Source: CAVQYV01 sp963718295 [NCBI: uncultured Methylomirabilota bacterium]
Lineage (GTDB): Bacteria > Methylomirabilota > Methylomirabilia > CAVQYV01
DNA length: 64,000 nt
NCBI GenBank assembly: GCA_963718295.1
Contig: CAVQYV010000008.1
Location: 310,001-374,000 of the forward strand
Reading direction: 5' to 3'
Part shown: one piece after another, positions 1-64,000 of the stretch
How the letters are laid out: each line of letters opens with the position of its first letter
Position numbering within the stretch: position 1 is the stretch's first letter
The notes under the pieces: model-generated
The model's input: only the letters and a program-made list of their open reading frames with translations
Database searches by the model: none
What the model was told of the DNA's origin: nothing
Position numbers and translations under genes: made by a program

Positions 1-336
1 GGAAAAATCGGGGAGGAACAACTCGTTGGAGCCTCGGCTGATGATCAGGCTCACCGTGCGGTTCCGCTTGAGCCCGGACCCGGGGGGTGGGTCCTGCCTG
101 ACGACCGAGCCCTTAAGAAGGCTCGGATGATAGCTATCTCCCACGATCTTGCCTTTGAGATCCTGCTCCTTCAGCCGCTCCATTGCCTGGGGGGCGGCGG
201 CACCCACCAAATCAGGCACAAGGACGCGGTCTTTCTGATGGGCCAATTCCATGCTGATGAGGGTCGTGATGGCCAGAAGGACCAGGAGGACGGCGGAAAT
301 CAGGAGCCGCCTTTTCCAGGTGGTCAATTCTCGCAT
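1..336 (-). CDS. PASTA-domain membrane protein (partial, cut by window edge)
   Basis: Read on the minus strand, translation starts at an ATG at 336 that overlaps the last codons of rsmB. Residues 10-27 form one hydrophobic membrane segment (ISAVLLVLLAITTLIS), followed by a PASTA domain (VLVPDLVGAAAPQAM, then QDPPPGSGLKRN and VSLIISRGS). PASTA domains bind peptidoglycan or muropeptides in penicillin-binding proteins and Ser/Thr kinases; in this lineage short TM-PASTA proteins commonly follow rsmB. The rest lies beyond base 1, so neither total length nor number of PASTA repeats can be given. It is the last visible gene of the minus-strand housekeeping operon. The PASTA assignment is firm; the partner process (cell-wall sensing) is inference. 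Confidence 0.75.
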   Translation of the reverse strand, partial: MRELTTWKRRLLISAVLLVLLAITTLISMELAHQKDRVLVPDLVGAAAPQAMERLKEQDLKGKIVGDSYHPSLLKGSVVRQDPPPGSGLKRNRTVSLIISRGSNELFLPDFS

Positions 337-1670
337 CGTCTCAGCCTGGCACCAAAGAAGGCATCCACTCCGTGGCGATGAGGGAAGGTCCGCAGATAAC
401 CCTGAGAAGTTATGGCTCCGGCCACTGGTCTGGGAAGGTAGGGCAACACGTCCTCCGCCCGGAATGAGGAATGGGATCGGAGAAAACTCCCCACTACCTC
501 TTCATCTTCCTCCGGCTGAGGGGAGCAGGTGGAGTAGAGGAGGACGCCTCCCGGCTGCAGGTAGGCAGCGACCCCTTTCAAAAGGGAGAGCTGCAGGGCC
601 TGCAGGGCCGGGACAGAGGAAAGAGGTTTCCTCCATTTGATCTCCGGATGGCGCCGCAAGGTCCCTAAGCCGGAGCAGGGGGCATCGAGGAGGATCTTAT
701 CAAATCGCCTCTTCCCCATCAGTTGAGAATCCCGAGCATCCCCCCAGAGAGGCTCGATGATGTGGATTCCCAGGCGCAAGGAGTTTTCTTTCAGGGCTTC
801 GAGGACCCTGTGATTCGAGTCCAAAGCCGTGATTCTTCCCTGGTCTTCCATGAGTTGAGCCAAAACGGCCGCTTTTCCTCCTTTGCCCGCACATGCATCG
901 AGGATCTCATCTCCCGGCCTGGGATCGAGCAGATAGGGTATCAGGGCGGAAGCTTCATCCATCACCTGAAACCGTCCCTCCCGATGGACCCGGGTGTGAC
1001 GTATTTCCCCCAGCCCATGGGCCCGGAAAAAATGAGGGACGAGTTTCCCTTCCTCTGCGGTTATCGATCCTGTCTCTTCCATGAGGGCCCGTTTGAGGCC
1101 GGGGCCATCTCCCTTTAGGGTGTTCACCTGGACCCCCAGGTAAGGGATCTGATTATTGGCCTCCAGGAAGGCGGCTGCCTCCTCTGCCCCCCAATGCCTG
1201 ATCCATGTGCGGATCAGATCTTCCGGGTGCGAGAAATAGAGGGCCCACTCCGGCGGCCCAAGGGATGAATCCGGGGCGGCCATCCGGGGAGGAACTCGAG
1301 CAATCTGCCTCAAGACCGCATTGACGAAATCACCCTGCCGGGGGCCGATGTGGGAAGCCGCCATTTTCACGGCCTCATCTACGGCTGCAAATGCTGGAAT
1401 CCGGTCGAGAAACAAGAGTTGGTAGGCGCCTACGCGCAGGATATACCTGAGCGTAGGGTCCATCTTCTGCAGGGGATATCTCAGATAGGGCGATAGGATT
1501 CCATCCAGCCTTCCCTGCCAGCGCAATACCCCATAAACTAACTCGGTCGCCAGGCCCTTGTCAAGGGGGGAGAGGTCGGATTGCTCCAGGTATCGGTCGA
1601 GGAGGGGGGCGGCAAAGAGTCCTTCTTTTTCCACCCGCACCAGGATGCGGAGGGCGATTCGGCGACTCAC
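324..1670 (-). CDS. rsmB: 16S rRNA (cytosine(967)-C(5))-methyltransferase RsmB
   Basis: 448 residues, the usual length for RsmB. It transfers a methyl group from S-adenosylmethionine to C5 of C967 in 16S rRNA. The N-terminal ~140 residues are a NusB-like RNA-binding helical domain (LDKGLATELVYGVLRW). The C-terminal Rossmann methyltransferase domain carries the SAM motif DACAGKGGKAAVLAQ, the motif IV cysteine in LDAPCSGLGTLRRHPEIKW and the catalytic cysteine in YSTCSPQPEEDEEVV. The start overlaps the stop of the DUF116 gene by 4 bases (ATGA), and its end overlaps the PASTA gene, so the genes are translationally coupled. No defect is visible. Confidence 0.96.
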   Translation of the reverse strand: MSRRIALRILVRVEKEGLFAAPLLDRYLEQSDLSPLDKGLATELVYGVLRWQGRLDGILSPYLRYPLQKMDPTLRYILRVGAYQLLFLDRIPAFAAVDEAVKMAASHIGPRQGDFVNAVLRQIARVPPRMAAPDSSLGPPEWALYFSHPEDLIRTWIRHWGAEEAAAFLEANNQIPYLGVQVNTLKGDGPGLKRALMEETGSITAEEGKLVPHFFRAHGLGEIRHTRVHREGRFQVMDEASALIPYLLDPRPGDEILDACAGKGGKAAVLAQLMEDQGRITALDSNHRVLEALKENSLRLGIHIIEPLWGDARDSQLMGKRRFDKILLDAPCSGLGTLRRHPEIKWRKPLSSVPALQALQLSLLKGVAAYLQPGGVLLYSTCSPQPEEDEEVVGSFLRSHSSFRAEDVLPYLPRPVAGAITSQGYLRTFPHRHGVDAFFGARLRRCEN

Positions 1671-2431
1671 CCCTTCTCTTCCTTGTCCTTGCCGGTGAGC
1701 AGGAAAATGGCCTGCTTCACCCGGGACAGATTCACCCGGGTGTTGAAACAGTCGCCATGGGGCCTCTCATTGACGACCCCGATCACGGGTAGAGGGAAGC
1801 TTTCCCGTATCCCGGAAGTGAGATCTCGCTCGCAGGCGACGGCGATCACTGCCTCCGGCCTGCAGTCCAGGACGAATCGCCGGGCGGAAGTCCCACCGGA
1901 GGCGACCCGAAGATGAGCCCCCCGGGCCTCGGCGATCGCCAGGAGGTCCGCGACATTACAACGACCACAGGATCGGCAGTTCTTGACCTCGTGGGTGATC
2001 CGGACCGGACATTCGGAGTCCTGGAGGCAGTGAGGCATCAAGAGGAGGATATCTTTGAATAGGTATTTCGGCTTGCCGGACTGGACCAGGTAATTGTTGA
2101 CCTCGATGAAGGACCTCTCGATCCGATCTTTGTCGATCCCAAGGATGCCTCCGAGGCCGAGGCTGAAAGGGTAGAGGATCCGGATCCAGATATGCAGCGC
2201 TTTCTCTCCAGTAGAAATGCCCTTTCTGAAGGAGAGCGAGATTGCAAGGAGGAGGGTAAGGAGGGCCGCCGAAGCCGAAAAGAGAATGATCACGGCACCG
2301 AAAAGGAGAGGAAGGGAGGGATGTATCTCCTGAAGTCCGCGATAGGACACCCCCCAGATCATCGCCGTACAGGCGATGAACAGAAAGAGTGACAGGACCA
2401 TGAGTCCCAGATAGATCCTCTTTCTACCCAT
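1667..2431 (-). CDS. DUF116 family membrane protein
   Basis: Begins at the ATG at 2431 ([17 protein letters not shown]), which lies inside the end of fmt (8-base overlap); an upstream in-frame start at 2497 would run far into fmt and adds a non-conserved 22-residue tail. Two membrane segments occupy roughly residues 5-30 and 45-70. The C-terminal half has the DUF116 cysteine pattern: LLMPHCLQDSECPVRI, then NCRSCGRCNVADL, then a later cysteine in AVACERDL, suggesting metal or Fe-S binding. The family is of unknown function. Its position between fmt and rsmB is typical of Desulfobacterota and some other anaerobes. A link to translation is suggested only by this context. Confidence 0.85.
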   Translation of the reverse strand: MGRKRIYLGLMVLSLFLFIACTAMIWGVSYRGLQEIHPSLPLLFGAVIILFSASAALLTLLLAISLSFRKGISTGEKALHIWIRILYPFSLGLGGILGIDKDRIERSFIEVNNYLVQSGKPKYLFKDILLLMPHCLQDSECPVRITHEVKNCRSCGRCNVADLLAIAEARGAHLRVASGGTSARRFVLDCRPEAVIAVACERDLTSGIRESFPLPVIGVVNERPHGDCFNTRVNLSRVKQAIFLLTGKDKEEKG

Positions 2432-3375
2432 CCCCAGGGATCCCCCCGAAGAAGTCCTGGACCCGCAGCCTCTGCCCCCGAGCGAATTCAGGGGCACTCA
2501 TTCTCCTGCGGCCTTCAGGCTGAAGTTCCCAGACCAAGATGGAGCCCGATCCCGTGGCCAACCGGATCGCCTCTTCCTCGAATCCCAGGATGGCTCCCGG
2601 AGGCTGGACGGGCTTCTCGTCCTCCACCGGGGCCGCCTTGAGGATTTTGATCCGGGCCCCCTTACAGAACGTATAAGCCCCCGGCTGAGGCGACAGGGCC
2701 CGAATGAGGTTATGCAGCTCTGCAGCCGGTCGCCCCCAATGGATCAGGCCCTCCTCCTTCTGGATCGGAGGGGCATAGGTGGCATTGGGATGGAGTTGAT
2801 CCTCTGGGTGAAGCCGGCCAGCATGCAATTTCTCCAGTGCCTGCCCAAGGGCCTGGGCGCCAAGTAGGGCCAGGCGGTCATGCAGGGTCCCTGCCTCGTC
2901 GGAGGGAAGAATCGGATGGGGGACCTGAAGGAGTATGGGTCCGGTATCCATCCCCTCATCCATCTGCATGATCGTGACGCCGGTGATCTTATCCCCTGCC
3001 ATGATGGCCCTCTGGATCGGAGCGGCCCCGCGGTATTTGGGTAGGAGTGAGGCATGGACATTGAGGGAGCCGAGGGGGGGAAGGTAAAGGAGCGCTGGTG
3101 GCAGGATCCTCCCGTAGGCAACCACCACCGAGAGATCTGGGCCCAGCTCGCCAATGGAAGAGAGGAGAGCGGGATCCTTCAACCGCCCAGGCTGAAGGAC
3201 CTGCACTCCATAGGTCTGTGCCCACCTTTTCACCGGGGAGGGCATCACGATCCTTCCCCCGGCCAGCCGGCCGATCCGGCTGGGTTAAGGCCCCAACGAC
3301 CTGATGGCCTTCCCCGATCAATCGCTGGAGACAGGGGAGGGAGAACTCGGGGGTGCCCATGAAGAGGATTTTCAA
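2424..3375 (-). CDS. fmt: Methionyl-tRNA formyltransferase, interrupted by a 1-base frameshift
   Basis: Fmt transfers a formyl group from 10-formyl-THF to initiator Met-tRNA. The N-terminus ([27 protein letters not shown]) is in one frame, from a TTG at 3375 that overlaps the preceding stop (TTGA) and has AGGAAGG upstream. The body ([39 protein letters not shown] with the active-site Asn-His, [11 protein letters not shown]) is in the next frame. Removing one base from the G5 run on the coding strand (3256-3260) joins them as [13 protein letters not shown], the family sequence. The C-terminal domain is complete to 2424. Because everything else is conserved, a sequencing error is more likely than a true pseudogene; if real, formylation would depend on another copy. 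Confidence 0.9.
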
Positions 3376-3854
3376 GGCCCTTCCTTCCCTGATGAATGTT
3401 TCGGCCTGGGGCGAAGTTGGGTGACGATCTGCTCCATCCCGGATAGGTGGCTTCCCTGCCAATAGATGCGATCGCACTCTGGGCATCGCAAGAAGCTGGG
3501 AAAATGGGAGAAGACGAAATCCGGGACCTTTCCCTCTGCCCTCTCCTTTTTCAGGGAAACTAATCTCTGATTGCACAAGATACAACGCCGGAAGCGGTTC
3601 CGTCCGGGCCGGAGGCGAAAGCCCCGGATGACCTCACCCAGCTGTTCCCTCCAATGATCGCTCTCGATGAGCAGGACCTTCACCCCTTCTATCCGGGGGA
3701 GGTGATGATTCCGGGTGAGAACCACCCTCTTCTCCCCCCAGGCCTGTTTGACGAGGGAATCCGCATGAGAGGCCGGGGCATAGGCTACATCATAGCCCAG
3801 GATTCGCAGCCATTTGGCTAATTTGCCCAGCATCGCATCGGCCACAAATTTCAT
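3372..3854 (-). CDS. Mut7-C RNase domain protein (PIN-like fold with zinc ribbon)
   Basis: 160 residues from the ATG at 3854 ([20 protein letters not shown]), which is the conserved start of this family; an in-frame TTG at 3872 is possible but adds six non-conserved residues. The N-terminal half has the Mut7-C/PIN-like acidic pattern ([20 protein letters not shown]). The C-terminal half has a zinc ribbon of two CxxC pairs (RRCILCNQ and [11 protein letters not shown]). Members are predicted ribonucleases; the RNA target is unknown. It is the first gene of the minus-strand operon, its stop overlapping the TTG start of fmt. Family assignment firm, function inferred. Confidence 0.88.
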
Positions 3855-3909
3855 GATATCAATGTAACACAAGGGGAAGAATTTTTTAAGGGGAAATCTC
3901 CTTTTGAGA

Positions 3910-3938
3910 TTGACAAATCTGCAGGAATCTACTATAGA
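3910..3938 (+). promoter_or_regulatory. Sigma70-type promoter of the M-box operon
   Basis: TTGACA at 3910-3915, a 17-base spacer and TATAGA at 3933-3938. The predicted start of transcription, about 3945, falls exactly at the 5' edge of the M-box aptamer. Confidence 0.75.
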
Positions 3939-3943
3939 AAATC

Positions 3944-4101
3944 ATCCTCGTCAGGCGAGGTTACCCTACGAATCGAGGCCACTGCCCGGAAACGTCCGAA
4001 GGCGCCGATGGGTGCAGCAGGAATCATCGGAGCAAGGTTTTGCCTGAGGTGGCTGACGAGGCGGTCTCGGTACGTTGTAGGGTGCCAAAACTCGACCAGG
4101 G
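3944..4101 (+). promoter_or_regulatory. M-box (ykoK-type) Mg2+ riboswitch
   Basis: The strand carries, in order, the conserved words of the M-box aptamer: CGTCAGGCGAGG near 3949, CACTGCCCGGAAACGTCC near 3980, CGCCGATGGGT near 4003, CAGGAATCATCGG near 4018, and GTGCCAAAACTCGACCA at the 3' end near 4082. These match the core and L5/L4 contacts of the Bacillus ykoK leader in the right order and spacing. Known members turn off Mg2+ transport genes when Mg2+ is plentiful. About 250 bases separate the aptamer from the first start codon; a small hairpin (AAGCGC/GCGCTT near 4108) and GC-rich hairpins are visible there, but no clear terminator, so the expression platform is not resolved. Short ORFs across this leader are not coding. 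Confidence 0.87.
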
Positions 4102-4353
4102 GGGGGGAAGCGCAAAAGGCGCTTGAACATTTATGGGTCTCCTGGTCCGAGGCCAGGGGCTTTTGGTGGCATCTGCCAGACCCCGGGTTGCGAGGACTCA
4201 GCGATCGTCTTCTATGCAAACGTCATCAAACGGTTCTTCTAAGGATGGAGGGGACGACCCTCCCAATTGCACAACTTGCAATCCTTCCCTGAGAAGGGAG
4301 AGGAGGGGGAGCGGGTGCGGCACCGCTGAGGTGCCACTCAACCCGACTGCCCG

Positions 4354-5616
4354 TTGGGGAAAGAGAAATTGTTCTTCGCCAGCCGTCTCCGAAATACCAA
4401 GGTATTTGACCTTTCCGGCAGGCAGGTGGGCACCCTTGAAGATCTGGTGGTCTCCATCCAACAGGAATATCCTCCCGTCACTTCCCTCATCATAAAGCTT
4501 TCTCATCGCCGACAAAACAAGAAAATCCCCTGGAGCCAAGTACTGAGCTTTGAAGAATCGGAGATCTTTCTCTCCTGCCGCCTGGAGCAGGTGGAGGAAT
4601 ATCCCGAGACCGATCAGGACATGTGGCTGATCAAAGAGATCCTGGACAAGCAGATCGTGGATACCGAGGGCCGCAAGGTCATCCGAGTCCAGGACATCCA
4701 GTTGGCCCGGGTCAATGGAAATATTCGAGTCATGGCAGTAGATATCAGCACTCGTGCCATCTTGAGGCGATTGGGCCTGGAATTTGTCTCGGAGCGCCTG
4801 GGTTCCAAGTTGTCGCCCCATTTCATAGACTGGTCCAATGTGAATCTGGTCTCCAGTAAGGTACCCAAGGTGAGCCTCAAAGTCTCGCTGGAGAAGTTGG
4901 GCATCCTTCATCCGGCGGATATCGCCGACATCATCAATGAGCTCAGTCCCGCCCAGAGGGCAGCGGTGCTGCAATCGTTGGATCATGAGGTGGCGGCGGA
5001 CACCATGGAGGAGATGCCTCCATTGGATCAGGCCACTGCCCTCTCCGAGATGGAAAGCGGAAAGGCAACGGACATCCTGGAGGAGATGGCCCCCGATAAC
5101 GCCGCCGACCTCCTGGCCGATCTGCCCGAGGAAAAAGCCGAGGAGCTTCTGAATTTGATGGAGAAGGAGGACGCTCATGAGATTCGCCACCTCCTCACCT
5201 TTCCGGAGACTTCAGCGGGGGGCATCATGACCACCGAATATATGGCCATTCCCACAACGGCTACGGCCAAGGAGGCGATCGAAAAGATCCGGGGCGAAGA
5301 GCCGGAGGCGGAGACTATCTATTACCTCTATGTGGTGGATGAGGAGGATCATCTCCTGGGGGTCTTCTCCCTGCGGGATCTGATCGTGGCTCCCCCCAAG
5401 GCCAAGGTGACCACCTTCATGATCAGCAATGTGATCAGGGTGGATGCGATGACCAAGCAGGAGGAGGTCGCGCAGCTCATCGCAAAGTATAATCTCTTGG
5501 CGATTCCGGTGGTCGATCAGGGAAATCACCTCCTTGGCATCGTCACGGTCGATGATGCGATCGACGTCGTCATACCTACTGCCTGGAAGAAGCGCTTTCC
5601 TCGCATCTATTCCTGA
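4354..5616 (+). CDS. Soluble MgtE_N / CBS-domain protein with PRC-barrels
   Basis: 420 residues from a TTG at 4354; a second TTG at 4369 has a better-placed GGGGA and may be the true start. Two PRC-barrel-like segments come first (KVFDLSGRQVGTLEDLV near residue 15; QIVDTEGRKVIRVQDI near 105). Then come the MgtE N-terminal superhelical domain (about 185-290; HPADIADIINELSP, DNAADLLADLPEEKAEELL) and a CBS pair (about 295-410; SAGGIMTTEYMAIP, GIVTVDDAIDVV). In MgtE channels these two domains bind Mg2+ and gate the pore; here the membrane pore is missing. The transporter gene follows 31 bases downstream, so this is probably its Mg2+-sensing regulatory partner. Controlled by the upstream M-box. 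Confidence 0.88.
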   Translation: MGKEKLFFASRLRNTKVFDLSGRQVGTLEDLVVSIQQEYPPVTSLIIKLSHRRQNKKIPWSQVLSFEESEIFLSCRLEQVEEYPETDQDMWLIKEILDKQIVDTEGRKVIRVQDIQLARVNGNIRVMAVDISTRAILRRLGLEFVSERLGSKLSPHFIDWSNVNLVSSKVPKVSLKVSLEKLGILHPADIADIINELSPAQRAAVLQSLDHEVAADTMEEMPPLDQATALSEMESGKATDILEEMAPDNAADLLADLPEEKAEELLNLMEKEDAHEIRHLLTFPETSAGGIMTTEYMAIPTTATAKEAIEKIRGEEPEAETIYYLYVVDEEDHLLGVFSLRDLIVAPPKAKVTTFMISNVIRVDAMTKQEEVAQLIAKYNLLAIPVVDQGNHLLGIVTVDDAIDVVIPTAWKKRFPRIYS

Positions 5617-5646
5617 TCACCTCGTTGGGACGGACAAACACAGACC

Positions 5647-6888
5647 ATGGCCCTTTGGAGGAAGCTTTCCCGCCACCGGATCCTTTTTTTCCTTTCCCTC
5701 ATCGGTCCGGGCATCATCACTGCCAGTGTGGATAATGATGCGGGAGGGATTACCACCTACTCTCTGGCCGGGGCCCAGTACGGCTATGCCCTCCTCTGGA
5801 GCCTGATTCCCATCACCATTGCCCTGATCGTCATCCAGGAGATGGCAGCCCGGATGGGGGCCGTCAGCGGGAAGGGCCTGGCCGACCTGATCCGGGAGAA
5901 TTTCGGAATCCGGGCCACCTTCTACCTGATGATTGCCCTCTTTGTCACCAACCTGGGCAATACCATGGCCGAATTCGCCGGATGGGCGGCGGCGATGGAG
6001 ATCTTCGGGGTGAAGCGCTATCTCTCCCTGCCCGTGGGGGCGTTTTTTGTCTGGTGGCTGGTGGTGAAGGGCACCTACAGGGCGGTAGAGAAGATCTTCC
6101 TGGCAGCCAGTGCGATCTATTTCACCTATGTCGTATCCGCCTTTCTCTCTCGTCCTTCCTGGGGGAAGGTCTTCGTTCAGACAGCGGTACCCGAGATCCA
6201 CTGGGATTCCACCTATCTGATGATGCTCATCGGCATGGTGGGAACCACCATCGCCCCCTGGATGCAGTTCTATCTCCAGTCTGCAGTGGTGGAGAAGGGG
6301 ATCAAGGCGAAGCACTACCGGACCTTACGCTGGGATGTCATCTTGGGATGCCTGGTCACCGATCTGGTGGCTCTTTGCATCATTGTGGCCTGCGCTGGGA
6401 CCCTCTTCAAACATAACATTCCCATCGAGGATGCCGCGGATGCGGCCTTGGCCCTGGCCCCCCTGGCGGGAAAATATGCGTCGCTGCTCTTTGCCGTCGG
6501 ACTGGCCAATGCCTCCCTCTTTTCCGCCTCGATCCTTCCCTTGGCCACCGCCTATTATGTCTGCGAGGGCATGGGCTGGGAAGGGGGAGTGAATAAGTCC
6601 TTTCGAGAGGCGCCCCAATTCTTTTGGATCTATACGATCCTCATCGTCCTGGGGGCGGGGACGATCCTTTTCCCCCAGGTGCCCTTGGTTCCCATCATGT
6701 ATCTTTCGCAGGTGCTTAACGGGATCCTGCTTCCCTTTGTCCTCCTTTTCATGCTCGCCTTAGTGAACAACCGGGAGATCATGGGGGATCATGTCAATTC
6801 CCGGGGTTACAATATCGTGGTCTGGGCCATCTCTCTGGTGATGATCTTGCTCACCCTTCTTTTGGCGTTTTCTTCCTTCATCTTGTGA
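5647..6888 (+). CDS. Nramp-related transporter, probably for Mg2+ (NRMT type)
   Basis: 413 residues with about 11 hydrophobic segments and the Nramp (SLC11) fold signature in the first helix (FLSLIGPGIITASVDNDAGG). In classical Mn/Fe Nramps helix 1 has DPGN and helix 6 has a metal-binding Met in MPH. Here these positions read DNDAGG and IAPWMQF, so the methionine that selects transition metals appears to be lost. Nramp-related magnesium transporters under M-box control have been described in clostridia and some Deltaproteobacteria, and both features are present here. Inner-membrane location. Mg2+ as substrate is inference from the motif changes, the riboswitch and the MgtE_N/CBS neighbour; Mn2+ cannot be excluded. 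Confidence 0.85.
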   Translation: MALWRKLSRHRILFFLSLIGPGIITASVDNDAGGITTYSLAGAQYGYALLWSLIPITIALIVIQEMAARMGAVSGKGLADLIRENFGIRATFYLMIALFVTNLGNTMAEFAGWAAAMEIFGVKRYLSLPVGAFFVWWLVVKGTYRAVEKIFLAASAIYFTYVVSAFLSRPSWGKVFVQTAVPEIHWDSTYLMMLIGMVGTTIAPWMQFYLQSAVVEKGIKAKHYRTLRWDVILGCLVTDLVALCIIVACAGTLFKHNIPIEDAADAALALAPLAGKYASLLFAVGLANASLFSASILPLATAYYVCEGMGWEGGVNKSFREAPQFFWIYTILIVLGAGTILFPQVPLVPIMYLSQVLNGILLPFVLLFMLALVNNREIMGDHVNSRGYNIVVWAISLVMILLTLLLAFSSFIL

Positions 6889-6892
6889 AAGG

Positions 6893-8284
6893 ATGGTCGA
6901 TGTCAATATGAAAGAGATCAAGGTGCTATCGCCTACTGCTACTTTGGGATACGGATTCCCGCCCGAATCCTTTCGCGCCGGCTTGGACCGGGAACCGGAT
7001 GTGATCGCCGTGGATGCCGGCTCCACCGATCCTGGGCCTCATTACCTGGGGGCCGGAGTTTCCTATGTGGACCGAAAGGCCACCTACCGAGATCTGAGCT
7101 TCATGTTCAAGGCCGGTAGAGACTTGAAGATTCCCGTCCTGGTGGGCACCGCAGGCGGATCCGGGGCGGAGCCCCACCTGCAGTGGACCCTGGACATCAT
7201 CAGGGACATCGCCCGGGAGCATGGCCTCTCTTTTTGGCTGGCGGTGATCCACGGTGAGATCGACAAAGAAGTGGTCCTCAGGGCTTTTGAAGGGGGCCAG
7301 ATCTCTCCCTTGCCCCCTGCGGGACCCCTGACCCGGGCGGATATCGTCGCAAGCACGCATATTGTGGGCCAGATGGGTGTTGAACCCTTCGTCCGGGCCC
7401 TGGAGGCAGGAGCCGAGATCATCGTGGCGGGGAGGTCCTACGATCCGGCCATGTTCGCGGCCCTGCCGGTTCTTCAGGGGCTCGATTGGGGGCTGGCGAT
7501 GCACATGGGCAAGATTCTGGAGTGTGCCGCCATCGCGGCAACGCCGGGGAGCGGGGGCGATTGCATGATGGGCTATTTGAGGGAGGATCATTTTCTCTTG
7601 GAGGCCTTGAACTCGGCCCGGCGGTGCACACCCCTCTCTGTGGGTGCCCACACCCTCTACGAGAAGAGCAATCCTTACCTGCTGCCCGGGCCCGGGTTCG
7701 TCTTGGACTTGAGGGCGGCGAGGTTTGAGGCCTACAACGAGAGGATGGTGAAGGTCTCCGGCAGTCGCCTGTCGTCCACCCCGTATCATGTCAAATTGGA
7801 AGGGTCAAAAAGGGTGGGCTTTCGGACCATTTCCATCGCGGGGGCGAGGGACCCCATCTTCATCCGGGAGGTCGATGCCATCATCCAGGGTACTCGGGCT
7901 CGGGTAGCGGAGAATTTCTCCGATATCCCTTCTGACCAATATCGACTTCTCTTTCATCTCTACGGTAAGGATGGGGTGATGGGCCGCCTGGAGCCTCAGA
8001 AAGAGATTACCTCCCATGAGCTCGGGATCGTCATTGAGGCGATCGCCGACTCCCAGGAGCTTGCCAGTACGATCTGTGGCTTCGCCCGAGCTACCATGTT
8101 GCATTTCGGCTATCCGGGGAGGATTTCCACCGCGGGTAACCTGGCCTTCCTCTATTCCCCGTCGGATATGGAGATGGGGGCCGTATATCAATTCAGCATC
8201 TATCACCTGATGCCTGTGGAGGATCCGTGTGCACTCTTTCCCATGGAGATCCGGGAGATCGAAGGAGGGAAGGGATGGGAATAA
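6893..8284 (+). CDS. AtuA-like (DUF1446) acyclic terpene utilisation family protein
   Basis: 463 residues, starting at an ATG 5 bases after the transporter stop; an ATG at 6908 (MKEIKVLSPTATLGYGFP) is also possible. The N-terminal part has the DUF1446 pattern (GYGFPPESF, DVIAVDAGSTDPGPHYLG, LVGTAGGSGAEPH) and a cysteine/glycine-rich stretch CAAIAATPGSGGDCMMGY. AtuA is needed for citronellol/geraniol degradation in pseudomonads, but the chemistry of the family is not established and most homologues, like this one, lack the other atu genes. It overlaps the DUF4387 gene by 10 bases, a pairing often seen for this subfamily. No signal peptide, so cytoplasmic. Substrate unknown; an acid or hydroxy-acid is plausible given the downstream amidohydrolase. 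Confidence 0.85.
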   Translation: MVDVNMKEIKVLSPTATLGYGFPPESFRAGLDREPDVIAVDAGSTDPGPHYLGAGVSYVDRKATYRDLSFMFKAGRDLKIPVLVGTAGGSGAEPHLQWTLDIIRDIAREHGLSFWLAVIHGEIDKEVVLRAFEGGQISPLPPAGPLTRADIVASTHIVGQMGVEPFVRALEAGAEIIVAGRSYDPAMFAALPVLQGLDWGLAMHMGKILECAAIAATPGSGGDCMMGYLREDHFLLEALNSARRCTPLSVGAHTLYEKSNPYLLPGPGFVLDLRAARFEAYNERMVKVSGSRLSSTPYHVKLEGSKRVGFRTISIAGARDPIFIREVDAIIQGTRARVAENFSDIPSDQYRLLFHLYGKDGVMGRLEPQKEITSHELGIVIEAIADSQELASTICGFARATMLHFGYPGRISTAGNLAFLYSPSDMEMGAVYQFSIYHLMPVEDPCALFPMEIREIEGGKGWE

Positions 8285-8598
8285 GACTCGTCGATATCGC
8301 GTCCGTGATCCGAAGCAAGAATTCGGGACCCTACGAGCTGACTCTGGATATCATCTTTCGCGATCAGGGTACCTACGAGAAAGTGAAGCGGGCCGGCGTG
8401 ATCCATCGAGGCCTGATCAGCCGGATCTACGGGCTTTCCGAGGAGGAGATCCGGGACATCATCGAATTCGATCCGGCCGGGGCAATCAAGATCAATCTCA
8501 AAAGGCCGACCGTCTCCGGCGATGTGGGAGACACAGATATCTACGGTGCCCAGCAGCACGCTCCCCTGCTGCGTTTGGAATTCCCAGAGCTGGCTTGA
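8275..8598 (+). CDS. DUF4387 family protein, partner of the AtuA-like protein
   Basis: 107 residues from the ATG at 8275 (MGIRLVDIASVIRSKNSGPY), which overlaps the end of the AtuA-like gene and follows AGGGAAGGG. The sequence matches the DUF4387 profile (RSKNSGPYELTLDIIFRD, GLISRIYGLSEEEI, IKINLKRPTVSGDVGDTD). In many genomes the domain is separate from, or fused to, the AtuA-like protein, which suggests the two form one enzyme; the reaction is unknown. Small, soluble, without cysteine clusters. A longer start at 8227 would lie inside the preceding gene and is not needed. Confidence 0.85.
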   Translation: MGIRLVDIASVIRSKNSGPYELTLDIIFRDQGTYEKVKRAGVIHRGLISRIYGLSEEEIRDIIEFDPAGAIKINLKRPTVSGDVGDTDIYGAQQHAPLLRLEFPELA

Positions 8599-8685
8599 AA
8601 GGCAGGATGATGCCCCTTCGAGGGGCGATGGGCCACTTCTGAATCAGACAGAGGACATCCATTGACCGTAAGAAAGGAGAGAAAG

Positions 8686-10005
8686 ATGGGAATGGCCGGG
8701 AGGAGATCCATCGTCATCCGCTATGTTCTGGTCCTGTTATTCTTGTCCATCTTCGCTGTGGCCTCCGGCGTTTTAGCCCAGGAGCCGAGGAACAATGCCC
8801 TCTGGGAGAAGATCGATCAGCTTTCAGCCCAGGTGGAGGGACAATGCATCGCTTGGCGTCGAGATATCCACCAGCACCCGGAGCTCTCTTGGCAGGAGGT
8901 CCGCACCAGCCAACTGGTCGCGGAACATCTGCGAACCCTCGGCATGGAAGTCAAGGCCGGTGTGGGTAAGATGGGAGTCGTGGGCGTCCTGCGGGGGAGA
9001 AAGGATGGGCCCGTGGTCGGTCTTCGTGCCGATATGGATGCTTTGCCAGTGACGGAGGCGGTGGACGTGCCTTTTGCCTCGAAGGTAAAAGTCCAGTATG
9101 AAGGTAAAGAGGTGGGCGTGATGCATGCCTGTGGCCATGATGCCCATACCGCGATCCTGATGGGTGTTGCCGAGGTACTCTCCCAGATCAAGGAGGAACT
9201 CCCCGGCACCGTCGTCTTCCTTTTTCAGCCCGCCGAGGAACGGGGCGAGGGGGCGGCGGCCATGGTGCGGGAGGGGGCCCTGGAATCCCCCAAGACCGAT
9301 GCCATCTTCGGCCTCCATGTTTCGTCTGCAGTCCCCCTGGGAACGATTGGGTATCGACCTGGTGGGTTTTTGGCGAGCTCAGACTTGTTGAAAATCGCCA
9401 TTCAAGGCAGGCAGACCCACGGAGCCTATCCCTGGATGGGGATTGATCCGGTGGTAGTGGCTGCTCAGGTGATCATGGGGCTGCAAACGATCGTCAGCCG
9501 CCAGACCGATCTCACCGCGACGGCAGCGGTGATCTCGATCGGAAGCATTCAGGGAGGGTTGCGTTTCAATATCATTCCCGATAAAGTAGAAATGGCCGGA
9601 AGCATTCGAGCCCTCGATTCCAAAATCCAGAACGAGATCCATGAACGGATCCGAAAGACGACTCAGATGATCGCGGAGAGCGCAGGGGCGAAGGCCGAGG
9701 TGACCATTGATCGCCTGGCTCCCGTCACCTTCAATGACCCTGGCCTGACTGCCCAGATGGTCCCCACCTTGGAGGGGGTCCTGGGCAAGGGAAAGTTGCT
9801 GCTGATGCCTCCGCAGACAGGAAGTGAGGACTTCTCCTACTTCCAGGAGAAGGTACCGGGGCTCTTCTTCTTCCTCGGGATCACCCCGGAGGGAGGAAAG
9901 GTGGTGCCGATGCACTCGCCCCACTTGTACGTGGATGAAAAGGCCTTAGGGATTGGAGTCCGGGCGATGGCCCACCTTGCGGTGGACTATCTGGCCAGCA
10001 GGTAG
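8686..10005 (+). CDS. Exported M20 family amidohydrolase (hippurate / N-acyl amino acid hydrolase type)
   Basis: 439 residues from the ATG at 8686, chosen because AAGGAG lies six bases upstream; a TTG at 8662 would only lengthen the N-terminus. Residues 1-32 are a signal peptide (RYVLVLLFLSIFAVASGVLA, cut near AQEP). The mature part is an M20D peptidase: DIHQHPELSWQE, metal ligands in HACGHDAHTAILMG, catalytic PAEERGEGA, and a final His in PMHSPHL. Such enzymes hydrolyse the amide bond of N-acyl or N-aryl amino acids such as hippurate or indole-acetyl amino acids. Export to the periplasm is unusual for the subfamily but clear. It may release an acid used through the AtuA-like/DUF4387 pair; this is inference. 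Confidence 0.92.
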   Translation: MGMAGRRSIVIRYVLVLLFLSIFAVASGVLAQEPRNNALWEKIDQLSAQVEGQCIAWRRDIHQHPELSWQEVRTSQLVAEHLRTLGMEVKAGVGKMGVVGVLRGRKDGPVVGLRADMDALPVTEAVDVPFASKVKVQYEGKEVGVMHACGHDAHTAILMGVAEVLSQIKEELPGTVVFLFQPAEERGEGAAAMVREGALESPKTDAIFGLHVSSAVPLGTIGYRPGGFLASSDLLKIAIQGRQTHGAYPWMGIDPVVVAAQVIMGLQTIVSRQTDLTATAAVISIGSIQGGLRFNIIPDKVEMAGSIRALDSKIQNEIHERIRKTTQMIAESAGAKAEVTIDRLAPVTFNDPGLTAQMVPTLEGVLGKGKLLLMPPQTGSEDFSYFQEKVPGLFFFLGITPEGGKVVPMHSPHLYVDEKALGIGVRAMAHLAVDYLASR

Positions 10006-10056
10006 AGCCAGGAGCCATCTTGGAAGCAGTTTCCAGAAGGGAGCCACCTTTTTCAC

Positions 10057-10085
10057 TTGATGGAGTCGGGGATCGGGGTTATACT
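10057..10085 (+). promoter_or_regulatory. Predicted sigma70 promoter of the deiodinase-like gene
   Basis: TTGATG at 10057-10062, 17-base spacer, TATACT at 10080-10085; predicted transcription start near 10092, 50 bases before the ATG at 10142. Confidence 0.6.
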
Positions 10086-10141
10086 CAAAGTCCACTTTCT
10101 TGACCTCAACAGTTCTTAGACAAACAGGAGATAAAGATAAG

Positions 10142-11278
10142 ATGAGAAGATTCATGGTGGTACTCACAGCCATCTCTATGGTGCTGGTTGCTGGAGCTTT
10201 GCCATCCTTCGCGGCAAAAGCCAAAGCGCCCGGAAACATAAAGGTGAACAGCCCAGCCAACGTCAATCAAATCGGCGCCGGCAAGTCAAACGTCGGATTC
10301 CTGGAACTTTACCAGCAGGATTCCTCGGGAAGCATAATCGGGGATGGCGCTCGAGGAAAGATGAAGTTCAACCTGGCTGGCTCAGACTTTGGATTTCTCT
10401 TCAACGGACACAGGCTGGACCCAAACACCCCTTATACTTTGATGCGAAGCCGTGAGCCGCTACTAACCCTGCCTTACCGCTTCGAGGTCATGGCGAGCGG
10501 ACAATCCAATGGTGGTGGGAACTTACATATCGCTGGTTCGTACAACTTCGACATTGACCTGGTGACTGCCAAGTTCCTTCTCGTCCCCGCTATTGCCGGC
10601 AGCTCAACCAAGCACCTGGTCGGCTTCCTCGTTGGTGACGAGGGCTCTATCGGGTACGACGACAAAGACACCGATCTGAAATGTGGCTGTCAGTCGGCCC
10701 TGATCACCGGACCCCGTGACTTCGATCCTTTGGGTTTACCAATTGGCACCAAGGGTGTGGACTTCACGCTAAGTAGCACCGAGGGTGTCCGGTACACGCT
10801 GTCCGGCCTCCTCAAGGATAAGCCAGTAGTGCTGATTACTGGCGCCTACACCTGAGGTCCCTTCCGGCAGCGGGTCGCTGCCACCAATGCTTTGTTTGGA
10901 AAGTACGGCGACAAGGTAAACTTCGTTGTGATTTATGTCATTGAACCCCATCCCTGGAAGCAGCCAAGCCCCTACAATCCATCCTTTAACCAAGAGAGTG
11001 AGCAGGGCAAGGGTATAAACGGCGAGAGCGACTATTTGTACCAACCAGACAACCATGAGTGGCGCCGTTCCCAAGCAGCTCGCATGAGGGCGGATCTTGG
11101 CGTATCGCCTGTTGTGCTCGTGGATGAAATGGACAATCCGGCCTGGTGCACCTATGGCCCTATGCCCAATTGTGCCTATTTGATAGGTACTGATGGCACC
11201 ATTATCGAAAAAGAAAGCTGGTACCAGCCAGACCTAATGGAGAAAGCGATTAGGGCTTACCTCGGATTAGCGCCGTAA
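10142..11278 (+). CDS. Exported iodothyronine-deiodinase-like selenoprotein (TGA read as Sec)
   Basis: From the ATG at 10142 (AGGAG 11 bases upstream) the frame stays open to the TAA at 11276-11278 except for one TGA, codon 238 at 10853-10855. Read as selenocysteine it gives KPVVLITGAYT-U-GPFRQRV, which matches the deiodinase active site (xFGSCT-U-PPF) in a thioredoxin fold. Similarity continues past the TGA: FVVIYVIEPHP (family YIxEAHP), VVLVDEMDNPAWCTYG and YLIGTDGTI. A bacterial SECIS-like hairpin follows at the right distance. Residues 1-25 are a signal peptide (MRRFMVVLTAISMVLVAGAL). Residues ~26-215 are an unrecognised, probably beta-rich domain containing KCGCQS. Likely a periplasmic selenium-dependent oxidoreductase or reductive dehalogenase; substrate unknown. 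Two broken ORFs would be the conventional reading; conservation on both sides of the TGA argues against it. Incorporation needs SelABCD elsewhere. Confidence 0.85.
10853..10882 (+). promoter_or_regulatory. Bacterial SECIS-like element directly after the TGA
   Basis: A perfect 6-bp stem, GGCAGC at 10866-10871 pairing with GCTGCC at 10877-10882, closes the loop GGGTC. The first loop guanine is 16 bases after the TGA. Bacterial SECIS elements typically have a short apical loop with a G in the first positions about 16-37 bases after the UGA, so position and shape both fit. The element lies within coding sequence, as expected in bacteria. Confidence 0.75.
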
Positions 11279-11334
11279 AGATGATGCCCGTGCAGGGCGT
11301 GCGGTTCGAATCGTACGGGAAGGATCCAAACAAA

Positions 11335-11366
11335 AGGGGGCTGCATTCGTGCAGCCCCCTCTTTGG
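11335..11366 (+). terminator. Intrinsic terminator after the deiodinase-like gene
   Basis: Eleven-base-pair GC-rich stem (AGGGGGCTGCA with TGCAGCCCCCT) capped by a TTCG loop and followed by a short T-rich stretch CTTT. It lies 57 bases after the stop codon, so the selenoprotein gene is probably monocistronic. Confidence 0.8.
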
Positions 11367-11767
11367 CTGGAGCGTGCCCTGTATGATGCGCAGAGATCCA
11401 CATGCTTCATCGCTCCAAAGGGCGCCTCGCTATTTTGCCCATCGACGATCAGGTGCCCGTGCCGATTCAAGCCAGCCTCGACCAACTGGCACCGGCGGGA
11501 AAAGTCCCCGGGAGGTGACGACGCAGGGCATAGTCCGCTTTCTCGGAATGGAACAGCTATGCTTGCCTTGACATCGAATTGGGAGTCTGATAAAGAAATG
11601 ACCGTAGGATATATCTGAACAAAGTTCTTTATGGGGTCCAGAGGCATTTCCATATCTCTGGAGGTGCACGATGTTTGGATAGCCGGGCCGCTACCCACAG
11701 GTTTTCTGGGGTTGCGGCCTTTTTGGTTGCGGCATCGGATGCTGGCGGCCGCATCGTGCCCGATGAG
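11367..11767 (+). other. About 400 bases without a recognisable gene
   Basis: All six frames are broken or give compositions with no family motif. I see no tRNA, hairpin cluster or repeat. Given the uspA remnant directly downstream, this is probably decayed DNA. Confidence 0.5.
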
Positions 11768-11915
11768 TCTCCCTTATGTCGAAGCCCAGGCTTCTGGTTT
11801 TGGAAGCATGGTCGTATTGCTCTAAGTCGTGGGCCCGCCTGGTCTTGTATTTGCAAGTAAAGCTACATTTTCCGTTTGCACCCACTTGGTGGCAGAGCAA
11901 GCTTGCGGAGGGGTA
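11768..11915 (+). pseudogene. Fragment of a universal stress protein gene (uspA remnant)
   Basis: One frame gives LPYVEAQASGFGSMVVLL, then a stop, then VVGPPGLVFASKATFSVC and HLVAEQ. This matches, residue by residue, LPYVEAQASRFGSKVTLLQV and the following part of the intact UspA gene at 17185 in this window (GATLPVHTGLAAEQVQ). The nucleotides also match over about 145 bases. The start, the C-terminal ATP-binding part and an open frame are all missing, so this is a degraded duplicate or the scar of a recombination between two usp copies flanking the trehalose genes. Confidence 0.75.
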
Positions 11916-12001
11916 ATGCTGGAAAGATTCGGTGACGTTGAAATCCCATTGAATTCCGATAAGCGGATTGCAACCGCGACAACGAAGGCAAGGATGCAAA
12001 A

Positions 12002-12670
12002 ATGAATGAACCATCGGCGCCATTTGAATTCAGGCAATGCGTGACAATCCTCAAGTCCACTGGAAAGAAGGCAAAAAATCTTCGCCAGTTGCGGGATATG
12101 ATATCTCTGGTTAGTAGCGAGGCCCTAATCCACCATACTTGCCAGTACTACCTGAAAGGGCATATCCTCGAATACACGAACGATTTCGCCCGTTGGGTAG
12201 GTGAAGATTTGGAAGAGAGGATATTGGCCGAGCAGCTATCCAACATAGACCCGTATGCCTATGGGTCGATAGATGAAGTAAGAAATGACCTGGTGAAAGT
12301 AATTGATCAACATCTGAAAACCTTCAGAGTGGCGAGACAGGTTCATCTGGGGGACGAGTTCTTTTTCAATGAAACGATCGTGCTGATTATCCCTGTGGGG
12401 CTCCAGGCCAGAAACCTCGCTGAATTCCTCATGGCTATTAGGTATCTGGATGTGAGTTCAGTCTATTATCACTTCTATGAGGCACGGATTCGCTTGGGCG
12501 GCAAAGACGATTTCTCGAATTGGATCGAGAATTCCCTGGGCAAGGGAGGGCTAGCACATAAGATCAGAAAGATAGACCTCTTCATGCATACGATTGAGGA
12601 AACGCGAAGGTGCATCATGGAGGCGGTTGAGGAAGAAGTAAGATGCGACATGGAGAGGATCGAGCCATGA
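12002..12670 (+). CDS. DUF5752 family protein, linked to trehalose synthesis genes
   Basis: 222 residues from the ATG at 12002 (AAGGATG upstream). Recognised as DUF5752 (FRQCVTILKSTGKKAKNL, HHTCQYYLKGHILEYTNDFA, DPYAYGSIDEVRNDLVKVI). The family is uncharacterised but is repeatedly found next to GT4 or GT20 trehalose enzymes, as here. The protein is charged and helical, with no signal peptide or membrane segment; HHTCQYYL is the only clear conserved Cys/His feature. The stop overlaps the start of the TreT-like gene (ATGA), so the genes are co-translated. A regulatory or scaffolding role in trehalose synthesis is a guess from context. Base composition is visibly more AT-rich than the flanking chromosome. 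Confidence 0.8.
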   Translation: MNEPSAPFEFRQCVTILKSTGKKAKNLRQLRDMISLVSSEALIHHTCQYYLKGHILEYTNDFARWVGEDLEERILAEQLSNIDPYAYGSIDEVRNDLVKVIDQHLKTFRVARQVHLGDEFFFNETIVLIIPVGLQARNLAEFLMAIRYLDVSSVYYHFYEARIRLGGKDDFSNWIENSLGKGGLAHKIRKIDLFMHTIEETRRCIMEAVEEEVRCDMERIEP

Positions 12671-13920
12671 CTAGGCAGATAGAGGACGAACTCCTCATCA
12701 AACCCAAGCTGAAGGACTATGCAGGAATTGCCCCGAGAGTTGACCTCCTGCTCATCCAGAAGCTTGCCGATGTGCTCTCCGGGAGGCGGCTTCTTCATGT
12801 CAATTCGACCAGGAGTGGCGGAGGGGTCGCAGAGATACTTCAGAGAATGATGGTTATCCTCGATGATCTGGGAATTGATGCGAGATGGGAGGTCATAGAG
12901 GGCGATGCGAGCTTCTTTGAAATGACCAAGAGGATCCACAACGCACTGCAGGGGAATGAAGAGCGGATAACAAAGGAGATGTGGAACCACTATGTGGAGG
13001 TCAACCGGAAGAACGCTAATAATATCGATCTCGATGCCGATCTGGTATTCATCCACGATCCTCAACCAGCACCGTTAATTGAGTTCAAGAAGAAGGGGAA
13101 ATGGATATGGAGATGCCACATCGATGTGTCGAATCCCATCGCCGCGGTCTGTGACAGGATCAGGCAGTACTGTCTGAAATACGATGCTGCCATCTTTTCG
13201 GTTGAAAAGTTTGCACAGGAGTTGTCGATCGATGAATTCATCATACCACCTGCAATCGCTCCTCTCAGCGACAAGAACAGGGAGCTTGCCCCAGAAGAAA
13301 TCAGGGAAGTTCTCGAGAGGTTTCATTTGCCGAGCGATAGGCCATTCATCCTTCAGGTATCACGATTTGACAGGTTCAAGGATCCGATTGGAGTGATCAG
13401 AGCATACTGGCTTGCAAAGCGGTACAATGACTGCAGTCTGGTTCTTGCCGGGAGTGCAGCAACCGATGATCCAGAAGGGGAAATGGTGTTGAATGAGGTA
13501 AGAGAATTCGCAGCAGATGACCCAGATATCCATATCCTTATGCTACCTCCCTTTAGTGATGTGGAAATCAATGCGCTCCAAAGGGCAGCAACAGTCGTCG
13601 TGCAGAAATCCCTACGGGAGGGCTTCGGCCTGACAGTTTCAGAGGCCATGTGGAAAGGAAAACCAGTTGTAGGAGGAGCCACCGGCGGAATTCCTCTGCA
13701 GATAATCCACGGGGTTACCGGATTTCTCGTCCATTCGGTGGAAGGTGCCGCTTTTCGAATTCGACAGCTCCTGAATAATCCAGAAATGGCAAGAAAAATG
13801 GGCGAAGAGGGAAGAGAGTATGTAAGGAAGAATTTCCTCATCACAAGACAGATCAGAGACTATCTGGCTGTGTGCTACATCGTGGAGAATACGAAGGGCA
13901 TGAGCGTCATGGAGCTATAG
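12667..13920 (+). CDS. treT: Trehalose synthase, TreT-like GT4 glycosyltransferase
   Basis: 417 residues starting at the ATG that overlaps the DUF5752 stop; the earlier in-frame start at 12643 would lie wholly within that gene. TreT condenses NDP-glucose with glucose to trehalose. Family motifs visible: HVNSTRSGGGVAEILQRM (acceptor site), VFIHDPQPAPLIE, WRCHIDVSNP, and the GT4 donor loop with FILQVSRFDRFKDPIGVIRA and LREGFGLTVSEAMWKGKPVV (E-x7-E). Cytoplasmic. It sits one base upstream of the otsA fusion, so the operon carries two different routes to trehalose. A clock-type or other GT4 function is possible, but the SGGGVAEIL signature is characteristic of the TreT group. Confidence 0.85.
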   Translation: MTRQIEDELLIKPKLKDYAGIAPRVDLLLIQKLADVLSGRRLLHVNSTRSGGGVAEILQRMMVILDDLGIDARWEVIEGDASFFEMTKRIHNALQGNEERITKEMWNHYVEVNRKNANNIDLDADLVFIHDPQPAPLIEFKKKGKWIWRCHIDVSNPIAAVCDRIRQYCLKYDAAIFSVEKFAQELSIDEFIIPPAIAPLSDKNRELAPEEIREVLERFHLPSDRPFILQVSRFDRFKDPIGVIRAYWLAKRYNDCSLVLAGSAATDDPEGEMVLNEVREFAADDPDIHILMLPPFSDVEINALQRAATVVVQKSLREGFGLTVSEAMWKGKPVVGGATGGIPLQIIHGVTGFLVHSVEGAAFRIRQLLNNPEMARKMGEEGREYVRKNFLITRQIRDYLAVCYIVENTKGMSVMEL

Positions 13921-13921
13921 A

Positions 13922-16180
13922 ATGAGGATTACGGTTCGCCTTATCGTTTCTCTCCTCTTTGTGATTGCAACGGTAGCTATCGTCTTTTCCTTCCACCAGG
14001 CTCGTACTGAAAAGAACCGACTCATGGGTGAGCTGGAAGGAAGGGCCATTGTTTCGGCTGAAATCATACAAGAATCGGTAAGTCCCCTTGTGGAAGCGAA
14101 TCAGATCTCAAGATTGAGTCGCCTTGTCCAGCGGATCGGAAATCGAGAAAGGTTGAAGGGAATCGTTGTCTATGATGGGCAGAGTAATATCCTGGCATCA
14201 ACCAAGGACCTGCAAGCAAAGCTCTCTGGTCCTTTTCCGGATGCATTGATTGCTGCCCAAGAAGGCCGGCCAACAAGTGGATCTCTGAAAATCAGTGGCG
14301 AAGCTCTTTACATCTATGCCCTTCCCCTGATCGAGGAAAACAGAACCATAGGAATCCTTGTCCTCTTTTATGATACATCCCATATCGATTCAAGGCTCAA
14401 AGGAATATGGGAGCACAATCTGCTGCGTTTTGTAACGCTATCGATATTGATCGTGGCCATTACGCTTCTGGTGGTCAAGTGGGGGATTACAGGTCCCATA
14501 GCTCAAATGGCAGAATGGATGAGGGAACTCAGGACGGGCAGAGAGAAGTCCTCTCAAGGGGTCCTTACCTCCAGAGGTGACATCCTGGCCCCTTTGACCT
14601 CGGAGGTAAAGCAATTAGCCAAAAGCCTGGCGGTCGCGCGCTTGAGGGCCGAGGAGGAGGCGAGGTTGCGGACTCAGGCAGAAGCTCTGTGGACGTCAAG
14701 TCGGCTCAGGGAACAGATGCGCGTGGAATTGGTTGGGAAAAGGCTCTTTATGGTTTCAAATAGGGAGCCTTACATGCATGTGAGGGAAGGGCGCGATGTC
14801 AAATGCCTCATACCTGCGGGTGGGTTGATTTCTGCTTTGGACCCCGTGATGAGGATATGCGACGGGGTTTGGATTGCTCATGGAGCCGGGAACGCAGATC
14901 GGGAAGTGGTGGACAAGAATGATCAACTTCGTGTACCTCCAGAAGAACCTGCTTATACGCTCAAACGCATATGGCTGAACAAAGAAGAGGAAGATGGCTA
15001 TTACTACAGGTTTTCCAACGAGGGGCTCTGGCCGCTCTGCCACATTACGCATACCCGTCCCACATTTCAATTGAAAGACTGGATCACTTACCAGAGGGTA
15101 AACCAGAAATTCGCAAAAGCATTGCTGAAGGAAATTGCCGACGAGGATTCTCCATTGATCTTAATCCAAGATTACCATCTGACCCTGTTGCCGTTGATCG
15201 TCAAGGAAAGCCGACCTGACGCAAGGGTATCGCTTTTCTGGCACATTCCTTGGCCAAATCCTGAGACGTACAGCATATGTCCCTGGAGGGAAGAGCTCCT
15301 TCTCGGGATGTTAGGTGCAGATATCATCGGCTTTCACACCCAGTATTACTGCAATAACTTCCTTGAGACCGTTGACCGGCTCTTGGAATCGAAAAGTGAC
15401 TGGGAACAATTCATAGTGGAGCGTGGTGGTCATGCTACCCAGATCAGGCCATTTCCCATTAGTGTCGATTTCGAAAGCGCAAGGCTCTATGGCATCGCGG
15501 GCCATCAGACGAAAGATTCGCTGAGAGAGCAGCTGCTCAGAGAGTTAGGTCTTCATGCAGCCTGTCTTGGCATTGGAGTGGACCGGATAGACTACACAAA
15601 GGGCATCCCGGAAAGGTGCCGCAGTATTGAGCGGTTTCTGGAGAAATACCCGGAATATGTCGGCAAGTTCACCTTCGTGGAACTGGGTGCCCCTAGCCGG
15701 ACTCATATCAAGAGATACCATGATCTGATCATGGAAGTGGAAGAGGAGGTGGACAGGATCAATTGGCGTTTCAAGTCCAAGGAATGGATGCCCATAGTAT
15801 TCCTCAAGGGCCATCACAGTCACGAAGAAATCATTCCTTTTTACAAGGCGGCCGATGTCTGTATGGTTACGTCTCTCCACGATGGGATGAACCTGGTGGC
15901 CAAAGAGTTTGTTGCCTCCCGGGATGACGAGGATGGCGTATTGGTGCTCAGCCAATTCACAGGGGCTTCTCGCGAGCTGAGGGAGGCGGTCATGGTCAAC
16001 CCTTATGATATCGAGGAAATGGCAGATGCGATCCATGCTTCGCTGACGATGAAGACACTCGAAAGATCCGAACGAATGAAACGGATGCGCGAGACAGTCA
16101 GGGAATGGAACATCTACCTCTGGGCAAGCAATCTGATCTCATCACTGGCAAGGCTGAGGCCATCCAATATCTCGCACTGA
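13922..16180 (+). CDS. otsA: Membrane sensor domain fused to trehalose-6-phosphate synthase (OtsA)
   Basis: 752 residues. The N-terminal ~265 are not OtsA: a first membrane segment ([18 protein letters not shown], residues 7-24), a periplasmic sensor-like region of about 125 residues, a second membrane segment ([19 protein letters not shown], near 175), a HAMP-like region ([18 protein letters not shown]) and a short coiled coil. From ~270 it is a complete GT20 synthase: NREPYMH, a glycine-rich [46 protein letters not shown] and [14 protein letters not shown]. OtsA makes trehalose-6-phosphate from UDP-glucose and glucose-6-phosphate and is normally soluble (~470 residues). The fusion would anchor the enzyme to the inner membrane and could gate it by a periplasmic signal. 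It overlaps otsB by 76 bases. Confidence 0.9.
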
Positions 16181-17025
16181 GCGAATTGAATAGTCCCCAA
16201 TACCTATTTGACAACTCCCATTACCGGGCCTGTCTCGATAGATTGAAATCCCATGGCGGGATTGCGCTATTCTTGGACTTCGATGGCACACTGGTCCCGA
16301 TCCGGAAGGATCCCGCTTGCTGTATCTTGTCTGAGGAGACAAAGGAACTGCTCCAATTCCTGGCAAATTCCGGGTATTGCTATCTGGCAATTATCAGTGG
16401 AAGATCCTTGTCGGACATCAAGGGGAGGGTGGGTCTTCGAAGGGTTTTCTATGGAGGGAATCACGGTCTCGATATCCGCGGTCCAAAGCTAAGATATACG
16501 CACCCAAAGGCGCTTGCGACAAAGCAGGTGATGGATCAAGTGAAACCCCGACTCATCGATGAAATCAAAGAGTTTGAGGGTGCATGGCTCGAAGACAAAA
16601 AGTTCAGCCTGAGCCTCCATTTCCGCTCCGTAGATAGAGAACAGATATCTCCCCTGAAAGATGCCTTTCGGAGGGCAGCAAGGGAATTCATATGCCAGAA
16701 CACATTATCCATCCTTCGGGGGAAAAAAGTACTGGAACTGGTACCCGCCATGTCCTGGGGCAAAGGCGAGGCTGTCCTCTGGATCCTGCGAGGCCTGAAG
16801 AAGAACTGCCTTCCGATATACGTAGGTGATGATCAAACAGATGAGGCGGCTTTCGAGGTCCTTCGGGAGATAGGCATCACCGTGAGAGTAGGCAAGTCAG
16901 GAAGGACATCGGCAGAATACTATCTCAGGGGTCAATGGGAGGTCGCGCAATTATTGCGAAGCTTCAAGGATCTTTGCTCTCATAGACAGAACTCTGGGCT
17001 GACGAATGGGATCGTCTATCTGTGA
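16105..17025 (+). CDS. otsB: Trehalose-6-phosphate phosphatase
   Basis: HAD-superfamily phosphatase that removes phosphate from trehalose-6-phosphate. HAD motif I is LFLDFDGTLVPI (nucleophile and acid aspartates), motif II is in AIISGRSLSDI, the substrate cap has FYGGNHGLDIRGP, and motif IV is YVGDDQTDEAAF. The listed ATG gives 306 residues and a 76-base overlap with otsA. An internal TTG at 16186, just after the otsA stop, would give a shorter protein starting at the region where similarity to OtsB begins; I cannot decide between them because neither has a strong Shine-Dalgarno sequence. The product completes the OtsA/OtsB pathway. Cytoplasmic. Confidence 0.92.
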   Translation: MEHLPLGKQSDLITGKAEAIQYLALSELNSPQYLFDNSHYRACLDRLKSHGGIALFLDFDGTLVPIRKDPACCILSEETKELLQFLANSGYCYLAIISGRSLSDIKGRVGLRRVFYGGNHGLDIRGPKLRYTHPKALATKQVMDQVKPRLIDEIKEFEGAWLEDKKFSLSLHFRSVDREQISPLKDAFRRAAREFICQNTLSILRGKKVLELVPAMSWGKGEAVLWILRGLKKNCLPIYVGDDQTDEAAFEVLREIGITVRVGKSGRTSAEYYLRGQWEVAQLLRSFKDLCSHRQNSGLTNGIVYL

Positions 17026-17184
17026 GGAGACTTGTAGAAGGCTCTTGTTGTGCGATCCATTAAGCCGCAGCCGGGCTTTCTGGTTCACTGCCGGCCTAGG
17101 CAGAAATCCCTGAGAGAGCAAGAAAACCTTTCAGGGAATAGATTCCATCGGGAGCAGTAGGGGAATACAAAAGGAGGTGTCCAA

Positions 17185-17652
17185 ATGTTTAACAAGATCT
17201 TGGTATGTTTAGATGGCTCCCAACTTGCGGAGCAGATTTTACCCTATGTCGAGGCCCAGGCTTCGCGTTTCGGAAGCAAGGTGACATTGCTTCAGGTCGT
17301 GGGCCTGTCCAGCCCTGCATTTTCGAGTGGAGCTACATTGCCCGTTCACACCGGCCTGGCGGCAGAACAAGTTCAAAGAGAGGAAGAGGCAGCCAAAGCT
17401 TACTTGGAGCGTGTGGTGCAATCGCTGGAAACGAAGGGCCTGGTCGCTGAGTGCGTGATTCAGCAAGGGCATCCGATCGGTGAAATGATCGTGAACTACG
17501 CCGACCAGAACGATATCGACCTCATTGCCATCGCCACCCACGGACATAGCGGTTTAGCACGCATGGTCTTTGGGAGTGTGGCTGATTTCGTATTGAAGAA
17601 CGCCGGCCTGCCCATTCTGGTGATCAAGCCAAAGGAGATGGGGGAGCAATAG
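17185..17652 (+). CDS. Universal stress protein UspA family
   Basis: 155 residues behind an excellent ribosome site (AAAGGAGGTG). Single Usp domain: KILVCLDGSQLAEQILPYV at the N-terminus and the ATP-binding signature G-x2-G-x9-G-S in THGHSGLARMVFGSVADFVL. Such proteins bind ATP and accumulate under starvation, oxidative or osmotic stress. It lies 9 bases upstream of the RelA/SpoT-domain gene and 160 bases after otsB, which fits a stress-response island. A broken copy of its first half lies at 11768-11915. Specific role unknown. Confidence 0.93.
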   Translation: MFNKILVCLDGSQLAEQILPYVEAQASRFGSKVTLLQVVGLSSPAFSSGATLPVHTGLAAEQVQREEEAAKAYLERVVQSLETKGLVAECVIQQGHPIGEMIVNYADQNDIDLIAIATHGHSGLARMVFGSVADFVLKNAGLPILVIKPKEMGEQ

Positions 17653-17661
17653 GGACAAGCA

Positions 17662-18303
17662 ATGGATGACTATCCCAAGAAGCTCTTGGAGCAGTTCCAA
17701 GACCAGAGGCAACTGTACGAGGATTTCTGCCAGGTCATCTACAAACTCCTGACTGGTCTATTACAGGATCGCGGCTACAAGTACCATATCTCCTATCGGG
17801 TGAAGGAATTAGGGGCGCTAAGGGAGAAACTGGCCAAGAAAGAAGCGGAGGGAAAGATCTTCGATAACCTGAAAGAGGTGGAAGATTTGGCGGGAGTCCG
17901 AATCATCTTCTATCTCGAAAGCGAAAGGGATCGATTTGTGAAGGATGTCTTCGAGGAGATAAGCGGAGAGTTGCGGTTAGAGGAAAACAGGAAGGACACG
18001 GGCTACGAGGCCATCCACATTACCGCTGGGTTAGGCCAGAGGAGATTGCAGTTGAGCGAATACAGAAGATTCGAAGGGATGAAATGCGAAGTACAACTGA
18101 CTTCCGCCCTCAAGCATGCTTGGGCGGAAATCGAGCACGATATCTTCTATAAGGAAGAGGCTGAAATCAGAAGATCGCATCCCAAGCAATTCGAAAAACT
18201 CAGGAAGCGAATGACGAGGATCATGAGAAAGCATATTCAGAAAGCTTCTTCTGAGTTTGAGAGGATTATGGCTCAGGTCTCAAAAATGAAACGCAAGGAT
18301 TAG
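17662..18303 (+). CDS. RelA/SpoT-domain protein (small alarmone synthetase type)
   Basis: 213 residues with a single RelA_SpoT synthetase domain and neither an HD hydrolase domain nor a TGS/ACT tail. Family motifs: YHISYRVKELGALREKLAKK, EDLAGVRIIFYLESERDRF, TGYEAIHITAG (the usual YRSIH region) and CEVQLTSALKHAWAEIEHDI. Small alarmone synthetases transfer pyrophosphate from ATP to GDP/GTP, making (p)ppGpp. The GYEAIH and VQLTSALKHAW variants are close to the consensus, so activity is plausible but unproven. It probably forms an operon with the upstream usp gene. It could also be the toxin of a ToxSAS-type pair, but no small partner ORF is visible. Confidence 0.85.
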   Translation: MDDYPKKLLEQFQDQRQLYEDFCQVIYKLLTGLLQDRGYKYHISYRVKELGALREKLAKKEAEGKIFDNLKEVEDLAGVRIIFYLESERDRFVKDVFEEISGELRLEENRKDTGYEAIHITAGLGQRRLQLSEYRRFEGMKCEVQLTSALKHAWAEIEHDIFYKEEAEIRRSHPKQFEKLRKRMTRIMRKHIQKASSEFERIMAQVSKMKRKD

Positions 18304-18414
18304 GGTCTCCCTACGCAGCTGTCAGGAGTGAAGCCCTCGCCTAAGGTGCGCTTTCGCAGGATGATTCCAAGGGGGCTTTCCTTTTTTAGCTGGGATTTTT
18401 TGAGGTGAAAAATC

Positions 18415-21117
18415 ATGGACGTTACCTCCCAAAAGAAATGGCATAACCTGGATGTTGAAGAGGCGCTAAGGTCACTCGACTCCGATCGCTCCGGACTCTC
18501 CGAAGCGAGCGCGACAGAGCGGCTTAAGCAGTACGGTACGAATGAGCTTCAGGAAAAGGGCAAGATCCCGTGGCCCATTGTCTTTCTCCGCCAATTCGCC
18601 AGTCCCCTCATCTACATTCTGCTCATCGCCGCTGCCGCTGAAATCATCCTTCTGAAGAAGCCTACCGATGCGGCCGTCATACTGGTTGTCGTTCTGATCA
18701 ACTCCATTATTGGTTTTCTGCAGGAACACAAGGCAGAACGAGCCATGGAGGCCTTGAAACGTCTGACCGTTCCCCAGGCCAAAGTATGGAGGCAGGAAGG
18801 GTTGGCCAGGATCCCCGCTAGCCACTTGGTCCCCGGAGACATCGTCCTCCTGGAAGCAGGAGACAGGATTCCTGCAGATGGCAGGCTGGTGGAGGCAGCA
18901 AACCTCTCGGTGGACGAATCCATTCTTACCGGCGAATCGGTCCCCGTGCAGAAATTCACCGCCCCCATAGAAGGGGAGGCAACCGTGGCCGATATGGGCA
19001 ATATGGTGCATATGGGTTGCCCGGTCGTCAACGGCAAGGGATTGGCGGTTGTGATTGCCACCGGCATGAATACGGAGATTGGGAGGATCACGGCTCAGGT
19101 CCAGGAGATCAAACCTCCGCCCACCCCCCTGCAGCAAAATGTGGCCAGGCTGGGGCGCTACATCGGCATTCTGGTACTCGCAGTCATTGCCCTCCTGATT
19201 GGCATAGGGCTGGCGAAGGGGTATGGATTTGAGGACATCTTTACTTTAGGGATAGCGGCGGCGGTCTCTGCCATTCCCGAAGGTCTGCCTGTCATGGTGA
19301 CCGTGGTTCTGGCCCTGGGGATGAGGCGAATGGCGCAGAGGCATGCCCTCATCAGAAAACTTCCTGCGGTGGAAACCATGGGCGCCGTCACGGTCATCTG
19401 TTCCGACAAGACGGGCACCCTCACCGAAAGCGAAATGATGCTGCGCGAGATGTATCTGGGCGGCAGGACGATAGTAATCACCGGGGTTGGGTATCAACCT
19501 GAGGGGGAGTTTTTTGAGAATGGCCGGTCGATTGAACCTGCGAAGGATGAAGACCTTCTCCTGACGCTCAAGATCGGTGCCTTGTGCAATGACGCCACCC
19601 TGAAGTCAGACAACGGACAGCATCAACTGCTGGGTGATCCCACGGAGGGAGCTTTGCTGGTTGCGGCTCTGAAAGCGGGATTGAACCAGGAGACCTTGCA
19701 GAAAGAGCATCCCCGGCGGGGGGAACTTCCTTTCGAGAGTGAAAAGCGATACATGGCAACGCTCCATGACCGGCGAGAAGGCAGCGCCGTGGCTTACGTG
19801 AAGGGATCGGTAGATAAGGTGCTGGCGATGAGCCACCATGTCTATGAAGGTGGTGTCTCTCGAGAGATGTCCCCAGAAAAGAGAGCGGAGATTGAGGAAA
19901 CAAACGTACGGATGGCATCAAAAGCCCTGAGAGTGATGGCTCTCGCCTATATGGAATGCAAAGCCTCTCCAGAAGGGCTTTGCATGGGTCATCTCGACGG
20001 AGCACTGACTTTTGTTGCCCTCGTGGGAATGATCGATCCTCCTCGAAAGGAGGCCAAGGAGGCAGTGTCTGCCTGCAAACGGGCCGGCATCAGAGTGGTC
20101 ATGATCACGGGAGACCAGAAGGTTACAGCTTCTGCCATTGCCGGAGAACTTGGGTTGCCTCCCGGAGAAGCGGTCACTGGCCTGGAGCTCGATACGATGA
20201 GCGAAGAAGAGCTCAATGACCGGATTGATGGCATCTCAGTCTTTGCCCGGGTTGAGCCTCTTCACAAGTTGAGGATTGTGGAAGCCTTGAAGTCCAAAGG
20301 CTATGTCGTCGCCATGACCGGAGATGGGGTGAACGATGGTCCGGCATTGAGGACTGCGAACATAGGGATCGCTATGGGAATCAAAGGTACGGATGTTGCC
20401 CGAGAGGCTTCTGACATGGTTCTGACCGATGATAACTTCGCCTCCATCGTCTCGGCGGTGGAGGAGGGCAGGGTGATCTTTAGCAATATCCGCCGCTCTA
20501 TTTTTTTCCTGCTGAGCACCAATATGGGCGAGCTATTTACTTGGACAGCCAGCCTTTTGGCTGGTATTCCTCTCCCGGTGGTGGCAGTCCAGATTCTCTG
20601 GATCAACCTGGTGACGGACGGCGTATGCACCATACCGCTCGGCATTGAGCCCAAGCACAGCAATGTTCTGGCGGAGTCTCCTCGCCGGCCAAAAACTGGA
20701 ATCGTCTATGGCGGCATGCTCCTCAGAATTGCCTTTATAGCTACATTCATGGCCCTGGGCACCTTCCTATTATTCAAATGGGAGTTGCCGCGGGTGGGGC
20801 TGGAAGAAGCCCGGACGATCGCCTTCAGTGTTTCAGTGGTCTTCCAGCTGTTCAATGCCTTGAATGCCCGCTCTGACCAGCAGTCCCTTTTCAGGCTGGG
20901 CCTGTTTGGGAACCGTTGGCTGTTGGGGGGAATCGGATTGGCTATCCTTCTCCAAGTCATGGTGGTCTATGTCCCTGTTTTTCAGGGGCTATTTTACACC
21001 GCACCGCTGGGGATAGACGATTGGGGGATCATTGTTCTGGTTGCGGGCAGTGCCCTGATCGCCGAAGAGCTGCGCAAGGCGATAGCACCCGGAATGTTCA
21101 GCAGGGGAAAGTTGTAA
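18415..21117 (+). CDS. Cation-transporting P-type ATPase (P2 / Ca2+-ATPase-like)
   Basis: 900 residues with all parts of a P2-type pump: cation-ATPase N-terminal domain (WHNLDVEEALRSLDSDRSGL), membrane helices near 60-105, A-domain DESILTGESVPVQK, helices 4-5 with AVSAIPEGLPVMVTVVLALG (PEGL motif), phosphorylation site CSDKTGTLTESEM, hinge TGDGVNDGPALRTANIGIAMG and C-terminal helices with WINLVTDGVCTIPLG. The PEGLP motif and the length point to Ca2+/Mn2+-type or Na+/K+-type rather than heavy-metal pumps. The start follows GAGGTG. The 111-base gap upstream contains a T-rich hairpin, so it may be its own unit. Exact cation not determinable. Confidence 0.93.
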   Translation: MDVTSQKKWHNLDVEEALRSLDSDRSGLSEASATERLKQYGTNELQEKGKIPWPIVFLRQFASPLIYILLIAAAAEIILLKKPTDAAVILVVVLINSIIGFLQEHKAERAMEALKRLTVPQAKVWRQEGLARIPASHLVPGDIVLLEAGDRIPADGRLVEAANLSVDESILTGESVPVQKFTAPIEGEATVADMGNMVHMGCPVVNGKGLAVVIATGMNTEIGRITAQVQEIKPPPTPLQQNVARLGRYIGILVLAVIALLIGIGLAKGYGFEDIFTLGIAAAVSAIPEGLPVMVTVVLALGMRRMAQRHALIRKLPAVETMGAVTVICSDKTGTLTESEMMLREMYLGGRTIVITGVGYQPEGEFFENGRSIEPAKDEDLLLTLKIGALCNDATLKSDNGQHQLLGDPTEGALLVAALKAGLNQETLQKEHPRRGELPFESEKRYMATLHDRREGSAVAYVKGSVDKVLAMSHHVYEGGVSREMSPEKRAEIEETNVRMASKALRVMALAYMECKASPEGLCMGHLDGALTFVALVGMIDPPRKEAKEAVSACKRAGIRVVMITGDQKVTASAIAGELGLPPGEAVTGLELDTMSEEELNDRIDGISVFARVEPLHKLRIVEALKSKGYVVAMTGDGVNDGPALRTANIGIAMGIKGTDVAREASDMVLTDDNFASIVSAVEEGRVIFSNIRRSIFFLLSTNMGELFTWTASLLAGIPLPVVAVQILWINLVTDGVCTIPLGIEPKHSNVLAESPRRPKTGIVYGGMLLRIAFIATFMALGTFLLFKWELPRVGLEEARTIAFSVSVVFQLFNALNARSDQQSLFRLGLFGNRWLLGGIGLAILLQVMVVYVPVFQGLFYTAPLGIDDWGIIVLVAGSALIAEELRKAIAPGMFSRGKL

Positions 21118-21254
21118 TTGCCAGGCTAAGTGCTGAAAAGAATGGCCAGGAGGGCTCTGAAGAGGCTTTGAAAGGCAATCGAAGATTTGGAAGGATGAAA
21201 AAAGCAGGGATGAGGCACTATATGAAATCAGCGATTGATTTGCCAATTATGTTC

Positions 21255-22925
21255 GACCGCCTTGGGCAGTCTCCGAGAGGTGAGCAATATCGCCTGGCGA
21301 TCCGAAAATAATCAGGATATCATTAGGCGGGACCCTCATTCGTCCGCTCCGGTTTGGCAACACTTGCTGACCGCGCCTGACAGCTACCAACGTCACTCCA
21401 TACCCTATTCCTCAGATCGATCTCCGATAGGGACTGGTCCTGGCCAATGGAGGAGCCTTCTTTCACCCGAATGGTTCCCACTTCAAAATCTGGAAGGTGA
21501 AATCTCAGGTCAGGAAGCGAGAGCTGGCTCCTGATTGTCTGTCCCCGAACATCTGATATCCGGCAGCGCGTGTTTCGGCAATAAAATGGTCAATCTCATC
21601 CTTCGGCATAAGGTACTTGGCCAATACCCGGGAGAGAAGATCTCTACAGATGTCTCAAACTCCTCCGGGATCACCTCATCGGCGCCCAGCTCATACAACG
21701 AATTCATCTCTTTCAAAAATCGTGTTCGCGCGATGATGTAGAGCTTGGGATTCAATCTACGAGCGACCGCGATGATTCTGCGCGTCGCCAGTGGATCTGA
21801 GATGACCACGACTATGACGCGAGCTGTCGAAATGAAGGCACGGTGCAGGACAGCATCGTGGACAGCATCCCCATAACAAATCGGCTCTCCCGTGGCCTTT
21901 TCTTTTCGCACAGTCTCCGGATTCATCTCGATGATCGCATAAGGGCACCCCTGCCACCTTGGCTGTCGAGCCACATTCTGTCCATCGAAACCGAGCCGAC
22001 TCGATAATCATATGATCCTGCAGCTTCTTGGCGGCGAAGGCGTCATCCCGGAGCCAGGAGAATCCCCTGGTTTTCAACCTACGGAGAAGGGGAAGGCGAC
22101 AAAGGCCGCATCCGCCAATTGGGCGTGACATAGGCTACAGCGAAAGGAGTGGCTCCCGATCGCGGTCAGGACGGAGACCGCCAGGAATAGGTTATAGAGA
22201 TCACCTGAAAGGAGGCCGTATTCAGTTCCTTTCATGAACAAGATAAATGAAAACTCGCCCACCTGACAAAAGGGCCACCCCGCTTAGGACAGCTGTGCGC
22301 AGGGGGAACCCGGCAAGGATCACAGCAAGATTCGCCAGAAAGGCTTTTAGGGTCATTACCCCCAATGCGAGGAAGATCACCTCAACCGGTAATCGCCCGC
22401 ATCAAGAACTTCATATCCAGGAACATACCAATCGAGACGAAGAAGAGGCTGATAAACACGTCTCAAAAGGGCAGGACACTGCTGAGGGTCGGGCCTATGG
22501 TATTCCGTTTCTGATACCACCAAGGCCTGCCAGAAACTCCCCCAGAGCAAGAGAAAGGCCGAGACCATATGTAAGGGATGCCACTGCGAAGCATATGACG
22601 AGAATGGTCAACAGGAAAAGCTCGCGACTCGACGTGCGGGCAACCTGGTATAGGACTTTCGGCACAATCCACTTTGCGCTGACCAGCGCCAGAAGGATGA
22701 TGCCGGTTGCTTTGGCGAAAAGGGTGAGAAAGGAATGCATGGAGCCTGAGCATTCATGCCGGACAGAATGGGAGTAAGTAGCATCATGGGGACTCACAGC
22801 AACGTCCTGGAAAATCAGTATGGCCAGCGCCACTTTTCCGTGAGGAGCCTCTACCTCTCCGTTCTTATCAAATCCATAGGTTAAGGTGGCAGTATGATCC
22901 TATTTTCTTCTGGATGGGGCTTTAA
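21255..22925 (-). pseudogene. Decayed Kef/CPA2-type monovalent cation:proton antiporter
   Basis: On the minus strand, pieces of one CPA2 antiporter appear in order but in different frames: LAILIFQDVAV near 22825, VSAKWIVPKVLYQVARTSSR and GLSLALGEFLAGLGG near 22510-22680, a VSETEY piece and an SIGMFLDMKFLM-like piece near 22410-22500, then an RCK/TrkA-N domain near 21510-21990 (AIIEMNPETVRKEKATGEP, YGDAVHDAVL, DPLATRRIIAVARRLNP), and lastly a TrkA-C remnant (NDILIIFGSPGDIAHLSE) ending near 21255. At least five frame changes and several stops separate them, far more than sequencing error would cause, so this is a true pseudogene. The N-terminal membrane helices are also missing. Confidence 0.85.
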
Positions 22926-22934
22926 GGCAAGTTT

Positions 22935-23190
22935 ATTTTCAGCAAGCGGAGGGAAGAGAGCGGGGCGGCTTTTGGTCTGCGAAACGAGGAGGCGTTCTTT
23001 TGGGGGCGTTGGGTAGAAGGCAAGCAGGGACTTGCGGATTTACGACCTGAACGACAGCACCAGGCAAGACGTTATCAGCAACACCTGGATCGGCGGCAAA
23101 GACGGAGACGGATTCGCCCAGCGCCACGTTCTTTGTGTCCTGCTTCAGGCCCAGGATTCGGTCCGGGCACCGACGGCCCAAGGCGTTGAT
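22935..23190 (-). pseudogene. TusA-like domain cut off from the CoA-disulfide reductase by an amber codon
   Basis: After the TAG that ends the oxidoreductase gene the same frame continues INALGRRCPDRILGLKQ, then GESVSVFAADPGVADN, which is the TusA/SirA fold (INALGLQCPGPI..., ASDPGF). A frame change then gives LAWC, the next TusA motif. In related enzymes an FAD/NAD domain, rhodanese domain and TusA domain occur in one polypeptide. The conserved CPxP is CPDR here, so the domain is decaying. It most likely represents a lost C-terminal sulfur-carrier domain. Confidence 0.65.
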
Positions 23191-24945
23191 CTATTTCGCC
23201 ACTTTCGGGGCAGGGGACGGCTCATTCCGGGTGGGTCCCATGGTGCCCGTATCGTCGCGCATCTCCCTCAAAGGAGACTCGGGGTGAGGATGGATGCCGA
23301 TGAAGTCCCGGTAGGTCTTGTAGCCCCCGGTCAGGTTACGGCATCGGAATCCATTCTGGCTCAGAATCCGGCAGGCAAGATAGCCCCGGAGTCCCACCTG
23401 GCAGCTGACCAACAATTCCTTATCCCGGGGAACTTCATTCAGGCGATTGCGTAACTCATCAATGGGGATATTCATGGACCCGGGAATGCTGCCGGCCTCT
23501 ACCTCGGCCGGGGTACGCACGTCTAAGAGTTGCTGGTCCTGCCGGGGACACATGACCTCCTCCACATGGCAGAGTCCGACATCGCCCCGGAGCACATTGG
23601 ATGCCACGAATCCGGCGTAATTGATCGGATCCTTGGCGGAGCCGTAGGGAGGGGCATAGGAAAGCTCCATCTCCTCCAGGTCGAAGACCGAGAGTCCAGC
23701 CCGGAGGGCCACTGCCAGGACATCGATCCGCTTGTCCACGCCATCTGCCCCCAGCGCCTGGGCCCCCAGGATCTTTCCGCTTTCAGGATGGAAGAGCAGT
23801 TTGAGGTTGATGGGGTGGGCCCCGGGATAGTAGCTGGCGTGACTGGCCGGGTGGACATAGACCTTCTGGTAGGGCATGCCGGCCTCCTTCAGGGATTTCT
23901 CGCTCATGCCGGTCATGCCGAAGGCCAGATCGAAGACCTTGCAGATGGCAGTCCCCTGCGTCTTCTTATAGACCCTGTTGCCACCGAGGGCGTTCTCCGC
24001 AGCGATCCGTCCCTGGCGATTGGCTGGCCCAGCCAGGGGGATGAGGGTGGGGGAGCCGCTCACGAAGTCAGTGACCTCGATGGCGTCCCCCACGGCAAAG
24101 ATGTTCGGATCGGTCGTGCGTAGATGCCTGTCCACCAGGATGCCCCCGCTCTTTCCGATTACCAGGCCCGCTTCCCGGGCCAGCTTGACATCGGGCCTGA
24201 CTCCGATGGCCAGGATGGCCAACCCGCAGGGGAGGGATTCTCCAGTGCTGAGCTGGAGGTTCAAAATATTCCCGTCTTCGACGAAACTCATGACGGAGGT
24301 CCCGAGGCGAAGGTCTACCCCATGAAGCCTCAGTTGATGGTGCAGCGGGGTTACCATCTCCGGGTCAGCCGGGGCCATCACCTGATTGGCGACCTCGATC
24401 AGGGTCACTCCAACTTCCCTCTTGCGGAGGGCCTCCGCCATCTCCAGACCGATGTAGCCCCCCCCAATCAAGGCCGCCTGCTGGGGCTTCTCCCGATCCA
24501 CCAGAGCCTTGATCGCATCCATATCGGAAAGGCTGCGGAGGGTGAAAACGCGTTTGAAGTCAACTCCGGGTATGGAAGGGCGCACCGGCTCGGCGCCAGG
24601 GCTCAGGATGAGGACATCATAAGACTCCGCCTGCTCTACTCCAGTGGCCAGGTTGCGGGCCCGCACCTCTTTGCGTTCCCGGTCGATCCAGATGACTTCA
24701 GTCTGAATTCTAACGTCGATGCGAAAACGTTTGCGCATGGCCTCCGGAGTCTGAACCAGCAAGCGCTTTCGGTCAGGGATGTCTCCCCCGATATGATAGG
24801 GCAGGCCACAGTTGGCAAAGGAGATATGCTCCCCTCGCTCAAAGAGGATGATCTCCGCCTCCTCAGAGAGGCGACGGGCCCGAGCCGCAGCCGAGGCCCC
24901 GCCTGCCACCCCGCCCACAATCACGATCCTTGTCCCTTCAGGCAT
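23191..24945 (-). CDS. CoA-disulfide reductase-like FAD/NAD oxidoreductase with rhodanese domain
   Basis: 584 residues from the ATG at 24945, preferred over one five codons upstream because AGGGAG is correctly spaced. FAD site IVIVGGVAGGASAAARARR; redox-active Cys in ISFANCGLPYHIGG, the CoA-disulfide reductase signature; NAD site AALIGGGYIGLEMAEAL; FAD motif NIFAVGDAIEVTD; dimerisation domain to ~450. A rhodanese domain follows (LLDVRTPAEVEAGSIPGS; active Cys in LVSCQVGLRGYLACRIL). Members reduce CoA disulfide, CoA persulfide or polysulfide with NAD(P)H. A TusA domain once followed (see 22935-23190). It lies 31 bases after the flavodoxin-fold reductase and is probably in its operon. A role in sulfur or thiol redox balance is inferred. 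Confidence 0.92.
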   Translation of the reverse strand: MPEGTRIVIVGGVAGGASAAARARRLSEEAEIILFERGEHISFANCGLPYHIGGDIPDRKRLLVQTPEAMRKRFRIDVRIQTEVIWIDRERKEVRARNLATGVEQAESYDVLILSPGAEPVRPSIPGVDFKRVFTLRSLSDMDAIKALVDREKPQQAALIGGGYIGLEMAEALRKREVGVTLIEVANQVMAPADPEMVTPLHHQLRLHGVDLRLGTSVMSFVEDGNILNLQLSTGESLPCGLAILAIGVRPDVKLAREAGLVIGKSGGILVDRHLRTTDPNIFAVGDAIEVTDFVSGSPTLIPLAGPANRQGRIAAENALGGNRVYKKTQGTAICKVFDLAFGMTGMSEKSLKEAGMPYQKVYVHPASHASYYPGAHPINLKLLFHPESGKILGAQALGADGVDKRIDVLAVALRAGLSVFDLEEMELSYAPPYGSAKDPINYAGFVASNVLRGDVGLCHVEEVMCPRQDQQLLDVRTPAEVEAGSIPGSMNIPIDELRNRLNEVPRDKELLVSCQVGLRGYLACRILSQNGFRCRNLTGGYKTYRDFIGIHPHPESPLREMRDDTGTMGPTRNEPSPAPKVAK

Positions 24946-24976
24946 TTTTCTCTCCCTCATGTTTTCATAATGGAGA

Positions 24977-26356
24977 TCATCGAATCCTCTTAAGTACCCT
25001 CTGATGGGGCTTGATCATCTCTTCCCTCATTCGTTTCCGATAAATCTCTCTCCTGACCACGGGAATCCTGGTCAACAGCATCAGAGCTGCGTTGGTGATC
25101 CTTGATTTCCAGTCTTCGTGTGGAAAATCGTAGTATCCGTGCTTTTTGTAGAACTGATGATCCGCCTGAAAGGGAAATCGCAGCCTTCCCCATATGTCGT
25201 CTCGGAAGATCTTCATCCCGCCTATGCCCAGGAAAGTGCGAGGTTTGATGTACTGGTGGTCCGCATCGTGGATGAGACGCTCTGCCAGGCCTTGTAACAA
25301 GGCATCCAGCTCCGCCGAATCCTCACCCTCATCCGTAATCAAATCCACCAAATTAGCTTGCTGCCATTCCACGTAAGCCTGGAGGATCTGGCGTAGGTTG
25401 GGAATCTGGCGCAGGGGGCCGGAAATGATGAAGGCAATCTGTTTCCCGGCAAAGGAGGGGGTATGGGTGTTGAAAAACCGCCGGTCAAAGAATTGCTTCC
25501 ACTTGGAGGATAGATACCTGTCCACGACACGTCCCACAAAAACGAGGATGTCCGCAGGCTTGAGCTTGGAATCATGGAACTCGGCAAATCCGTCCTGGTA
25601 TCGGCAGGTATAGTCATACCCGCAGTGAAGGCACCCCAGACAACCTCCCTTGATATCCAGGTGGTTCAGATCGAAGACCTCGACCTCCCGAGAAAAGGAG
25701 TCCCTGAATTTGGACACCATCTTGCCTAAATTGGTGTGTTCGTCACCGGAGTCTGTCAGGATCACTGTCTTTTTGCCGCGGGTGTCGATCTTGGCTCCTC
25801 CATAAGCAGGTTCATAATCAAACTTGCTCAGCACCACCGGAGCGAAAGCCTTTGCAGCAGGAATGCTGCCTTCCATCCGTTCAAAAAAGTCTCCGGCAAA
25901 AAGGGCCAGTTTCTCCCTTTCTGGTTCCTTCAATAGATCAAACATGTCGGCCGAAAAGGATCCGACATATCTCATGTCGAGATCATCGCAAATCGCATGA
26001 ATATAATCATGAGCGGTATGGTCGAAGAAATGAATGGAGGTGGATAAAGCGCCCGCATATTTGGCCCGGAAGGCATCTTCAGCTTTCCTCTCAAAGACGA
26101 GCTCAATAAACCTCTTATATTGGGAGGCTACCAGAAAGACATAGAGCGGGAAAGCCCACAGAACGCCATCGGCTGATCTTACTTCATCGATGATCTCCTG
26201 AAAAGCCTTCGCCTCGTTTTCGATCCTTTCGATCCTTTGGGCCACGTGGAAGATCTTCACTTCATGGTGGGAAAACCTCTTCTGGAGATAGTACATAGAA
26301 TGCATGGTAACACTGCGCTCACCCTTGGGGCTTCCATTCAAAACGACGATCTTCAT
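24977..26356 (-). CDS. Tandem flavodoxin-fold NAD(P)H-dependent oxidoreductase
   Basis: 459 residues made of two flavodoxin-like halves. The first starts MKIVVLNGSPKGERSVT with the FMN-phosphate loop GSPKGERS and continues VLWAFPLYVFLVASQYKRF. The second begins near residue 190 (KKTVILTDSGDEHTNLGKMV) and has the cysteine-rich CLGCLHCGYDYTCRYQDGF, which resembles Fe-S-containing flavoproteins of anaerobes. The C-terminal ~100 residues are basic and contain FLGIGGMKIFRDDIWGRLR. Cytoplasmic. The electron donor and substrate are unknown; the fusion plus cysteine cluster suggests a two-flavin electron-transfer enzyme. Located between the RraA-like gene and the CoA-disulfide reductase, all on the minus strand. 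Confidence 0.8.
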   Translation of the reverse strand: MKIVVLNGSPKGERSVTMHSMYYLQKRFSHHEVKIFHVAQRIERIENEAKAFQEIIDEVRSADGVLWAFPLYVFLVASQYKRFIELVFERKAEDAFRAKYAGALSTSIHFFDHTAHDYIHAICDDLDMRYVGSFSADMFDLLKEPEREKLALFAGDFFERMEGSIPAAKAFAPVVLSKFDYEPAYGGAKIDTRGKKTVILTDSGDEHTNLGKMVSKFRDSFSREVEVFDLNHLDIKGGCLGCLHCGYDYTCRYQDGFAEFHDSKLKPADILVFVGRVVDRYLSSKWKQFFDRRFFNTHTPSFAGKQIAFIISGPLRQIPNLRQILQAYVEWQQANLVDLITDEGEDSAELDALLQGLAERLIHDADHQYIKPRTFLGIGGMKIFRDDIWGRLRFPFQADHQFYKKHGYYDFPHEDWKSRITNAALMLLTRIPVVRREIYRKRMREEMIKPHQRVLKRIR

Positions 26357-26637
26357 GGGACTTGCCTGACCTTTCTCCCGCTCCGATCCCTGGCTCCTCT
26401 GTGCAGCCCCGACCTCCAGGCCATCCCGGGTGAAGGCTCAAGATCGAGTGGGGATTGGCTGTGAATCTCAATTGGACATCTGACCGCCATGGGCCCTCAC
26501 CTTCCTCGATGTCTGGGAAGAGGGGCTCTTTCCATCTCGGGCAATGAATGGGGAAAAGAGGATCAAAAGCAGATATGAAGAAGCTATCTTCGTAGCCTGT
26601 TGGGGGAGCTTCAACAGGCAAGCTGACGGTCCTTCCT

Positions 26638-27339
26638 CTATCTGCTGGGAGGCCAGGTGGGACGGGGTGATAGATAAAGCTCTTTCAGGCCTTCGCGGGT
26701 GAACTGTCCGGATTGACACAGGTCGATGATCGGACGCTCCCAATCCTCCATCATCTGGACGGCCTGAGGCACGTCCTTCGCGATCTCCAGGGGGATGGAA
26801 ACGACTCCATGTGGATCTCCCATGACCAGATCGCCCGATTTCACCAGAAGGCCGCCTACCTTGATCGGGACTCCTACGTCGACCAGATGGACGTAAGCGT
26901 GGGAGACAGCTACCGAACCGGAGAAGAAGTGAAATCCTATTTCTTTCACCTCACTCAGGTCCCGCACCGCTCCGTCGGTGACAACGCCCACGCACCCCAA
27001 TCGCTTATGAATGTTGGCGTTCACCTCGCCCCAGAAGGATCCCAGGGAAGGACGGTCCAGGTCATGGATCACTGCGATCCTGGGCTCAGGTATTTTGAGT
27101 ATCTCCTCCCACCAGAGTGGAGGTGAAACCCGACGGCCATCTGGAGAATCGGCGGTGATCACCGCAGTTACTGCGTAGCCGATCATGGCGCCCAATTCGG
27201 GAAATCGGCATTCGATCCCGGGGAGCATGAACCCCTGGTTTCGGGGGCGGACGTTGAAGAGCTCGATGGCATTGGAAACGGAGCAGGTGGAACACTTACG
27301 CAAGGCCTCCATCTCCTCCTGGGAGAGATATTCAGGCAT
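26638..27339 (-). CDS. RraA-like family protein (HMG/CHA aldolase fold)
   Basis: 233 residues from the ATG at 27339, which follows GGAGG at a good distance; an upstream in-frame start at 27405 lacks a ribosome site. The RraA / class II pyruvate aldolase signature is present (GCVGVVTDGAVRDLSEVKEI, with the substrate-binding Arg-Asp) and PIKVGGLLVKSGDLVMGDPHGVV. Members are either regulators of RNase E (RraA) or aldolases/decarboxylases acting on hydroxy-methyl-glutarate or oxaloacetate. The extended N-terminus (SNAIELFNVRPRNQGFM, LWWEEILKIPEPRIAVIHD) is typical of the catabolic branch, so an aldolase or decarboxylase is more likely. About 280 bases without a supported gene separate it from the next gene. 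Confidence 0.85.
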   Translation of the reverse strand: MPEYLSQEEMEALRKCSTCSVSNAIELFNVRPRNQGFMLPGIECRFPELGAMIGYAVTAVITADSPDGRRVSPPLWWEEILKIPEPRIAVIHDLDRPSLGSFWGEVNANIHKRLGCVGVVTDGAVRDLSEVKEIGFHFFSGSVAVSHAYVHLVDVGVPIKVGGLLVKSGDLVMGDPHGVVSIPLEIAKDVPQAVQMMEDWERPIIDLCQSGQFTREGLKELYLSPRPTWPPSR

Positions 27340-27403
27340 CTTGTACCTCCGGGTAGATGATATTAGGACCTGATTTTTGGCCACTTGAACAACACAAGTA
27401 CGC

Positions 27404-27450
27404 AAAAATCATAAGAGAGGCAGGCCCCTGGATCACAAGCGGCCTGCCTC
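27404..27450 (-). terminator. Intrinsic terminator of htrA
   Basis: On the minus strand a perfect 10-bp stem (GAGGCAGGCC at 27417-27426 with GGCCTGCCTC at 27441-27450) is followed by TTATGATTTTT. It lies just after the htrA stop at 27499. Confidence 0.8.
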
Positions 27451-27498
27451 TTGATCGCTACCTAAAAGTCAGGTGCCTACTCGATGGCACCTGCCGGT

Positions 27499-28957
27499 CT
27501 ATTGGGGTGGAACTACGAGGAACAGGCTTTCCTCCCCCCGTCGCACCAGGAGAAGTACGCCCTCTTCGCCGCTTTCCTTCTCTGACGCTTCCTTGAACTC
27601 ATCCACATTGCTTACGGCTTTCCGATTCACCTCTTGAATGACGTCGCCCCTGGCAATTCCAGCCTTAGCAGCCGGGCTGCCCGGTTCGACCCTTGTCACC
27701 ACTACCCCGGCAGTTTCCTCCAATCCCAGGCTGCGCGCGATCTCCGGCGTGATGTTCTGGACGCTGAGACCCAGGGGTTTCTTCGAAGGAGCTTCGGGGG
27801 CCTCCATCTCCTCCTTCATTTCGCTTACAGTAACCTGGAGGCTTAAGGCCTTTCCTTCCCGGAAGATCTTGACGGTGACCTTACTTCCCACCGGGGTGGA
27901 GGCCACGATGCGAGAGAGATCTCCAAACTCCTTGATCTTCTTTCCAGCGAACTCCAGGATGACGTCGCCTTGCTTCAGTCCTCCTCGCTCGGCCGGTGAG
28001 CTCTTGAAGACCTGGGATACCAGGGCTCCTTCCTCCTCGCTCAGGCCAAACGACTTGGCTAACTGGGAGGTGATTCGCTGGATCCCCACTCCGAGCCAAC
28101 CTCGGGTGACCCGCCCCTTTTCCTTGAGCTGGGGGATGATCTCCTTGGCCATGTTGATGGGAATGGCAAACCCAATTCCCTGGCCCGCCGCGACGATGGC
28201 CGTGTTAATCCCGACCACTTCTCCATAGAAGTTGAAGAGGGGCCCCCCGCTGTTTCCAGGATTGATGGAGGCATCGGTCTGGATGAAATCGTCATAGGGG
28301 CCCGCTCCGATGACTCTGCCTTTGGCACTGACGATACCGGTGGTTACGGTCTCTGCCAGGCCGAAGGGATTGCCGATAGCCATGACCCATTCCCCGACCT
28401 TGAGCCGATCCGAATCACCCAGGGGGGCGCTCGAAAGGGCTTCCTTGACCTCGATCTTGATCAGGGCCAGATCGGTCTTCTTGTCTCGCCCGACCACGGT
28501 CGCAGGATAATCCTGCCCGTTGAACAGGGTGACGGTAATCTCTTTTGCATTTTCCACCACATGGTTGTTCGTCAGTATGTAGCCCTCTTTGTGGATGAGG
28601 ACCCCGGATCCCAAGGACTTGGCTTCGTAACCCTCGGGAAGCTGACCGCCAAAGAATTTCTCCCAGAAATCGCGGAAGGGATCCTTCTCCCCGAAGGGTG
28701 AGGGGCGACCGCCCATTGGGGGACGCTGTTTCACCACCGTGGTGGTGTTGATGTTGACCACGGCGGGCCTCAGTTTTTCTGCCAATTTGGAAAAAGTCTC
28801 GTTGGTGATGGTGACCGCGCCCGTTCGATCCTTATCGCCCAGGGTACTCCAAAGGGGCTCCCCCCATCCGACCGAGGAGGAAGAGAAGCAAGCCCATCGC
28901 CACGATAAGGCCGGCAATGGGCCTCCAATAGTGATACCTCAGATTGGTTAAACTCAT
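27499..28957 (-). CDS. htrA: HtrA/DegP-type periplasmic serine protease (frameshift near the N-terminus)
   Basis: Periplasmic, membrane-anchored protease/chaperone. Catalytic triad: His in ILTNNHVVENA, Asp in KTDLALIKIE, Ser in NPGNSGGPLFN. Two PDZ domains follow (GWLGVGIQRITSQLAKSFG and KPLGLSVQNITPEIARSLG). The true start is the ATG at 28957 behind AGGAGAGG; it encodes MSLTNLRYHYWRP and a membrane anchor (IAGLIVAMGLLLFLLGR). This frame leaves the protease frame at a G6 run on the coding strand (28860-28865); removing one G gives RMGEPLWSTLGDKDR and joins the two. Probably a sequencing error. Without correction the ORF seems to start at 28917 and lacks the anchor. Protects against misfolded envelope proteins. 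Confidence 0.93.
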
Positions 28958-29115
28958 GCGGAACCTCTCCTTTCTATTATCATAGCGGTCTTGCGCCGCT
29001 TCTGAATTCCAACTAATTTAGATGCCCAAATGACAATTCGGAATCAAACTTATATTTCATTTTAGCAGAAGAAGAGGACAAAGCCGAGCAAAAAAGATCG
29101 ATTTCTTTCCTGCAG

Positions 29116-29144
29116 TTGACAATAGGCGGGGCGGAGGATAGATA
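29116..29144 (+). promoter_or_regulatory. Predicted sigma70 promoter of the enolase-superfamily gene
   Basis: TTGACA at 29116-29121, 17-base spacer, TAGATA at 29139-29144, 86 bases before the start codon, in the divergent intergenic region with htrA. Confidence 0.6.
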
Positions 29145-29230
29145 ATGGGTGAGGAAGATGGGCCCGGCAGGCCCACTTGGTTTCCGGGGGTGCGTATTTC
29201 TTCAATGCAAAGGCAAGAGGAGGACTGGCA

Positions 29231-30325
29231 ATGAAAATCACCGACATTGAGACGATGGTGTTGGCGGTCCCCACGAAAAGGGTGATCGCCGATTCCCAAA
29301 ATGTGCTCCATCAATTTGAAATGATCCTGGCCAGAATTCACTCCGATGAAGGGATGAGTGGGACCGGATATACCCTGACGGTTGGATCAGGAGGCCGCCT
29401 CATCAAAGAGGCCATGGACCTTTATCTGAAAAAGCCCCTGATCGGGCAGGATCCTTTCCGGGTCAGGAAGATCTGGAATGATATGTATTGGGGCGAGCTC
29501 CATTGGATCGGTCGGGCAGGGGTGACGACTGTGGCGATGGCGGCCCTGGACATCGCTACCTGGGATCTCATGGCCAAGGCCTGTGGAAAGCCCCTTTGGC
29601 AGTTACTGGGCGGTTGCAGGGAAGAGGTGCCTTCGTATAACACCGATGGCGGCTGGCTCTCCTGGTCGGAGGAAGAGCTGGTCAGGGATATGTCACGGAT
29701 GATCGAGGAGGGTTTCCAGGGGGTGAAGATGAAGGTGGGGCAAAAGGATCCCTGGGCAGATCTGAAGCGGGTGGAGGTGGTGCGAAGGGCAATCGGGGAC
29801 CATGTCCGTTTGATGGTGGATGTCAATCAGAAGTGGGACCTCCCAACGGCCATGACCTTTGGGAAGAAGTTAGAGGATTTTGACGTTTTCTGGCTGGAGG
29901 AGCCCCTGCATCCTGACGATATCAAGGGCCATGCAAGACTGGCCCAGGCGCTGAATACGCCCATCGCCCTCGGGGAGCACGTTTACACCAAGTATGCCTT
30001 CAGGGACTATATCGAGCAAGGGGCAGTGGAGATTGTACAGGCGGATGTGACCAGAGTGGGAGGGGTGACCGAGTTTATGACCGTTGCTTCCCTGGCGGAA
30101 TCTAACAACTTGCTCATCAGTCCCCATGCGGGGGACTTAATGCAGGTCCACCAGCACCTGGTCTGTGCGACCCCCAATGCCCTCTTTCTTGAATACATCC
30201 CCTGGGGTCTGGATCTCTTCGTGGAGCCTGTTGTGGTGAGAAATGGCTATCTGCAGGCGCCCCAGGCCCCCGGGGCATCCACCGATATCAGGGAGGAGAT
30301 GATCGAAAGATATCGAGTGGCGTAG
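29231..30325 (+). CDS. Mandelate racemase / muconate lactonizing enzyme family protein
   Basis: 364 residues from the ATG at 29231 behind AGAGGAGGA; an upstream start at 29177 has no support. Enolase-superfamily capping domain (MKITDIETMVLAVPT) then a TIM barrel with the catalytic KxK in GVKMKVGQKDP, metal ligands Asp in LMVDVNQKW, Glu in WLEEPLHPDD and Glu in LGEHVYT, and a final PHAGD/His pair. The arrangement (KxK on strand 2, GEH, SPHAGD) resembles acid-sugar dehydratases of the mandelate racemase subgroup, so dehydration or epimerisation of an acid sugar is likely. It stands alone on the plus strand; its RNA would run into the converging kinase gene. Exact substrate unknown. Confidence 0.88.
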   Translation: MKITDIETMVLAVPTKRVIADSQNVLHQFEMILARIHSDEGMSGTGYTLTVGSGGRLIKEAMDLYLKKPLIGQDPFRVRKIWNDMYWGELHWIGRAGVTTVAMAALDIATWDLMAKACGKPLWQLLGGCREEVPSYNTDGGWLSWSEEELVRDMSRMIEEGFQGVKMKVGQKDPWADLKRVEVVRRAIGDHVRLMVDVNQKWDLPTAMTFGKKLEDFDVFWLEEPLHPDDIKGHARLAQALNTPIALGEHVYTKYAFRDYIEQGAVEIVQADVTRVGGVTEFMTVASLAESNNLLISPHAGDLMQVHQHLVCATPNALFLEYIPWGLDLFVEPVVVRNGYLQAPQAPGASTDIREEMIERYRVA

Positions 30326-30334
30326 GAAAAGGAC

Positions 30335-33300
30335 CTACACCCCTTCCCCCTTCCCTTTTCGCTCAATCACCTCCTGCAGGATTCGGCGCATCTCCTCAAT
30401 CCGGTAGGGCTTGGAGAGGACGCCCAGGAATCCATATTCCTGGTAATGAGAGAGGATTGGGTCCTGGGCGTATCCGGAGCAGACGATGGCCTTTACCTGG
30501 GGATGGATTTGGACCATCTGCTGGAGGGCCTCGTAGCCTCCCATGCCCGCGGGGACTGTGAGGTCCATGATCACGGCGGCAAAGGGGCGTTCCGACTCCC
30601 AAGCCTCCCGATAGAGTTGGATCGCCTCCGCCCCGTTCTTCGCTAAGGTTGGCTCATATCCCAAGTGAGACAGGGCATGCTTGGTCGCCACCCGGACTCC
30701 TTCCTGGTCATCCATGACCAGGATTCGTCCCTTTCCGCGAATCGGGACCTCCTCCTGGGGTTTGCTTTCTTCACCTCTCTCTTCTTCCCCTTGCGAAGAG
30801 ACGGGGAGATAGAAGGTGAAGGCAGAGCCCTTGTCCATCTCCGAGGTTACGGTCAAATAGCCGCCATGGTTCTTGAGGATGGAATAGGAAGTGGAGAGAC
30901 CCAGGCCAGAGGCCCCCGGCTTGGTGGTGAAAAAGGGGTCAAAAATCCGCGGAAGGCGTTCCGGAGGAATACCAAGCCCCTCGTCCCGGATGGAAACCGT
31001 CACATATCTTCCATCGGAGAGGGGGAGCAAGGTGTGGCCCTGGATCGTGACATTCCGGGCCTCGATGTGGATCTTCCCACCTTTGGGCATGGCCTGATCA
31101 GCGTTTAGCAAGAGATTGTGGATCACTTGGCTGATCTGGGTTTCATCGATATTGACCGGCCAGAGGTACTCCGGCAGCAAGAACTCGCACGAGGCTTTAG
31201 AGCCGACCAGGGCGAAGCGGGCCGCTTCCTTGACCAGGGATGGAAGAGACATGACTCTGCAAACTGGCGCTCCTCCCTTGGAGAAAGTCAGGAGCTGGTA
31301 GGTGAGACCGCGGGTCTGCAAACAAGCCCGCTCTGCCTCTTCCAGCTTTTGACCCAGAGGATCCTGGCTGCCCAGCTGGCTGGTCGCCAAAGAGAGGTTG
31401 CTGAGAACCGTGGTCAATAAGTTGTTGAAATCATGGGCGATGCCACCCGCCAAGGTGCTCAGAGATTCCAATTTGTCGGCCTTGAGTAGCTCTTGCTCCA
31501 TTCGTTTTCGATCTATGAGATCTCGGGCTATGACGCATACCACATCTTTGCCGCCATAGGTGATCAAGTTCCCGCTGACCCAGACATCGAACAATGAGCC
31601 ATCTCTGCGGCGGTATTCTCGCTCATAGGCATGAGAGTCTTTCAGAGAGACTATTTGTGAGAACTTGCGATCCACGTCTTCTCGATTGGCTGCGACGATA
31701 TCGTAGAGGCTCAGCTTTAGCATCTCTTCCGAGGTGTAGCCAATCATTTTGTGGAAGGCGCCATTGGACTCAAGGATCTGTCGGGATCCTACATCCACCA
31801 GAAAGATCCCGTCCACAGACTGCTCCATCACCGCCCGATACCGCGCCTCGCTTTCCCGAAGGGCCTCCTCTGCTTGTTTGCGCTCGGTGAGGTCGCGGAC
31901 GATGAAGCAGGCTACCTTCCTTCCGGCGAAGGTGATGACATTCGCATTGACCCACGCTTCTAACTGGGACCCGTCCTTTCTGTGAAACTGGCGTTCGTAA
32001 ACCAGTGGATATTGGCTGGTGGTGACCATCGAGAACATCTCTTCGATATTCTCGCGGTCGGCTGCGGTGAAATCATAGGGGGTCAACCCTTGAATCTCCT
32101 CGGCCGTGTATCCGAGCATCCTGGCAAATGCGGGATTGGCCTCTAACAGGCGTTTGCTCTCTACATCCACCAGATAGATCCCATCCGGGGATTGCTCCAT
32201 CACGGCGCGATAGCGGGCCTCACTCGCTTGAAGTGCCTTCTGGGCCTGATTGAGCTCGGTCAGGTCGCGAACCAGGATCAGAACCACCTTTCTTCCCCCG
32301 AAGGAGATGACGGAGGTGCTGACCCAGACTTCCAGGAGGAAGCCATCTTTTCTGCGGAAGGTTCGCTCGAAAGTGAAGGGGCCTTTTCCGGTGAGGACGT
32401 CCAGGAACCTTTGATCCATCTCATCCCGATCTGCCACCACGAAATCCGGTAAGGAGAGCCTCAGGATTTCCGGGTAAGTGTATCCGAGCATCCTCTGGAA
32501 GGCGGAGTTGCCCTCCATGATTCGTTTGTTCTCTACATCCACCAGATAGATCCCATCCGGGGATTGCTCCATCACGGCGCGATAGCGGGCCTCGCTCTCC
32601 CGCAGGATTTGCTGGGACCGTTTCTGCTCAGAGATGTCGCGCACCAGAGAACACATGATCTCTCCATCCCCGTAGAAGATCGTACTTCCTGTGGTCCATA
32701 CATCCACCAGGGAGCCATCTTTTCTGCGGTATTTCCGCTCATGAGTGAAGGGTTGATTGCCCTTCAAATCCAGAATATGTTGGAATCTCCGATCGATGTC
32801 CTCTCGATCTGCGAAGACGAGGTCGTAGAGGGAAATCCCTACCAGTTCCTCCGAGGAGTAGCCGAGCATATGCTGGAGTGCCAGATTGGATTCGAGGACT
32901 CGTTTGGTCTTGACGTCAACCAAATAGATCCCGTCCGCCGATTGCTCCACCAGTGTCCGGTACCGGTTCTCACTCAGGCGAAGGGCTTCGTCCGATTGTT
33001 TTCGGGCCAATGCACTGGCGAGGACCTGTGCCACCACCTTCAGGATCTCGATGTCCTCTTCCGGCCACGATCTCTCTCTCCCAACCGAGTCGAATCCCAG
33101 GAATCCAATCGGGCGATTGCCAGAGACCAAGGGCACCGCCACGAGAGATTGGATATCTTGCGCCTGGAGGATTTCTTTTTCCGCATTTGCCTCTGGCGGG
33201 AGGTCGGTGACCCGAGGAACATGGATGGCCTCGAGCCGACGGATTCTCTCCGTCCACCAGGGAAATGCCTCCAGGGGGATGGCCTGAAGGTTCGATACTT

Positions 33301-34285
33301 GCCGCTCGATGCCCTCGGCACACCACTCGTGGGTGTTACCCATTCTGGTCTCGTCTTCTGAGAACAGGAAGAGATAACTCCGATCTGCCCTCTCCAATTC
33401 CCCTGTCCTCTGTAAGGCATCGCGGATTGCGTCATCGATTTCTTCGGCAGGCACGTTGAGAAAGTAGGTCGCAATGGTACTGACCTGCTTTTCGAATTCC
33501 AGGCGGCGTTGCAGTCTCTCTTCAGCCTTTCTGCGATCGGTGATATTGACCAGAAAGACCAACAGGCCGGGTCTGTGCTCCCAGGTGATGAGCGCCGAAT
33601 TCATCTCCACCCAGGTAATTCCCCCGTCCTTGTTAATCAATCTAAGAGCATAGGGATATGAGAGGGTCTCGCCCGCTAATCTGCGTAGGTAGCGGTCCAA
33701 TAGCATCTCTCTGTCGTCGGGGTGGATGAACTCCGCGAAGGGCCGGGAGATGAATTCGTCTCTGGAATAGCCTGAGACCTCCGAGGTCTTGGCATTGACG
33801 AATCTCAATATCCCATCTTGAATTACCAGGACAGCTTCATGGGCGTTCTCGGCCAAGAGACGATACTTCTCTTCCGAGGCCCGCAACTCTTGCTCGATCC
33901 GCATTCGCTCCATGGCATAACGCATAGCACGCACCAACGAATCCGTATCCAACTGGTCCTTGACCAGATAGTCCTGCGCTCCCAGCCGGAGGACCTGAAC
34001 TGCCCATTCCTCGTCATAGGATCCCGTCAGTACGATGATTGGAACTCCTGCCGCTGCGGCATGAACTTGGGCTAGTGCGTCCAGTTCCAGATCGGAGGAG
34101 CCGGCCAGATCCAACAGAACGATGTCGACCTTTCCCGAAGATAGTCTTTTCAGCCCTGAGGAGAGGTTGTCGACCCATTCCAGATCCAAGAATGCACCCC
34201 TGGCCTCGGTCAAGGCCCTCTCTATCAGACGCGCGTCTGCCGGATTATGTTGGATGAGCAAGGTTTTGATGGGACTGCTTTCCAT
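30335..34285 (-). CDS. Hybrid sensor histidine kinase: REC-PAS-GAF-4xPAS-HisKA-HATPase-REC
   Basis: 1316 residues, no membrane segment, hence cytoplasmic. An N-terminal receiver (~5-122; phospho-Asp in VDIVLLDLAGSS) is followed by PAS1 (~135-255), GAF (~275-425), four closely similar PAS domains (~440-950; each begins with a form of RAVMEQSPDGIYLVDVE), a HisKA dimerisation box (LAGGIAHDFNNLLTTVLSNL), a HATPase_c domain (NLLLNADQAMPKGG, RDEGLGIPPERL, GASGLGLSTSYSILKNHGG) and a C-terminal receiver (ILVMDDQEGVR; phospho-Asp in AVIMDLTVP). The four PAS copies look like recent internal duplication. AAAGGA precedes the ATG. The signal is unknown. No response-regulator gene is adjacent, so phosphotransfer may be internal or to a distant partner. 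Confidence 0.94.
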   Translation of the reverse strand: MESSPIKTLLIQHNPADARLIERALTEARGAFLDLEWVDNLSSGLKRLSSGKVDIVLLDLAGSSDLELDALAQVHAAAAGVPIIVLTGSYDEEWAVQVLRLGAQDYLVKDQLDTDSLVRAMRYAMERMRIEQELRASEEKYRLLAENAHEAVLVIQDGILRFVNAKTSEVSGYSRDEFISRPFAEFIHPDDREMLLDRYLRRLAGETLSYPYALRLINKDGGITWVEMNSALITWEHRPGLLVFLVNITDRRKAEERLQRRLEFEKQVSTIATYFLNVPAEEIDDAIRDALQRTGELERADRSYLFLFSEDETRMGNTHEWCAEGIERQVSNLQAIPLEAFPWWTERIRRLEAIHVPRVTDLPPEANAEKEILQAQDIQSLVAVPLVSGNRPIGFLGFDSVGRERSWPEEDIEILKVVAQVLASALARKQSDEALRLSENRYRTLVEQSADGIYLVDVKTKRVLESNLALQHMLGYSSEELVGISLYDLVFADREDIDRRFQHILDLKGNQPFTHERKYRRKDGSLVDVWTTGSTIFYGDGEIMCSLVRDISEQKRSQQILRESEARYRAVMEQSPDGIYLVDVENKRIMEGNSAFQRMLGYTYPEILRLSLPDFVVADRDEMDQRFLDVLTGKGPFTFERTFRRKDGFLLEVWVSTSVISFGGRKVVLILVRDLTELNQAQKALQASEARYRAVMEQSPDGIYLVDVESKRLLEANPAFARMLGYTAEEIQGLTPYDFTAADRENIEEMFSMVTTSQYPLVYERQFHRKDGSQLEAWVNANVITFAGRKVACFIVRDLTERKQAEEALRESEARYRAVMEQSVDGIFLVDVGSRQILESNGAFHKMIGYTSEEMLKLSLYDIVAANREDVDRKFSQIVSLKDSHAYEREYRRRDGSLFDVWVSGNLITYGGKDVVCVIARDLIDRKRMEQELLKADKLESLSTLAGGIAHDFNNLLTTVLSNLSLATSQLGSQDPLGQKLEEAERACLQTRGLTYQLLTFSKGGAPVCRVMSLPSLVKEAARFALVGSKASCEFLLPEYLWPVNIDETQISQVIHNLLLNADQAMPKGGKIHIEARNVTIQGHTLLPLSDGRYVTVSIRDEGLGIPPERLPRIFDPFFTTKPGASGLGLSTSYSILKNHGGYLTVTSEMDKGSAFTFYLPVSSQGEEERGEESKPQEEVPIRGKGRILVMDDQEGVRVATKHALSHLGYEPTLAKNGAEAIQLYREAWESERPFAAVIMDLTVPAGMGGYEALQQMVQIHPQVKAIVCSGYAQDPILSHYQEYGFLGVLSKPYRIEEMRRILQEVIERKGKGEGV

Positions 34286-34371
34286 GGGTTCGATCCTTTG
34301 ACAGCTTCATGATAATGAGGTCCAAACATATAGGGTCGGGGCAGGATGCGTCAAGAAATTTCCCATGTTTT

Positions 34372-36294
34372 TCATTGGGTTACCTGTTCAGGTAGTCTTG
34401 TTTTTTGTAAGTTCGCCAAGTCCTCCCCCCGGGAGCGGTGGGAAAGCTTATCCAACGGGATAAGGCCTAACGCAGCCAGTCTCTCTTTCCTGGGAATTCC
34501 CTGATCATCCCATCCTCTCAGCTCATAGTACTCCGGAAGCATCTTATCCAGGTCGGGAAGGGATTGCGCCGCAAAGCCGGTGCCACGGGCATGCGTGAGG
34601 AGGCGGGGCGGAAGCGTGTCATCTTGGCGGCGGATCCCCAATCGCACGTTGAAGAGGCGTTTTAGATTGAAGAGGCGCTCCCCCATGTGCATCAAATCCG
34701 TCATGTCCCAATTCCAATCCATGACCGCATTGACCCATTCGGCCAAAAGCTGCGGCCCTACGCCCGCCCGAAAGATAAACTTGCACATCCCGAGAGGGTT
34801 ATAGACAGCCATATAGTTCTGCAGGTCATAACAGAGCTTGGCCTTTCCCTCCTGGCTGTGTGGATCCAATGGCTTGTCGTAGCCTAAATCGGGCACAGGC
34901 AGCCCGTAGCCGAGGAAATAGGAAAGCGACTCCAGGTGGCAGCCACCCCGATTGGCGGTGGCATAGTTGAGGGCCATGCAGGTGAAGGCCCGGGGGTCAT
35001 GATAGGCAATCTCCAATCCTTTGGTATGAATGGCAAACTCCTGCGCTCCGTTCCCAATCTGCTCGGCGGCGGCCCTGACCCCGTCGGCCAAAAGATCGCC
35101 CAAGTCCTGCCGATGGGCGATGAGGTGGATGGTCTCGATGATGGCCCGGTGGTTGCCCCAGCCCAGATCAGGATCTTGGGGGGAGAATTGGGGCAAGATC
35201 CCTTTCTCCTTGGCCTCAATCGCGAAGGCAATGACGGAGGAAGTCGATATGGTATCCAGGCCATAGCGGTTGCAGAGCTCATTGGCGGCCATTATGCTCT
35301 CCAGATTGTCGTTGAGGCAGAGGGCCCCGAAGCCGGCGGCGGTTTCATATTCGGGCCCGTGCCCCTCCAGACCGGCATACTCTCCTTCCCTCAGCTGGAT
35401 CTCTTTGCCGCAGCGAATCGGACAGGAAAAGCAGGTTCGGTGGCTCTTCAGCATCTCGGCCGCGATCACCTGGCCATTGGTCTTCTGTGCCCCCTCCTCC
35501 CAGCTTCCGGCCAGCCAATTCTGGATGGGCAGGTCCCCCCGGGATTCCACCAGGGGGACGCTCCCCGCCGTGCCGTAGGCGGAAAGATTCTTGGTCATCA
35601 ACTTGATGGATTCGAGATTCTCGCGAATGCTTGCCCTGAGACGATCCGGATGGGCGACGGTCGGTTTATTGTCACCCTTGACCGCTACCGCCTTTAGATT
35701 CTTGCTGCCCATGAGCGCGCCCATCCCCCCGCGCCCGGCAGCCCGCGAATGGCGGTCGTCGAAGGTGATAGAAGCCATCCGCGAGAGATGGATGCCCGCC
35801 AGGCCGATCGCCCCCACCCGGGCCTCCCTGTCCGTTTCCCGACGCAGGGCCTCAGCCGTCTCAAAACAATCCAGGGTCCATATTTTAGAAGCAGGACGGA
35901 TCTCCAATCCTTGGGAATGCAGAAACAGGTAGGACGGTTCCGGGGCTTTGCCTTTCAACACCAACCCGTCGAACCCGGTGCCCTTCAGCTCCGCCCCCCA
36001 GAATCCGCCCACCGTAGCTTCATTCCAAATGCCGGTCAGGGGAGATTTTCCCGCTACCGAAGCCTTGCAGGCCGAGGGAACGAAGGTCCCCGTAAGAAGG
36101 CCCCCCATGAAAATCAAAGGGCTCTCCGGGGCGAGGGGGTGAAGGTTGGGGTCGATTCCCTCATAGAGCATTCTTGCCGCCAAGCCACTTCCCAACAGGT
36201 AGTCTCGGACCTCTGCCGGCGAGATCTCCGCCACTTCCCAGGTCCTGGATGAAAGATCGCAGACGATTAGCTTTCCATGGTATCCATATGGCAT
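34372..36294 (-). CDS. Aldehyde:ferredoxin oxidoreductase (tungsten-pterin AOR family)
   Basis: 640 residues. Two ATG codons lie side by side (36297 and 36294); the second is better spaced from AAGGAG. N-terminal AFOR domain: YHGKLIVCDLSSRTW, ARMLYEGIDP, and the pterin-binding AAGRGGMGALMGSKNLKA. The 4Fe-4S ligands are in TCFSCPIRCGKEIQ with the fourth Cys in NPLGMCKFIF; DTISTSSVIAFAIEA and AIHTKGLEIAYHDPRAF are also family blocks. AOR enzymes oxidise aldehydes to acids (or, run backwards, reduce acids) using ferredoxin and a W- or Mo-bispterin cofactor, in anaerobes. No ferredoxin or partner subunit is adjacent. The true substrate is unknown. Confidence 0.94.
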   Translation of the reverse strand: MPYGYHGKLIVCDLSSRTWEVAEISPAEVRDYLLGSGLAARMLYEGIDPNLHPLAPESPLIFMGGLLTGTFVPSACKASVAGKSPLTGIWNEATVGGFWGAELKGTGFDGLVLKGKAPEPSYLFLHSQGLEIRPASKIWTLDCFETAEALRRETDREARVGAIGLAGIHLSRMASITFDDRHSRAAGRGGMGALMGSKNLKAVAVKGDNKPTVAHPDRLRASIRENLESIKLMTKNLSAYGTAGSVPLVESRGDLPIQNWLAGSWEEGAQKTNGQVIAAEMLKSHRTCFSCPIRCGKEIQLREGEYAGLEGHGPEYETAAGFGALCLNDNLESIMAANELCNRYGLDTISTSSVIAFAIEAKEKGILPQFSPQDPDLGWGNHRAIIETIHLIAHRQDLGDLLADGVRAAAEQIGNGAQEFAIHTKGLEIAYHDPRAFTCMALNYATANRGGCHLESLSYFLGYGLPVPDLGYDKPLDPHSQEGKAKLCYDLQNYMAVYNPLGMCKFIFRAGVGPQLLAEWVNAVMDWNWDMTDLMHMGERLFNLKRLFNVRLGIRRQDDTLPPRLLTHARGTGFAAQSLPDLDKMLPEYYELRGWDDQGIPRKERLAALGLIPLDKLSHRSRGEDLANLQKTRLPEQVTQ

Positions 36295-36498
36295 CATTCA
36301 CTCCTTCCGGGTGGGTGCCCCCAAAGCATGACAATGAGAAGGCGCCACTACCGGTTGCTATGATAGTAGAAAGGCAAAGCAGGTGTCAATGGGGGGCGCC
36401 ATGATAAGAATTATCGGTCCAAGAATCGTATAGACAGGAAAAAAAGCCCATGATAGAAACCCGCCAGCAGGCGATCGTCCTTGGGAGGAGAGAGAATT

Positions 36499-37173
36499 GT
36501 GAAGATTGCCATCCTGATACCCGCTTACAATGCCGGCAGCGGGATTCGGGAGATCGTGCGTCAGTGCCTCGAAGTCAGCCCCAGGGTGGTGGTGGTGGAT
36601 GACGGGTCTATGGATGATACGGGGTCTTGGGCCCGGCAGGCGGGGGCTGAGGTAGTCCGCCATCCTCGAAACCGCGGAAAGGGGGCCGCTCTGCGCACGG
36701 GCTTCGATATCCTTCTGGAGGAGGGCAGCTGGGATGCGATCCTCACCCTGGATGCGGACGGTCAGCACGACCCGTTGGACATTCCGGGATTCCTGGAGGC
36801 CGCAAAAGAGGGCAGGGCAGGGATCCTGATCGGCTCGCGGCGGGCACATATGAGGGGCATGAGGAAGATCCGGCGGATCTTCAATCAGCTCTCTACCTGG
36901 TGTATCGCCGGCCTCTGCCGGCAGGACATCGAAGATACCCAGAGCGGATACCGACTGATTCGGACCGATCTTCTGCGAAGGATCCGCCCCGAGGGAAAGC
37001 GATTCGAGCTGGAGGCAGATCTCTTGATCCAGGCTTCCCGGGCCGGCTTTTCGATCGTCAGCATCCCGATCTCGGCCCCATTCGTCGATGGCCTGCTTAC
37101 AAGCCATTATTGGCCCTTTCGGGATAGCTTTCTGATTGGGTTCCTCATCCTTCGCCGTTTTCTCGGGAGATGA
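36499..37173 (+). CDS. Glycosyltransferase family 2 (dolichol/polyprenyl-P-mannose synthase-like)
   Basis: 224 residues from a GTG at 36499 with GGGAGGAGAG upstream; an earlier TTG at 36481 overlaps the ribosome site and is unlikely. GT-A fold: KIAILIPAYNAGSGIREIV, VVVVDDGSMDDT (nucleotide binding), RGKGAALRTGF, the metal-binding DxD region in LTLDADGQHDP and the acceptor-site DTQSGYRLIR. No membrane anchor. Members move a sugar from an NDP- donor to a polyprenyl phosphate or another acceptor. It is followed two bases later by a small membrane protein gene. Acceptor unknown. Confidence 0.9.
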   Translation: MKIAILIPAYNAGSGIREIVRQCLEVSPRVVVVDDGSMDDTGSWARQAGAEVVRHPRNRGKGAALRTGFDILLEEGSWDAILTLDADGQHDPLDIPGFLEAAKEGRAGILIGSRRAHMRGMRKIRRIFNQLSTWCIAGLCRQDIEDTQSGYRLIRTDLLRRIRPEGKRFELEADLLIQASRAGFSIVSIPISAPFVDGLLTSHYWPFRDSFLIGFLILRRFLGR

Positions 37174-37174
37174 G

Positions 37175-37684
37175 ATGATTTCTGGCATGATACGGACCCT
37201 GCAGGCAGGATTCTTACAGCACCCAGTCGGTTCCTTCTTGATCCTTCATGGCCTGGGTGGGAGGACGGCTTCGATCCTGGCTGCCCGATTGGCGGGATTC
37301 AACATGGCCCTGTACCTGCCCCTGGCCATTTTGCTGGATATGATCCAGGTCCCCCTCTTTTTCCTGCTCTATGAGGGAAGCGGCAAGAGGGTCCTCTTTC
37401 TGAAAAGGATGGGAGAATGGTTCCAAAGAAAAAGAGAGGGATGGGCCGGTTCCCCCTTTCATCAGCGGTTGATCCTCCTGGGGCAGTTGGGAGTGGTGGT
37501 CATGACCCTCCTGCCGATCAAGGGGGGCGGGATGTGGAGTGGAGTGCTCCTGGCTCATTTGTTGAGGCTGGACCGAAGACGATCTTACCTTCTGCTCCTG
37601 GCAGGAAGCGTTCTGGGAGGACTGCTCCTCGTGGGTTTTTCGGACCTCATACTACGGTTCTGGCATCTCCTCCAGCGAGGATGA
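37175..37684 (+). CDS. Small multi-drug export / COG2426-like membrane protein
   Basis: 169 residues from the ATG at 37175, immediately after the GT2 stop; the in-frame start at 37136 lies within GT2. Four or so hydrophobic segments, with FNMALYLPLAILLDMIQVPL, a cytoplasmic basic loop (KRMGEWFQRKREG), the family feature VVMTLLPIKGGGMWSGVLLA and a final helix near LLLLAGSVLGGLLLVGFSD. The Pfam family (Sm_multidrug_ex) is named after a weakly supported export role; function is effectively unknown. Coupled to the GT2 gene, so a lipid or envelope-related role is possible. Confidence 0.7.
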   Translation: MISGMIRTLQAGFLQHPVGSFLILHGLGGRTASILAARLAGFNMALYLPLAILLDMIQVPLFFLLYEGSGKRVLFLKRMGEWFQRKREGWAGSPFHQRLILLGQLGVVVMTLLPIKGGGMWSGVLLAHLLRLDRRRSYLLLLAGSVLGGLLLVGFSDLILRFWHLLQRG

Positions 37685-37726
37685 CGAAAGAGGGGAGGCT
37701 CCGATTTCCTCTGCCTTCCTTTTGGC

Positions 37727-37755
37727 TTGATTTCTTGTTCCTGCCGTGATATCAA
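37727..37755 (+). promoter_or_regulatory. Predicted promoter of the cobalamin-regulated btu operon
   Basis: TTGATT at 37727-37732, 17-base spacer, TATCAA at 37750-37755; predicted start about 37762, just before the first riboswitch. Confidence 0.45.
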
Positions 37756-37777
37756 AACAGATAGATGTTGAATGATT

Positions 37778-37943
37778 CTCTGCAGGTCCGCTAAGGCTAA
37801 GAGGGAACCCTGTTAGATTCAGGGACGGGCCCGCCGCTGTAACCGGGGACGAAATCCGCAGGAAGGCCACTGATCCCCTTGGATGGGATTGGGAAGGCGC
37901 GGAGAGTAGAAAGATCCGGAAGCCAGAAGACCTGCCTGCAGAG
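37778..37943 (+). promoter_or_regulatory. Cobalamin riboswitch, first of two in tandem
   Basis: Contains the conserved AGGGAACCCTGTTAGATTC region, the CCGCCGCTGTAA core, the B12 box GCCACTG near 37868, GGGAAGGCGCGGA, and a closing segment GAAGCCAGAAGACC. The P1 stem is formed by CTCTGCAGGTC at 37778 and GACCTGCCTGCAGAG ending at 37943. An intrinsic terminator follows at 38002, so this copy likely works by transcription termination when adenosyl- or other cobalamin is bound. Confidence 0.93.
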
Positions 37944-38001
37944 TAGAAATGACCGCAATCCCGGGGCCGGATTGTCAATATCGGTCAGGGGATAAAAGAG
38001 G

Positions 38002-38041
38002 GAATCCCCAAGCCCATTGGGCCTGGGGATTTTTGTTTTTT
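38002..38041 (+). terminator. Terminator between the two cobalamin riboswitches
   Basis: AATCCCCAAGCCCA pairs with TGGGCCTGGGGATT with few mismatches and is followed by TTTTTGTTTTTT. Probably the expression platform of the first riboswitch. Confidence 0.85.
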
Positions 38042-38070
38042 CAGGGGTTGTCATCAAACCTATTCATCTT

Positions 38071-38225
38071 GGGCACAGCTGGAGGGAAGAGGGAGAAAAG
38101 CCCTCGCCGCCCCGCGACTGTAATCGGGACGAAATCCGCAGGATGGCCACTGATCCCCTTGGATGGGATTGGGAAGGCGCGGAGAGTAGGAAGAACGAAA
38201 GCCAGGAGACCTCGACTGTGCCTCA
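38071..38225 (+). promoter_or_regulatory. Cobalamin riboswitch, second of two in tandem
   Basis: Core GCCGCCCCGCGACTGTAA, B12 box GCCACTG near 38145, GGGAAGGCGCGGA and GAAAGCCAGGAGACC. About 65 bases around the B12 box are nearly identical to the first copy, while the 5' part is shorter. P1 is formed by GGGCACAG at 38071 and CTGTGCC near 38216. It ends 40 bases before the btuB start and has no terminator, which suggests control of translation by masking the ribosome site (GGGGGGAGGAGG). Confidence 0.92.
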
Positions 38226-38264
38226 CAACTACTCGATCCCCGAGGGGGGAGGAGGACTCATCGA

Positions 38265-40211
38265 ATGAAGAAATGGTTTGCTGCCGTGTCCTCGATCTGG
38301 CTCCTATTTGCACCCCAGGACTTATGGGCAGAGGAGCCAGGGGAGGTGGAAGAGCTGGAAGAGGTGGTGGTGACGGCCACACGGCTGGAGGAACCCCTCA
38401 AGGAGGTGGCCAGCTCGGTGACGGTGATCTCCAGGGAGGAGGTGGAGGAGAAGCAACAGGCGACGATCTCCGAGGCGATCCGCTCCGTCCCCGGGCTGGA
38501 TGTGGTACAGGGAGGAGGCCCGGGAATGATGGCCCAGGTGTTCATTCGGGGGGCTGGGGACGGCCAGACGCTGGTCATGATGGATGGAATCGAATTGAAT
38601 GATCCCGTCTCCTTCAACCGCTCCTATGACTTTGCGTATTTGACTACCGATAACATCGAACGAATAGAGGTGGTCCGGGGCCCGCAGAGCACTCTGTACG
38701 GCTCCGATGCCGCCGGGGGCGTGATCAACATCATCACCAGGAAGGGCGAAGGGCCATTCAAAGCAACCCTTGCGGGCGAGGCCGGAACCTATCAGACCTA
38801 TCTGACCCGGGCAAACCTCAGTGGGGGAACCCAGCAGTTTCACTATTCTCTGGGGGGCACCTATGTGAATTCGGACGGGATCTCTGCTGCCAAGGAAAAG
38901 GGCTACACCCTTTCCGGGGAGAGGTATCGGAATCCGGAGAAGGACGGATATCGGAACAGCACCGTCACGGGAAGGGCAGGGTGGACGCCGATTCCCTCAT
39001 TGGATTGCGAGCTCATTCTCCGCTACCTCGACGGCCGATCCGACCTCGATAATCATGGAGGTCAAGGGGGAGATGACCCCAACGCCCGGCAGGATGTGGA
39101 GCAGTTTTTCTCGCGGCTGCAGGGCCGCCTATCATTATTCGGCGGTTTCTGGGAGCAGAAGCTGGGCGTTTCTCTTTCCAATCAGGATCGGGATTATCGC
39201 AATGATGAGGATGCCGATCATCCGACGGAGTCGGAAGAGGCCTCCTATGATGGCCGCATCACCAAATTGGACTGGCAGAATAATCTCTACCTCCATCCAA
39301 CCAACACCCTCACTGTCGGCCTGGAATACGAAGTCGAGAAAGGGCGAAGCGGCTATTCCTCCCAGGCCTTCGGCTTTTCCTTCACAAGCTCCCTCGAGGA
39401 GAAGAAGGCCACTACCCGCAGCGCCTACTTGCAGGATGAGGTGAGGCTGAAAGATCTCTTCTTTCTCACCGCGGGAATCCGACTGGATGACCATGGCCAG
39501 TTTGGATCGCAGACCACCTGGCGCCTCGCCCCGGCCATTCTCGTTCAGAAGACGAAGACCAAGATCAAGGGGAGCTGGGGCACAGGGTTCAAGGCCCCCA
39601 CCCTGTATCAGCTCTACGACCCTCAGTATGGAGATAAAGATCTTAACCCGGAGAAAAGCAAGGGCTGGGATGTGGGGGTGGAGCAGGACCTCTTCGGGCA
39701 GATCCTTTCCTTGGGGGCCACCTACTTTTACAATCACTTCGAAGACCTGATCGAGTTCGATGCGGGAATCAATCGGTTTGCCAATGTCGCGAAGGTGGAA
39801 ACCAAAGGAGTGGAATTGTTTGCCGCAGTCCGGCCGATCCCAGACCTGGCAATTCGGGGGACCTTTACCAGGACCGATGCTGAGGATGAAAAGACCGGGC
39901 TGACGCTGGTGCGGAGGCCAAGAAACAAGTGGAGCCTGGAAATGAACTACCATTTCTGGAAGGGGGCAAACCTGAATCTGGCGTATCGATATGTGGGGGA
40001 GCGATTTGATTACGACTATAGCACCTTCCCTCCCACCCGGGTGAAGCTCTCCCAATATGCCCTGGTCAACCTGGCTGCGTCGTACGACGTCACGCCCCGT
40101 TTCCAAATCTTCGGCCGGGTGGAAAACCTCGTCAATGAAGACTATGAGGAGGTCTTGGGTTACGGGACCTCAGGAAGATCGGTTTTTGGAGGCCTGAAGC
40201 TCTCCTTTTGA
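38265..40211 (+). CDS. btuB: TonB-dependent outer-membrane receptor for cobalamin/corrinoids (BtuB-like)
   Basis: 648 residues. Signal peptide 1-22 (MKKWFAAVSSIWLLFAPQDL, cut after WA), TonB box EELEEVVVTATRLEEPL at about 30-46, plug domain (ISEAIRSVPGLDVVQ, VFIRGAGDGQTLVMMDGIEL, IERIEVVRGPQSTLYGSDA), then a ~500-residue beta-barrel ending in a terminal Phe (SVFGGLKLSF). BtuB takes up cobalamin using TonB-ExbBD energy. The ATG has GGGGGGAGGAGG upstream, and two cobalamin riboswitches precede it, which makes a corrinoid substrate very likely. Followed by the matching ABC importer genes. Confidence 0.95.
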   Translation: MKKWFAAVSSIWLLFAPQDLWAEEPGEVEELEEVVVTATRLEEPLKEVASSVTVISREEVEEKQQATISEAIRSVPGLDVVQGGGPGMMAQVFIRGAGDGQTLVMMDGIELNDPVSFNRSYDFAYLTTDNIERIEVVRGPQSTLYGSDAAGGVINIITRKGEGPFKATLAGEAGTYQTYLTRANLSGGTQQFHYSLGGTYVNSDGISAAKEKGYTLSGERYRNPEKDGYRNSTVTGRAGWTPIPSLDCELILRYLDGRSDLDNHGGQGGDDPNARQDVEQFFSRLQGRLSLFGGFWEQKLGVSLSNQDRDYRNDEDADHPTESEEASYDGRITKLDWQNNLYLHPTNTLTVGLEYEVEKGRSGYSSQAFGFSFTSSLEEKKATTRSAYLQDEVRLKDLFFLTAGIRLDDHGQFGSQTTWRLAPAILVQKTKTKIKGSWGTGFKAPTLYQLYDPQYGDKDLNPEKSKGWDVGVEQDLFGQILSLGATYFYNHFEDLIEFDAGINRFANVAKVETKGVELFAAVRPIPDLAIRGTFTRTDAEDEKTGLTLVRRPRNKWSLEMNYHFWKGANLNLAYRYVGERFDYDYSTFPPTRVKLSQYALVNLAASYDVTPRFQIFGRVENLVNEDYEEVLGYGTSGRSVFGGLKLSF

Positions 40212-40228
40212 TAAGAGGATCATTCCGG

Positions 40229-41197
40229 ATGCCGCGGATTCGCAAATTCAAACAACTATACAAGCAATGGATTCCATGGATCCTTTTGGTGGTCGTTTTT
40301 GGCCTGAGTTTCTCGGCGAGATCGCTCCTTTCGGCAGGGGGGATGGCAGGCCCGATCCGCCACGAGGCTTTGCCATTCGAGCGGTCCATGACCCATCCCC
40401 CCCAGCGGATCGTCTCCCTGGCCCCCTCGGTCACTGAGGTGCTCTTCGCCTTGGACTTGGGAGAGAAGGTGGTGGGGGTGACAAGCCATTGCCGCTACCC
40501 TCCATCGGCCCTCAGCAAGGAAAAGGTGGGTGACTATTATCAGCCTGCCTATGAGACCATCCTGTCGTTGCGGCCCGATCTGGTCGTCCTGTTGCCGGAG
40601 CATGAGGAAGCGGAGCGATATCTCTCTTCCCTCGGGGTGAGCACCCTGAGGGTGGATCACTTCAGCATCCAGGGGGTCTTGGACTCCGTCCTCCTGATCG
40701 GCAGGATTTGTGGAGCCGAGGTCCTGGCCCAGCAGATGTTGAAGGATATCCAAGGGAGGATGGGAGTCATCCAGCAAAAGGCAGCCAACCTCGACCGCCC
40801 GCGGGTGATGGTCTCGGTGGGGAGAAACATGGGCCCAAGGGTCATCAAGGATATCTATATCTGCGGTCAGGACGGATTCTATAGCGAGATGATCGAGTTG
40901 GCCGGGGGAAAGAATGCCTATGGGGGAGGGGAGATGAAATTTCCCATCATCTCGGGAGAGGGCATCGTGCGCCTCAATCCTCAAGTCATCCTCGATGTGG
41001 TACCTGACCTGGCGGAGTCGGGATGGAAGGAGGAGGATGTAGTGGGACAATGGGGCCAGCTCTCGGGAGTGGATGCCGTGGCCCATAAGCGGGTATACGT
41101 GCTCTCCCATAATTACGCGGTGGTCCCCGGGCCTCGATTCATCCTGATCTTGGAGGATATGGCGAGGCGAATCCATCCTGAGATCTCGGGGGGATGA
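40229..41197 (+). CDS. btuF: Periplasmic cobalamin-binding protein (BtuF-like)
   Basis: 322 residues from the ATG at 40229 with AGAGGAT upstream; an in-frame TTG at 40208 overlaps the btuB stop and is less likely. N-terminal hydrophobic segment (WIPWILLVVVFGLSFSARSL, residues 15-34) is a signal peptide or anchor without a lipobox Cys. The mature part is a class III (helical-backbone) binding protein: RIVSLAPSVTEVLFALDLG, VVGVTSHCRYP, LRPDLVVLLPEHEEAERYL, IVRLNPQVILDVVPDL. BtuF delivers cobalamin to BtuCD. It overlaps btuD by 4 bases. Cobinamide or heme cannot be excluded, but the riboswitch supports corrinoids. Confidence 0.93.
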   Translation: MPRIRKFKQLYKQWIPWILLVVVFGLSFSARSLLSAGGMAGPIRHEALPFERSMTHPPQRIVSLAPSVTEVLFALDLGEKVVGVTSHCRYPPSALSKEKVGDYYQPAYETILSLRPDLVVLLPEHEEAERYLSSLGVSTLRVDHFSIQGVLDSVLLIGRICGAEVLAQQMLKDIQGRMGVIQQKAANLDRPRVMVSVGRNMGPRVIKDIYICGQDGFYSEMIELAGGKNAYGGGEMKFPIISGEGIVRLNPQVILDVVPDLAESGWKEEDVVGQWGQLSGVDAVAHKRVYVLSHNYAVVPGPRFILILEDMARRIHPEISGG

Positions 41198-41988
41198 GGA
41201 TGGGGGATCCGATCATCCGGGTGCTGGATTACTCCCTCCAACTGGGAGGACGGACCATCCTGAAGGACGTCTCCCTCACCGTGGAAAAGGGGGATTATCT
41301 CTGCATCATAGGCCCCAATGGGGCAGGGAAGACCACCCTGCTCAAGTGCCTGGATGGCATCTACCGGAAAGGGGAGGGCAAGATCGAGATCAAGGGGAGG
41401 CCGCTGAAGAGCTACTCCCAGAAAGAGTTGGCCAAGCTGGTCAGTTATGTGCCTCAGGCCGATGGCGCTTCCTTTCCCTTTACGGTGAAGGAATTCGTTC
41501 TGATGGGTCGATATCCCTATCTGAGCCCCTTTTCTCCGCTTAGCCGGCTGGATAAAGAGGCAACCTTCGCGGCCCTGGAGGCCACGGGGACCATGGAGTT
41601 CGCAGATCGCTATCTGGATACCTTGAGCGGGGGAGAGCGGCAAAAGGTCTTCATCGCTGCCGCCCTGTCCCAGGGGGCGGAGATGATCCTGCTCGATGAG
41701 CCCACCGCCTTTTTGGATCCCAAGCATGAAGAGGAGATCTGCCGGATCCTGGCCCGGACCAATCGAGAATTCGCCTCCACCATCATCTCAGTCACCCACG
41801 ACGTCAATCAGGCGATCCTGCTGAGTCGACGGATCGTGGCCTTGAAGCAGGGATCGGTAGTTTTCTGCGGCCCTTCCCAGGAGATCGTCGAGCCGGGGAT
41901 TTTGGAGCAGCTCTATGAAAGGTCCTTCCGATTCCTGACGCATCCGGAGACGGGGAGGCCTTTTGTCTTGCCCGAGTTGAGCCTATGA
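41194..41988 (+). CDS. btuD: ABC transporter ATP-binding protein for cobalamin (BtuD-like)
   Basis: 264 residues. Walker [14 protein letters not shown]-loop SYVPQAD, signature DTLSGGERQKVFIAAALSQG, Walker B MILLDEPTAFLDPKH, switch His in VTHDVNQAIL. FecE/BtuD class, which pairs with FecCD permeases. ATGAGGATG offers two starts (41194, 41200); the first overlaps the btuF stop. The gene order receptor-binding protein-ATPase-permease is a complete corrinoid import set. Confidence 0.95.
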   Translation: MRMGDPIIRVLDYSLQLGGRTILKDVSLTVEKGDYLCIIGPNGAGKTTLLKCLDGIYRKGEGKIEIKGRPLKSYSQKELAKLVSYVPQADGASFPFTVKEFVLMGRYPYLSPFSPLSRLDKEATFAALEATGTMEFADRYLDTLSGGERQKVFIAAALSQGAEMILLDEPTAFLDPKHEEEICRILARTNREFASTIISVTHDVNQAILLSRRIVALKQGSVVFCGPSQEIVEPGILEQLYERSFRFLTHPETGRPFVLPELSL

Positions 41989-43004
41989 AGGATACCGACA
42001 GACGTCAAAGCTCCCGCAAAATCATTCTGACGGCTGCGATCCTCTTCTCGCTGGCCATTGCCCTCATCGTTCCTTTTGTGGGCATGAAGACCATAGGCCT
42101 CCAGTCCCTCTTGCATCCTCCGCCCGGGAGTTCCGAGCCCTTCATTTTCTGGAACATTCGAATTCCCCGCCTCTTGGCCTCCTTCACGGCCGGAGCAGCA
42201 CTGGCCATCAGCGGGATGACCTTCCAGGCCATGTTTCGTAATCCCTTGGCCACCCCCTTCACCCTGGGTGTGGCCAGCGGTGCCTCTTTAGGCGCAGCCC
42301 TCTATGTCCGCCTCGGGCTCTCTTTTTCCCTCTTCGGGGTGTCTGGCCTCTCCCTTTTTGCCTTTCTGGGGGCGATCCTCTCCATCGGGCTGGTTTACGG
42401 CCTGAGCCGGATGAAGAGGAGCTTTCCTACGGCGACGATGCTTCTGGCGGGAGTTGCGGTCAGCTTCCTGTTCTCCAGCCTGATCCTCTTCATTCAGTAT
42501 ATCAGCGGCTTCATCCATTCTTTTCGCATCGTACGATGGCTCATGGGCAGCCTGGAGAACATAGGCTACCAGTCGGTCTTCGAGATGCTGCCCTTCGTGG
42601 TCAGTGGGGCCTTTATGGTCCTTTTGCTGGGCCGGGAGCTCAATCTGTTGTTGACGGGTGAGGAAATCGCCCATAGCCGGGGGGTGGATGTCAAGGCGGT
42701 AAAGAAAACCCTCTTCTTTGCCACCTCCCTGATGGTGGGTGGGGTGGTCGCCATCTGCGGGCCCATTGGATTTGTGGGGATGATGGTGCCTCACATCTGC
42801 CGGCTGATCGTGGGAGCGGATCACCGATGGCTGGCTCCGATGATCCTCCTCTTCGGCGGGGCCTTCCTGGCCATCTGCGACACCCTCTCCCGGACCCTCA
42901 TCGCCCCTGCGGAGATACCGGTAGGAGTCATAACTGCCCTTTTGGGTGCGCCTTTCTTCCTGTGGTTGCTGCTGCGGGGGGAAAGCGAGAAGGGTCTGCT
43001 TTAG
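41985..43004 (+). CDS. btuC: FecCD-family ABC permease for cobalamin (BtuC-like)
   Basis: 339 residues with about ten hydrophobic segments: IILTAAILFSLAIALIVPF, IRIPRLLASFTAGAALAISG (family motif RxPR), FRNPLATPFTLGVASGASLG (typical NPLA.P..LG) and GPIGFVGMMVPHICRLIVG (cytoplasmic coupling motif). Forms the inner-membrane channel with BtuD. Overlaps btuD by 4 bases. The next gene is 360 bases away and behind its own promoter-like sequence and leader, so this is probably the end of the riboswitch-controlled operon. Confidence 0.95.
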   Translation: MKDTDRRQSSRKIILTAAILFSLAIALIVPFVGMKTIGLQSLLHPPPGSSEPFIFWNIRIPRLLASFTAGAALAISGMTFQAMFRNPLATPFTLGVASGASLGAALYVRLGLSFSLFGVSGLSLFAFLGAILSIGLVYGLSRMKRSFPTATMLLAGVAVSFLFSSLILFIQYISGFIHSFRIVRWLMGSLENIGYQSVFEMLPFVVSGAFMVLLLGRELNLLLTGEEIAHSRGVDVKAVKKTLFFATSLMVGGVVAICGPIGFVGMMVPHICRLIVGADHRWLAPMILLFGGAFLAICDTLSRTLIAPAEIPVGVITALLGAPFFLWLLLRGESEKGLL

Positions 43005-43050
43005 ATCCCTGTAAGTCCGATGGAGGGCCACAACAAGGGTCATTTTTTCC

Positions 43051-43079
43051 TTGACAGGGGAAGAAGGTCATGCTAATTG
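43051..43079 (+). promoter_or_regulatory. Possible promoter of the exbB operon
   Basis: Perfect -35 TTGACA at 43051-43056; the -10 is weak (GCTAAT at 43072-43077 with 15-base spacing, or TAATTG at 43074-43079 with 17). Listed because it is followed by a long structured leader. Confidence 0.4.
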
Positions 43080-43085
43080 CTGTTT

Positions 43086-43264
43086 GTCTTTTTGAGAGAG
43101 CGAATTCCCCTAATGGAAGGGGAGCTTGGCCAAAAGGAACGAGAGGAAGAAGCGGGTCGTTTTGTAGGACTTTTTCCCCACGAAGGGGAGACCTGGCCCA
43201 TCGGGCTGGGGAAAAGAAGCAAGCAACAAGAAGCAGGCAAAAAGAGAAGTTCGTCGACAATCAA
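43086..43264 (+). other. Structured leader upstream of exbB, possible regulatory RNA
   Basis: About 180 bases without a supported gene. Small hairpins are visible: TCCCC/GGGGA around 43110-43130, TTCCCC/GGGGA around 43171-43190, and GGCCCATCGGGCT near 43196. Together with the terminator downstream this is the layout of an attenuator or riboswitch. It carries no B12 box, so it is not a third cobalamin riboswitch. Short ORFs here have no family features. Confidence 0.4.
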
Positions 43265-43265
43265 G

Positions 43266-43317
43266 AGCCACGAAGGCCTTTCAATGGATCAGTAGATCCA
43301 GCTTTCGTGGCTTTTTC
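43266..43317 (+). terminator. Intrinsic terminator 48 bases upstream of exbB
   Basis: AGCCACGAA (43266-43274) pairs perfectly with TTCGTGGCT (43304-43312); inside lies a second stem TGGATC/GATCCA with loop AGTA; CTTTTTCT follows. It either ends read-through from btuC or serves as the attenuator of the exbB leader. Confidence 0.85.
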
Positions 43318-43364
43318 TACTTGCGACCGCGTTGCGGTCTTTCATCTAACATGGGGGTGAAGAA

Positions 43365-43982
43365 ATGGGAGTGATCAAACTCCTGGTCAAGGGAGGGGTG
43401 ATGATGATCCCCCTCCTGGTTTGTTCGGTCATTTCCGTGACCATCATCATCGAGCGTTTTCTCTACTGGTACCGGATTCGGTCGAGGGATTTGCCGGAGA
43501 GGATGCTCCAGGAAGTGGAGAAGCTCCAGCTCCCGAGTGCCCTCGAGTTGGCGAAGGGAGCGAGGGACCCGATCCTCAAGGTATTGGCAGTGGGGATCGA
43601 GCATAGCAATCCATCCTCCGGAGAGGCCATGGAGGCGGCTGCCCTGGCGGAGATCCCACGGATGAAGCAGTACCTCCCGGCCCTGGATACCATCGTCACC
43701 CTGGCTCCGCTGCTGGGCCTTCTGGGAACCATTACCGGCATGATCAGCTCCTTCGGCATCATGTCTTTGGCCGGGATTGGGCAGCCCCATGCCATCACCG
43801 GAGGAATCGCGGAGGCCCTCATCGCCACCGCGACCGGACTTTCGGTGGCGATTTTCACCCTCATTCCCTTCAACTACTTCCAGAGCAAAAGTGAGCGTAG
43901 GATCGAGGAGATCGAGACCTATGCCTCCCGGTTAGAGCTTTTGCTCAAGCGCAAGACGGAGCCGCCCAGCCATGCAAATTAG
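43365..43982 (+). CDS. exbB: ExbB/TolQ/MotA-family proton channel protein
   Basis: 205 residues with three membrane segments: near 10-30 (GVMMIPLLVCSVISVTIII), 105-135 (DTIVTLAPLLGLLGTITGMI) and 150-175 (IAEALIATATGLSVAIFTLI). The TAPLLGLLGTI-like block and LIATATGL are the ExbB/TolQ signatures lining the proton path. With ExbD it powers TonB. Overlaps exbD by 11 bases. Serves the two TonB-dependent receptors of the region. Confidence 0.93.
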   Translation: MGVIKLLVKGGVMMIPLLVCSVISVTIIIERFLYWYRIRSRDLPERMLQEVEKLQLPSALELAKGARDPILKVLAVGIEHSNPSSGEAMEAAALAEIPRMKQYLPALDTIVTLAPLLGLLGTITGMISSFGIMSLAGIGQPHAITGGIAEALIATATGLSVAIFTLIPFNYFQSKSERRIEEIETYASRLELLLKRKTEPPSHAN

Positions 43983-44382
43983 GCGACCCATGGGCAGGAA
44001 GGCTCGCATCGAGATCGTCCCCATGATCGATACCATCTTCTTCCTCCTGGTTTTCTTCATGATCGCCACCTTGTCCATGAGCAAACAGCAAGGCCTCCCG
44101 GTCAACCTCCCTCGGGCCGCCACCGGCGAGAGGGAAATCCGGGAGAACGTCACCTTGACGCTCACCCAGGAGGAGAGGCTTTACTATAACAAGAAGGAGA
44201 TCGCCCTTTCGCAATTGGGGCCTCAGTTGAAGGCCGACCTTCAGGGAAATCCCAAACTGCTGGTGATCATAAACGCCGATACAGATGTCCTGCATGGCCG
44301 GGTGGTGGAGGTGATGGATGAGGTCAAGGGCCTGGGGGTCTCGCGGATGGCGATTGCCACCCAGTTGAAAGGGGAGCGATGA
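43972..44382 (+). CDS. exbD: ExbD/TolR-family biopolymer transport protein
   Basis: 136 residues: short basic cytoplasmic start, one membrane helix with the essential Asp (IVPMIDTIFFLLVFFMIATL), and a periplasmic domain (QGLPVNLPRAATGE, LVIINADTDVLHGRVVEVMD). The Asp takes part in proton transfer with ExbB. Overlaps tonB by 4 bases, giving exbB-exbD-tonB as one unit. Confidence 0.94.
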   Translation: MQIRRPMGRKARIEIVPMIDTIFFLLVFFMIATLSMSKQQGLPVNLPRAATGEREIRENVTLTLTQEERLYYNKKEIALSQLGPQLKADLQGNPKLLVIINADTDVLHGRVVEVMDEVKGLGVSRMAIATQLKGER

Positions 44383-45326
44383 GGCGCGAAAGCCCTCTTA
44401 CCTATTCCTTCGGCATCTCCCTCCTCTTCCATATCGGGTTGGTGGTGGCCATTTCCCTCTGGATGAGAGGGTTGCCCGGCGTCGATCTTTCGGTGAAGAG
44501 CTATATCGAATTGAGCAGCGAAAAGCCGGAAAAGCCTCCCCCGGAGAAGGCGACTCCCTCACCGAAGCCAGAGAAGGTGCTTCCCAAAGAGATCGCCCCC
44601 CCCAAGCTGATCGATAAGGGAGATCTATCCGCCACGGCCGAGATCGAGGACCTGGAAAAGGTGCTTTCCCGCCTTCCTGGCGACCTGAAGATCGAAGAGG
44701 GGACCCCTTTTGCTTTCATGGCTCCCTCCCCTTCCTCACCCCCTTCTCCGGGCACCCCCAAGTCGGGTTTTGGCCCGTCGGAGATCAAGGCCTTCGGGCA
44801 GCCTATTGCCGGAGAGAATCCCTCCCCGGGAGGTGGAGGTCAGGCGACCCGCGGGAGTGAGGCAGGGGCAGGGGTCCTCTCGGTAGCCGGCGATGTCGCG
44901 GTGCTCCCTGGGGGAGGGACTCAGGGGGGAGGCGGCGGCACGGCCGAGAGGGGACTGGGCATGGGGAGTCGGGGACTCTCTGTCCTCACCCCGGGAGGAG
45001 GGGGTGTGCCGGACTCCCAGGGGGTCCATGCCACCAGCGGGGTCTTCTCGCCCACCCGTCCGGTGGGGATTCGCAGAATCATGCCCTCTTATCCTCAGAG
45101 TGCCCGATTAGCCGGCAGCGAAGGGGTCAGCTTGCTAAAGGTGGAGGTACTCGCGGATGGGTCGGTAGGAAGGGTTTCGGTGGAGAAGTCTTCCGGGAAT
45201 CTCGAGCTGGACCGCGCGGCGAAGGCCGCAGTCTCCCAGTGGCATTTCGCGCCTGCCCGCCAGGGAGAGAAGCGGGTCAAGGCCTGGGTGATGATCCCGA
45301 TTCGTTTTCGATTGACCGGCGGATAG
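44379..45326 (+). CDS. tonB: Energy transducer TonB
   Basis: 315 residues. N-terminal anchor (SFGISLLFHIGLVVAISLWM, 10-29, with the conserved His), a proline/lysine-rich spacer (EKPEKPPPEKATPSPKPEKV), a long glycine-rich low-complexity part (~120-225), and a C-terminal TonB domain (MPSYPQSARLAGSEGVSLLK, VSVEKSSGNLELDRAAKAAV, HFAPARQGEKRVKAWVMIPI). It spans the periplasm to pull on TonB boxes of the receptors. Longer than E. coli TonB because of the glycine-rich insert. Confidence 0.93.
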   Translation: MRRESPLTYSFGISLLFHIGLVVAISLWMRGLPGVDLSVKSYIELSSEKPEKPPPEKATPSPKPEKVLPKEIAPPKLIDKGDLSATAEIEDLEKVLSRLPGDLKIEEGTPFAFMAPSPSSPPSPGTPKSGFGPSEIKAFGQPIAGENPSPGGGGQATRGSEAGAGVLSVAGDVAVLPGGGTQGGGGGTAERGLGMGSRGLSVLTPGGGGVPDSQGVHATSGVFSPTRPVGIRRIMPSYPQSARLAGSEGVSLLKVEVLADGSVGRVSVEKSSGNLELDRAAKAAVSQWHFAPARQGEKRVKAWVMIPIRFRLTGG

Positions 45327-45432
45327 GCCAGGGCCACCTTCGGAAAACGGTGCTGCCGCCTCTGAGAGCTATGAGCAATCCGCAAATCCCTGCACTTCGC
45401 GAGGAGAATGATCAGAAAGGAGTGAAGTGAAG

Positions 45433-45864
45433 ATGAAACATGTAAACGGAGTGAGTCCCTGGATCGTTATTTCCCTCTTTTTCCTGTTGCAGCTTGCAGG
45501 GACGGCGATCCCATTGGGGAAGGCCTGGGCGGCCGGAGAGGAGATGCCGACCTTTGAGATGGATGAGGTGACGGTATCCGATACCAAGATCACCAAGCCG
45601 GTCTTGGTCCAGGAGGTGAAGCCAGAGTACCCAATGGGGGCGCGAAAAGCAGGCATCCAGGGAACAGCTCAGCTGAAAATCCAGGTTCTGCCCAGTGGCT
45701 CGGTAGGGGAGGTCCAACTGGCCCAGTCAGCGGGAGACGCGTCCCTGGACCAGGCTGCCCAGAAGGCGGTGAAGGAGTGGAAGTTCAAACCCGGCCTCAG
45801 CGGAAGCAAGCCGATCATGGTCTGGATGACCGTGCCCGTCAAGTTCGAACTGATCAAAGAATAG
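45433..45864 (+). CDS. Small TonB C-terminal-domain protein with a TonB-box-like N-terminus
   Basis: 143 residues from the ATG at 45433 (AAGGAG 10 bases upstream; a GTG at 45427 is an alternative). Signal peptide or anchor in the first ~32 residues (WIVISLFFLLQLAGTAI). Mature start: PTFEMDEVTVSDTKITKP, strikingly like the TonB-box region of the receptor at 48984 (FELDEVVVTATKTPIT). The rest is a TonB_C domain (PEYPMGARKAGIQGTAQLKI, DQAAQKAVKEWKFKPGLSG). There is no proline-rich spacer. It could be a second transducer, a periplasmic adaptor or a TonB-box mimic that modulates receptor use. Lies between tonB and the TPR gene. Confidence 0.8.
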   Translation: MKHVNGVSPWIVISLFFLLQLAGTAIPLGKAWAAGEEMPTFEMDEVTVSDTKITKPVLVQEVKPEYPMGARKAGIQGTAQLKIQVLPSGSVGEVQLAQSAGDASLDQAAQKAVKEWKFKPGLSGSKPIMVWMTVPVKFELIKE

Positions 45865-45868
45865 GGAA

Positions 45869-48798
45869 ATGGAAAGAACCCCTCCTTCCCATATCTGTTC
45901 CGTCCTCCTGATCCTGATCCTGCTGGTGCCATGGGCGGCGCTTGTTGCAGGAACAGACCCAGACGAGGCCCGGCGTTGGATGGCGGAGGGGGAAAAGGAA
46001 TTCTTGGGCATGACCTGCCGAGGTTTGGAGAAGGCAATCGAATGCTTTCAGAAAGCCCTGGTGCTGCAGCCGGATTCCCCCTCAGCCCAGGCCTGGCTGG
46101 GTCGGGCGTATGGGCATTTGGGGGCCCTCCTCCAGCGGGAAGGAGAGAAAGGGGAGGACCTTCTCCGTCAAGGGATGAGGCATACCCGAAAGGCCTACGA
46201 ACTGTCTCCCAAGTCGATCCATGGTTGCCTGGCCATGGCCGATCTCCTCCTCCTCGCCTCCAATTTCTCCGAGGCAAAGAAGATGGCGGATGCGGCCCGC
46301 CGAATCGATCCTGAGGATCCTTGGGCAGCCTATTTCCTTTGGATGGCCTCCGATCCGGAAAACCCTGAAGGCCCCCTGCTGCAAAAGGCACTAAGATTCA
46401 GGCCCGTTATCCCTCTGATCTTTCTGGAGCAAGGGCATGCCTTCCGGCGCCAAGGAAATCTGGAGAAGGCCAAGCAGGCCTATCGGCAGGCTGCCCAGCA
46501 TTCTCCCCCGCTGGCACAAGCCTATTTTGCTCTGGCCTCCTTGTCGGAAGAGGAAGGAGATGCCGAAAGGGCGATCCTGCAGTATCAAGAGGGATTGAAG
46601 ATCGAGGATCGCCTGAGTGGGCCCCACAAAGCCTTGGCTCAGCTCTTGCGGGAAAAGGGCAGAGATCAGGAGGCCATCCTAGCTTATCAAAAGGCGATCG
46701 ACCTGAATCCAAAGGACTTTGACGCCCACCTCGGTTTGGGCCAAGCCTATCGGGCACAAAGAGGCTACCAAGAGGCCCTTGCGGCCTTCCGTCAAGCTTT
46801 AGCCCTGAATCCCCAGCTTCCCGAGGCCTATCACGGGATGGGCGAGATCAATCAGCGGCAGGGAAAGATCGAGGAGGCCATCTCCGATTACGAAAAGGCC
46901 ATCCGACTCGACCCAAATCGAGCGCAGGAACATCTGGAGCTGGGCCGCTTGTATGAGGCCTCCGGGGCCAGGAAGAAGGCGATAGCAGCCTACGAAAAGG
47001 CATTGGCCCTACAAGTGGGATCTGCCGACTTACGTTACCGGCTGGGGGTTCTCTACTACCAAGAAGGGCAGATGGAATCTGCGGGCGCCCATCTTTTGAC
47101 CGCCACCCAAATGGACCCCAGACTCGCTGCCGCTCATCATGGGCTGGGAGAAATCCATCAACGGCAGAAGAAGTGGGAGGAGGCCAATAGATCCTACCTC
47201 AGGGCCCTGGAGATCGACCCCACCCTGGCCTCGGCCCACGTCCACCTCGGGGAGATCGGCCAGATCCAGGGCAATCCGGGTCAGGCGGTTTGCCACTATC
47301 AGAAAGCGATCGATCTGGGGTTGAATTTGCCCTTCTTGTACGAAGAAGTTGGACTGCTCCAGTATCAACAGGGAAAACGGTCGGAAGCGGAGGAGGCCCT
47401 GAAGAAGGCTAAGGATCTGGGATCTCGGCGGGCCGCCGTGTATAACGTCTTGGGGGAGATCTCCCAGGGCAAGGGAGCGTGGGAGGAGGCCTCCTCCGCC
47501 TATTTGCAGGCCATCGCCTTGGATCCGAATCTGGCTTCGGCCCATGCCAACTTGGGCAACATATATTTCCAACGCGAAGAGACGGAAAAGGCGATCCATG
47601 AATACGAGCAGGCCCTGGCGAAGGATCCCAGACTGGCTCAAATCCATTACAATCTGGCCCTGCTCCTGCTGAAGCAACAGAGGCAGCAGGAGGCCCTCCA
47701 GCATCTGGAAAAGGCCGTCATCCTTGAACCCCGGTTCGCCACCGCGCATGCCGCCCTGGGCGACATCTACTGGCAGCAAGAAAATTGGGACCAGGCATTG
47801 GAGTCCTATGAGAAAGCAGCGAGCCAGGACCCGAACCTGAAGGAAGCCGTGCGATCCCGCATGGCTGAGGCATGGGGTAGGAAGGGCCAGGAGCACTGGA
47901 GAGCGGGAGAGGAAGATTTGGCGCTGGGGGATTTCGAAAAGGCCCTCTCCTTGGTGCCCGGCCGAGTAAGCGATCTGAAGGCAATGGCCCAGATCTGCTA
48001 CCAGCAAGGGAGAGGGGAGGAGGCGGAGAGGTATCTCACCTCCGCCCTCGCATCCGATCCGCAATGGGGCGAGGGCTGGTCTGGCGCTGGCCGATATCTG
48101 TTTGAAACAGGGAAAGAAGAAGGAGGCCATGGGCAGCCTGGAAAAGGCGGCATCTCTCTTCCCCCAGCGAGCCGACCTGCGCCATCACCTGGGGGTCCTC
48201 TATCAGGGAGAGGGACAGATAGACAGGGCAGCCTCAGAGCTGGGGAAGGCGGTGGAGTTAGATCCCAGGCTATCGGCATCTTGGGTCGCCCTGGGAGACA
48301 TCCATCGATCTCAACGGAACTGGCAGGGGGCGATCCGGGACTACGAGATGGCAATTAGCCAGGATCCGGGTCTTGCTCAAATCCCTGGAGGACAGCCTGT
48401 TTGAGGCCTATTCCCAGGTGGGCCTGTCGCTCCATGGGCAGGGAAAGGCAAGCGAGGCCGAAGGGTATTATCTCAAGGCCCTCGCCTTAGGACGGCAGCA
48501 GCCGGCCCTCTGGTACAACCTGGGCAATCTCTATCGAGAGAGGGGCGAGTTGGAGAAGGCTGAGGCGGCCTATCGCTCGGCCCTCAAGGCCGATGCGGGG
48601 TGGGCAAGGGCCCATGTGGGACTGGCCCTTGTCGCAGAGGCCCAGAAGAACTGGCCAGGCGCCCTCACGGAGTGGAAACTCTATCTGGAGGCGGAACCCC
48701 AGTCCGACCTGGCCGCTCAGATCAGGGAGCGGATCGAAAAGATCTCCTCTGCCCTGAATCGAGCAGAAAAAAAGGTTGAGGTCAAGCCCATGCGGTAA
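45869..48798 (+). CDS. Large exported TPR-repeat protein (two single-base frameshifts)
   Basis: Begins four bases after the small TonB protein. Signal peptide (SVLLILILLVPWAALVAG) then some 20 tetratricopeptide repeats (for example DPNRAQEHLELGRLYEASGA, DPTLASAHVHLGEIGQIQGN). The frame shifts twice near the end: in a G4 run at 48066-48069, after which ARAGLALADICLKQGKKKEA restores the repeat pattern, and in a G3 run at 48368-48370, after which LLKSLEDSLFEAYSQVGLSL continues to 48798. Removing one G at each place gives one ~975-residue protein. Read unaltered, ORFs end at 48358 and 48404 and a third starts at 48373. Periplasmic TPR proteins often scaffold envelope complexes; here a partnership with the TonB system is inferred from position. 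Confidence 0.88.
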
Positions 48799-48831
48799 GA
48801 AGGTGGCACGAAAAGCGGATAAAGGAGGTGA

Positions 48832-48975
48832 TAAAAAAGGTGCGGAGAAGGGAGAGTTCGAGGCCCCCCTCCTCCGCCGGTGCTCAAGGTCCAAGCGATG
48901 AGCCCTTACTTTATTTTGTAGCAGGGTAAGGGCCAACGGTCAAGGGAATTTTGTCAAGGGAATTTTGGAAAGAGA
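48832..48975 (+). ncRNA. Conserved structured leader element RNA1, copy A
   Basis: Lies between the TPR gene and the second receptor gene. It recurs at 62391-62520 with the identical block AAGCGATGAGCCCTTACT (48893-48910 here). Hairpin 1: GCGGAG at 48842-48847 with CTCCGC at 48872-48877. Hairpin 2: GCCCTTAC at 48902-48909 with GTAAGGGC at 48926-48933. The 3' end is GGTCAAGGGAATTTTG, here with a second copy of TCAAGGGAATTTTG in tandem. It matches none of the riboswitch consensus sequences I know (no B12 box, no TPP, FMN, SAM, Moco or NiCo words). Likely a cis-regulatory RNA. Confidence 0.55.
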
Positions 48976-48983
48976 GGGGAGCG

Positions 48984-51224
48984 ATGAAACGATTGGCCCT
49001 TACCGTTTTCTTCTTCTTTCTCGGTTTTTCAGTGGGAGGTCAACTCGCCCTCGCCCAGGAGGCAGAGAAGAAGGAAGCGGAGTTCGAGTTAGATGAGGTG
49101 GTGGTGACTGCCACCAAGACCCCCATCACTGTCCGGGAGGCGCCCGCCAGTGTATCCGTGGTGACCTCCGAGGACCTAGAGATGAAGAATGTCAAAGATC
49201 TGGATGCCGCCTTGAAGAATGAAGTGGGGGTGTTCGATCGCCGCGGAAAAGGAATGACTGAGACCGTCACCAATGTACAAATGCGGGGATTTACCGGGAC
49301 AGAGCGTACCCTCGTCCTTTTCGATGGGCAGACCCTGAACACGGGCTATACCGGCGCGGTGAACTGGAATGTGCTGCCGGTAGAAGATGTGGAGAGGGTG
49401 GAGATCGTGCGGGGTCCATTCTCCTCGCTCTATGGCCGTTATGCCATGGGAGGGGTGATCAATGTCATCCCTAAGGTTCCCCAGAAACTGGAGATCAGGG
49501 CCAAGGCGGGCTATGGGACGGACGATACCACCCATTACTTTCTGAGCGTGGGGGATCGGTTTTTGGATCGCATCAGCCTTTATCTGGCCTACGATCAGAG
49601 ATCTACCAACGGCTATCCCACGGAGATGGTCACCAAGGCTGCCACAGCGGGAACGAGCACGATTCCGGTGGAGCCCCCAACCCAGATCAAGGACAAGTAT
49701 GGCAATCATGTCTACCTGATCGGAGACAAGGGAGATAACACGTGGGATCAGGAGACCTTCAGCCTGAGAGGGCTCTGGGACATTACTCCGAGCACCCAAC
49801 TATCCCTCGGGTATATCCACGGCTGGTATCGATATGGCTACGACAAATACCATGTAGATCTGAAGAGGGCCGACGGGACCAAGATCGACGAAGGGTCTGT
49901 CTATTTTGGGAATGACGGCGAGGATCTACGATTCACGGTCGCCCCCTATAACTTCATCAATGGCGCTGGGGCACGGACCACGGAGATCTACAATGCCTCG
50001 GTGGAGCAGAAATTTTGGGAAAAGGGCCGGGTCAGACTCAGCATGGGGCTCACCGATGAGCCCGACAACTGGTACACCCTTCCCAGGGCCGGGGCTACCT
50101 TCGACGATGGCGGGCCGGGGACGGTGAGTGAATCGCCCAATCGACTGTTCCAGACGGAGCTGCAATCGGACATCCCGGTAGGAAAGCAAAATCTCCTCAC
50201 CGCCGGTGTCTCTTATAATTACGATGCCGTCAGAAATAGAGAGTGGCTCTTGGAGGACTGGGACCACAAGACGTCCAAGACCGATCTCCTATCCAAGGCT
50301 GAGGGAAAAGACGAGATTTGGGGATTCTACCTCCAAGATAAGATCGATTTTCCACCCAATTTTACGATCTATGTCGGAGGCCGGTATGACCTATGGAAGG
50401 CCTATGATGGGAAATCTGAGGATCCCAATGTTTCCGAGAATTTCGCCAGCAACCGGGTGGGATCGTTCTGCCCCAAACTGTCGATCCTCTTTCACCCTTT
50501 CTTTGACCCGGTAGATACCATCTTTCGATTTGCCGCGGGCAAGGCCTTCCGCTACCCCACCGTGTATGAACTCTATCGGACCTGGCGTTCCACCTCCGGA
50601 TCTGTCTATGGGTCGAATCCCGATCTCAAGCCGGAGACCACCAAATCCTGGGAGATTGGTGCCGATACCACTCTCTGGAAGCGCCTCAATCTGAGACTGA
50701 CCTATTTCGAGAATTACATCGATGACCTGATCTACAATGCGACCGTCTCCGATGTGCCCTATGTCGTTCGTAAGGAGAATGCAGCCAGGGGATTGACCCG
50801 GGGGGTGGAGGCCGAGGTCCGGGTTCGGGCTGCCTCGTTCTTGGACCTTTTTGCTAATGGGACCTATCTGAACGCCAAAATCATCGATAACCCGGGCAAT
50901 CCCGACTCCGAAAACAAGCAGGTTCCCTATGTACCACGCCACATGGCCAACCTGGGCCTGGACTTCCATTACGGGCCGGTGAAGGCCAACTTCGTTGGCC
51001 ACTATGCCAGCAAGGTCTTCACCACCGACGATAACTCGGATAAGCACGATGGGGTTCCGGGGAGCTGGGACCCCTACTGGGTTTGGGACTTCAAGGTCGG
51101 TTGGGACTTCACGAAGTATAGCAACATCTCCTTCTCTGTGGACAACGTGTTCGACCGCGAATACTACCAGTCCTATCTGGCCCCGGAGAGGAAGTTCTTT
51201 GTGGAGCTGACCCTGAGATACTGA
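48984..51224 (+). CDS. Second TonB-dependent receptor (corrinoid/tetrapyrrole or metal chelate)
   Basis: 746 residues from the ATG at 48984, preceded by GAGGGGAG; an earlier start at 48951 lies inside the leader repeat. Signal peptide (LALTVFFFFLGFSVGGQLAL), TonB box FELDEVVVTATKTPI, plug domain (TVREAPASVSVVTSEDLEMK, ETVTNVQMRGFTGTERTLV, VERVEIVRGPFSSLYGRYA) and a barrel ending RKFFVELTLRY. Similar in build to siderophore/cobalamin receptors but distinct from the BtuB above. Its stop overlaps the ECF ATPase start by one base, so receptor and importer are translated together; the substrate is therefore presumably that of the ECF importer. Not under a visible cobalamin riboswitch. Confidence 0.92.
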   Translation: MKRLALTVFFFFLGFSVGGQLALAQEAEKKEAEFELDEVVVTATKTPITVREAPASVSVVTSEDLEMKNVKDLDAALKNEVGVFDRRGKGMTETVTNVQMRGFTGTERTLVLFDGQTLNTGYTGAVNWNVLPVEDVERVEIVRGPFSSLYGRYAMGGVINVIPKVPQKLEIRAKAGYGTDDTTHYFLSVGDRFLDRISLYLAYDQRSTNGYPTEMVTKAATAGTSTIPVEPPTQIKDKYGNHVYLIGDKGDNTWDQETFSLRGLWDITPSTQLSLGYIHGWYRYGYDKYHVDLKRADGTKIDEGSVYFGNDGEDLRFTVAPYNFINGAGARTTEIYNASVEQKFWEKGRVRLSMGLTDEPDNWYTLPRAGATFDDGGPGTVSESPNRLFQTELQSDIPVGKQNLLTAGVSYNYDAVRNREWLLEDWDHKTSKTDLLSKAEGKDEIWGFYLQDKIDFPPNFTIYVGGRYDLWKAYDGKSEDPNVSENFASNRVGSFCPKLSILFHPFFDPVDTIFRFAAGKAFRYPTVYELYRTWRSTSGSVYGSNPDLKPETTKSWEIGADTTLWKRLNLRLTYFENYIDDLIYNATVSDVPYVVRKENAARGLTRGVEAEVRVRAASFLDLFANGTYLNAKIIDNPGNPDSENKQVPYVPRHMANLGLDFHYGPVKANFVGHYASKVFTTDDNSDKHDGVPGSWDPYWVWDFKVGWDFTKYSNISFSVDNVFDREYYQSYLAPERKFFVELTLRY

Positions 51225-52615
51225 TGATACGAGTCAGCCGGCTGAGCTATCGTTATCCAGGGGCCTCAACCCGCGCCCTGGAGGAAATCGATCTTGAGAT
51301 CAAAGAGGGAGAAGCCGTAATCATCACCGGAGAGACAGGAGCGGGGAAATCGACCCTCATCTATGCCCTGAATGGACTGATTCCGCATGTGCTCGCAGGT
51401 CAGAGGGAGGGTGCGGTGGAGGTGGATGGGGTCGACCCGGCTGGACTCTCGGTCCAGGAGATGGCTCAGCGGGTGGGGATCGTCTTTCAAAACCCCGAAC
51501 ATCAGATTTTCATGCTCCGGGTTTGGGACGATGTCGCGTTTGGTTGCCTCAATCGGGGCTATGCGGAAGCGATGGTGGAACAAAAGGTAACAGAGGCCTT
51601 GCACCTCATGGGCCTTTGGGAGATGAGAAGTCGGGAGGTTTTCAAGCTCTCTGGGGGTCAAAAACAAAGGTTGGCCATCGCGGGATCTTATGCGGTAGGT
51701 CCCAATATATTCCTCTTCGAGGAACCGCTCACCGATTTGGATGAGCAGGGAAGGTTGGCCTTCCTGGATATGATGGGTACCCTCAAGGCCCAAGGCCATA
51801 CCTTGATCATCGCCGAGCATCAGGTTGAGGCACTGCAATCCCGGGCGGATCGGATCGTTTGCTTGGAGCGGGGGAGGATTGCCTGGGAAAAGAAAAACCC
51901 ATTCCCCCCCGCTCATCCTTTCTTCTCCCTCCGAAAGGAGCAGAAGGCTCATCTTATGGGGCCTTCCGCTCCCCCGCTCATCCATCTACAGGATGTGGAT
52001 GTGACCTACAAGGATGGCACTTCAGGCCTGCAGAACATCTGTCTCTCCCTTCAGAGAGGGGAGATGGCCGCCATTTGTGGACTGAACGGCAGCGGTAAGA
52101 CGACCTTGCTCAAGGCGATCATGGGAATCCTTCCGGTTTCCGGAGGAAAGATCGAGGTATTGGGGAAGAAGGCGAATTTCAAGCAGCTGGTGGGCCAGGT
52201 GGCCTACCTCTTTCAGAACCCGGACGATCAGCTCTTTGCCGAGACCGTAGAAGAGGAACTGGCGTTCGGCCCGCGGAACCTGGGCAAGAACGGTACGGGC
52301 CTGGAGGCCTATTTGGATTTATTCAAGTTACAAGATCTTCGCCAGCGCCATCCTTTGACCCTCTCCCGGGGGGAGCGTCAGAGGTTGGCTGTGGCCTCTC
52401 TCCTCATCATGGAGCCCCGAATCCTCCTTTTGGATGAGCCCACTACTGGATTGGATCGATCCAGTTGGACACAGTTGATGGAGGGGATCGAGGCCATGCA
52501 TCAAAAAGGGGGGACCGTCCTCTTTGCTTCCCACCATGAAGAGGTGGTAGATCGCTATGCCCATCGGCTGATTCGGCTGGACAAGGGTGAGGTGGTGAAT
52601 GATCAGATATTATGA
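51224..52615 (+). CDS. ECF transporter: two ATPase domains fused in one protein (EcfA-A')
   Basis: 463 residues with two complete ABC domains. Domain 1: Walker A ITGETGAGKSTLIYALNG, EcfA Q-loop VFQNPEHQIF, signature FKLSGGQKQRLAIAG, Walker B FLFEEPLTDLDEQG (Glu present), EHQ switch. Domain 2: GLNGSGKTTLLKAIMG, YLFQNPDDQLFAETVEEEL, TLSRGERQRLAVASLLIMEP, LLLDEPTTGLDRSS, SHHEEVVDR. The QNPExQ motifs are diagnostic of energy-coupling-factor importers; the fused form is known from YkoD-type systems. Overlaps ecfT by 17 bases. A decayed partial copy lies at 62530-62935. Confidence 0.93.
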   Translation: MIRVSRLSYRYPGASTRALEEIDLEIKEGEAVIITGETGAGKSTLIYALNGLIPHVLAGQREGAVEVDGVDPAGLSVQEMAQRVGIVFQNPEHQIFMLRVWDDVAFGCLNRGYAEAMVEQKVTEALHLMGLWEMRSREVFKLSGGQKQRLAIAGSYAVGPNIFLFEEPLTDLDEQGRLAFLDMMGTLKAQGHTLIIAEHQVEALQSRADRIVCLERGRIAWEKKNPFPPAHPFFSLRKEQKAHLMGPSAPPLIHLQDVDVTYKDGTSGLQNICLSLQRGEMAAICGLNGSGKTTLLKAIMGILPVSGGKIEVLGKKANFKQLVGQVAYLFQNPDDQLFAETVEEELAFGPRNLGKNGTGLEAYLDLFKLQDLRQRHPLTLSRGERQRLAVASLLIMEPRILLLDEPTTGLDRSSWTQLMEGIEAMHQKGGTVLFASHHEEVVDRYAHRLIRLDKGEVVNDQIL

Positions 52616-53432
52616 TCGCCGGACCTTTTTCCACGATCTGGATGCCCGGGTGAAGATCCTTTGGAGCCTGGGGCTCTCCCTCCTCACCGTGTTGGCGAAG
52701 GAACCCTGGATGCTTTTCGCATTCTTCCTCGTAGCGGTCCTTCCCTTGCTCTGGGTGGGCCCCCCTCTGGTGCGGACGAAGACATTCTGGATCTTGATGG
52801 CCAGTATCGTCCTCGGAACCATGATTTCTCAGGGCTTCTTCTACTATTTTCGACCTCGCACGGCCCTCTTTACCTTCCTTCGCGAGGACTTTCCCTTTCT
52901 GGGGAGACTTACCGGAGGGATTCGGTTGTATCGTGAGGGCCTCGTTTATGGGGCAGTGCAGTCCCTGCGGATGCTCTCTACCCTCTCCCTGGGTCTCCTT
53001 CTTGTAACCACCACGCACCCCTCGGAGTTGATCTTTGGACTGACCTGGTTGAAGATCCCCCGCATCTTGGCCAATATGGTGACGGTGGCGGTGCGCTTTC
53101 TTCCGGGCTTCTTGGAAGAGGGCCGGCGTATCCTCATGGCGCAGCAGATTCGGGGGGCAGTATCGCAGGGGTTGAGGGGAAGGGCTCGAAGCTTCAAGCT
53201 GATGGCCATTCCCTTGATTGTGGGTGCGTTGAAGACAGCACGCCAATTATCATTGGCGGCAGAGGTCAGAGGATTCCAGGGGGATTCCCAAAGAGCGAGA
53301 GCATGGAGACTCTCCCCGCTGGACCGCTGGGGTTTGGCCCTCCTGGCCCTGTTCTTCCTGGTCTTTCTCGGGGCGATTCTTTCCGGAGAGAATAGTGGCC
53401 TTTTTGCGAAATGGGGCGTTCGATGGCGCTGA
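52599..53432 (+). CDS. ECF transporter T component (EcfT/CbiQ-like permease)
   Basis: 277 residues, starting inside the end of the ATPase gene. About five hydrophobic segments (VKILWSLGLSLLTVLAK, TKTFWILMASIVLGTMIS and others) and the family coupling helices with Ala-Arg-Gly-like motifs (EEGRRILMAQQIRGAVSQGL and LAAEVRGFQGDSQRARAW). EcfT links the ATPases to the substrate-binding S component. Overlaps the S-like gene by 22 bases. Confidence 0.92.
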   Translation: MIRYYDRRTFFHDLDARVKILWSLGLSLLTVLAKEPWMLFAFFLVAVLPLLWVGPPLVRTKTFWILMASIVLGTMISQGFFYYFRPRTALFTFLREDFPFLGRLTGGIRLYREGLVYGAVQSLRMLSTLSLGLLLVTTTHPSELIFGLTWLKIPRILANMVTVAVRFLPGFLEEGRRILMAQQIRGAVSQGLRGRARSFKLMAIPLIVGALKTARQLSLAAEVRGFQGDSQRARAWRLSPLDRWGLALLALFFLVFLGAILSGENSGLFAKWGVRWR

Positions 53433-54046
53433 ACTATCCCATTGCCGTCCTCTTGGTGCTCTTTCTTTCGCTCCTGGTGCTCTTCATTGGCTATCGAAAG
53501 AAGATAGTGCAATCCTTCTCCATTTCCCAAACCATGACCCTGGCGACTTTTGCTTGTCTCCTATTTGTGGCCAGCCTGCCCTGGCGATTGGGATTGAGCC
53601 GATTTTTTCTGGGAGGGTTCTTCATCACTATCCCCTATGCCGCCATTATCCTGGTGGGTCTGCGGATGGTGCCCCGGTTCGGCACTGCCACCCTGATGGT
53701 CCTCGGATACGGGCTACTCTCCCAGGTGGTGGCAAGTGGAATCAACCCCCTCTGGTGGCCTGAATATCTGGCCAAAGGTGCCGTACTGGAGGCGACCTGT
53801 TTATTGGCAAGGGATTACGGCACGAGAAGAATGAGTGCCGTCTGGATTGGCACCTTGTACGGAGGATTTGGCTATGCCTTTTTCTATCTGGTGAGCGCCC
53901 CCTTCATTTGGCATATGCATTATGACCTGTGGTACGTCGCCTGGAAGGTCTTTCAGGGTATCGTCGCCGGGGCGATTGGTGCGGGGGTTATCGGTTACGA
54001 TATTGCCGGCAGAGTAGAGAGAGTGGCACCCCAGGCGAGCTTTTAG
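53411..54046 (+). CDS. Putative ECF S component (substrate-binding membrane protein)
   Basis: 211 residues (ATG at 53411, or 53423) with six hydrophobic segments, the size and topology of an S component: IAVLLVLFLSLLVLFIGYR, MTLATFACLLFVASLPW, FFITIPYAAIILVGLRMVP, ATLMVLGYGLLSQVVASG, IGTLYGGFGYAFFYLVSAPF, IVAGAIGAGVIGYDIAGRV. It is placed directly after ecfA-ecfT. It does not start with the MHIPDG-like metal-binding motif of the CbiM/NikM nickel/cobalt S components, so the substrate is probably not a bare Ni2+ or Co2+ ion. It looks more like vitamin-type or uncharacterised S components. The role is inferred from position and topology. Confidence 0.75.
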   Translation: MGRSMALNYPIAVLLVLFLSLLVLFIGYRKKIVQSFSISQTMTLATFACLLFVASLPWRLGLSRFFLGGFFITIPYAAIILVGLRMVPRFGTATLMVLGYGLLSQVVASGINPLWWPEYLAKGAVLEATCLLARDYGTRRMSAVWIGTLYGGFGYAFFYLVSAPFIWHMHYDLWYVAWKVFQGIVAGAIGAGVIGYDIAGRVERVAPQASF

Positions 54047-54069
54047 TCTTTGGAGGAGCTAAAGAAAGG

Positions 54070-56280
54070 ATGAAGGTGAATAACAAGCGCAATCCTCGCA
54101 GCTCTGTTGAAGGAGGCTTCAATATCGCAGCGATCTTGTGGGCGAGTCGGGTTCCCACGATCATTGAGGCGGGCAAGAGGATTCCCGAGATACAGTTGCA
54201 GATACGGAGCATCCGAGATCTGGAAGATCTGGATCGACGGAATGACTTTTTCCTTTGGATCGAGGAAAAAGCTGACCTGTTGCTCATCTACGCCCCCACC
54301 AATGCGACCTGGGAGGAGGTGGAGGGGGAGGTGGTCCGGCTTTCGCGGATCGTCCCCACCGTCGCCTTCGGAAGCGATCCCCAGATCTGGGGGTATTCCA
54401 GTGTCGACTTGACCATTGCAGCCCAGGTCAACCGGTATATGGCCATGGATGGCATCGAGAACTTGACCCAGGCCCTTTGCTACCTGGGCCATGAAGTGGG
54501 CGGTCTCGATCTGCCTTTTCGGAAGCCGGAAGAGATTCCCTGGAAGGGCATCTATCACCCCGACGCACCCGGCGCCTTCTATAAGCTGGAAGACTACTGG
54601 GATTGGTACCGGAGGCGGGGATTCCAAGAGGATGGTCCCACGGTGGGCATCCTCTTCTATCGATCGAACTGGATCAATGGAAATCGCACCCTGGTCGATG
54701 CCATTGTCCGGTCCTTGGAGGACCGCAGGATCGGAGCCATCCCCGTTTTCTCCTATGGTTTTGTGAATCGCGAATTGAATGTGGCGGGCAACGACGAGAC
54801 GATCGAGCTCTTCTTCATGAAGGAAGAACAGGCAGCCATCGACCTGTTACTCAATCTGCAGTCCTTCTTCTTGATCTCCCTGCCCCGTGAGTCGGTGAGG
54901 GGAGACATAGAAGCAGGCATGCGCGCTCTGAGGAAATTGGGTGTTCCCGCCCTCAATGGACTTACGGCGCATTATCAAACGGAGAAGGAGTGGCGGGCCA
55001 ACACCCATGGCCTGATGACCTATGCCTGGTCGGTTGCGATGCCCGAGTTCGATGGGGTCATCGAGCCCCTCATCCTGGGTGCAGAGTCCCGGGAGGAGGA
55101 CCCTGTGACCGGGGTCACGGTGGAGCGCTACGAGCCCATAAAGGAGCGGCTCGATCATGGAATTACGAGGATCGAACGCTGGATTCGCCTGAAGAGGAAG
55201 CCCAAGGCGGAGCGAAAGGTGGCCTTGATCCTCCATAACAATCCCTGTGCCAGCGTCGAGGCAACGGTGGGAAGCGGAGCCAATCTGGATACCCTGGAGA
55301 GCGTTGCCCGCATCCTGCAACGCCTGGCGGAGGAGGGTTATTCGGTGACCGATTCCCCCGCCAGCGGAGAGGAGCTGATCAAGCTGATCATGGAAAAAAA
55401 GGCCATCTCCGATTTCCGCTGGACCCCAGTGGAGGAGATCGTGGCGAAGAAGGGCTATCTCGCCCTCCTTCCGGAGGAGGACTATCGCCGGCGCTTCCAG
55501 GCCTTCTCCCCTGAGGTTCAAGCCCATTTGGTCAAGACCTGGGGAGAACCCCCGGGGGAGGCGATGGTCCATCAGGGAAAGATCGTGGTGACAGGCATCT
55601 CCTTCGGAAATGCGGTGGTCTGCGTTCAACCCAAAAGGGGATGTCTGGGGGCACGCTGCGATGGGCAAGCCTGTAAAATCCTGCACGATCCCGCCTGCCC
55701 CCCGACCCATCAGTACCTGGCTACCTATTGGTACCTGGGGGAGGTATTGGGAGTGGATGCTATCGTGCATGTGGGCACCCACGGCAATCTCGAATTCCTC
55801 CCCGGAAAATCGGTGGGGCTTTCAGGGGATTGCTTCCCGGACCTGGCCATCGGAGCGATGCCGCACTTCTACCTCTACAGTGTCGACAATCCACCGGAAG
55901 GCATCATGGCCAAGCGGCGCAGCTACGCCACCCTGATCGATTACATGACCCCGGTCATGACCGAAAGCGGGACCTACGGGGCCATCAAGGAGCTGGAGGA
56001 CTTCTTGGGGGAATATGAACAGGCCCGTGTCATCGATCCCTCCCGCGCCCATGCGCTGGAGCACCTCATTCTGGAGAAGATCAGAGAGTTGAATCTGCAA
56101 GGCGAGCTGCATCTTTCCCTACCGGAAAAGGAGGAGGGGCCGGAGGAGGAGCACGAGCATGCCGTGGATTTCCAGGAAGTGGTGCGGGGATGCCACCTCC
56201 TCCTGAATCGCTACCGGGAAAGCCAGCGTAATCAGGGTCTGCATGTCTTTGGGGCCCCCCCAAGGGGGAGGATCGGATAG
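54070..56280 (+). CDS. cobN: CobN-type chelatase large subunit, N-terminal part (frameshifted)
   Basis: Starts at the ATG at 54070 behind AAAGAAAGG. 736 residues of a CobN/BchH-type chelatase: FNIAAILWASRVPTIIEAGK, GILFYRSNWINGNRTLVDAI, VIEPLILGAESREEDPVTGV, RKVALILHNNPCASVEATVG, and the core block HVGTHGNLEFLPGKSVGL. The frame ends at a TAG at 56278-56280 because a C7 run (56255-56261) is one base short; with eight C's it runs on (GEDRIDLIAALSRFDTGDQP ... [10 protein letters not shown]) to a TGA at 56505-56507. The rest of CobN is the next ORF. CobN inserts Co2+ into hydrogenobyrinate diamide with CobS/CobT or ChlI/ChlD partners; CobN-like proteins can also act on other tetrapyrroles. Confidence 0.9.
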   Translation: MKVNNKRNPRSSVEGGFNIAAILWASRVPTIIEAGKRIPEIQLQIRSIRDLEDLDRRNDFFLWIEEKADLLLIYAPTNATWEEVEGEVVRLSRIVPTVAFGSDPQIWGYSSVDLTIAAQVNRYMAMDGIENLTQALCYLGHEVGGLDLPFRKPEEIPWKGIYHPDAPGAFYKLEDYWDWYRRRGFQEDGPTVGILFYRSNWINGNRTLVDAIVRSLEDRRIGAIPVFSYGFVNRELNVAGNDETIELFFMKEEQAAIDLLLNLQSFFLISLPRESVRGDIEAGMRALRKLGVPALNGLTAHYQTEKEWRANTHGLMTYAWSVAMPEFDGVIEPLILGAESREEDPVTGVTVERYEPIKERLDHGITRIERWIRLKRKPKAERKVALILHNNPCASVEATVGSGANLDTLESVARILQRLAEEGYSVTDSPASGEELIKLIMEKKAISDFRWTPVEEIVAKKGYLALLPEEDYRRRFQAFSPEVQAHLVKTWGEPPGEAMVHQGKIVVTGISFGNAVVCVQPKRGCLGARCDGQACKILHDPACPPTHQYLATYWYLGEVLGVDAIVHVGTHGNLEFLPGKSVGLSGDCFPDLAIGAMPHFYLYSVDNPPEGIMAKRRSYATLIDYMTPVMTESGTYGAIKELEDFLGEYEQARVIDPSRAHALEHLILEKIRELNLQGELHLSLPEKEEGPEEEHEHAVDFQEVVRGCHLLLNRYRESQRNQGLHVFGAPPRGRIG

Positions 56281-56491
56281 ATCTCATCGCCGCTCTTTCT
56301 CGTTTCGACACCGGAGATCAGCCCTCGTTGCGCCGGGTCGTATTCGAGCTCATGGGGTTGGACTTCGAGGAGGCGGAGACGCATCCGGATACCTATTGTG
56401 AGGCGGAGGGAAAGACGTATGGATCGTTATTGGCTGAAGCCCAACAGATCAGCAAGGAGTTGATTCGCGCCTTCTTGGAGGAGGAAGAGGC

Positions 56492-58069
56492 ATGCCAAAG
56501 ACCATGAATCCGGATGCCAAAACAGATGTGAAACGGTGGGAGCAAAAGGTCAGAGAGATCCTGGGACCCCGGTATCGAGGAGGAGAGGGGTCGCTCCAGA
56601 GGCTGCTGGATTGGAAAGACAAGGTTAAGGATCTGGCCGGTAGGGTGGATGGCTGCCGGGCGGAAATGGATCATCTGTTGGAAGGCTTCTCGGGGGGCTA
56701 TATCCCAAGCGGTCCCTCGGGTTGTCCCACTCGGGGCAAAGTGGACGTGCTTCCCACCGGTAAGAACTTCTATGCCCTGGATCCCCAGAAGATCCCCAGC
56801 AAAGCGGCCTGGCGAGTAGGAAGGGTATTGGCGACCCGTCTGATAGAGCGATACGAGACAGATACCGGCGGCCTCCCCGAGAATACCGGCATGGTCTTGT
56901 TTTGCACCGATATGATGTGGACCGAGGGAGAACAGGTGGCCCAGATCCTGTACCTCTTGGGGGTAGAGCCGGTCTGGGCGGAGAGTGGCCGAGTGAAAGG
57001 CCTTCGGATCATTCCCCTCCCGGAGCTGAATCGCCCCCGCATCGATGTCACCATGCGCATCGGGGGGATCGTTCGCGATGCCTTTCCCTGTGTGGTGGAT
57101 CTCATCGATGAGGCGGTGCGCAAGGTGGCGTTTCTCGATGAGGCGGAGGACAGGAATTTCGTCCGCAAGCATACCCTTTCCCGGATCAAGGGGCAGGATA
57201 CCCCGGAGGAAAGGCTGAAGGCAGCTACCCGCATCTTTGGGAGCCGTCCGGGCACTTACGGCTCCGGGGTGAACCTGGCCGTTTACGCGAGTGCCTGGAA
57301 TGAGGAGAAGGATCTCTCCGATGTCTTCATCTATTTCGGCGGCTTCGCCTATGGCAAGGACCGATACGGCGAGCCAGCCCACGACGAGTTCATGGACAGC
57401 CTGAGCTCGGTGGATCTTACCTTCAAGAACCAGCCGACGGACGAGCATGACATCTTCGGCTGTTGCTGTCATTTCTCTTATCAGGGAGGCCTCACTGCCG
57501 CAGCCCATAGCATCTCGGGACGCGAGGTCAAGACCTATCACGGAGATACGCGCAATCCCCGTATTCCCGAGGTCAGAGACCTGGGAGACGAGATCAAGCG
57601 GGTGGTGCGCACCAAGCTCCTCAATCCCGCCTGGATCGAGGGCATGAAGGAACACGGATACCGGGGAGCGAGCGACATGACCAAGCGCATCGGTCGGGTC
57701 TACGGCTGGCAGGCCACCACCAAGGTGGTGGACGGGTGGGTATTCGATGACATCACCCGTACCTATGTATTGGATGAAGAGATGCGCGCATGGTTCAAAG
57801 ATAATAATCCCTGGGCACTGGAGGAGATCGGGAGGAGGCTGCTGGAGGCCTATCGGCGTGATCTCTGGGAGGCCGATCCGGAGGTGCTGAAGGAGCTGAT
57901 GAGGATTCAACTGGAGCTGGAAGGGGATTTGGAGGAGAAGATGGGCGAGGTGCAAGGAGATTTCCAGGGGGGCTCGGTGGACATCTTGACCATGGAGAAT
58001 GTAAAGGACTGGGGAGAGATGATGAAGGCCGTTAAGGAGAAGATCCACGGGAGGTCTCAAAGAAAATGA
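56492..58069 (+). CDS. cobN: CobN-type chelatase large subunit, C-terminal part
   Basis: 525 residues: [98 protein letters not shown], and [20 protein letters not shown], all from the second half of CobN. Its ATG lies inside the end of the preceding (corrected) frame, in the -1 register, with GGAGGA upstream, so either CobN is really made as two chains in this organism or a single base is missing near 56480-56492. The split falls in a linker between two conserved blocks. Overlaps the ChlI/ChlD gene by 4 bases. Confidence 0.88.
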
Positions 58070-60039
58070 GTTGCGGAAGCTGGGTTTACTCTTTCTCGGC
58101 GATTGTCGGCCAGGAACGGATGAAGAAGGCGCTCCTCTTGAACGCCATCAATCCCAAGATCGGGGGCGTCCTCATCCGGGGGGAGAAGGGGACGGCCAAG
58201 TCCACGGCGGTGAGGGCCCTGGCCAACCTGCTGCCCCAGATGGAGGTGGTGGCCAACTGCCCCTTTGGCTGCAGCCCCCATGATTCCGTAGTCATGTGCT
58301 CCAATTGCCTGGAGGTCTACGAGCGGGGCGACACCTTCCCGGTCGAGATGCGTACGGTAAAAGTGGTTACCCTTCCGGTGGGTGCTACGGAGGATCGGGT
58401 CGTGGGGACCCTCGACCTGGAGCATGCGATCAAGAAGGGGGCCAAAAGGTTCGAGCCAGGGGTCCTGGCCGAGGTGAATCGGGGGATCCTCTATGTGGAC
58501 GAGGTGAACCTCCTGGAGGACCACATCGTGGATGTCTTGCTGGATTCGGCTGCCATGGGGATGAACATCGTAGAGAGGGAAGGCGTATCCTTCTCCCATC
58601 CCTCCCACTTCATCCTGGTGGGGACCATGAACCCGGAAGAGGGGGATTTGAGGCCTCAATTGTTGGACCGCTTTGGCCTCTGCGTGAACATCCAGGGGAT
58701 CTTCGATCGGGAAGAGCGGATGGAGGTTGCCCGCAGGAGATTGGCCTACGAAGGGAATCCCTTTGCCTTTGCCGAAAGATTTGCCCCCGAGGAGGAGCGG
58801 CTGCGGGAGGCAATCCGCCAGGCTCAACTCCTGTTGCCACGGGTGACGCTTCCCGAGCCTCTCATGGAGATGATCGTCGGCATCTCCATCGACATGGCGG
58901 TGGATGGCCACCGCTCCGACATCGTGATGGCCAAGACCGCCCTGACCCTGGCCGCATTGCATGGACGGGAAACGGTGGCGGAGGAGGATGTCAAGGAGGC
59001 AGCGGCATTAGTTCTTCCTCATCGGATGAGGCGACGGCCCTTTGAAGAGGAGCGCCTGAGCGAGGAGAAGATCCAGGACTCGATGGAGAAGACGAAGAAA
59101 GAACAGCCGCCCCCTTCCCAGGAGCCGCCTCCCGAGACCCCTCCGCCAGCGGAGCAGGAGCCGCCGCCGGTAGGCCCTCCCCCACCCCAAGAGAGGGAGC
59201 AGGTCTTTGAGGCCTCCGATCCTCAAGCCCTGAAGGAAATCAGCCTCCCTCGCGACCGTCGGACGCGGGCGGGCGGAGGACGACGGGTCTCCAGCCGAAC
59301 GGAGCGCAAGGCCGGCAGATATGTCAAAAGCTGTCTGCCCAAGGGGAAATGCCAGGATCTGGCCCTGGACGCCACTTTTCGGGCGGCGGCCCCCCACCAG
59401 GGACATCGCCGGGGAGAGCATGCCCTCATGATCGAAGATCCGGACATCCGGGAGAAGATCCGGGAACGTAAGGTTGGCACAACCCTCCTCTTCGTGGTGG
59501 ACGCCAGCGGTTCCATGGGGGCCCAGAGGAGGATGTCCGAGGCGAAAGGAGCCATCCTTTCCCTGCTCATGGATGCCTATCAGAAGAGAGACCGGGTGGG
59601 CATGGTGGCCTTCAAGGGCAAGGAGGCCAGGTTGATCCTGCCTCCCACGGGGTCGGTGGAACTGGCGAAGAAGCGACTGGAAGTCCTGCCCACGGGGGGA
59701 AGGACTCCCCTCTCCCGAGCCTTCCAGCTGGCTTATGAGGTATTAGAGCTGGAGAAGAAGAAAGATCCTGATCTGTATCCCTTGATGGTGATCGTCTCCG
59801 ACGGCAAACCCAATGTCTCTTTGTCCGGTAAAGACCCGTTGCAGGAGACGCTGGAGATAGCCGATCAGGTGCGGCAGGCGGGGATTGCCTCGCTCTTCCT
59901 GGATGTGGAGAAGGATTTTTTACGTCTGGGCATGGGGTCCAAGATCGCAACGGCCATGGGAGGCAAATACTATCGGCTGGAAGATTTGCGATCGGAGTCG
60001 ATCCTGAATATCCTGCGTAAGGAGGGAGTGGCCCATTGA
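58066..60039 (+). CDS. Magnesium-chelatase-type ATPase/VWA subunit (ChlI-ChlD fusion), partner of CobN
   Basis: 657 residues. AAA+ domain (1-~330): [20 protein letters not shown], Walker [41 protein letters not shown] (Walker B), [20 protein letters not shown] (sensor 1). A proline/glutamate-rich linker (~345-390) and basic segment follow, then a VWA domain (~470-657) with the MIDAS motif [20 protein letters not shown] and [15 protein letters not shown]. ChlI and ChlD together drive metal insertion by the large subunit. In cobalamin-regulated operons such proteins are thought to replace CobS/CobT. N-terminal cysteines in [19 protein letters not shown] suggest a metal site. Start ATG overlaps the cobN stop. 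Confidence 0.93.
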
Positions 60040-60874
60040 TTCGCCTGGAAGCAGTGACGAAATGCTACGGCAGCCTCCACGCGGTCAAGGATCTTTCCCT
60101 TCATATCCAAAGAGGTGAGGTCTTCGGTTTTCTGGGTCCCAATGGCGCAGGCAAGACGACTACGATCCACATGATGACCACCCTGACCCGTCCTACCTCG
60201 GGCCAAATCTTCATTGGCGGCTATGACTTGAGTCACCAGCCAACCCAGGCCAAAATGGCCTTTGGAATGGTGCCTCAACAGCTGAATTTGGAAAAGGGCC
60301 TGACGGTCTATCAAAACCTCGATCTTCATGGCCGGCTTTATCGATTGGCGAAAGAGGAACGGCGGAAGAGGATCCAAGGAGTGCTGGAATATGTGGGCCT
60401 TTGGGGGGAGCAAAAGATGCGGGTCCGAAATCTGTCCGGGGGCATGGAGCGCCGTCTCTTAATCGCCCGAGGGGTTCTGCATCAACCCCAGATCCTTTTT
60501 CTGATGAGCCCACCGTGGGCCTCGATCCCCAGACCCGACGGCGCATTTGGGATATGATTCGACAGATGCGCGAAGAAGGAGTGACCATCTTCCTTACCAC
60601 TCACTATATCGAGGAAGCCGACATGCTCTGTGACCGCGTGGGAATCATCCATCAGGGTCGGATGATTGCGATAGGGCATCCGGATCTCCTGAAGGATCAG
60701 AAGGGCCGGTTTACCCTCGAATACCGCAGCAATGGCCAGACGCATTGGCGTTTCTATCAGGATCGCAATAGTGCCCTGGAGGATATGGGGTCCTATCCCG
60801 GGGAAGTGCGGCTCCGGGATACGAACCTCGAAGACGTGTTTATCAGCCTGACCGGCCTTACTATGCGAGATTGA
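60036..60874 (+). CDS. ABC-2 type exporter ATP-binding protein (one-base frameshift)
   Basis: Walker [19 protein letters not shown]-loop [12 protein letters not shown], signature [20 protein letters not shown] in the first frame; [20 protein letters not shown] (Walker B and D-loop), [19 protein letters not shown] and the tail in the second. Inserting one G into CTGATGAG near 60502 restores [13 protein letters not shown]. About 280 residues when joined, like DrrA/CcmA-type exporters. The start is probably the TTG at 60036 overlapping the previous stop. The permease gene follows at once. Exported substrate unknown. Confidence 0.9.
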
Positions 60875-60875
60875 A

Positions 60876-61610
60876 ATGGACTTCTATATCTTCTTTTACA
60901 AGGATCTTTTGCTATTGAGAGAACGCTTCTCCAAATTCGTCAGCTCTGCGCTGGTTTCGCCATTGCTTTTCCTCACCGCCTTCGGCTGGGGCCTCGGCCG
61001 TCGGTTGCAGATGGATGGCCTTTCCTATCTTGATTTCGTGGTTCCCGGAATTGTGGCCATCGCCGCCATGACCGGGAGTTTCTCCGGCGTGGCGATCAAT
61101 CTCAATATGAGCCGCCTTTATCTGAAGACCTTCGATGCCTATCGCACCAGCCCGGTCCATCCGATGTCGATCGTGATCGGTTATACCATAGCGGGGATCT
61201 TTAGGGGCCTGGTTTCTTCCCTGGGGGTCCTCTTGGTTGGACTCCTGTTTGGCGCCCATTTACAGTTGAAGGTCAGCTTCTTTCTCGCTTTGCTGCTCTC
61301 CGCTTCGGTCTTTTCCGCCTTTGGGGTCTTTGCGGCCTTGCTCGTCAACTCCCATGAGGACTTATCCCTCTTCAATACCTTTGTGATCTTTCCCATGTCT
61401 TTCCTCTGTGGGACCTTTTTTTCAACCTCTAATTTTCCAATCTTGCTGCGGGAGGCCATCTATGCGCTTCCCTTGACCCACTCCAGTCTGCTGCTCCGGG
61501 GCTTGACTTTGGGCCATTCTTTCCTCTACCTGTCCGGCTTGGTGCTGCTCGCTTATCTCGCGGTCTTCCTGGGGCTTGCGCGATGGGCCATCGACCGCTG
61601 CTACCGGTGA
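60876..61610 (+). CDS. ABC-2 type exporter permease
   Basis: 244 residues with six membrane segments: FVSSALVSPLLFLTAFGWGL, YLDFVVPGIVAIAAMTGSF, IVIGYTIAGIFRGLVSSLGV, FFLALLLSASVFSAFGVFAA, FVIFPMSFLCGTFFSTSNFP (ABC-2 motif F..P..FLSG), FLYLSGLVLLAYLAVFLGLA. DrrB/NodJ-type. Starts one base after the ATPase stop. Its final ~45 bases, encoding LARWAIDRCYR, recur in decayed form at 62955-63010. Probably exports a product or metal complex linked to the chelatase operon. Confidence 0.92.
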   Translation: MDFYIFFYKDLLLLRERFSKFVSSALVSPLLFLTAFGWGLGRRLQMDGLSYLDFVVPGIVAIAAMTGSFSGVAINLNMSRLYLKTFDAYRTSPVHPMSIVIGYTIAGIFRGLVSSLGVLLVGLLFGAHLQLKVSFFLALLLSASVFSAFGVFAALLVNSHEDLSLFNTFVIFPMSFLCGTFFSTSNFPILLREAIYALPLTHSSLLLRGLTLGHSFLYLSGLVLLAYLAVFLGLARWAIDRCYR

Positions 61611-61650
61611 GGGGCAGGAGGGAAGATTGGCTTTTGGGAGGGATGAGACA

Positions 61651-61776
61651 ATGGTGGTGAGAGCGGGACAAATCATGCAGAACCAATGGATCTTGCGGAT
61701 TCTCGAAGGCCTGTTTCTGCTTTCAATGCTCGTAGGCGTCCCCGCATATTTTGTCTGGCGAGTTGCGTGCAGGTAG
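61651..61776 (+). CDS. 41-residue single-helix membrane miniprotein, copy A
   Basis: MVVRAGQIMQNQWILRILEG followed by a hydrophobic helix LFLLSMLVGVPAYFVWRV and the end ACR. GGGAGGGATG lies upstream; an internal ATG at 61675 is possible. It has a paralogue at 63020 with the same plan: short charged start, helix with VGVP and a terminal Arg-Val-(Ala/Ser)-Cys-Arg. Conservation of the protein pattern while flanking DNA has diverged shows that it is a real gene. It precedes cooT in both copies. Could be a small subunit of a transporter, or hold a metal through the terminal Cys. Function unknown. Confidence 0.65.
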   Translation: MVVRAGQIMQNQWILRILEGLFLLSMLVGVPAYFVWRVACR

Positions 61777-61877
61777 CCACAAAGGCTGCTGCGGATACTC
61801 TTAGCGCAGGAAGCAGTCTCGAAACCAGGCGTGGGGAAGGATCTCTGTCTACGATACAGGGGAGGTGAGGGGTACGG

Positions 61878-62120
61878 ATGTGTGAAGCAACGGCTTTTTT
61901 GATGGGAGAGGATGGTAAAGAGGTAGTCTTGCTGAAAGATGTGGATGTCCTGCGCCCCCGTGGAAGAAAGGTTTATCTGTGTGACATCTTCGGAGAACAG
62001 AGGGAGATCGAGGCGGAGATCAAGGAAATCAGTCTTTTGAACCACCGAATCTTGCTGCGAAAGAGAGGGGGTTCAAGAAACGAAAAGAGGGGTGTCAGAT
62101 CGGCCGCGAAGGCCGAATGA
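61878..62120 (+). CDS. cooT: CooT family nickel-binding protein, copy A
   Basis: 80 residues behind GGAGGTGAGG. Begins MCEATAFLMGEDGKEVVLLK; the Cys at position 2 is the nickel ligand of the CooT dimer in CODH maturation. Then DVDVLRPRGRKVYLCDIFGE and IKEISLLNHRILLRKRG complete the ~65-residue family fold, with a basic 15-residue extension. CooT binds one Ni2+ per dimer and helps load nickel enzymes. It ends a chelatase/importer operon rather than a CODH operon, so it may deliver Ni (or Co) to the CobN-type chelatase or to an enzyme elsewhere. Confidence 0.85.
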   Translation: MCEATAFLMGEDGKEVVLLKDVDVLRPRGRKVYLCDIFGEQREIEAEIKEISLLNHRILLRKRGGSRNEKRGVRSAAKAE

Positions 62121-62281
62121 GGCCAGAAGGACCTCACTCCTGAGGCGATAGCGACTTCGTCATACTATTGTCGCCCTGAATATCCGGGACTTGGTTGGGC
62201 TTGTGGGGAAGCAATTCCGCACCCGGACGGTCTGGCTTCTGGGGTCGGGGACTTCTCGCCCGAGTCCTCGGCCTCCCCCTC
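62121..62281 (+). ncRNA. Conserved structured element RNA2, copy A
   Basis: Follows the cooT stop directly and recurs after the second cooT at 63499-63650. The block GGACGGTCTGGCTTCTG (62225-62241) is identical. Shared pairings: CCGGG 62184-62188 with CCCGG 62222-62226; CCAGAAG 62123-62129 with CTTCTGG 62236-62242; GGGTCGGGG 62242-62250 with CCTCGGCCT 62266-62274 (the last competes with the second by one base). In the third stem two G-U pairs here are A-U and C-G pairs in copy B, a sign that the RNA fold is selected. No coding potential. Class unknown. Confidence 0.55.
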
Positions 62282-62390
62282 AGGAGACAAGTGGGTCCAG
62301 ACTAACGCTGGGTGCGCTGCTTTGAATCGCGGAGAACAAAAGACGGAGATTCCTGCGACAAAGAAGTGAGCAGAGGATTTCAGAAGGCAG

Positions 62391-62520
62391 GTGGAAAGGT
62401 TGCGGAGGATGGAGAACTTGCGGCGCCCCATCCTCCACCGGTGCCCAAGGACCAAGCGATGAGCCCTTACTGTTTCTATTAGCAGAGTGAGGACCAGTGG
62501 TCAAGGGAATTTTGAAAGGG
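62391..62520 (+). ncRNA. RNA1 element, copy B
   Basis: Copy of the leader at 48832: AAGCGATGAGCCCTTACT at 62454-62471, TGGTCAAGGGAATTTTG at the 3' end. Hairpin 1 is a perfect 9-bp stem (GGAGGATGG 62404-62412 with CCATCCTCC 62428-62436) although the bases differ from copy A; hairpin 2 has one mismatch and one wobble. No receptor gene follows; a broken ecfA fragment does. Confidence 0.5.
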
Positions 62521-62529
62521 GAAGGCCCA

Positions 62530-62935
62530 GCGGGCTAAGATCCTCTTTCAGGACCCCGAACATCTGATCTTCCTGCTTCGGGCGTAAGACGATGCTGCGG
62601 TTCATTGTTCCAATCGAGGCTATCCGGAGGCAGGGTGGTGGAAACTCAGCCAAAAAGGCCTTGGATCTCATGGGCTTTTGGGAGCTGAGCAGTCGGAGGT
62701 TTTCAAGCTCTCAGGGAGCCAAAGGCAAAGGCTGGCCATTGCCGGATCGTTGGCTGTAGGCCCCAAGGTCTTCCTCATTGTGCAGAAGTTGGAATCCCAG
62801 GCGGAACGGGTTGTGTGCTCGGAGTAGGGGAGGATCGCCTGGGAACATAATCACTCTCCTCCCCCGCTCATCCTTTCTCTCCCTCCGAAGGGAGCGGGAG
62901 GCTTGTTCCATCCAGCCTCCCGCTCCCATGATCAC
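62530..62935 (+). pseudogene. Decayed fragment of the ECF ATPase gene
   Basis: Pieces in several frames match EcfA domain 1 of this window: ILFQDPEHLIFLLRA (VFQNPEHQIFMLRV), NRGYPEA, EVFKLSGSQRQRLAIAGSLA (KLSGGQKQRLAIAGSYA), VGPKVFL, and RVVCSE then GRIAWE (RIVCLERGRIAWE). Stops, frame changes and a deletion of the Walker B region prevent function. It corresponds to about 51485-52000. Confidence 0.85.
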
Positions 62936-62954
62936 CTAGTTGCAGGGTGTGGAT

Positions 62955-63010
62955 GTGACCCTGCTCTTTCTAGGGCTTCCGCGATGGGCCATCGATCCGT
63001 GCTATGGCTA
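62955..63010 (+). pseudogene. Remnant of the 3' end of the ABC-2 permease gene
   Basis: The bases encode LLFLGLPRWAIDPCYG, matching the end of the permease at 61565-61610 (VFLGLARWAIDRCYR). It directly precedes miniprotein copy B, just as the intact permease precedes copy A. Confidence 0.7.
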
Positions 63011-63019
63011 AGGGGCATT

Positions 63020-63145
63020 ATGGAGAAAAAAGACGGAAGTGCCTGGTGGAAGAGGTGGGCTATCACGATACTGACCGGGTTATTCCTGATCTTACTCGCA
63101 GTGGGAGTTCCCGTCTTTTTTGTCTACAGGGTGTCTTGTCGATAG
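63020..63145 (+). CDS. 41-residue single-helix membrane miniprotein, copy B
   Basis: MEKKDGSAWWKRWAITILTG then LFLILLAVGVPVFFVYRV and SCR. About half of the residues match copy A, with the helix, the VGVP turn and the terminal Cys-Arg kept. The stop codon follows the same Arg as in copy A. The ribosome site is weak (AAGGGGC). Remains open although the ecfA and permease pieces before it are decayed, so it is probably under selection together with the second cooT. Confidence 0.6.
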   Translation: MEKKDGSAWWKRWAITILTGLFLILLAVGVPVFFVYRVSCR

Positions 63146-63254
63146 ATCCCTTGCCAGCCAGGGGGCGGAAACTCTCACCCAGCAGGACAGGCGAGGCCGG
63201 AGTAGAAACGAGCAAACAGGGCTCCGAATGGTGCGAAGGAGGTGATGGGTGCAG

Positions 63255-63488
63255 ATGTGTGAGGCGACCGCTTTTCTGATCAAAGGTGATGGAAGGGAGA
63301 ACGTCTACCTGAAGGATGTGGATGTGATCCGACCCAAGGGCGAAATACTGTATCTGCAGGACGTATTTGGGGAACAAAGAGAGATCAAAGCAGAGATCAA
63401 AGAGATCAGCCTCTTGAATCACCGTATCCTCCTGAAGAGAGTTGGGCTGAGCAAGACGCAAAAAGAAGCGACCATAAAGCGGCCATGA
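63255..63488 (+). CDS. CooT family nickel-binding protein, copy B
   Basis: 77 residues from the ATG at 63255 with a full AAGGAGGTGATG ribosome site. MCEATAFLIKGDGRENVYLK keeps the Cys2 nickel ligand; DVDVIRPKGEILYLQDVFGE and EIKEISLLNHRILLKR match copy A closely. A two-codon longer GTG start (63249) would remove Cys2 from the N-terminus and is unlikely. Intact paralogue of the protein at 61878, within the decayed copy of the operon. Confidence 0.83.
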   Translation: MCEATAFLIKGDGRENVYLKDVDVIRPKGEILYLQDVFGEQREIKAEIKEISLLNHRILLKRVGLSKTQKEATIKRP

Positions 63489-63498
63489 AGGCCGTAGA

Positions 63499-63650
63499 GG
63501 CCAGAAGGCTTCGAATCCTGAGGTGTTAGCGACCTCAAGTCGCCCTTAATATCCGGGCCATGGTTGGGCTTGCGGGGAAGCAATGCCGTACCCGGACGGT
63601 CTGGCTTCTGAGGCCGGGGGCTACTCGCCCTAGCCGCCGGCCTCCCCCTC
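63499..63650 (+). ncRNA. RNA2 element, copy B
   Basis: Copy of 62121-62281: GGACGGTCTGGCTTCTG at 63594-63610, stems CCGGG 63553-63557 with CCCGG 63591-63595, and AGGCCGGGG 63611-63619 with CGCCGGCCT 63635-63643. About 80% identical by eye, with changes concentrated in loops. Confidence 0.55.
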
Positions 63651-63883
63651 GGGAAAGTTGGGTAGGTGATGCATCAGCTTGGTTGCTCACATCAGGTGTC
63701 TCAGTGATCAAACAGGGATTCAACCCCATGGACACTACTGTACCCATGGGGTAACAGACGAAGATCAAACTGCAGGACAGGAAAGGAGGTGAAACGCGGT
63801 CCAGAGTGCAGTTCTGAACCAGAAGGCAACGAGAAGGAGCGTCTTCCCTATCCAGTCTAAATCGAAATGAGGGGGAACTGGAG
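63651..63883 (+). other. Leader of the last gene, with one strong hairpin
   Basis: CCCCATGG near 63725 pairs with CCATGGGG near 63745; no T-run follows. An AAGGAGGTGA sequence at 63783 is followed only by a GTG too close to be used. No gene is supported here. Confidence 0.4.
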
Positions 63884-64000
63884 ATGCAGAGCAAGAAGAA
63901 ACAAGGGACTTTCTGGAGATTAGCGGAGATCTATGGGTCGTGCCGAGTTCCAGGAAAGAAGAAGGCAGCGGCCTATCTGATCCTTTTTGCAATGATCGGG
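63884..64000 (+). CDS. Unidentified membrane protein (partial, cut by window edge)
   Basis: From the ATG at 63884 (GAGGGGGAACTGGAG upstream) the frame is open to the window end: MQSKKKQGTFWRLAEIYGSC then RVPGKKKAAAYLILFAMIG. A basic start is followed by the beginning of a hydrophobic segment, so it is probably an inner-membrane protein. Only 39 residues are visible and I do not recognise the family. Its position behind RNA2 copy B suggests it could be regulated by that element. Confidence 0.55.
   Translation, partial: MQSKKKQGTFWRLAEIYGSCRVPGKKKAAAYLILFAMIG

What the first reader, a model, noticed from the sequence alone, without database searches (positions are those of the whole stretch)
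10142..11278. Bacterial iodothyronine-deiodinase-like selenoprotein hidden by an in-frame TGA
The TGA at 10853 stands exactly where deiodinases have selenocysteine. Deiodinase-like sequence continues on both sides in the same frame (VVLITGAYT before, GPF and VIEPHP after), and a 6-bp SECIS-like hairpin with a G-starting loop lies 16 bases downstream. Standard annotation would split this into an unknown protein and a fragment. A secreted bacterial deiodinase-like enzyme may reduce or dehalogenate an unknown substrate.
Basis: partly seen in the sequence, partly recalled or inferred. Interest (0 to 1): 0.9.

Follow-up and report, generated by a model that had tools for sequence, protein, structure and literature searches.

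The report
Exported bacterial deiodinase-like selenoprotein
A bacterial gene that looks broken by a stop codon most likely encodes an exported enzyme with selenium at its active site, a distant cousin of the enzymes that process thyroid hormone, and its closest relatives seen here carry likely haem-binding motifs in place of its front domain.

Summary
ORF 10142-11278 is open except for TGA 10853-10855, and deiodinase-like sequence lies in frame on both sides. Fourteen distinct homologous genes from two phylum-level groups have TGA at the same codon. A G-loop hairpin follows the TGA at a recurring offset with differing stems, beyond what the protein sequences explain (11 representatives: P about 1e-5 for strength, 1e-7 for position). 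AlphaFold2 gives a thioredoxin fold whose best solved matches are deiodinases 2 and 3. The host genome is not held, so its sel genes could not be checked.

Bacterial deiodinase-like selenoproteins have been in print since 2005, so the kind is known. The variant looks new: an exported protein with a modular beta domain, in a well-supported clade with three relatives that carry four CxxCH motifs before the same Sec domain. Members share WCTYGPxPNC where vertebrate deiodinases hold the hormone. Most likely it is an extracytoplasmic Sec-dependent reductase, resolved by these cysteines, acting on something other than thyroid hormone. Whether it dehalogenates or reduces peroxides or disulfides is open.

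The parts
10127..10131 (+). Shine-Dalgarno-like AGGAG, 10 nt before the ATG
   Evidence: read from sequence
10142..11278 (+). Selenoprotein gene, 378 codons with TGA as Sec, plus TAA
10142..10216 (+). Sec-type signal peptide, 25 residues (basic start, hydrophobic core, small residues at the end); by eye, no predictor was run
   Evidence: read from translation
10217..10681 (+). Modular beta domain (residues 26-180); also standalone, in tandem and beside other domains in other genomes; no Pfam match
10682..10690 (+). CGC (Cys181, Cys183) at the junction of the two domains
10736..11266 (+). Deiodinase-like thioredoxin-fold domain (about residues 199-375)
10853..10855 (+). In-frame TGA, predicted selenocysteine 238 (motif T-U-G-P-F)
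10866..10882 (+). Predicted bacterial SECIS hairpin GGCAGC-GGGUC-GCUGCC; loop starts 16 nt after the TGA
10934..10951 (+). Y265, E268, H270: the deiodinase Tyr, Glu and His of the proposed proton relay
11144..11173 (+). WCTYGPMPNC (Cys336, Cys344): cysteine pair shared by the four clade members, in the loop that lines the substrate site of deiodinases
11336..11359 (+). GC-rich hairpin (10 bp, UUCG loop) after the gene, possible terminator with a T-poor tail
   Evidence: z -4.45, 0 of 200 shuffles; not reported by the consensus scan

Best explanation
The gene encodes an exported selenoprotein of the deiodinase-like branch of the thioredoxin fold. SelB with Sec-tRNA reads UGA 10853 as Sec with the help of the hairpin just downstream (sequence evidence strong, not shown by experiment). 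The protein is exported by its signal peptide and carries a modular beta domain ahead of the redox domain. In the redox domain the selenolate of Sec238, helped by Thr237, Tyr265, Glu268 and His270, attacks an electrophilic atom of a small substrate. The selenenyl intermediate is resolved by Cys344/Cys336 in the facing loop (inferred), and electrons come from an extracytoplasmic donor. In the sister proteins a segment with four CxxCH motifs sits in the same chain and would be that donor (inferred). The substrate is not thyroid hormone; a halogenated organic compound, a peroxide or a disulfide are all possible.
For: Joined frame matches Pfam T4_deiodinase above its cut-off (34.1 against 27 bits, 2.3e-8). 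Profile of 18 domain sequences matches DIO3 at 1.6e-31 and DIO2 at 8.2e-24, ResA next at 6.8e-13. Predicted domain (pLDDT 86.4): best solved matches DIO2 Z 21.8 and DIO3 Z 20.5, then ResA 17.8. TGA at the aligned codon in 14 distinct genes. Hairpin strength and offset beyond synonymous recoding. SelB over cut-off in 13 of 14 genomes with TGA homologs. Clade with L101-L103, support 100/99; four CxxCH each. Cys336/Cys344 kept in all four.
Against: Host genome not held, so no sel gene was seen; no tRNA was found in the window and no tRNA-Sec family at the gathering score. SelB is common in genomes without a match too (30 of 40), so co-occurrence is no real support; one TGA genome (G005) has none over cut-off. 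Homologs with Ser, Ala or Gly exist. The window's hairpin alone is not exceptional; 3 of 11 representatives have weak hairpins and 3 more are above 0.05. The sister proteins L101 and L102 score below the Pfam deiodinase cut-off (21.8 and 23.1 against 27 bits), and no cytochrome family was listed for them full length, only a sub-threshold cytochrome c7 hit for the front part of L101. No conserved neighbours by eye. Resolving role of the cysteines and haem electron supply are inference.
Confidence: 0.78

Rival explanations
1. A Sec-dependent peroxidase or thiol-disulfide reductase (peroxiredoxin- or ResA-like in function) that kept a deiodinase-like shape but removes no halogen. This is a reading of the substrate within the best explanation.
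For: Same fold class: ResA and AhpE follow at Z 17-18; sub-threshold AhpC-TSA and Redoxin matches. Thyronine-holding Phe-Glu-Arg replaced by Pro-Asn-Cys.
Against: Nearest solved structures by sequence and fold are deiodinases; an insertion follows the EPHP motif at the place of the deiodinase insertion, though the model is of low confidence there. No CxxC as in ResA.
Confidence: 0.45
2. A reductive dehalogenase for iodinated or brominated organics outside the cytoplasm, fed by haem electrons in the relatives. Also a reading within the best explanation.
For: Deiodinase homology, conserved Thr, Tyr, Glu and His, export, four CxxCH motifs in sister proteins.
Against: No halogen-related gene recognised near the gene (Pfam) or, by eye, near 6 relatives; substrate loop differs from vertebrate deiodinases.
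Confidence: 0.3
3. A gene recently broken by a nonsense mutation or a base-calling error; the TGA is a real stop or an artefact.
For: Host sel genes not seen; the window's hairpin alone is only in the top 2.4% of TGA sites (50 of 2092).
Against: Same codon is TGA in 14 distinct homologous genes, with a hairpin at a recurring offset; both halves look coding.
Confidence: 0.03
4. An old selenoprotein gene in a host that has lost the Sec machinery, so that only a truncated protein is made.
For: Machinery not observable here; G005 carries a TGA homolog but no SelB over cut-off, though it is a draft assembly.
Against: 13 of 14 genomes with TGA homologs have SelB over cut-off; the downstream part of the window gene is intact to its own stop.
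Confidence: 0.05

Closest known systems
Bacterial deiodinase-like selenoproteins (Sargasso Sea set, PMC1088965; listed in PMC9312934 and PMC13188914)
   Same: PF00837-type domain with UGA-Sec and bacterial SECIS
   Different: The two reviews give the motif as UxxC; the window has U-G-P-F and none of the 14 TGA homologs has Cys at +3. Export, the beta domain and the CxxCH sister fusions are not mentioned in the passages I read
Vertebrate iodothyronine deiodinases DIO2 and DIO3 (9h48, 4tr3)
   Same: Fold, Sec position, T-U, Tyr/Glu/His of the proposed proton relay, an insertion after the His
   Different: Relay Ser and second His replaced (Ala235, Pro302); Phe-Glu-Arg substrate loop replaced by Pro-Asn-Cys; no Cys at the DIO3 U-2 position or at the distal Cys by alignment; signal peptide and extra domain
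NCBIfam NF038285 'deiodinase family protein'
   Same: Residues 201-357 match, 4.7e-28
   Different: 98.6 bits against a cut-off of 250: relative, not a member
ResA-type thiol-disulfide reductases and AhpE-type peroxiredoxins
   Same: Thioredoxin fold
   Different: Different active-site motifs; lower fold and profile scores than deiodinases

Membership tests
Deiodinase superfamily (PF00837-like) | Match to the family model over its cut-off | tested here: met
   34.1 bits, cut-off 27; sister proteins L101 and L102 fall below it
Deiodinase superfamily (PF00837-like) | Thioredoxin fold closest to deiodinases | tested here: met
   Z 21.8 and 20.5 for DIO2 and DIO3, next 17.8
Deiodinase superfamily (PF00837-like) | Sec (or Cys) in the T-U-P-P-F motif | tested here: met
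   TUGPF in the window, TGA in 14 homologous genes
Thyronine deiodinase proper (DIO1-3) | Proton relay Ser, Thr, Tyr, Glu, His, His | tested here: inconclusive
   Thr, Tyr, Glu and first His kept; Ser is Ala, second His is Pro by alignment
Thyronine deiodinase proper (DIO1-3) | Phe-Glu-Arg loop at the substrate site | tested here: not met
   Pro342-Asn343-Cys344
Thyronine deiodinase proper (DIO1-3) | Removal of iodide from thyronines | not testable with these tools
   needs an assay
Bacterial selenoprotein | In-frame UGA with a G-loop hairpin 16-37 nt downstream (criterion recalled) | tested here: met
Bacterial selenoprotein | selA, selB, selC and selD in the host | not testable with these tools
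   genome not held
Bacterial selenoprotein | Sec shown in the protein | not testable with these tools
   needs 75Se or mass spectrometry
NF038285 | Score over the curated cut-off | tested here: not met
   98.6 against 250 bits

The most novel reading that the evidence does not exclude
The clade is an unrecognised, corrinoid-free route of reductive dehalogenation outside the cytoplasm: a selenocysteine reductase wired to c-type haems (same chain in the sister proteins, partner cytochrome here), which would turn deiodinase chemistry into a respiratory or detoxifying process.
Probability: 0.15. Interest if true: 0.85.

Novelty: new variant of a known kind. Interest (0 to 1): 0.5.

Why it matters
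The passages I read on bacterial deiodinase-like selenoproteins (2005 to 2026) name no substrate or electron donor. A clade in which the Sec domain appears exported and, in three sister proteins, shares a chain with four CxxCH motifs suggests where the electrons may come from and what to test. The gene is also one that gene calling by table 11 splits, so the clade may be under-counted.

Tried and rejected
Nonsense mutation or sequencing error: rejected on homologous TGA codons and recurring hairpin position. SelB co-occurrence as proof: not usable, since background is 30 of 40. Column-wise covariation of the hairpin: by eye the apex shifts by 1-2 nt between subfamilies in alignment A1, so I used synonymous recoding instead. 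Rfam: only two cobalamin and one magnesium riboswitch in the window at the gathering threshold, and no SECIS family at E up to 10 around the TGA. Other selenoproteins in the window: none stood out by eye among the 25 top of 137 sites. Gene neighbourhood: no conserved neighbour by eye in 6 of the 9 regions fetched; L126, L128 and L129 were not examined. Viral contigs: no match with one scan. Phage records and metagenome contigs were not searched; of the plasmids, one distant protein hit, and 39 records by DNA with the 20 listed rows all outside the deiodinase gene. A first scan of genome contigs with the protein found no relative. Host taxonomy: RsmB is at most 45% identical in 297 genomes of the phylum of a Desulfobacteraceae record and scores nearly as well in the genomes of L017 and of Desulfofundulus L012: unresolved. 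Searches in the classes of G424 (17 genomes), G256 (3) and G350 (55) and the phylum of G003 (9) gave one further gene with the clade motif, L121, partial and without the Sec codon; L131 and L132 were not examined. Fold of the N-terminal domain: low-confidence model (pLDDT 63.3), best hit Cu/Zn superoxide dismutase at E 7.2e-3: no conclusion.

Full report
What is there. The frame 10142-11278 is open apart from TGA 10853-10855. Read through, it gives 378 residues: a signal peptide (by eye), a domain of about 155 residues without a Pfam match, and a domain that matches Pfam T4_deiodinase above its cut-off (34.1 against 27 bits) and, below the cut-off, NCBIfam NF038285. In the PDB the best sequence matches are DIO3 (1.1e-5) and DIO2 (7.6e-4), both aligned across the TGA, with a thioredoxin close behind (1.0e-3).

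Is the TGA selenocysteine? Among 137 TGA triplets in the window with 50 open codons before and 40 after, this one has the highest summed coding score, 10.7; the next, 10.6, is uneven and antisense to an ORF. I searched 15 genomes by locus handle, 201 of the phylum of a Chloroflexi record and 297 of the phylum of a Desulfobacteraceae record (the tool names no groups, the labels come from record titles). Matches to some part of the protein: 2 of 15, 15 of 201 and 19 of 297 genomes; TGA homologs: 8 of the 201 and 6 of the 297. I examined 39 loci (L092/L099 and L106/L120 are each one gene fetched twice). In 29 the alignment covers residue 238: 15 rows have a stop there, TGA in each (14 distinct genes), 10 Cys, 2 Ser, 1 Ala and 1 Gly. 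Nine of the ten Cys rows have CxxC there and look like ordinary thioredoxin-family proteins (by eye); the tenth is a plasmid gene annotated deiodinase-like. Eight further rows match only the N-terminal domain, and two (L090, L114) were not recovered in that call. So among 19 genes that I count as deiodinase-like by alignment there are 14 TGA, 1 Cys and 4 other residues.

Hairpin. After the TGA the window has GGCAGC-GGGUC-GCUGCC, with the loop starting after 16 nt, or 17 if the inner G-C pair is counted. Of 2092 TGA triplets in the window, 50 have a qualifying hairpin as strong, and the fold does not beat shuffles (z -0.66), so by itself this is weak evidence. Across homologs it becomes strong. 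In 11 of 15 genes (window plus 14) the best hairpin starts its loop at +17 although stems differ. For 11 representatives, one of each group of near relatives as I judged them, window included, I recoded the 25 downstream codons synonymously 3000 times each: combined P for strength is 1.2e-5, and 8 of 11 at +17 against 1.3 expected gives about 1e-7. Singly, 5 of 11 are below 0.05; three (L085, L086, L089) have weak hairpins. Of four homologs with a residue other than Sec, one Ser form (L091) has a strong hairpin at another offset (P 0.033) and the Gly form is at 0.051, the other two at 0.51 and 1.0, which shows the noise of the single-gene test.

Machinery. No genome is held for the window. SelB over the curated cut-off is present in 20 of 24 genomes tested, 13 of the 14 with a TGA homolog, but also in 30 of 40 genomes without a match (18 of 20 and 12 of 20 in the two phyla; the first listed, not a random draw). 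This is consistency, not proof.

Relatives and anatomy. In a tree of 18 deiodinase-like domains the window groups with L101, L102 and L103 (support 100/99); L002, L100 and the duplicate L099 were left out. These three carry four CxxCH motifs each ahead of the Sec domain, and L101 and L102 start with a lipobox-like signal (by eye). Pfam gives only a sub-threshold cytochrome c7 hit for the front part of L101 (18.3 against 24.8 bits) and no cytochrome for L101 or L102 full length; both also fall below the deiodinase cut-off. So haem binding rests on the motifs. The window has no CxxCH. Its own front domain occurs elsewhere as a standalone protein (L104, L108), in tandem (L120), beside an esterase-like domain (L110) and within a longer protein (L109), also in the Chloroflexi-record phylum (L090). 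The other TGA homologs show no obvious signal peptide by eye, with starts chosen by script.

Active site. The domain model (pLDDT 86.4, Sec modelled as Cys, low confidence at residues 1-9 and 100-103 of the model) is closest to DIO2 (Z 21.8, rmsd 2.4, 170 aligned) and DIO3 (Z 20.5, rmsd 2.9, 171 aligned), then ResA (17.8); Foldseek ranks the same two first. A profile of 18 domains finds DIO3 at 1.6e-31. Passages of PMC11592359 name a proposed proton relay of Ser, Thr, Tyr, Glu, His and His, and a substrate site with Phe224, Glu225 and Arg226 in DIO2. By alignment the window keeps Thr237, Tyr265, Glu268 and His270, has Ala235 and Pro302 for the other two, and has Pro342-Asn343-Cys344 for Phe-Glu-Arg. 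Cys336 and Cys344 are kept in all four clade members. I infer that Cys344 faces the Sec and resolves it; no distance was measured.

What is known. PMC1088965 (passages) reported 4 Sec deiodinase-like sequences and Cys homologs with bacterial SECIS in 2005 and suggested a redox function. The reviews PMC9312934 and PMC13188914 (passages) list the family with motif UxxC; the passages give no function. No paper was read whole; the other papers were seen as search listings only. A search for selenoprotein, multiheme cytochrome and deiodinase together gave 0 papers; the library holds only open-licence papers. I conclude: known kind, apparently new variant.

Surroundings. Upstream lie Nramp, AtuA, DUF4387 and M20 peptidase genes, downstream DUF5752 and trehalose synthesis genes, all on the same strand. 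With its own Shine-Dalgarno-like site, a gap to both neighbours and a strong hairpin after the stop the gene is probably transcribed alone.

Noticed in passing
37767-37953 and 38059-38234: Two cobalamin riboswitches in a row (117.9 and 87.6 bits), just upstream of an ORF at 38265 that by eye looks like a TonB-dependent receptor.
   Followed up: no
60036-60874: An ABC-transporter ATPase-like ORF ends early at 60557, and an ATPase-like C-terminal end appears in another frame before the TGA at 60872: a possible frameshift or broken gene (by eye).
   Followed up: no
about 61866-61960 and 63243-63340: Two similar short frames containing MCEATAFL, possibly paralogous CooT-like small proteins (name recalled, from no call).
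   Followed up: no
10217-10681; L104, L108, L120, L109, L110, L090: A modular beta domain (motif FNGHGL...YTLIYYPDPWP in most members aligned) with no Pfam match in the three proteins where it was scanned alone or in tandem, in several architectures.
   Followed up: partly
L091, L094, L093, L100: Deiodinase-like proteins with Ser, Ser, Gly and Ala in place of Sec, possibly without the catalytic residue.
   Followed up: partly
3940-4110: M-box magnesium riboswitch (102.8 bits).
   Followed up: no
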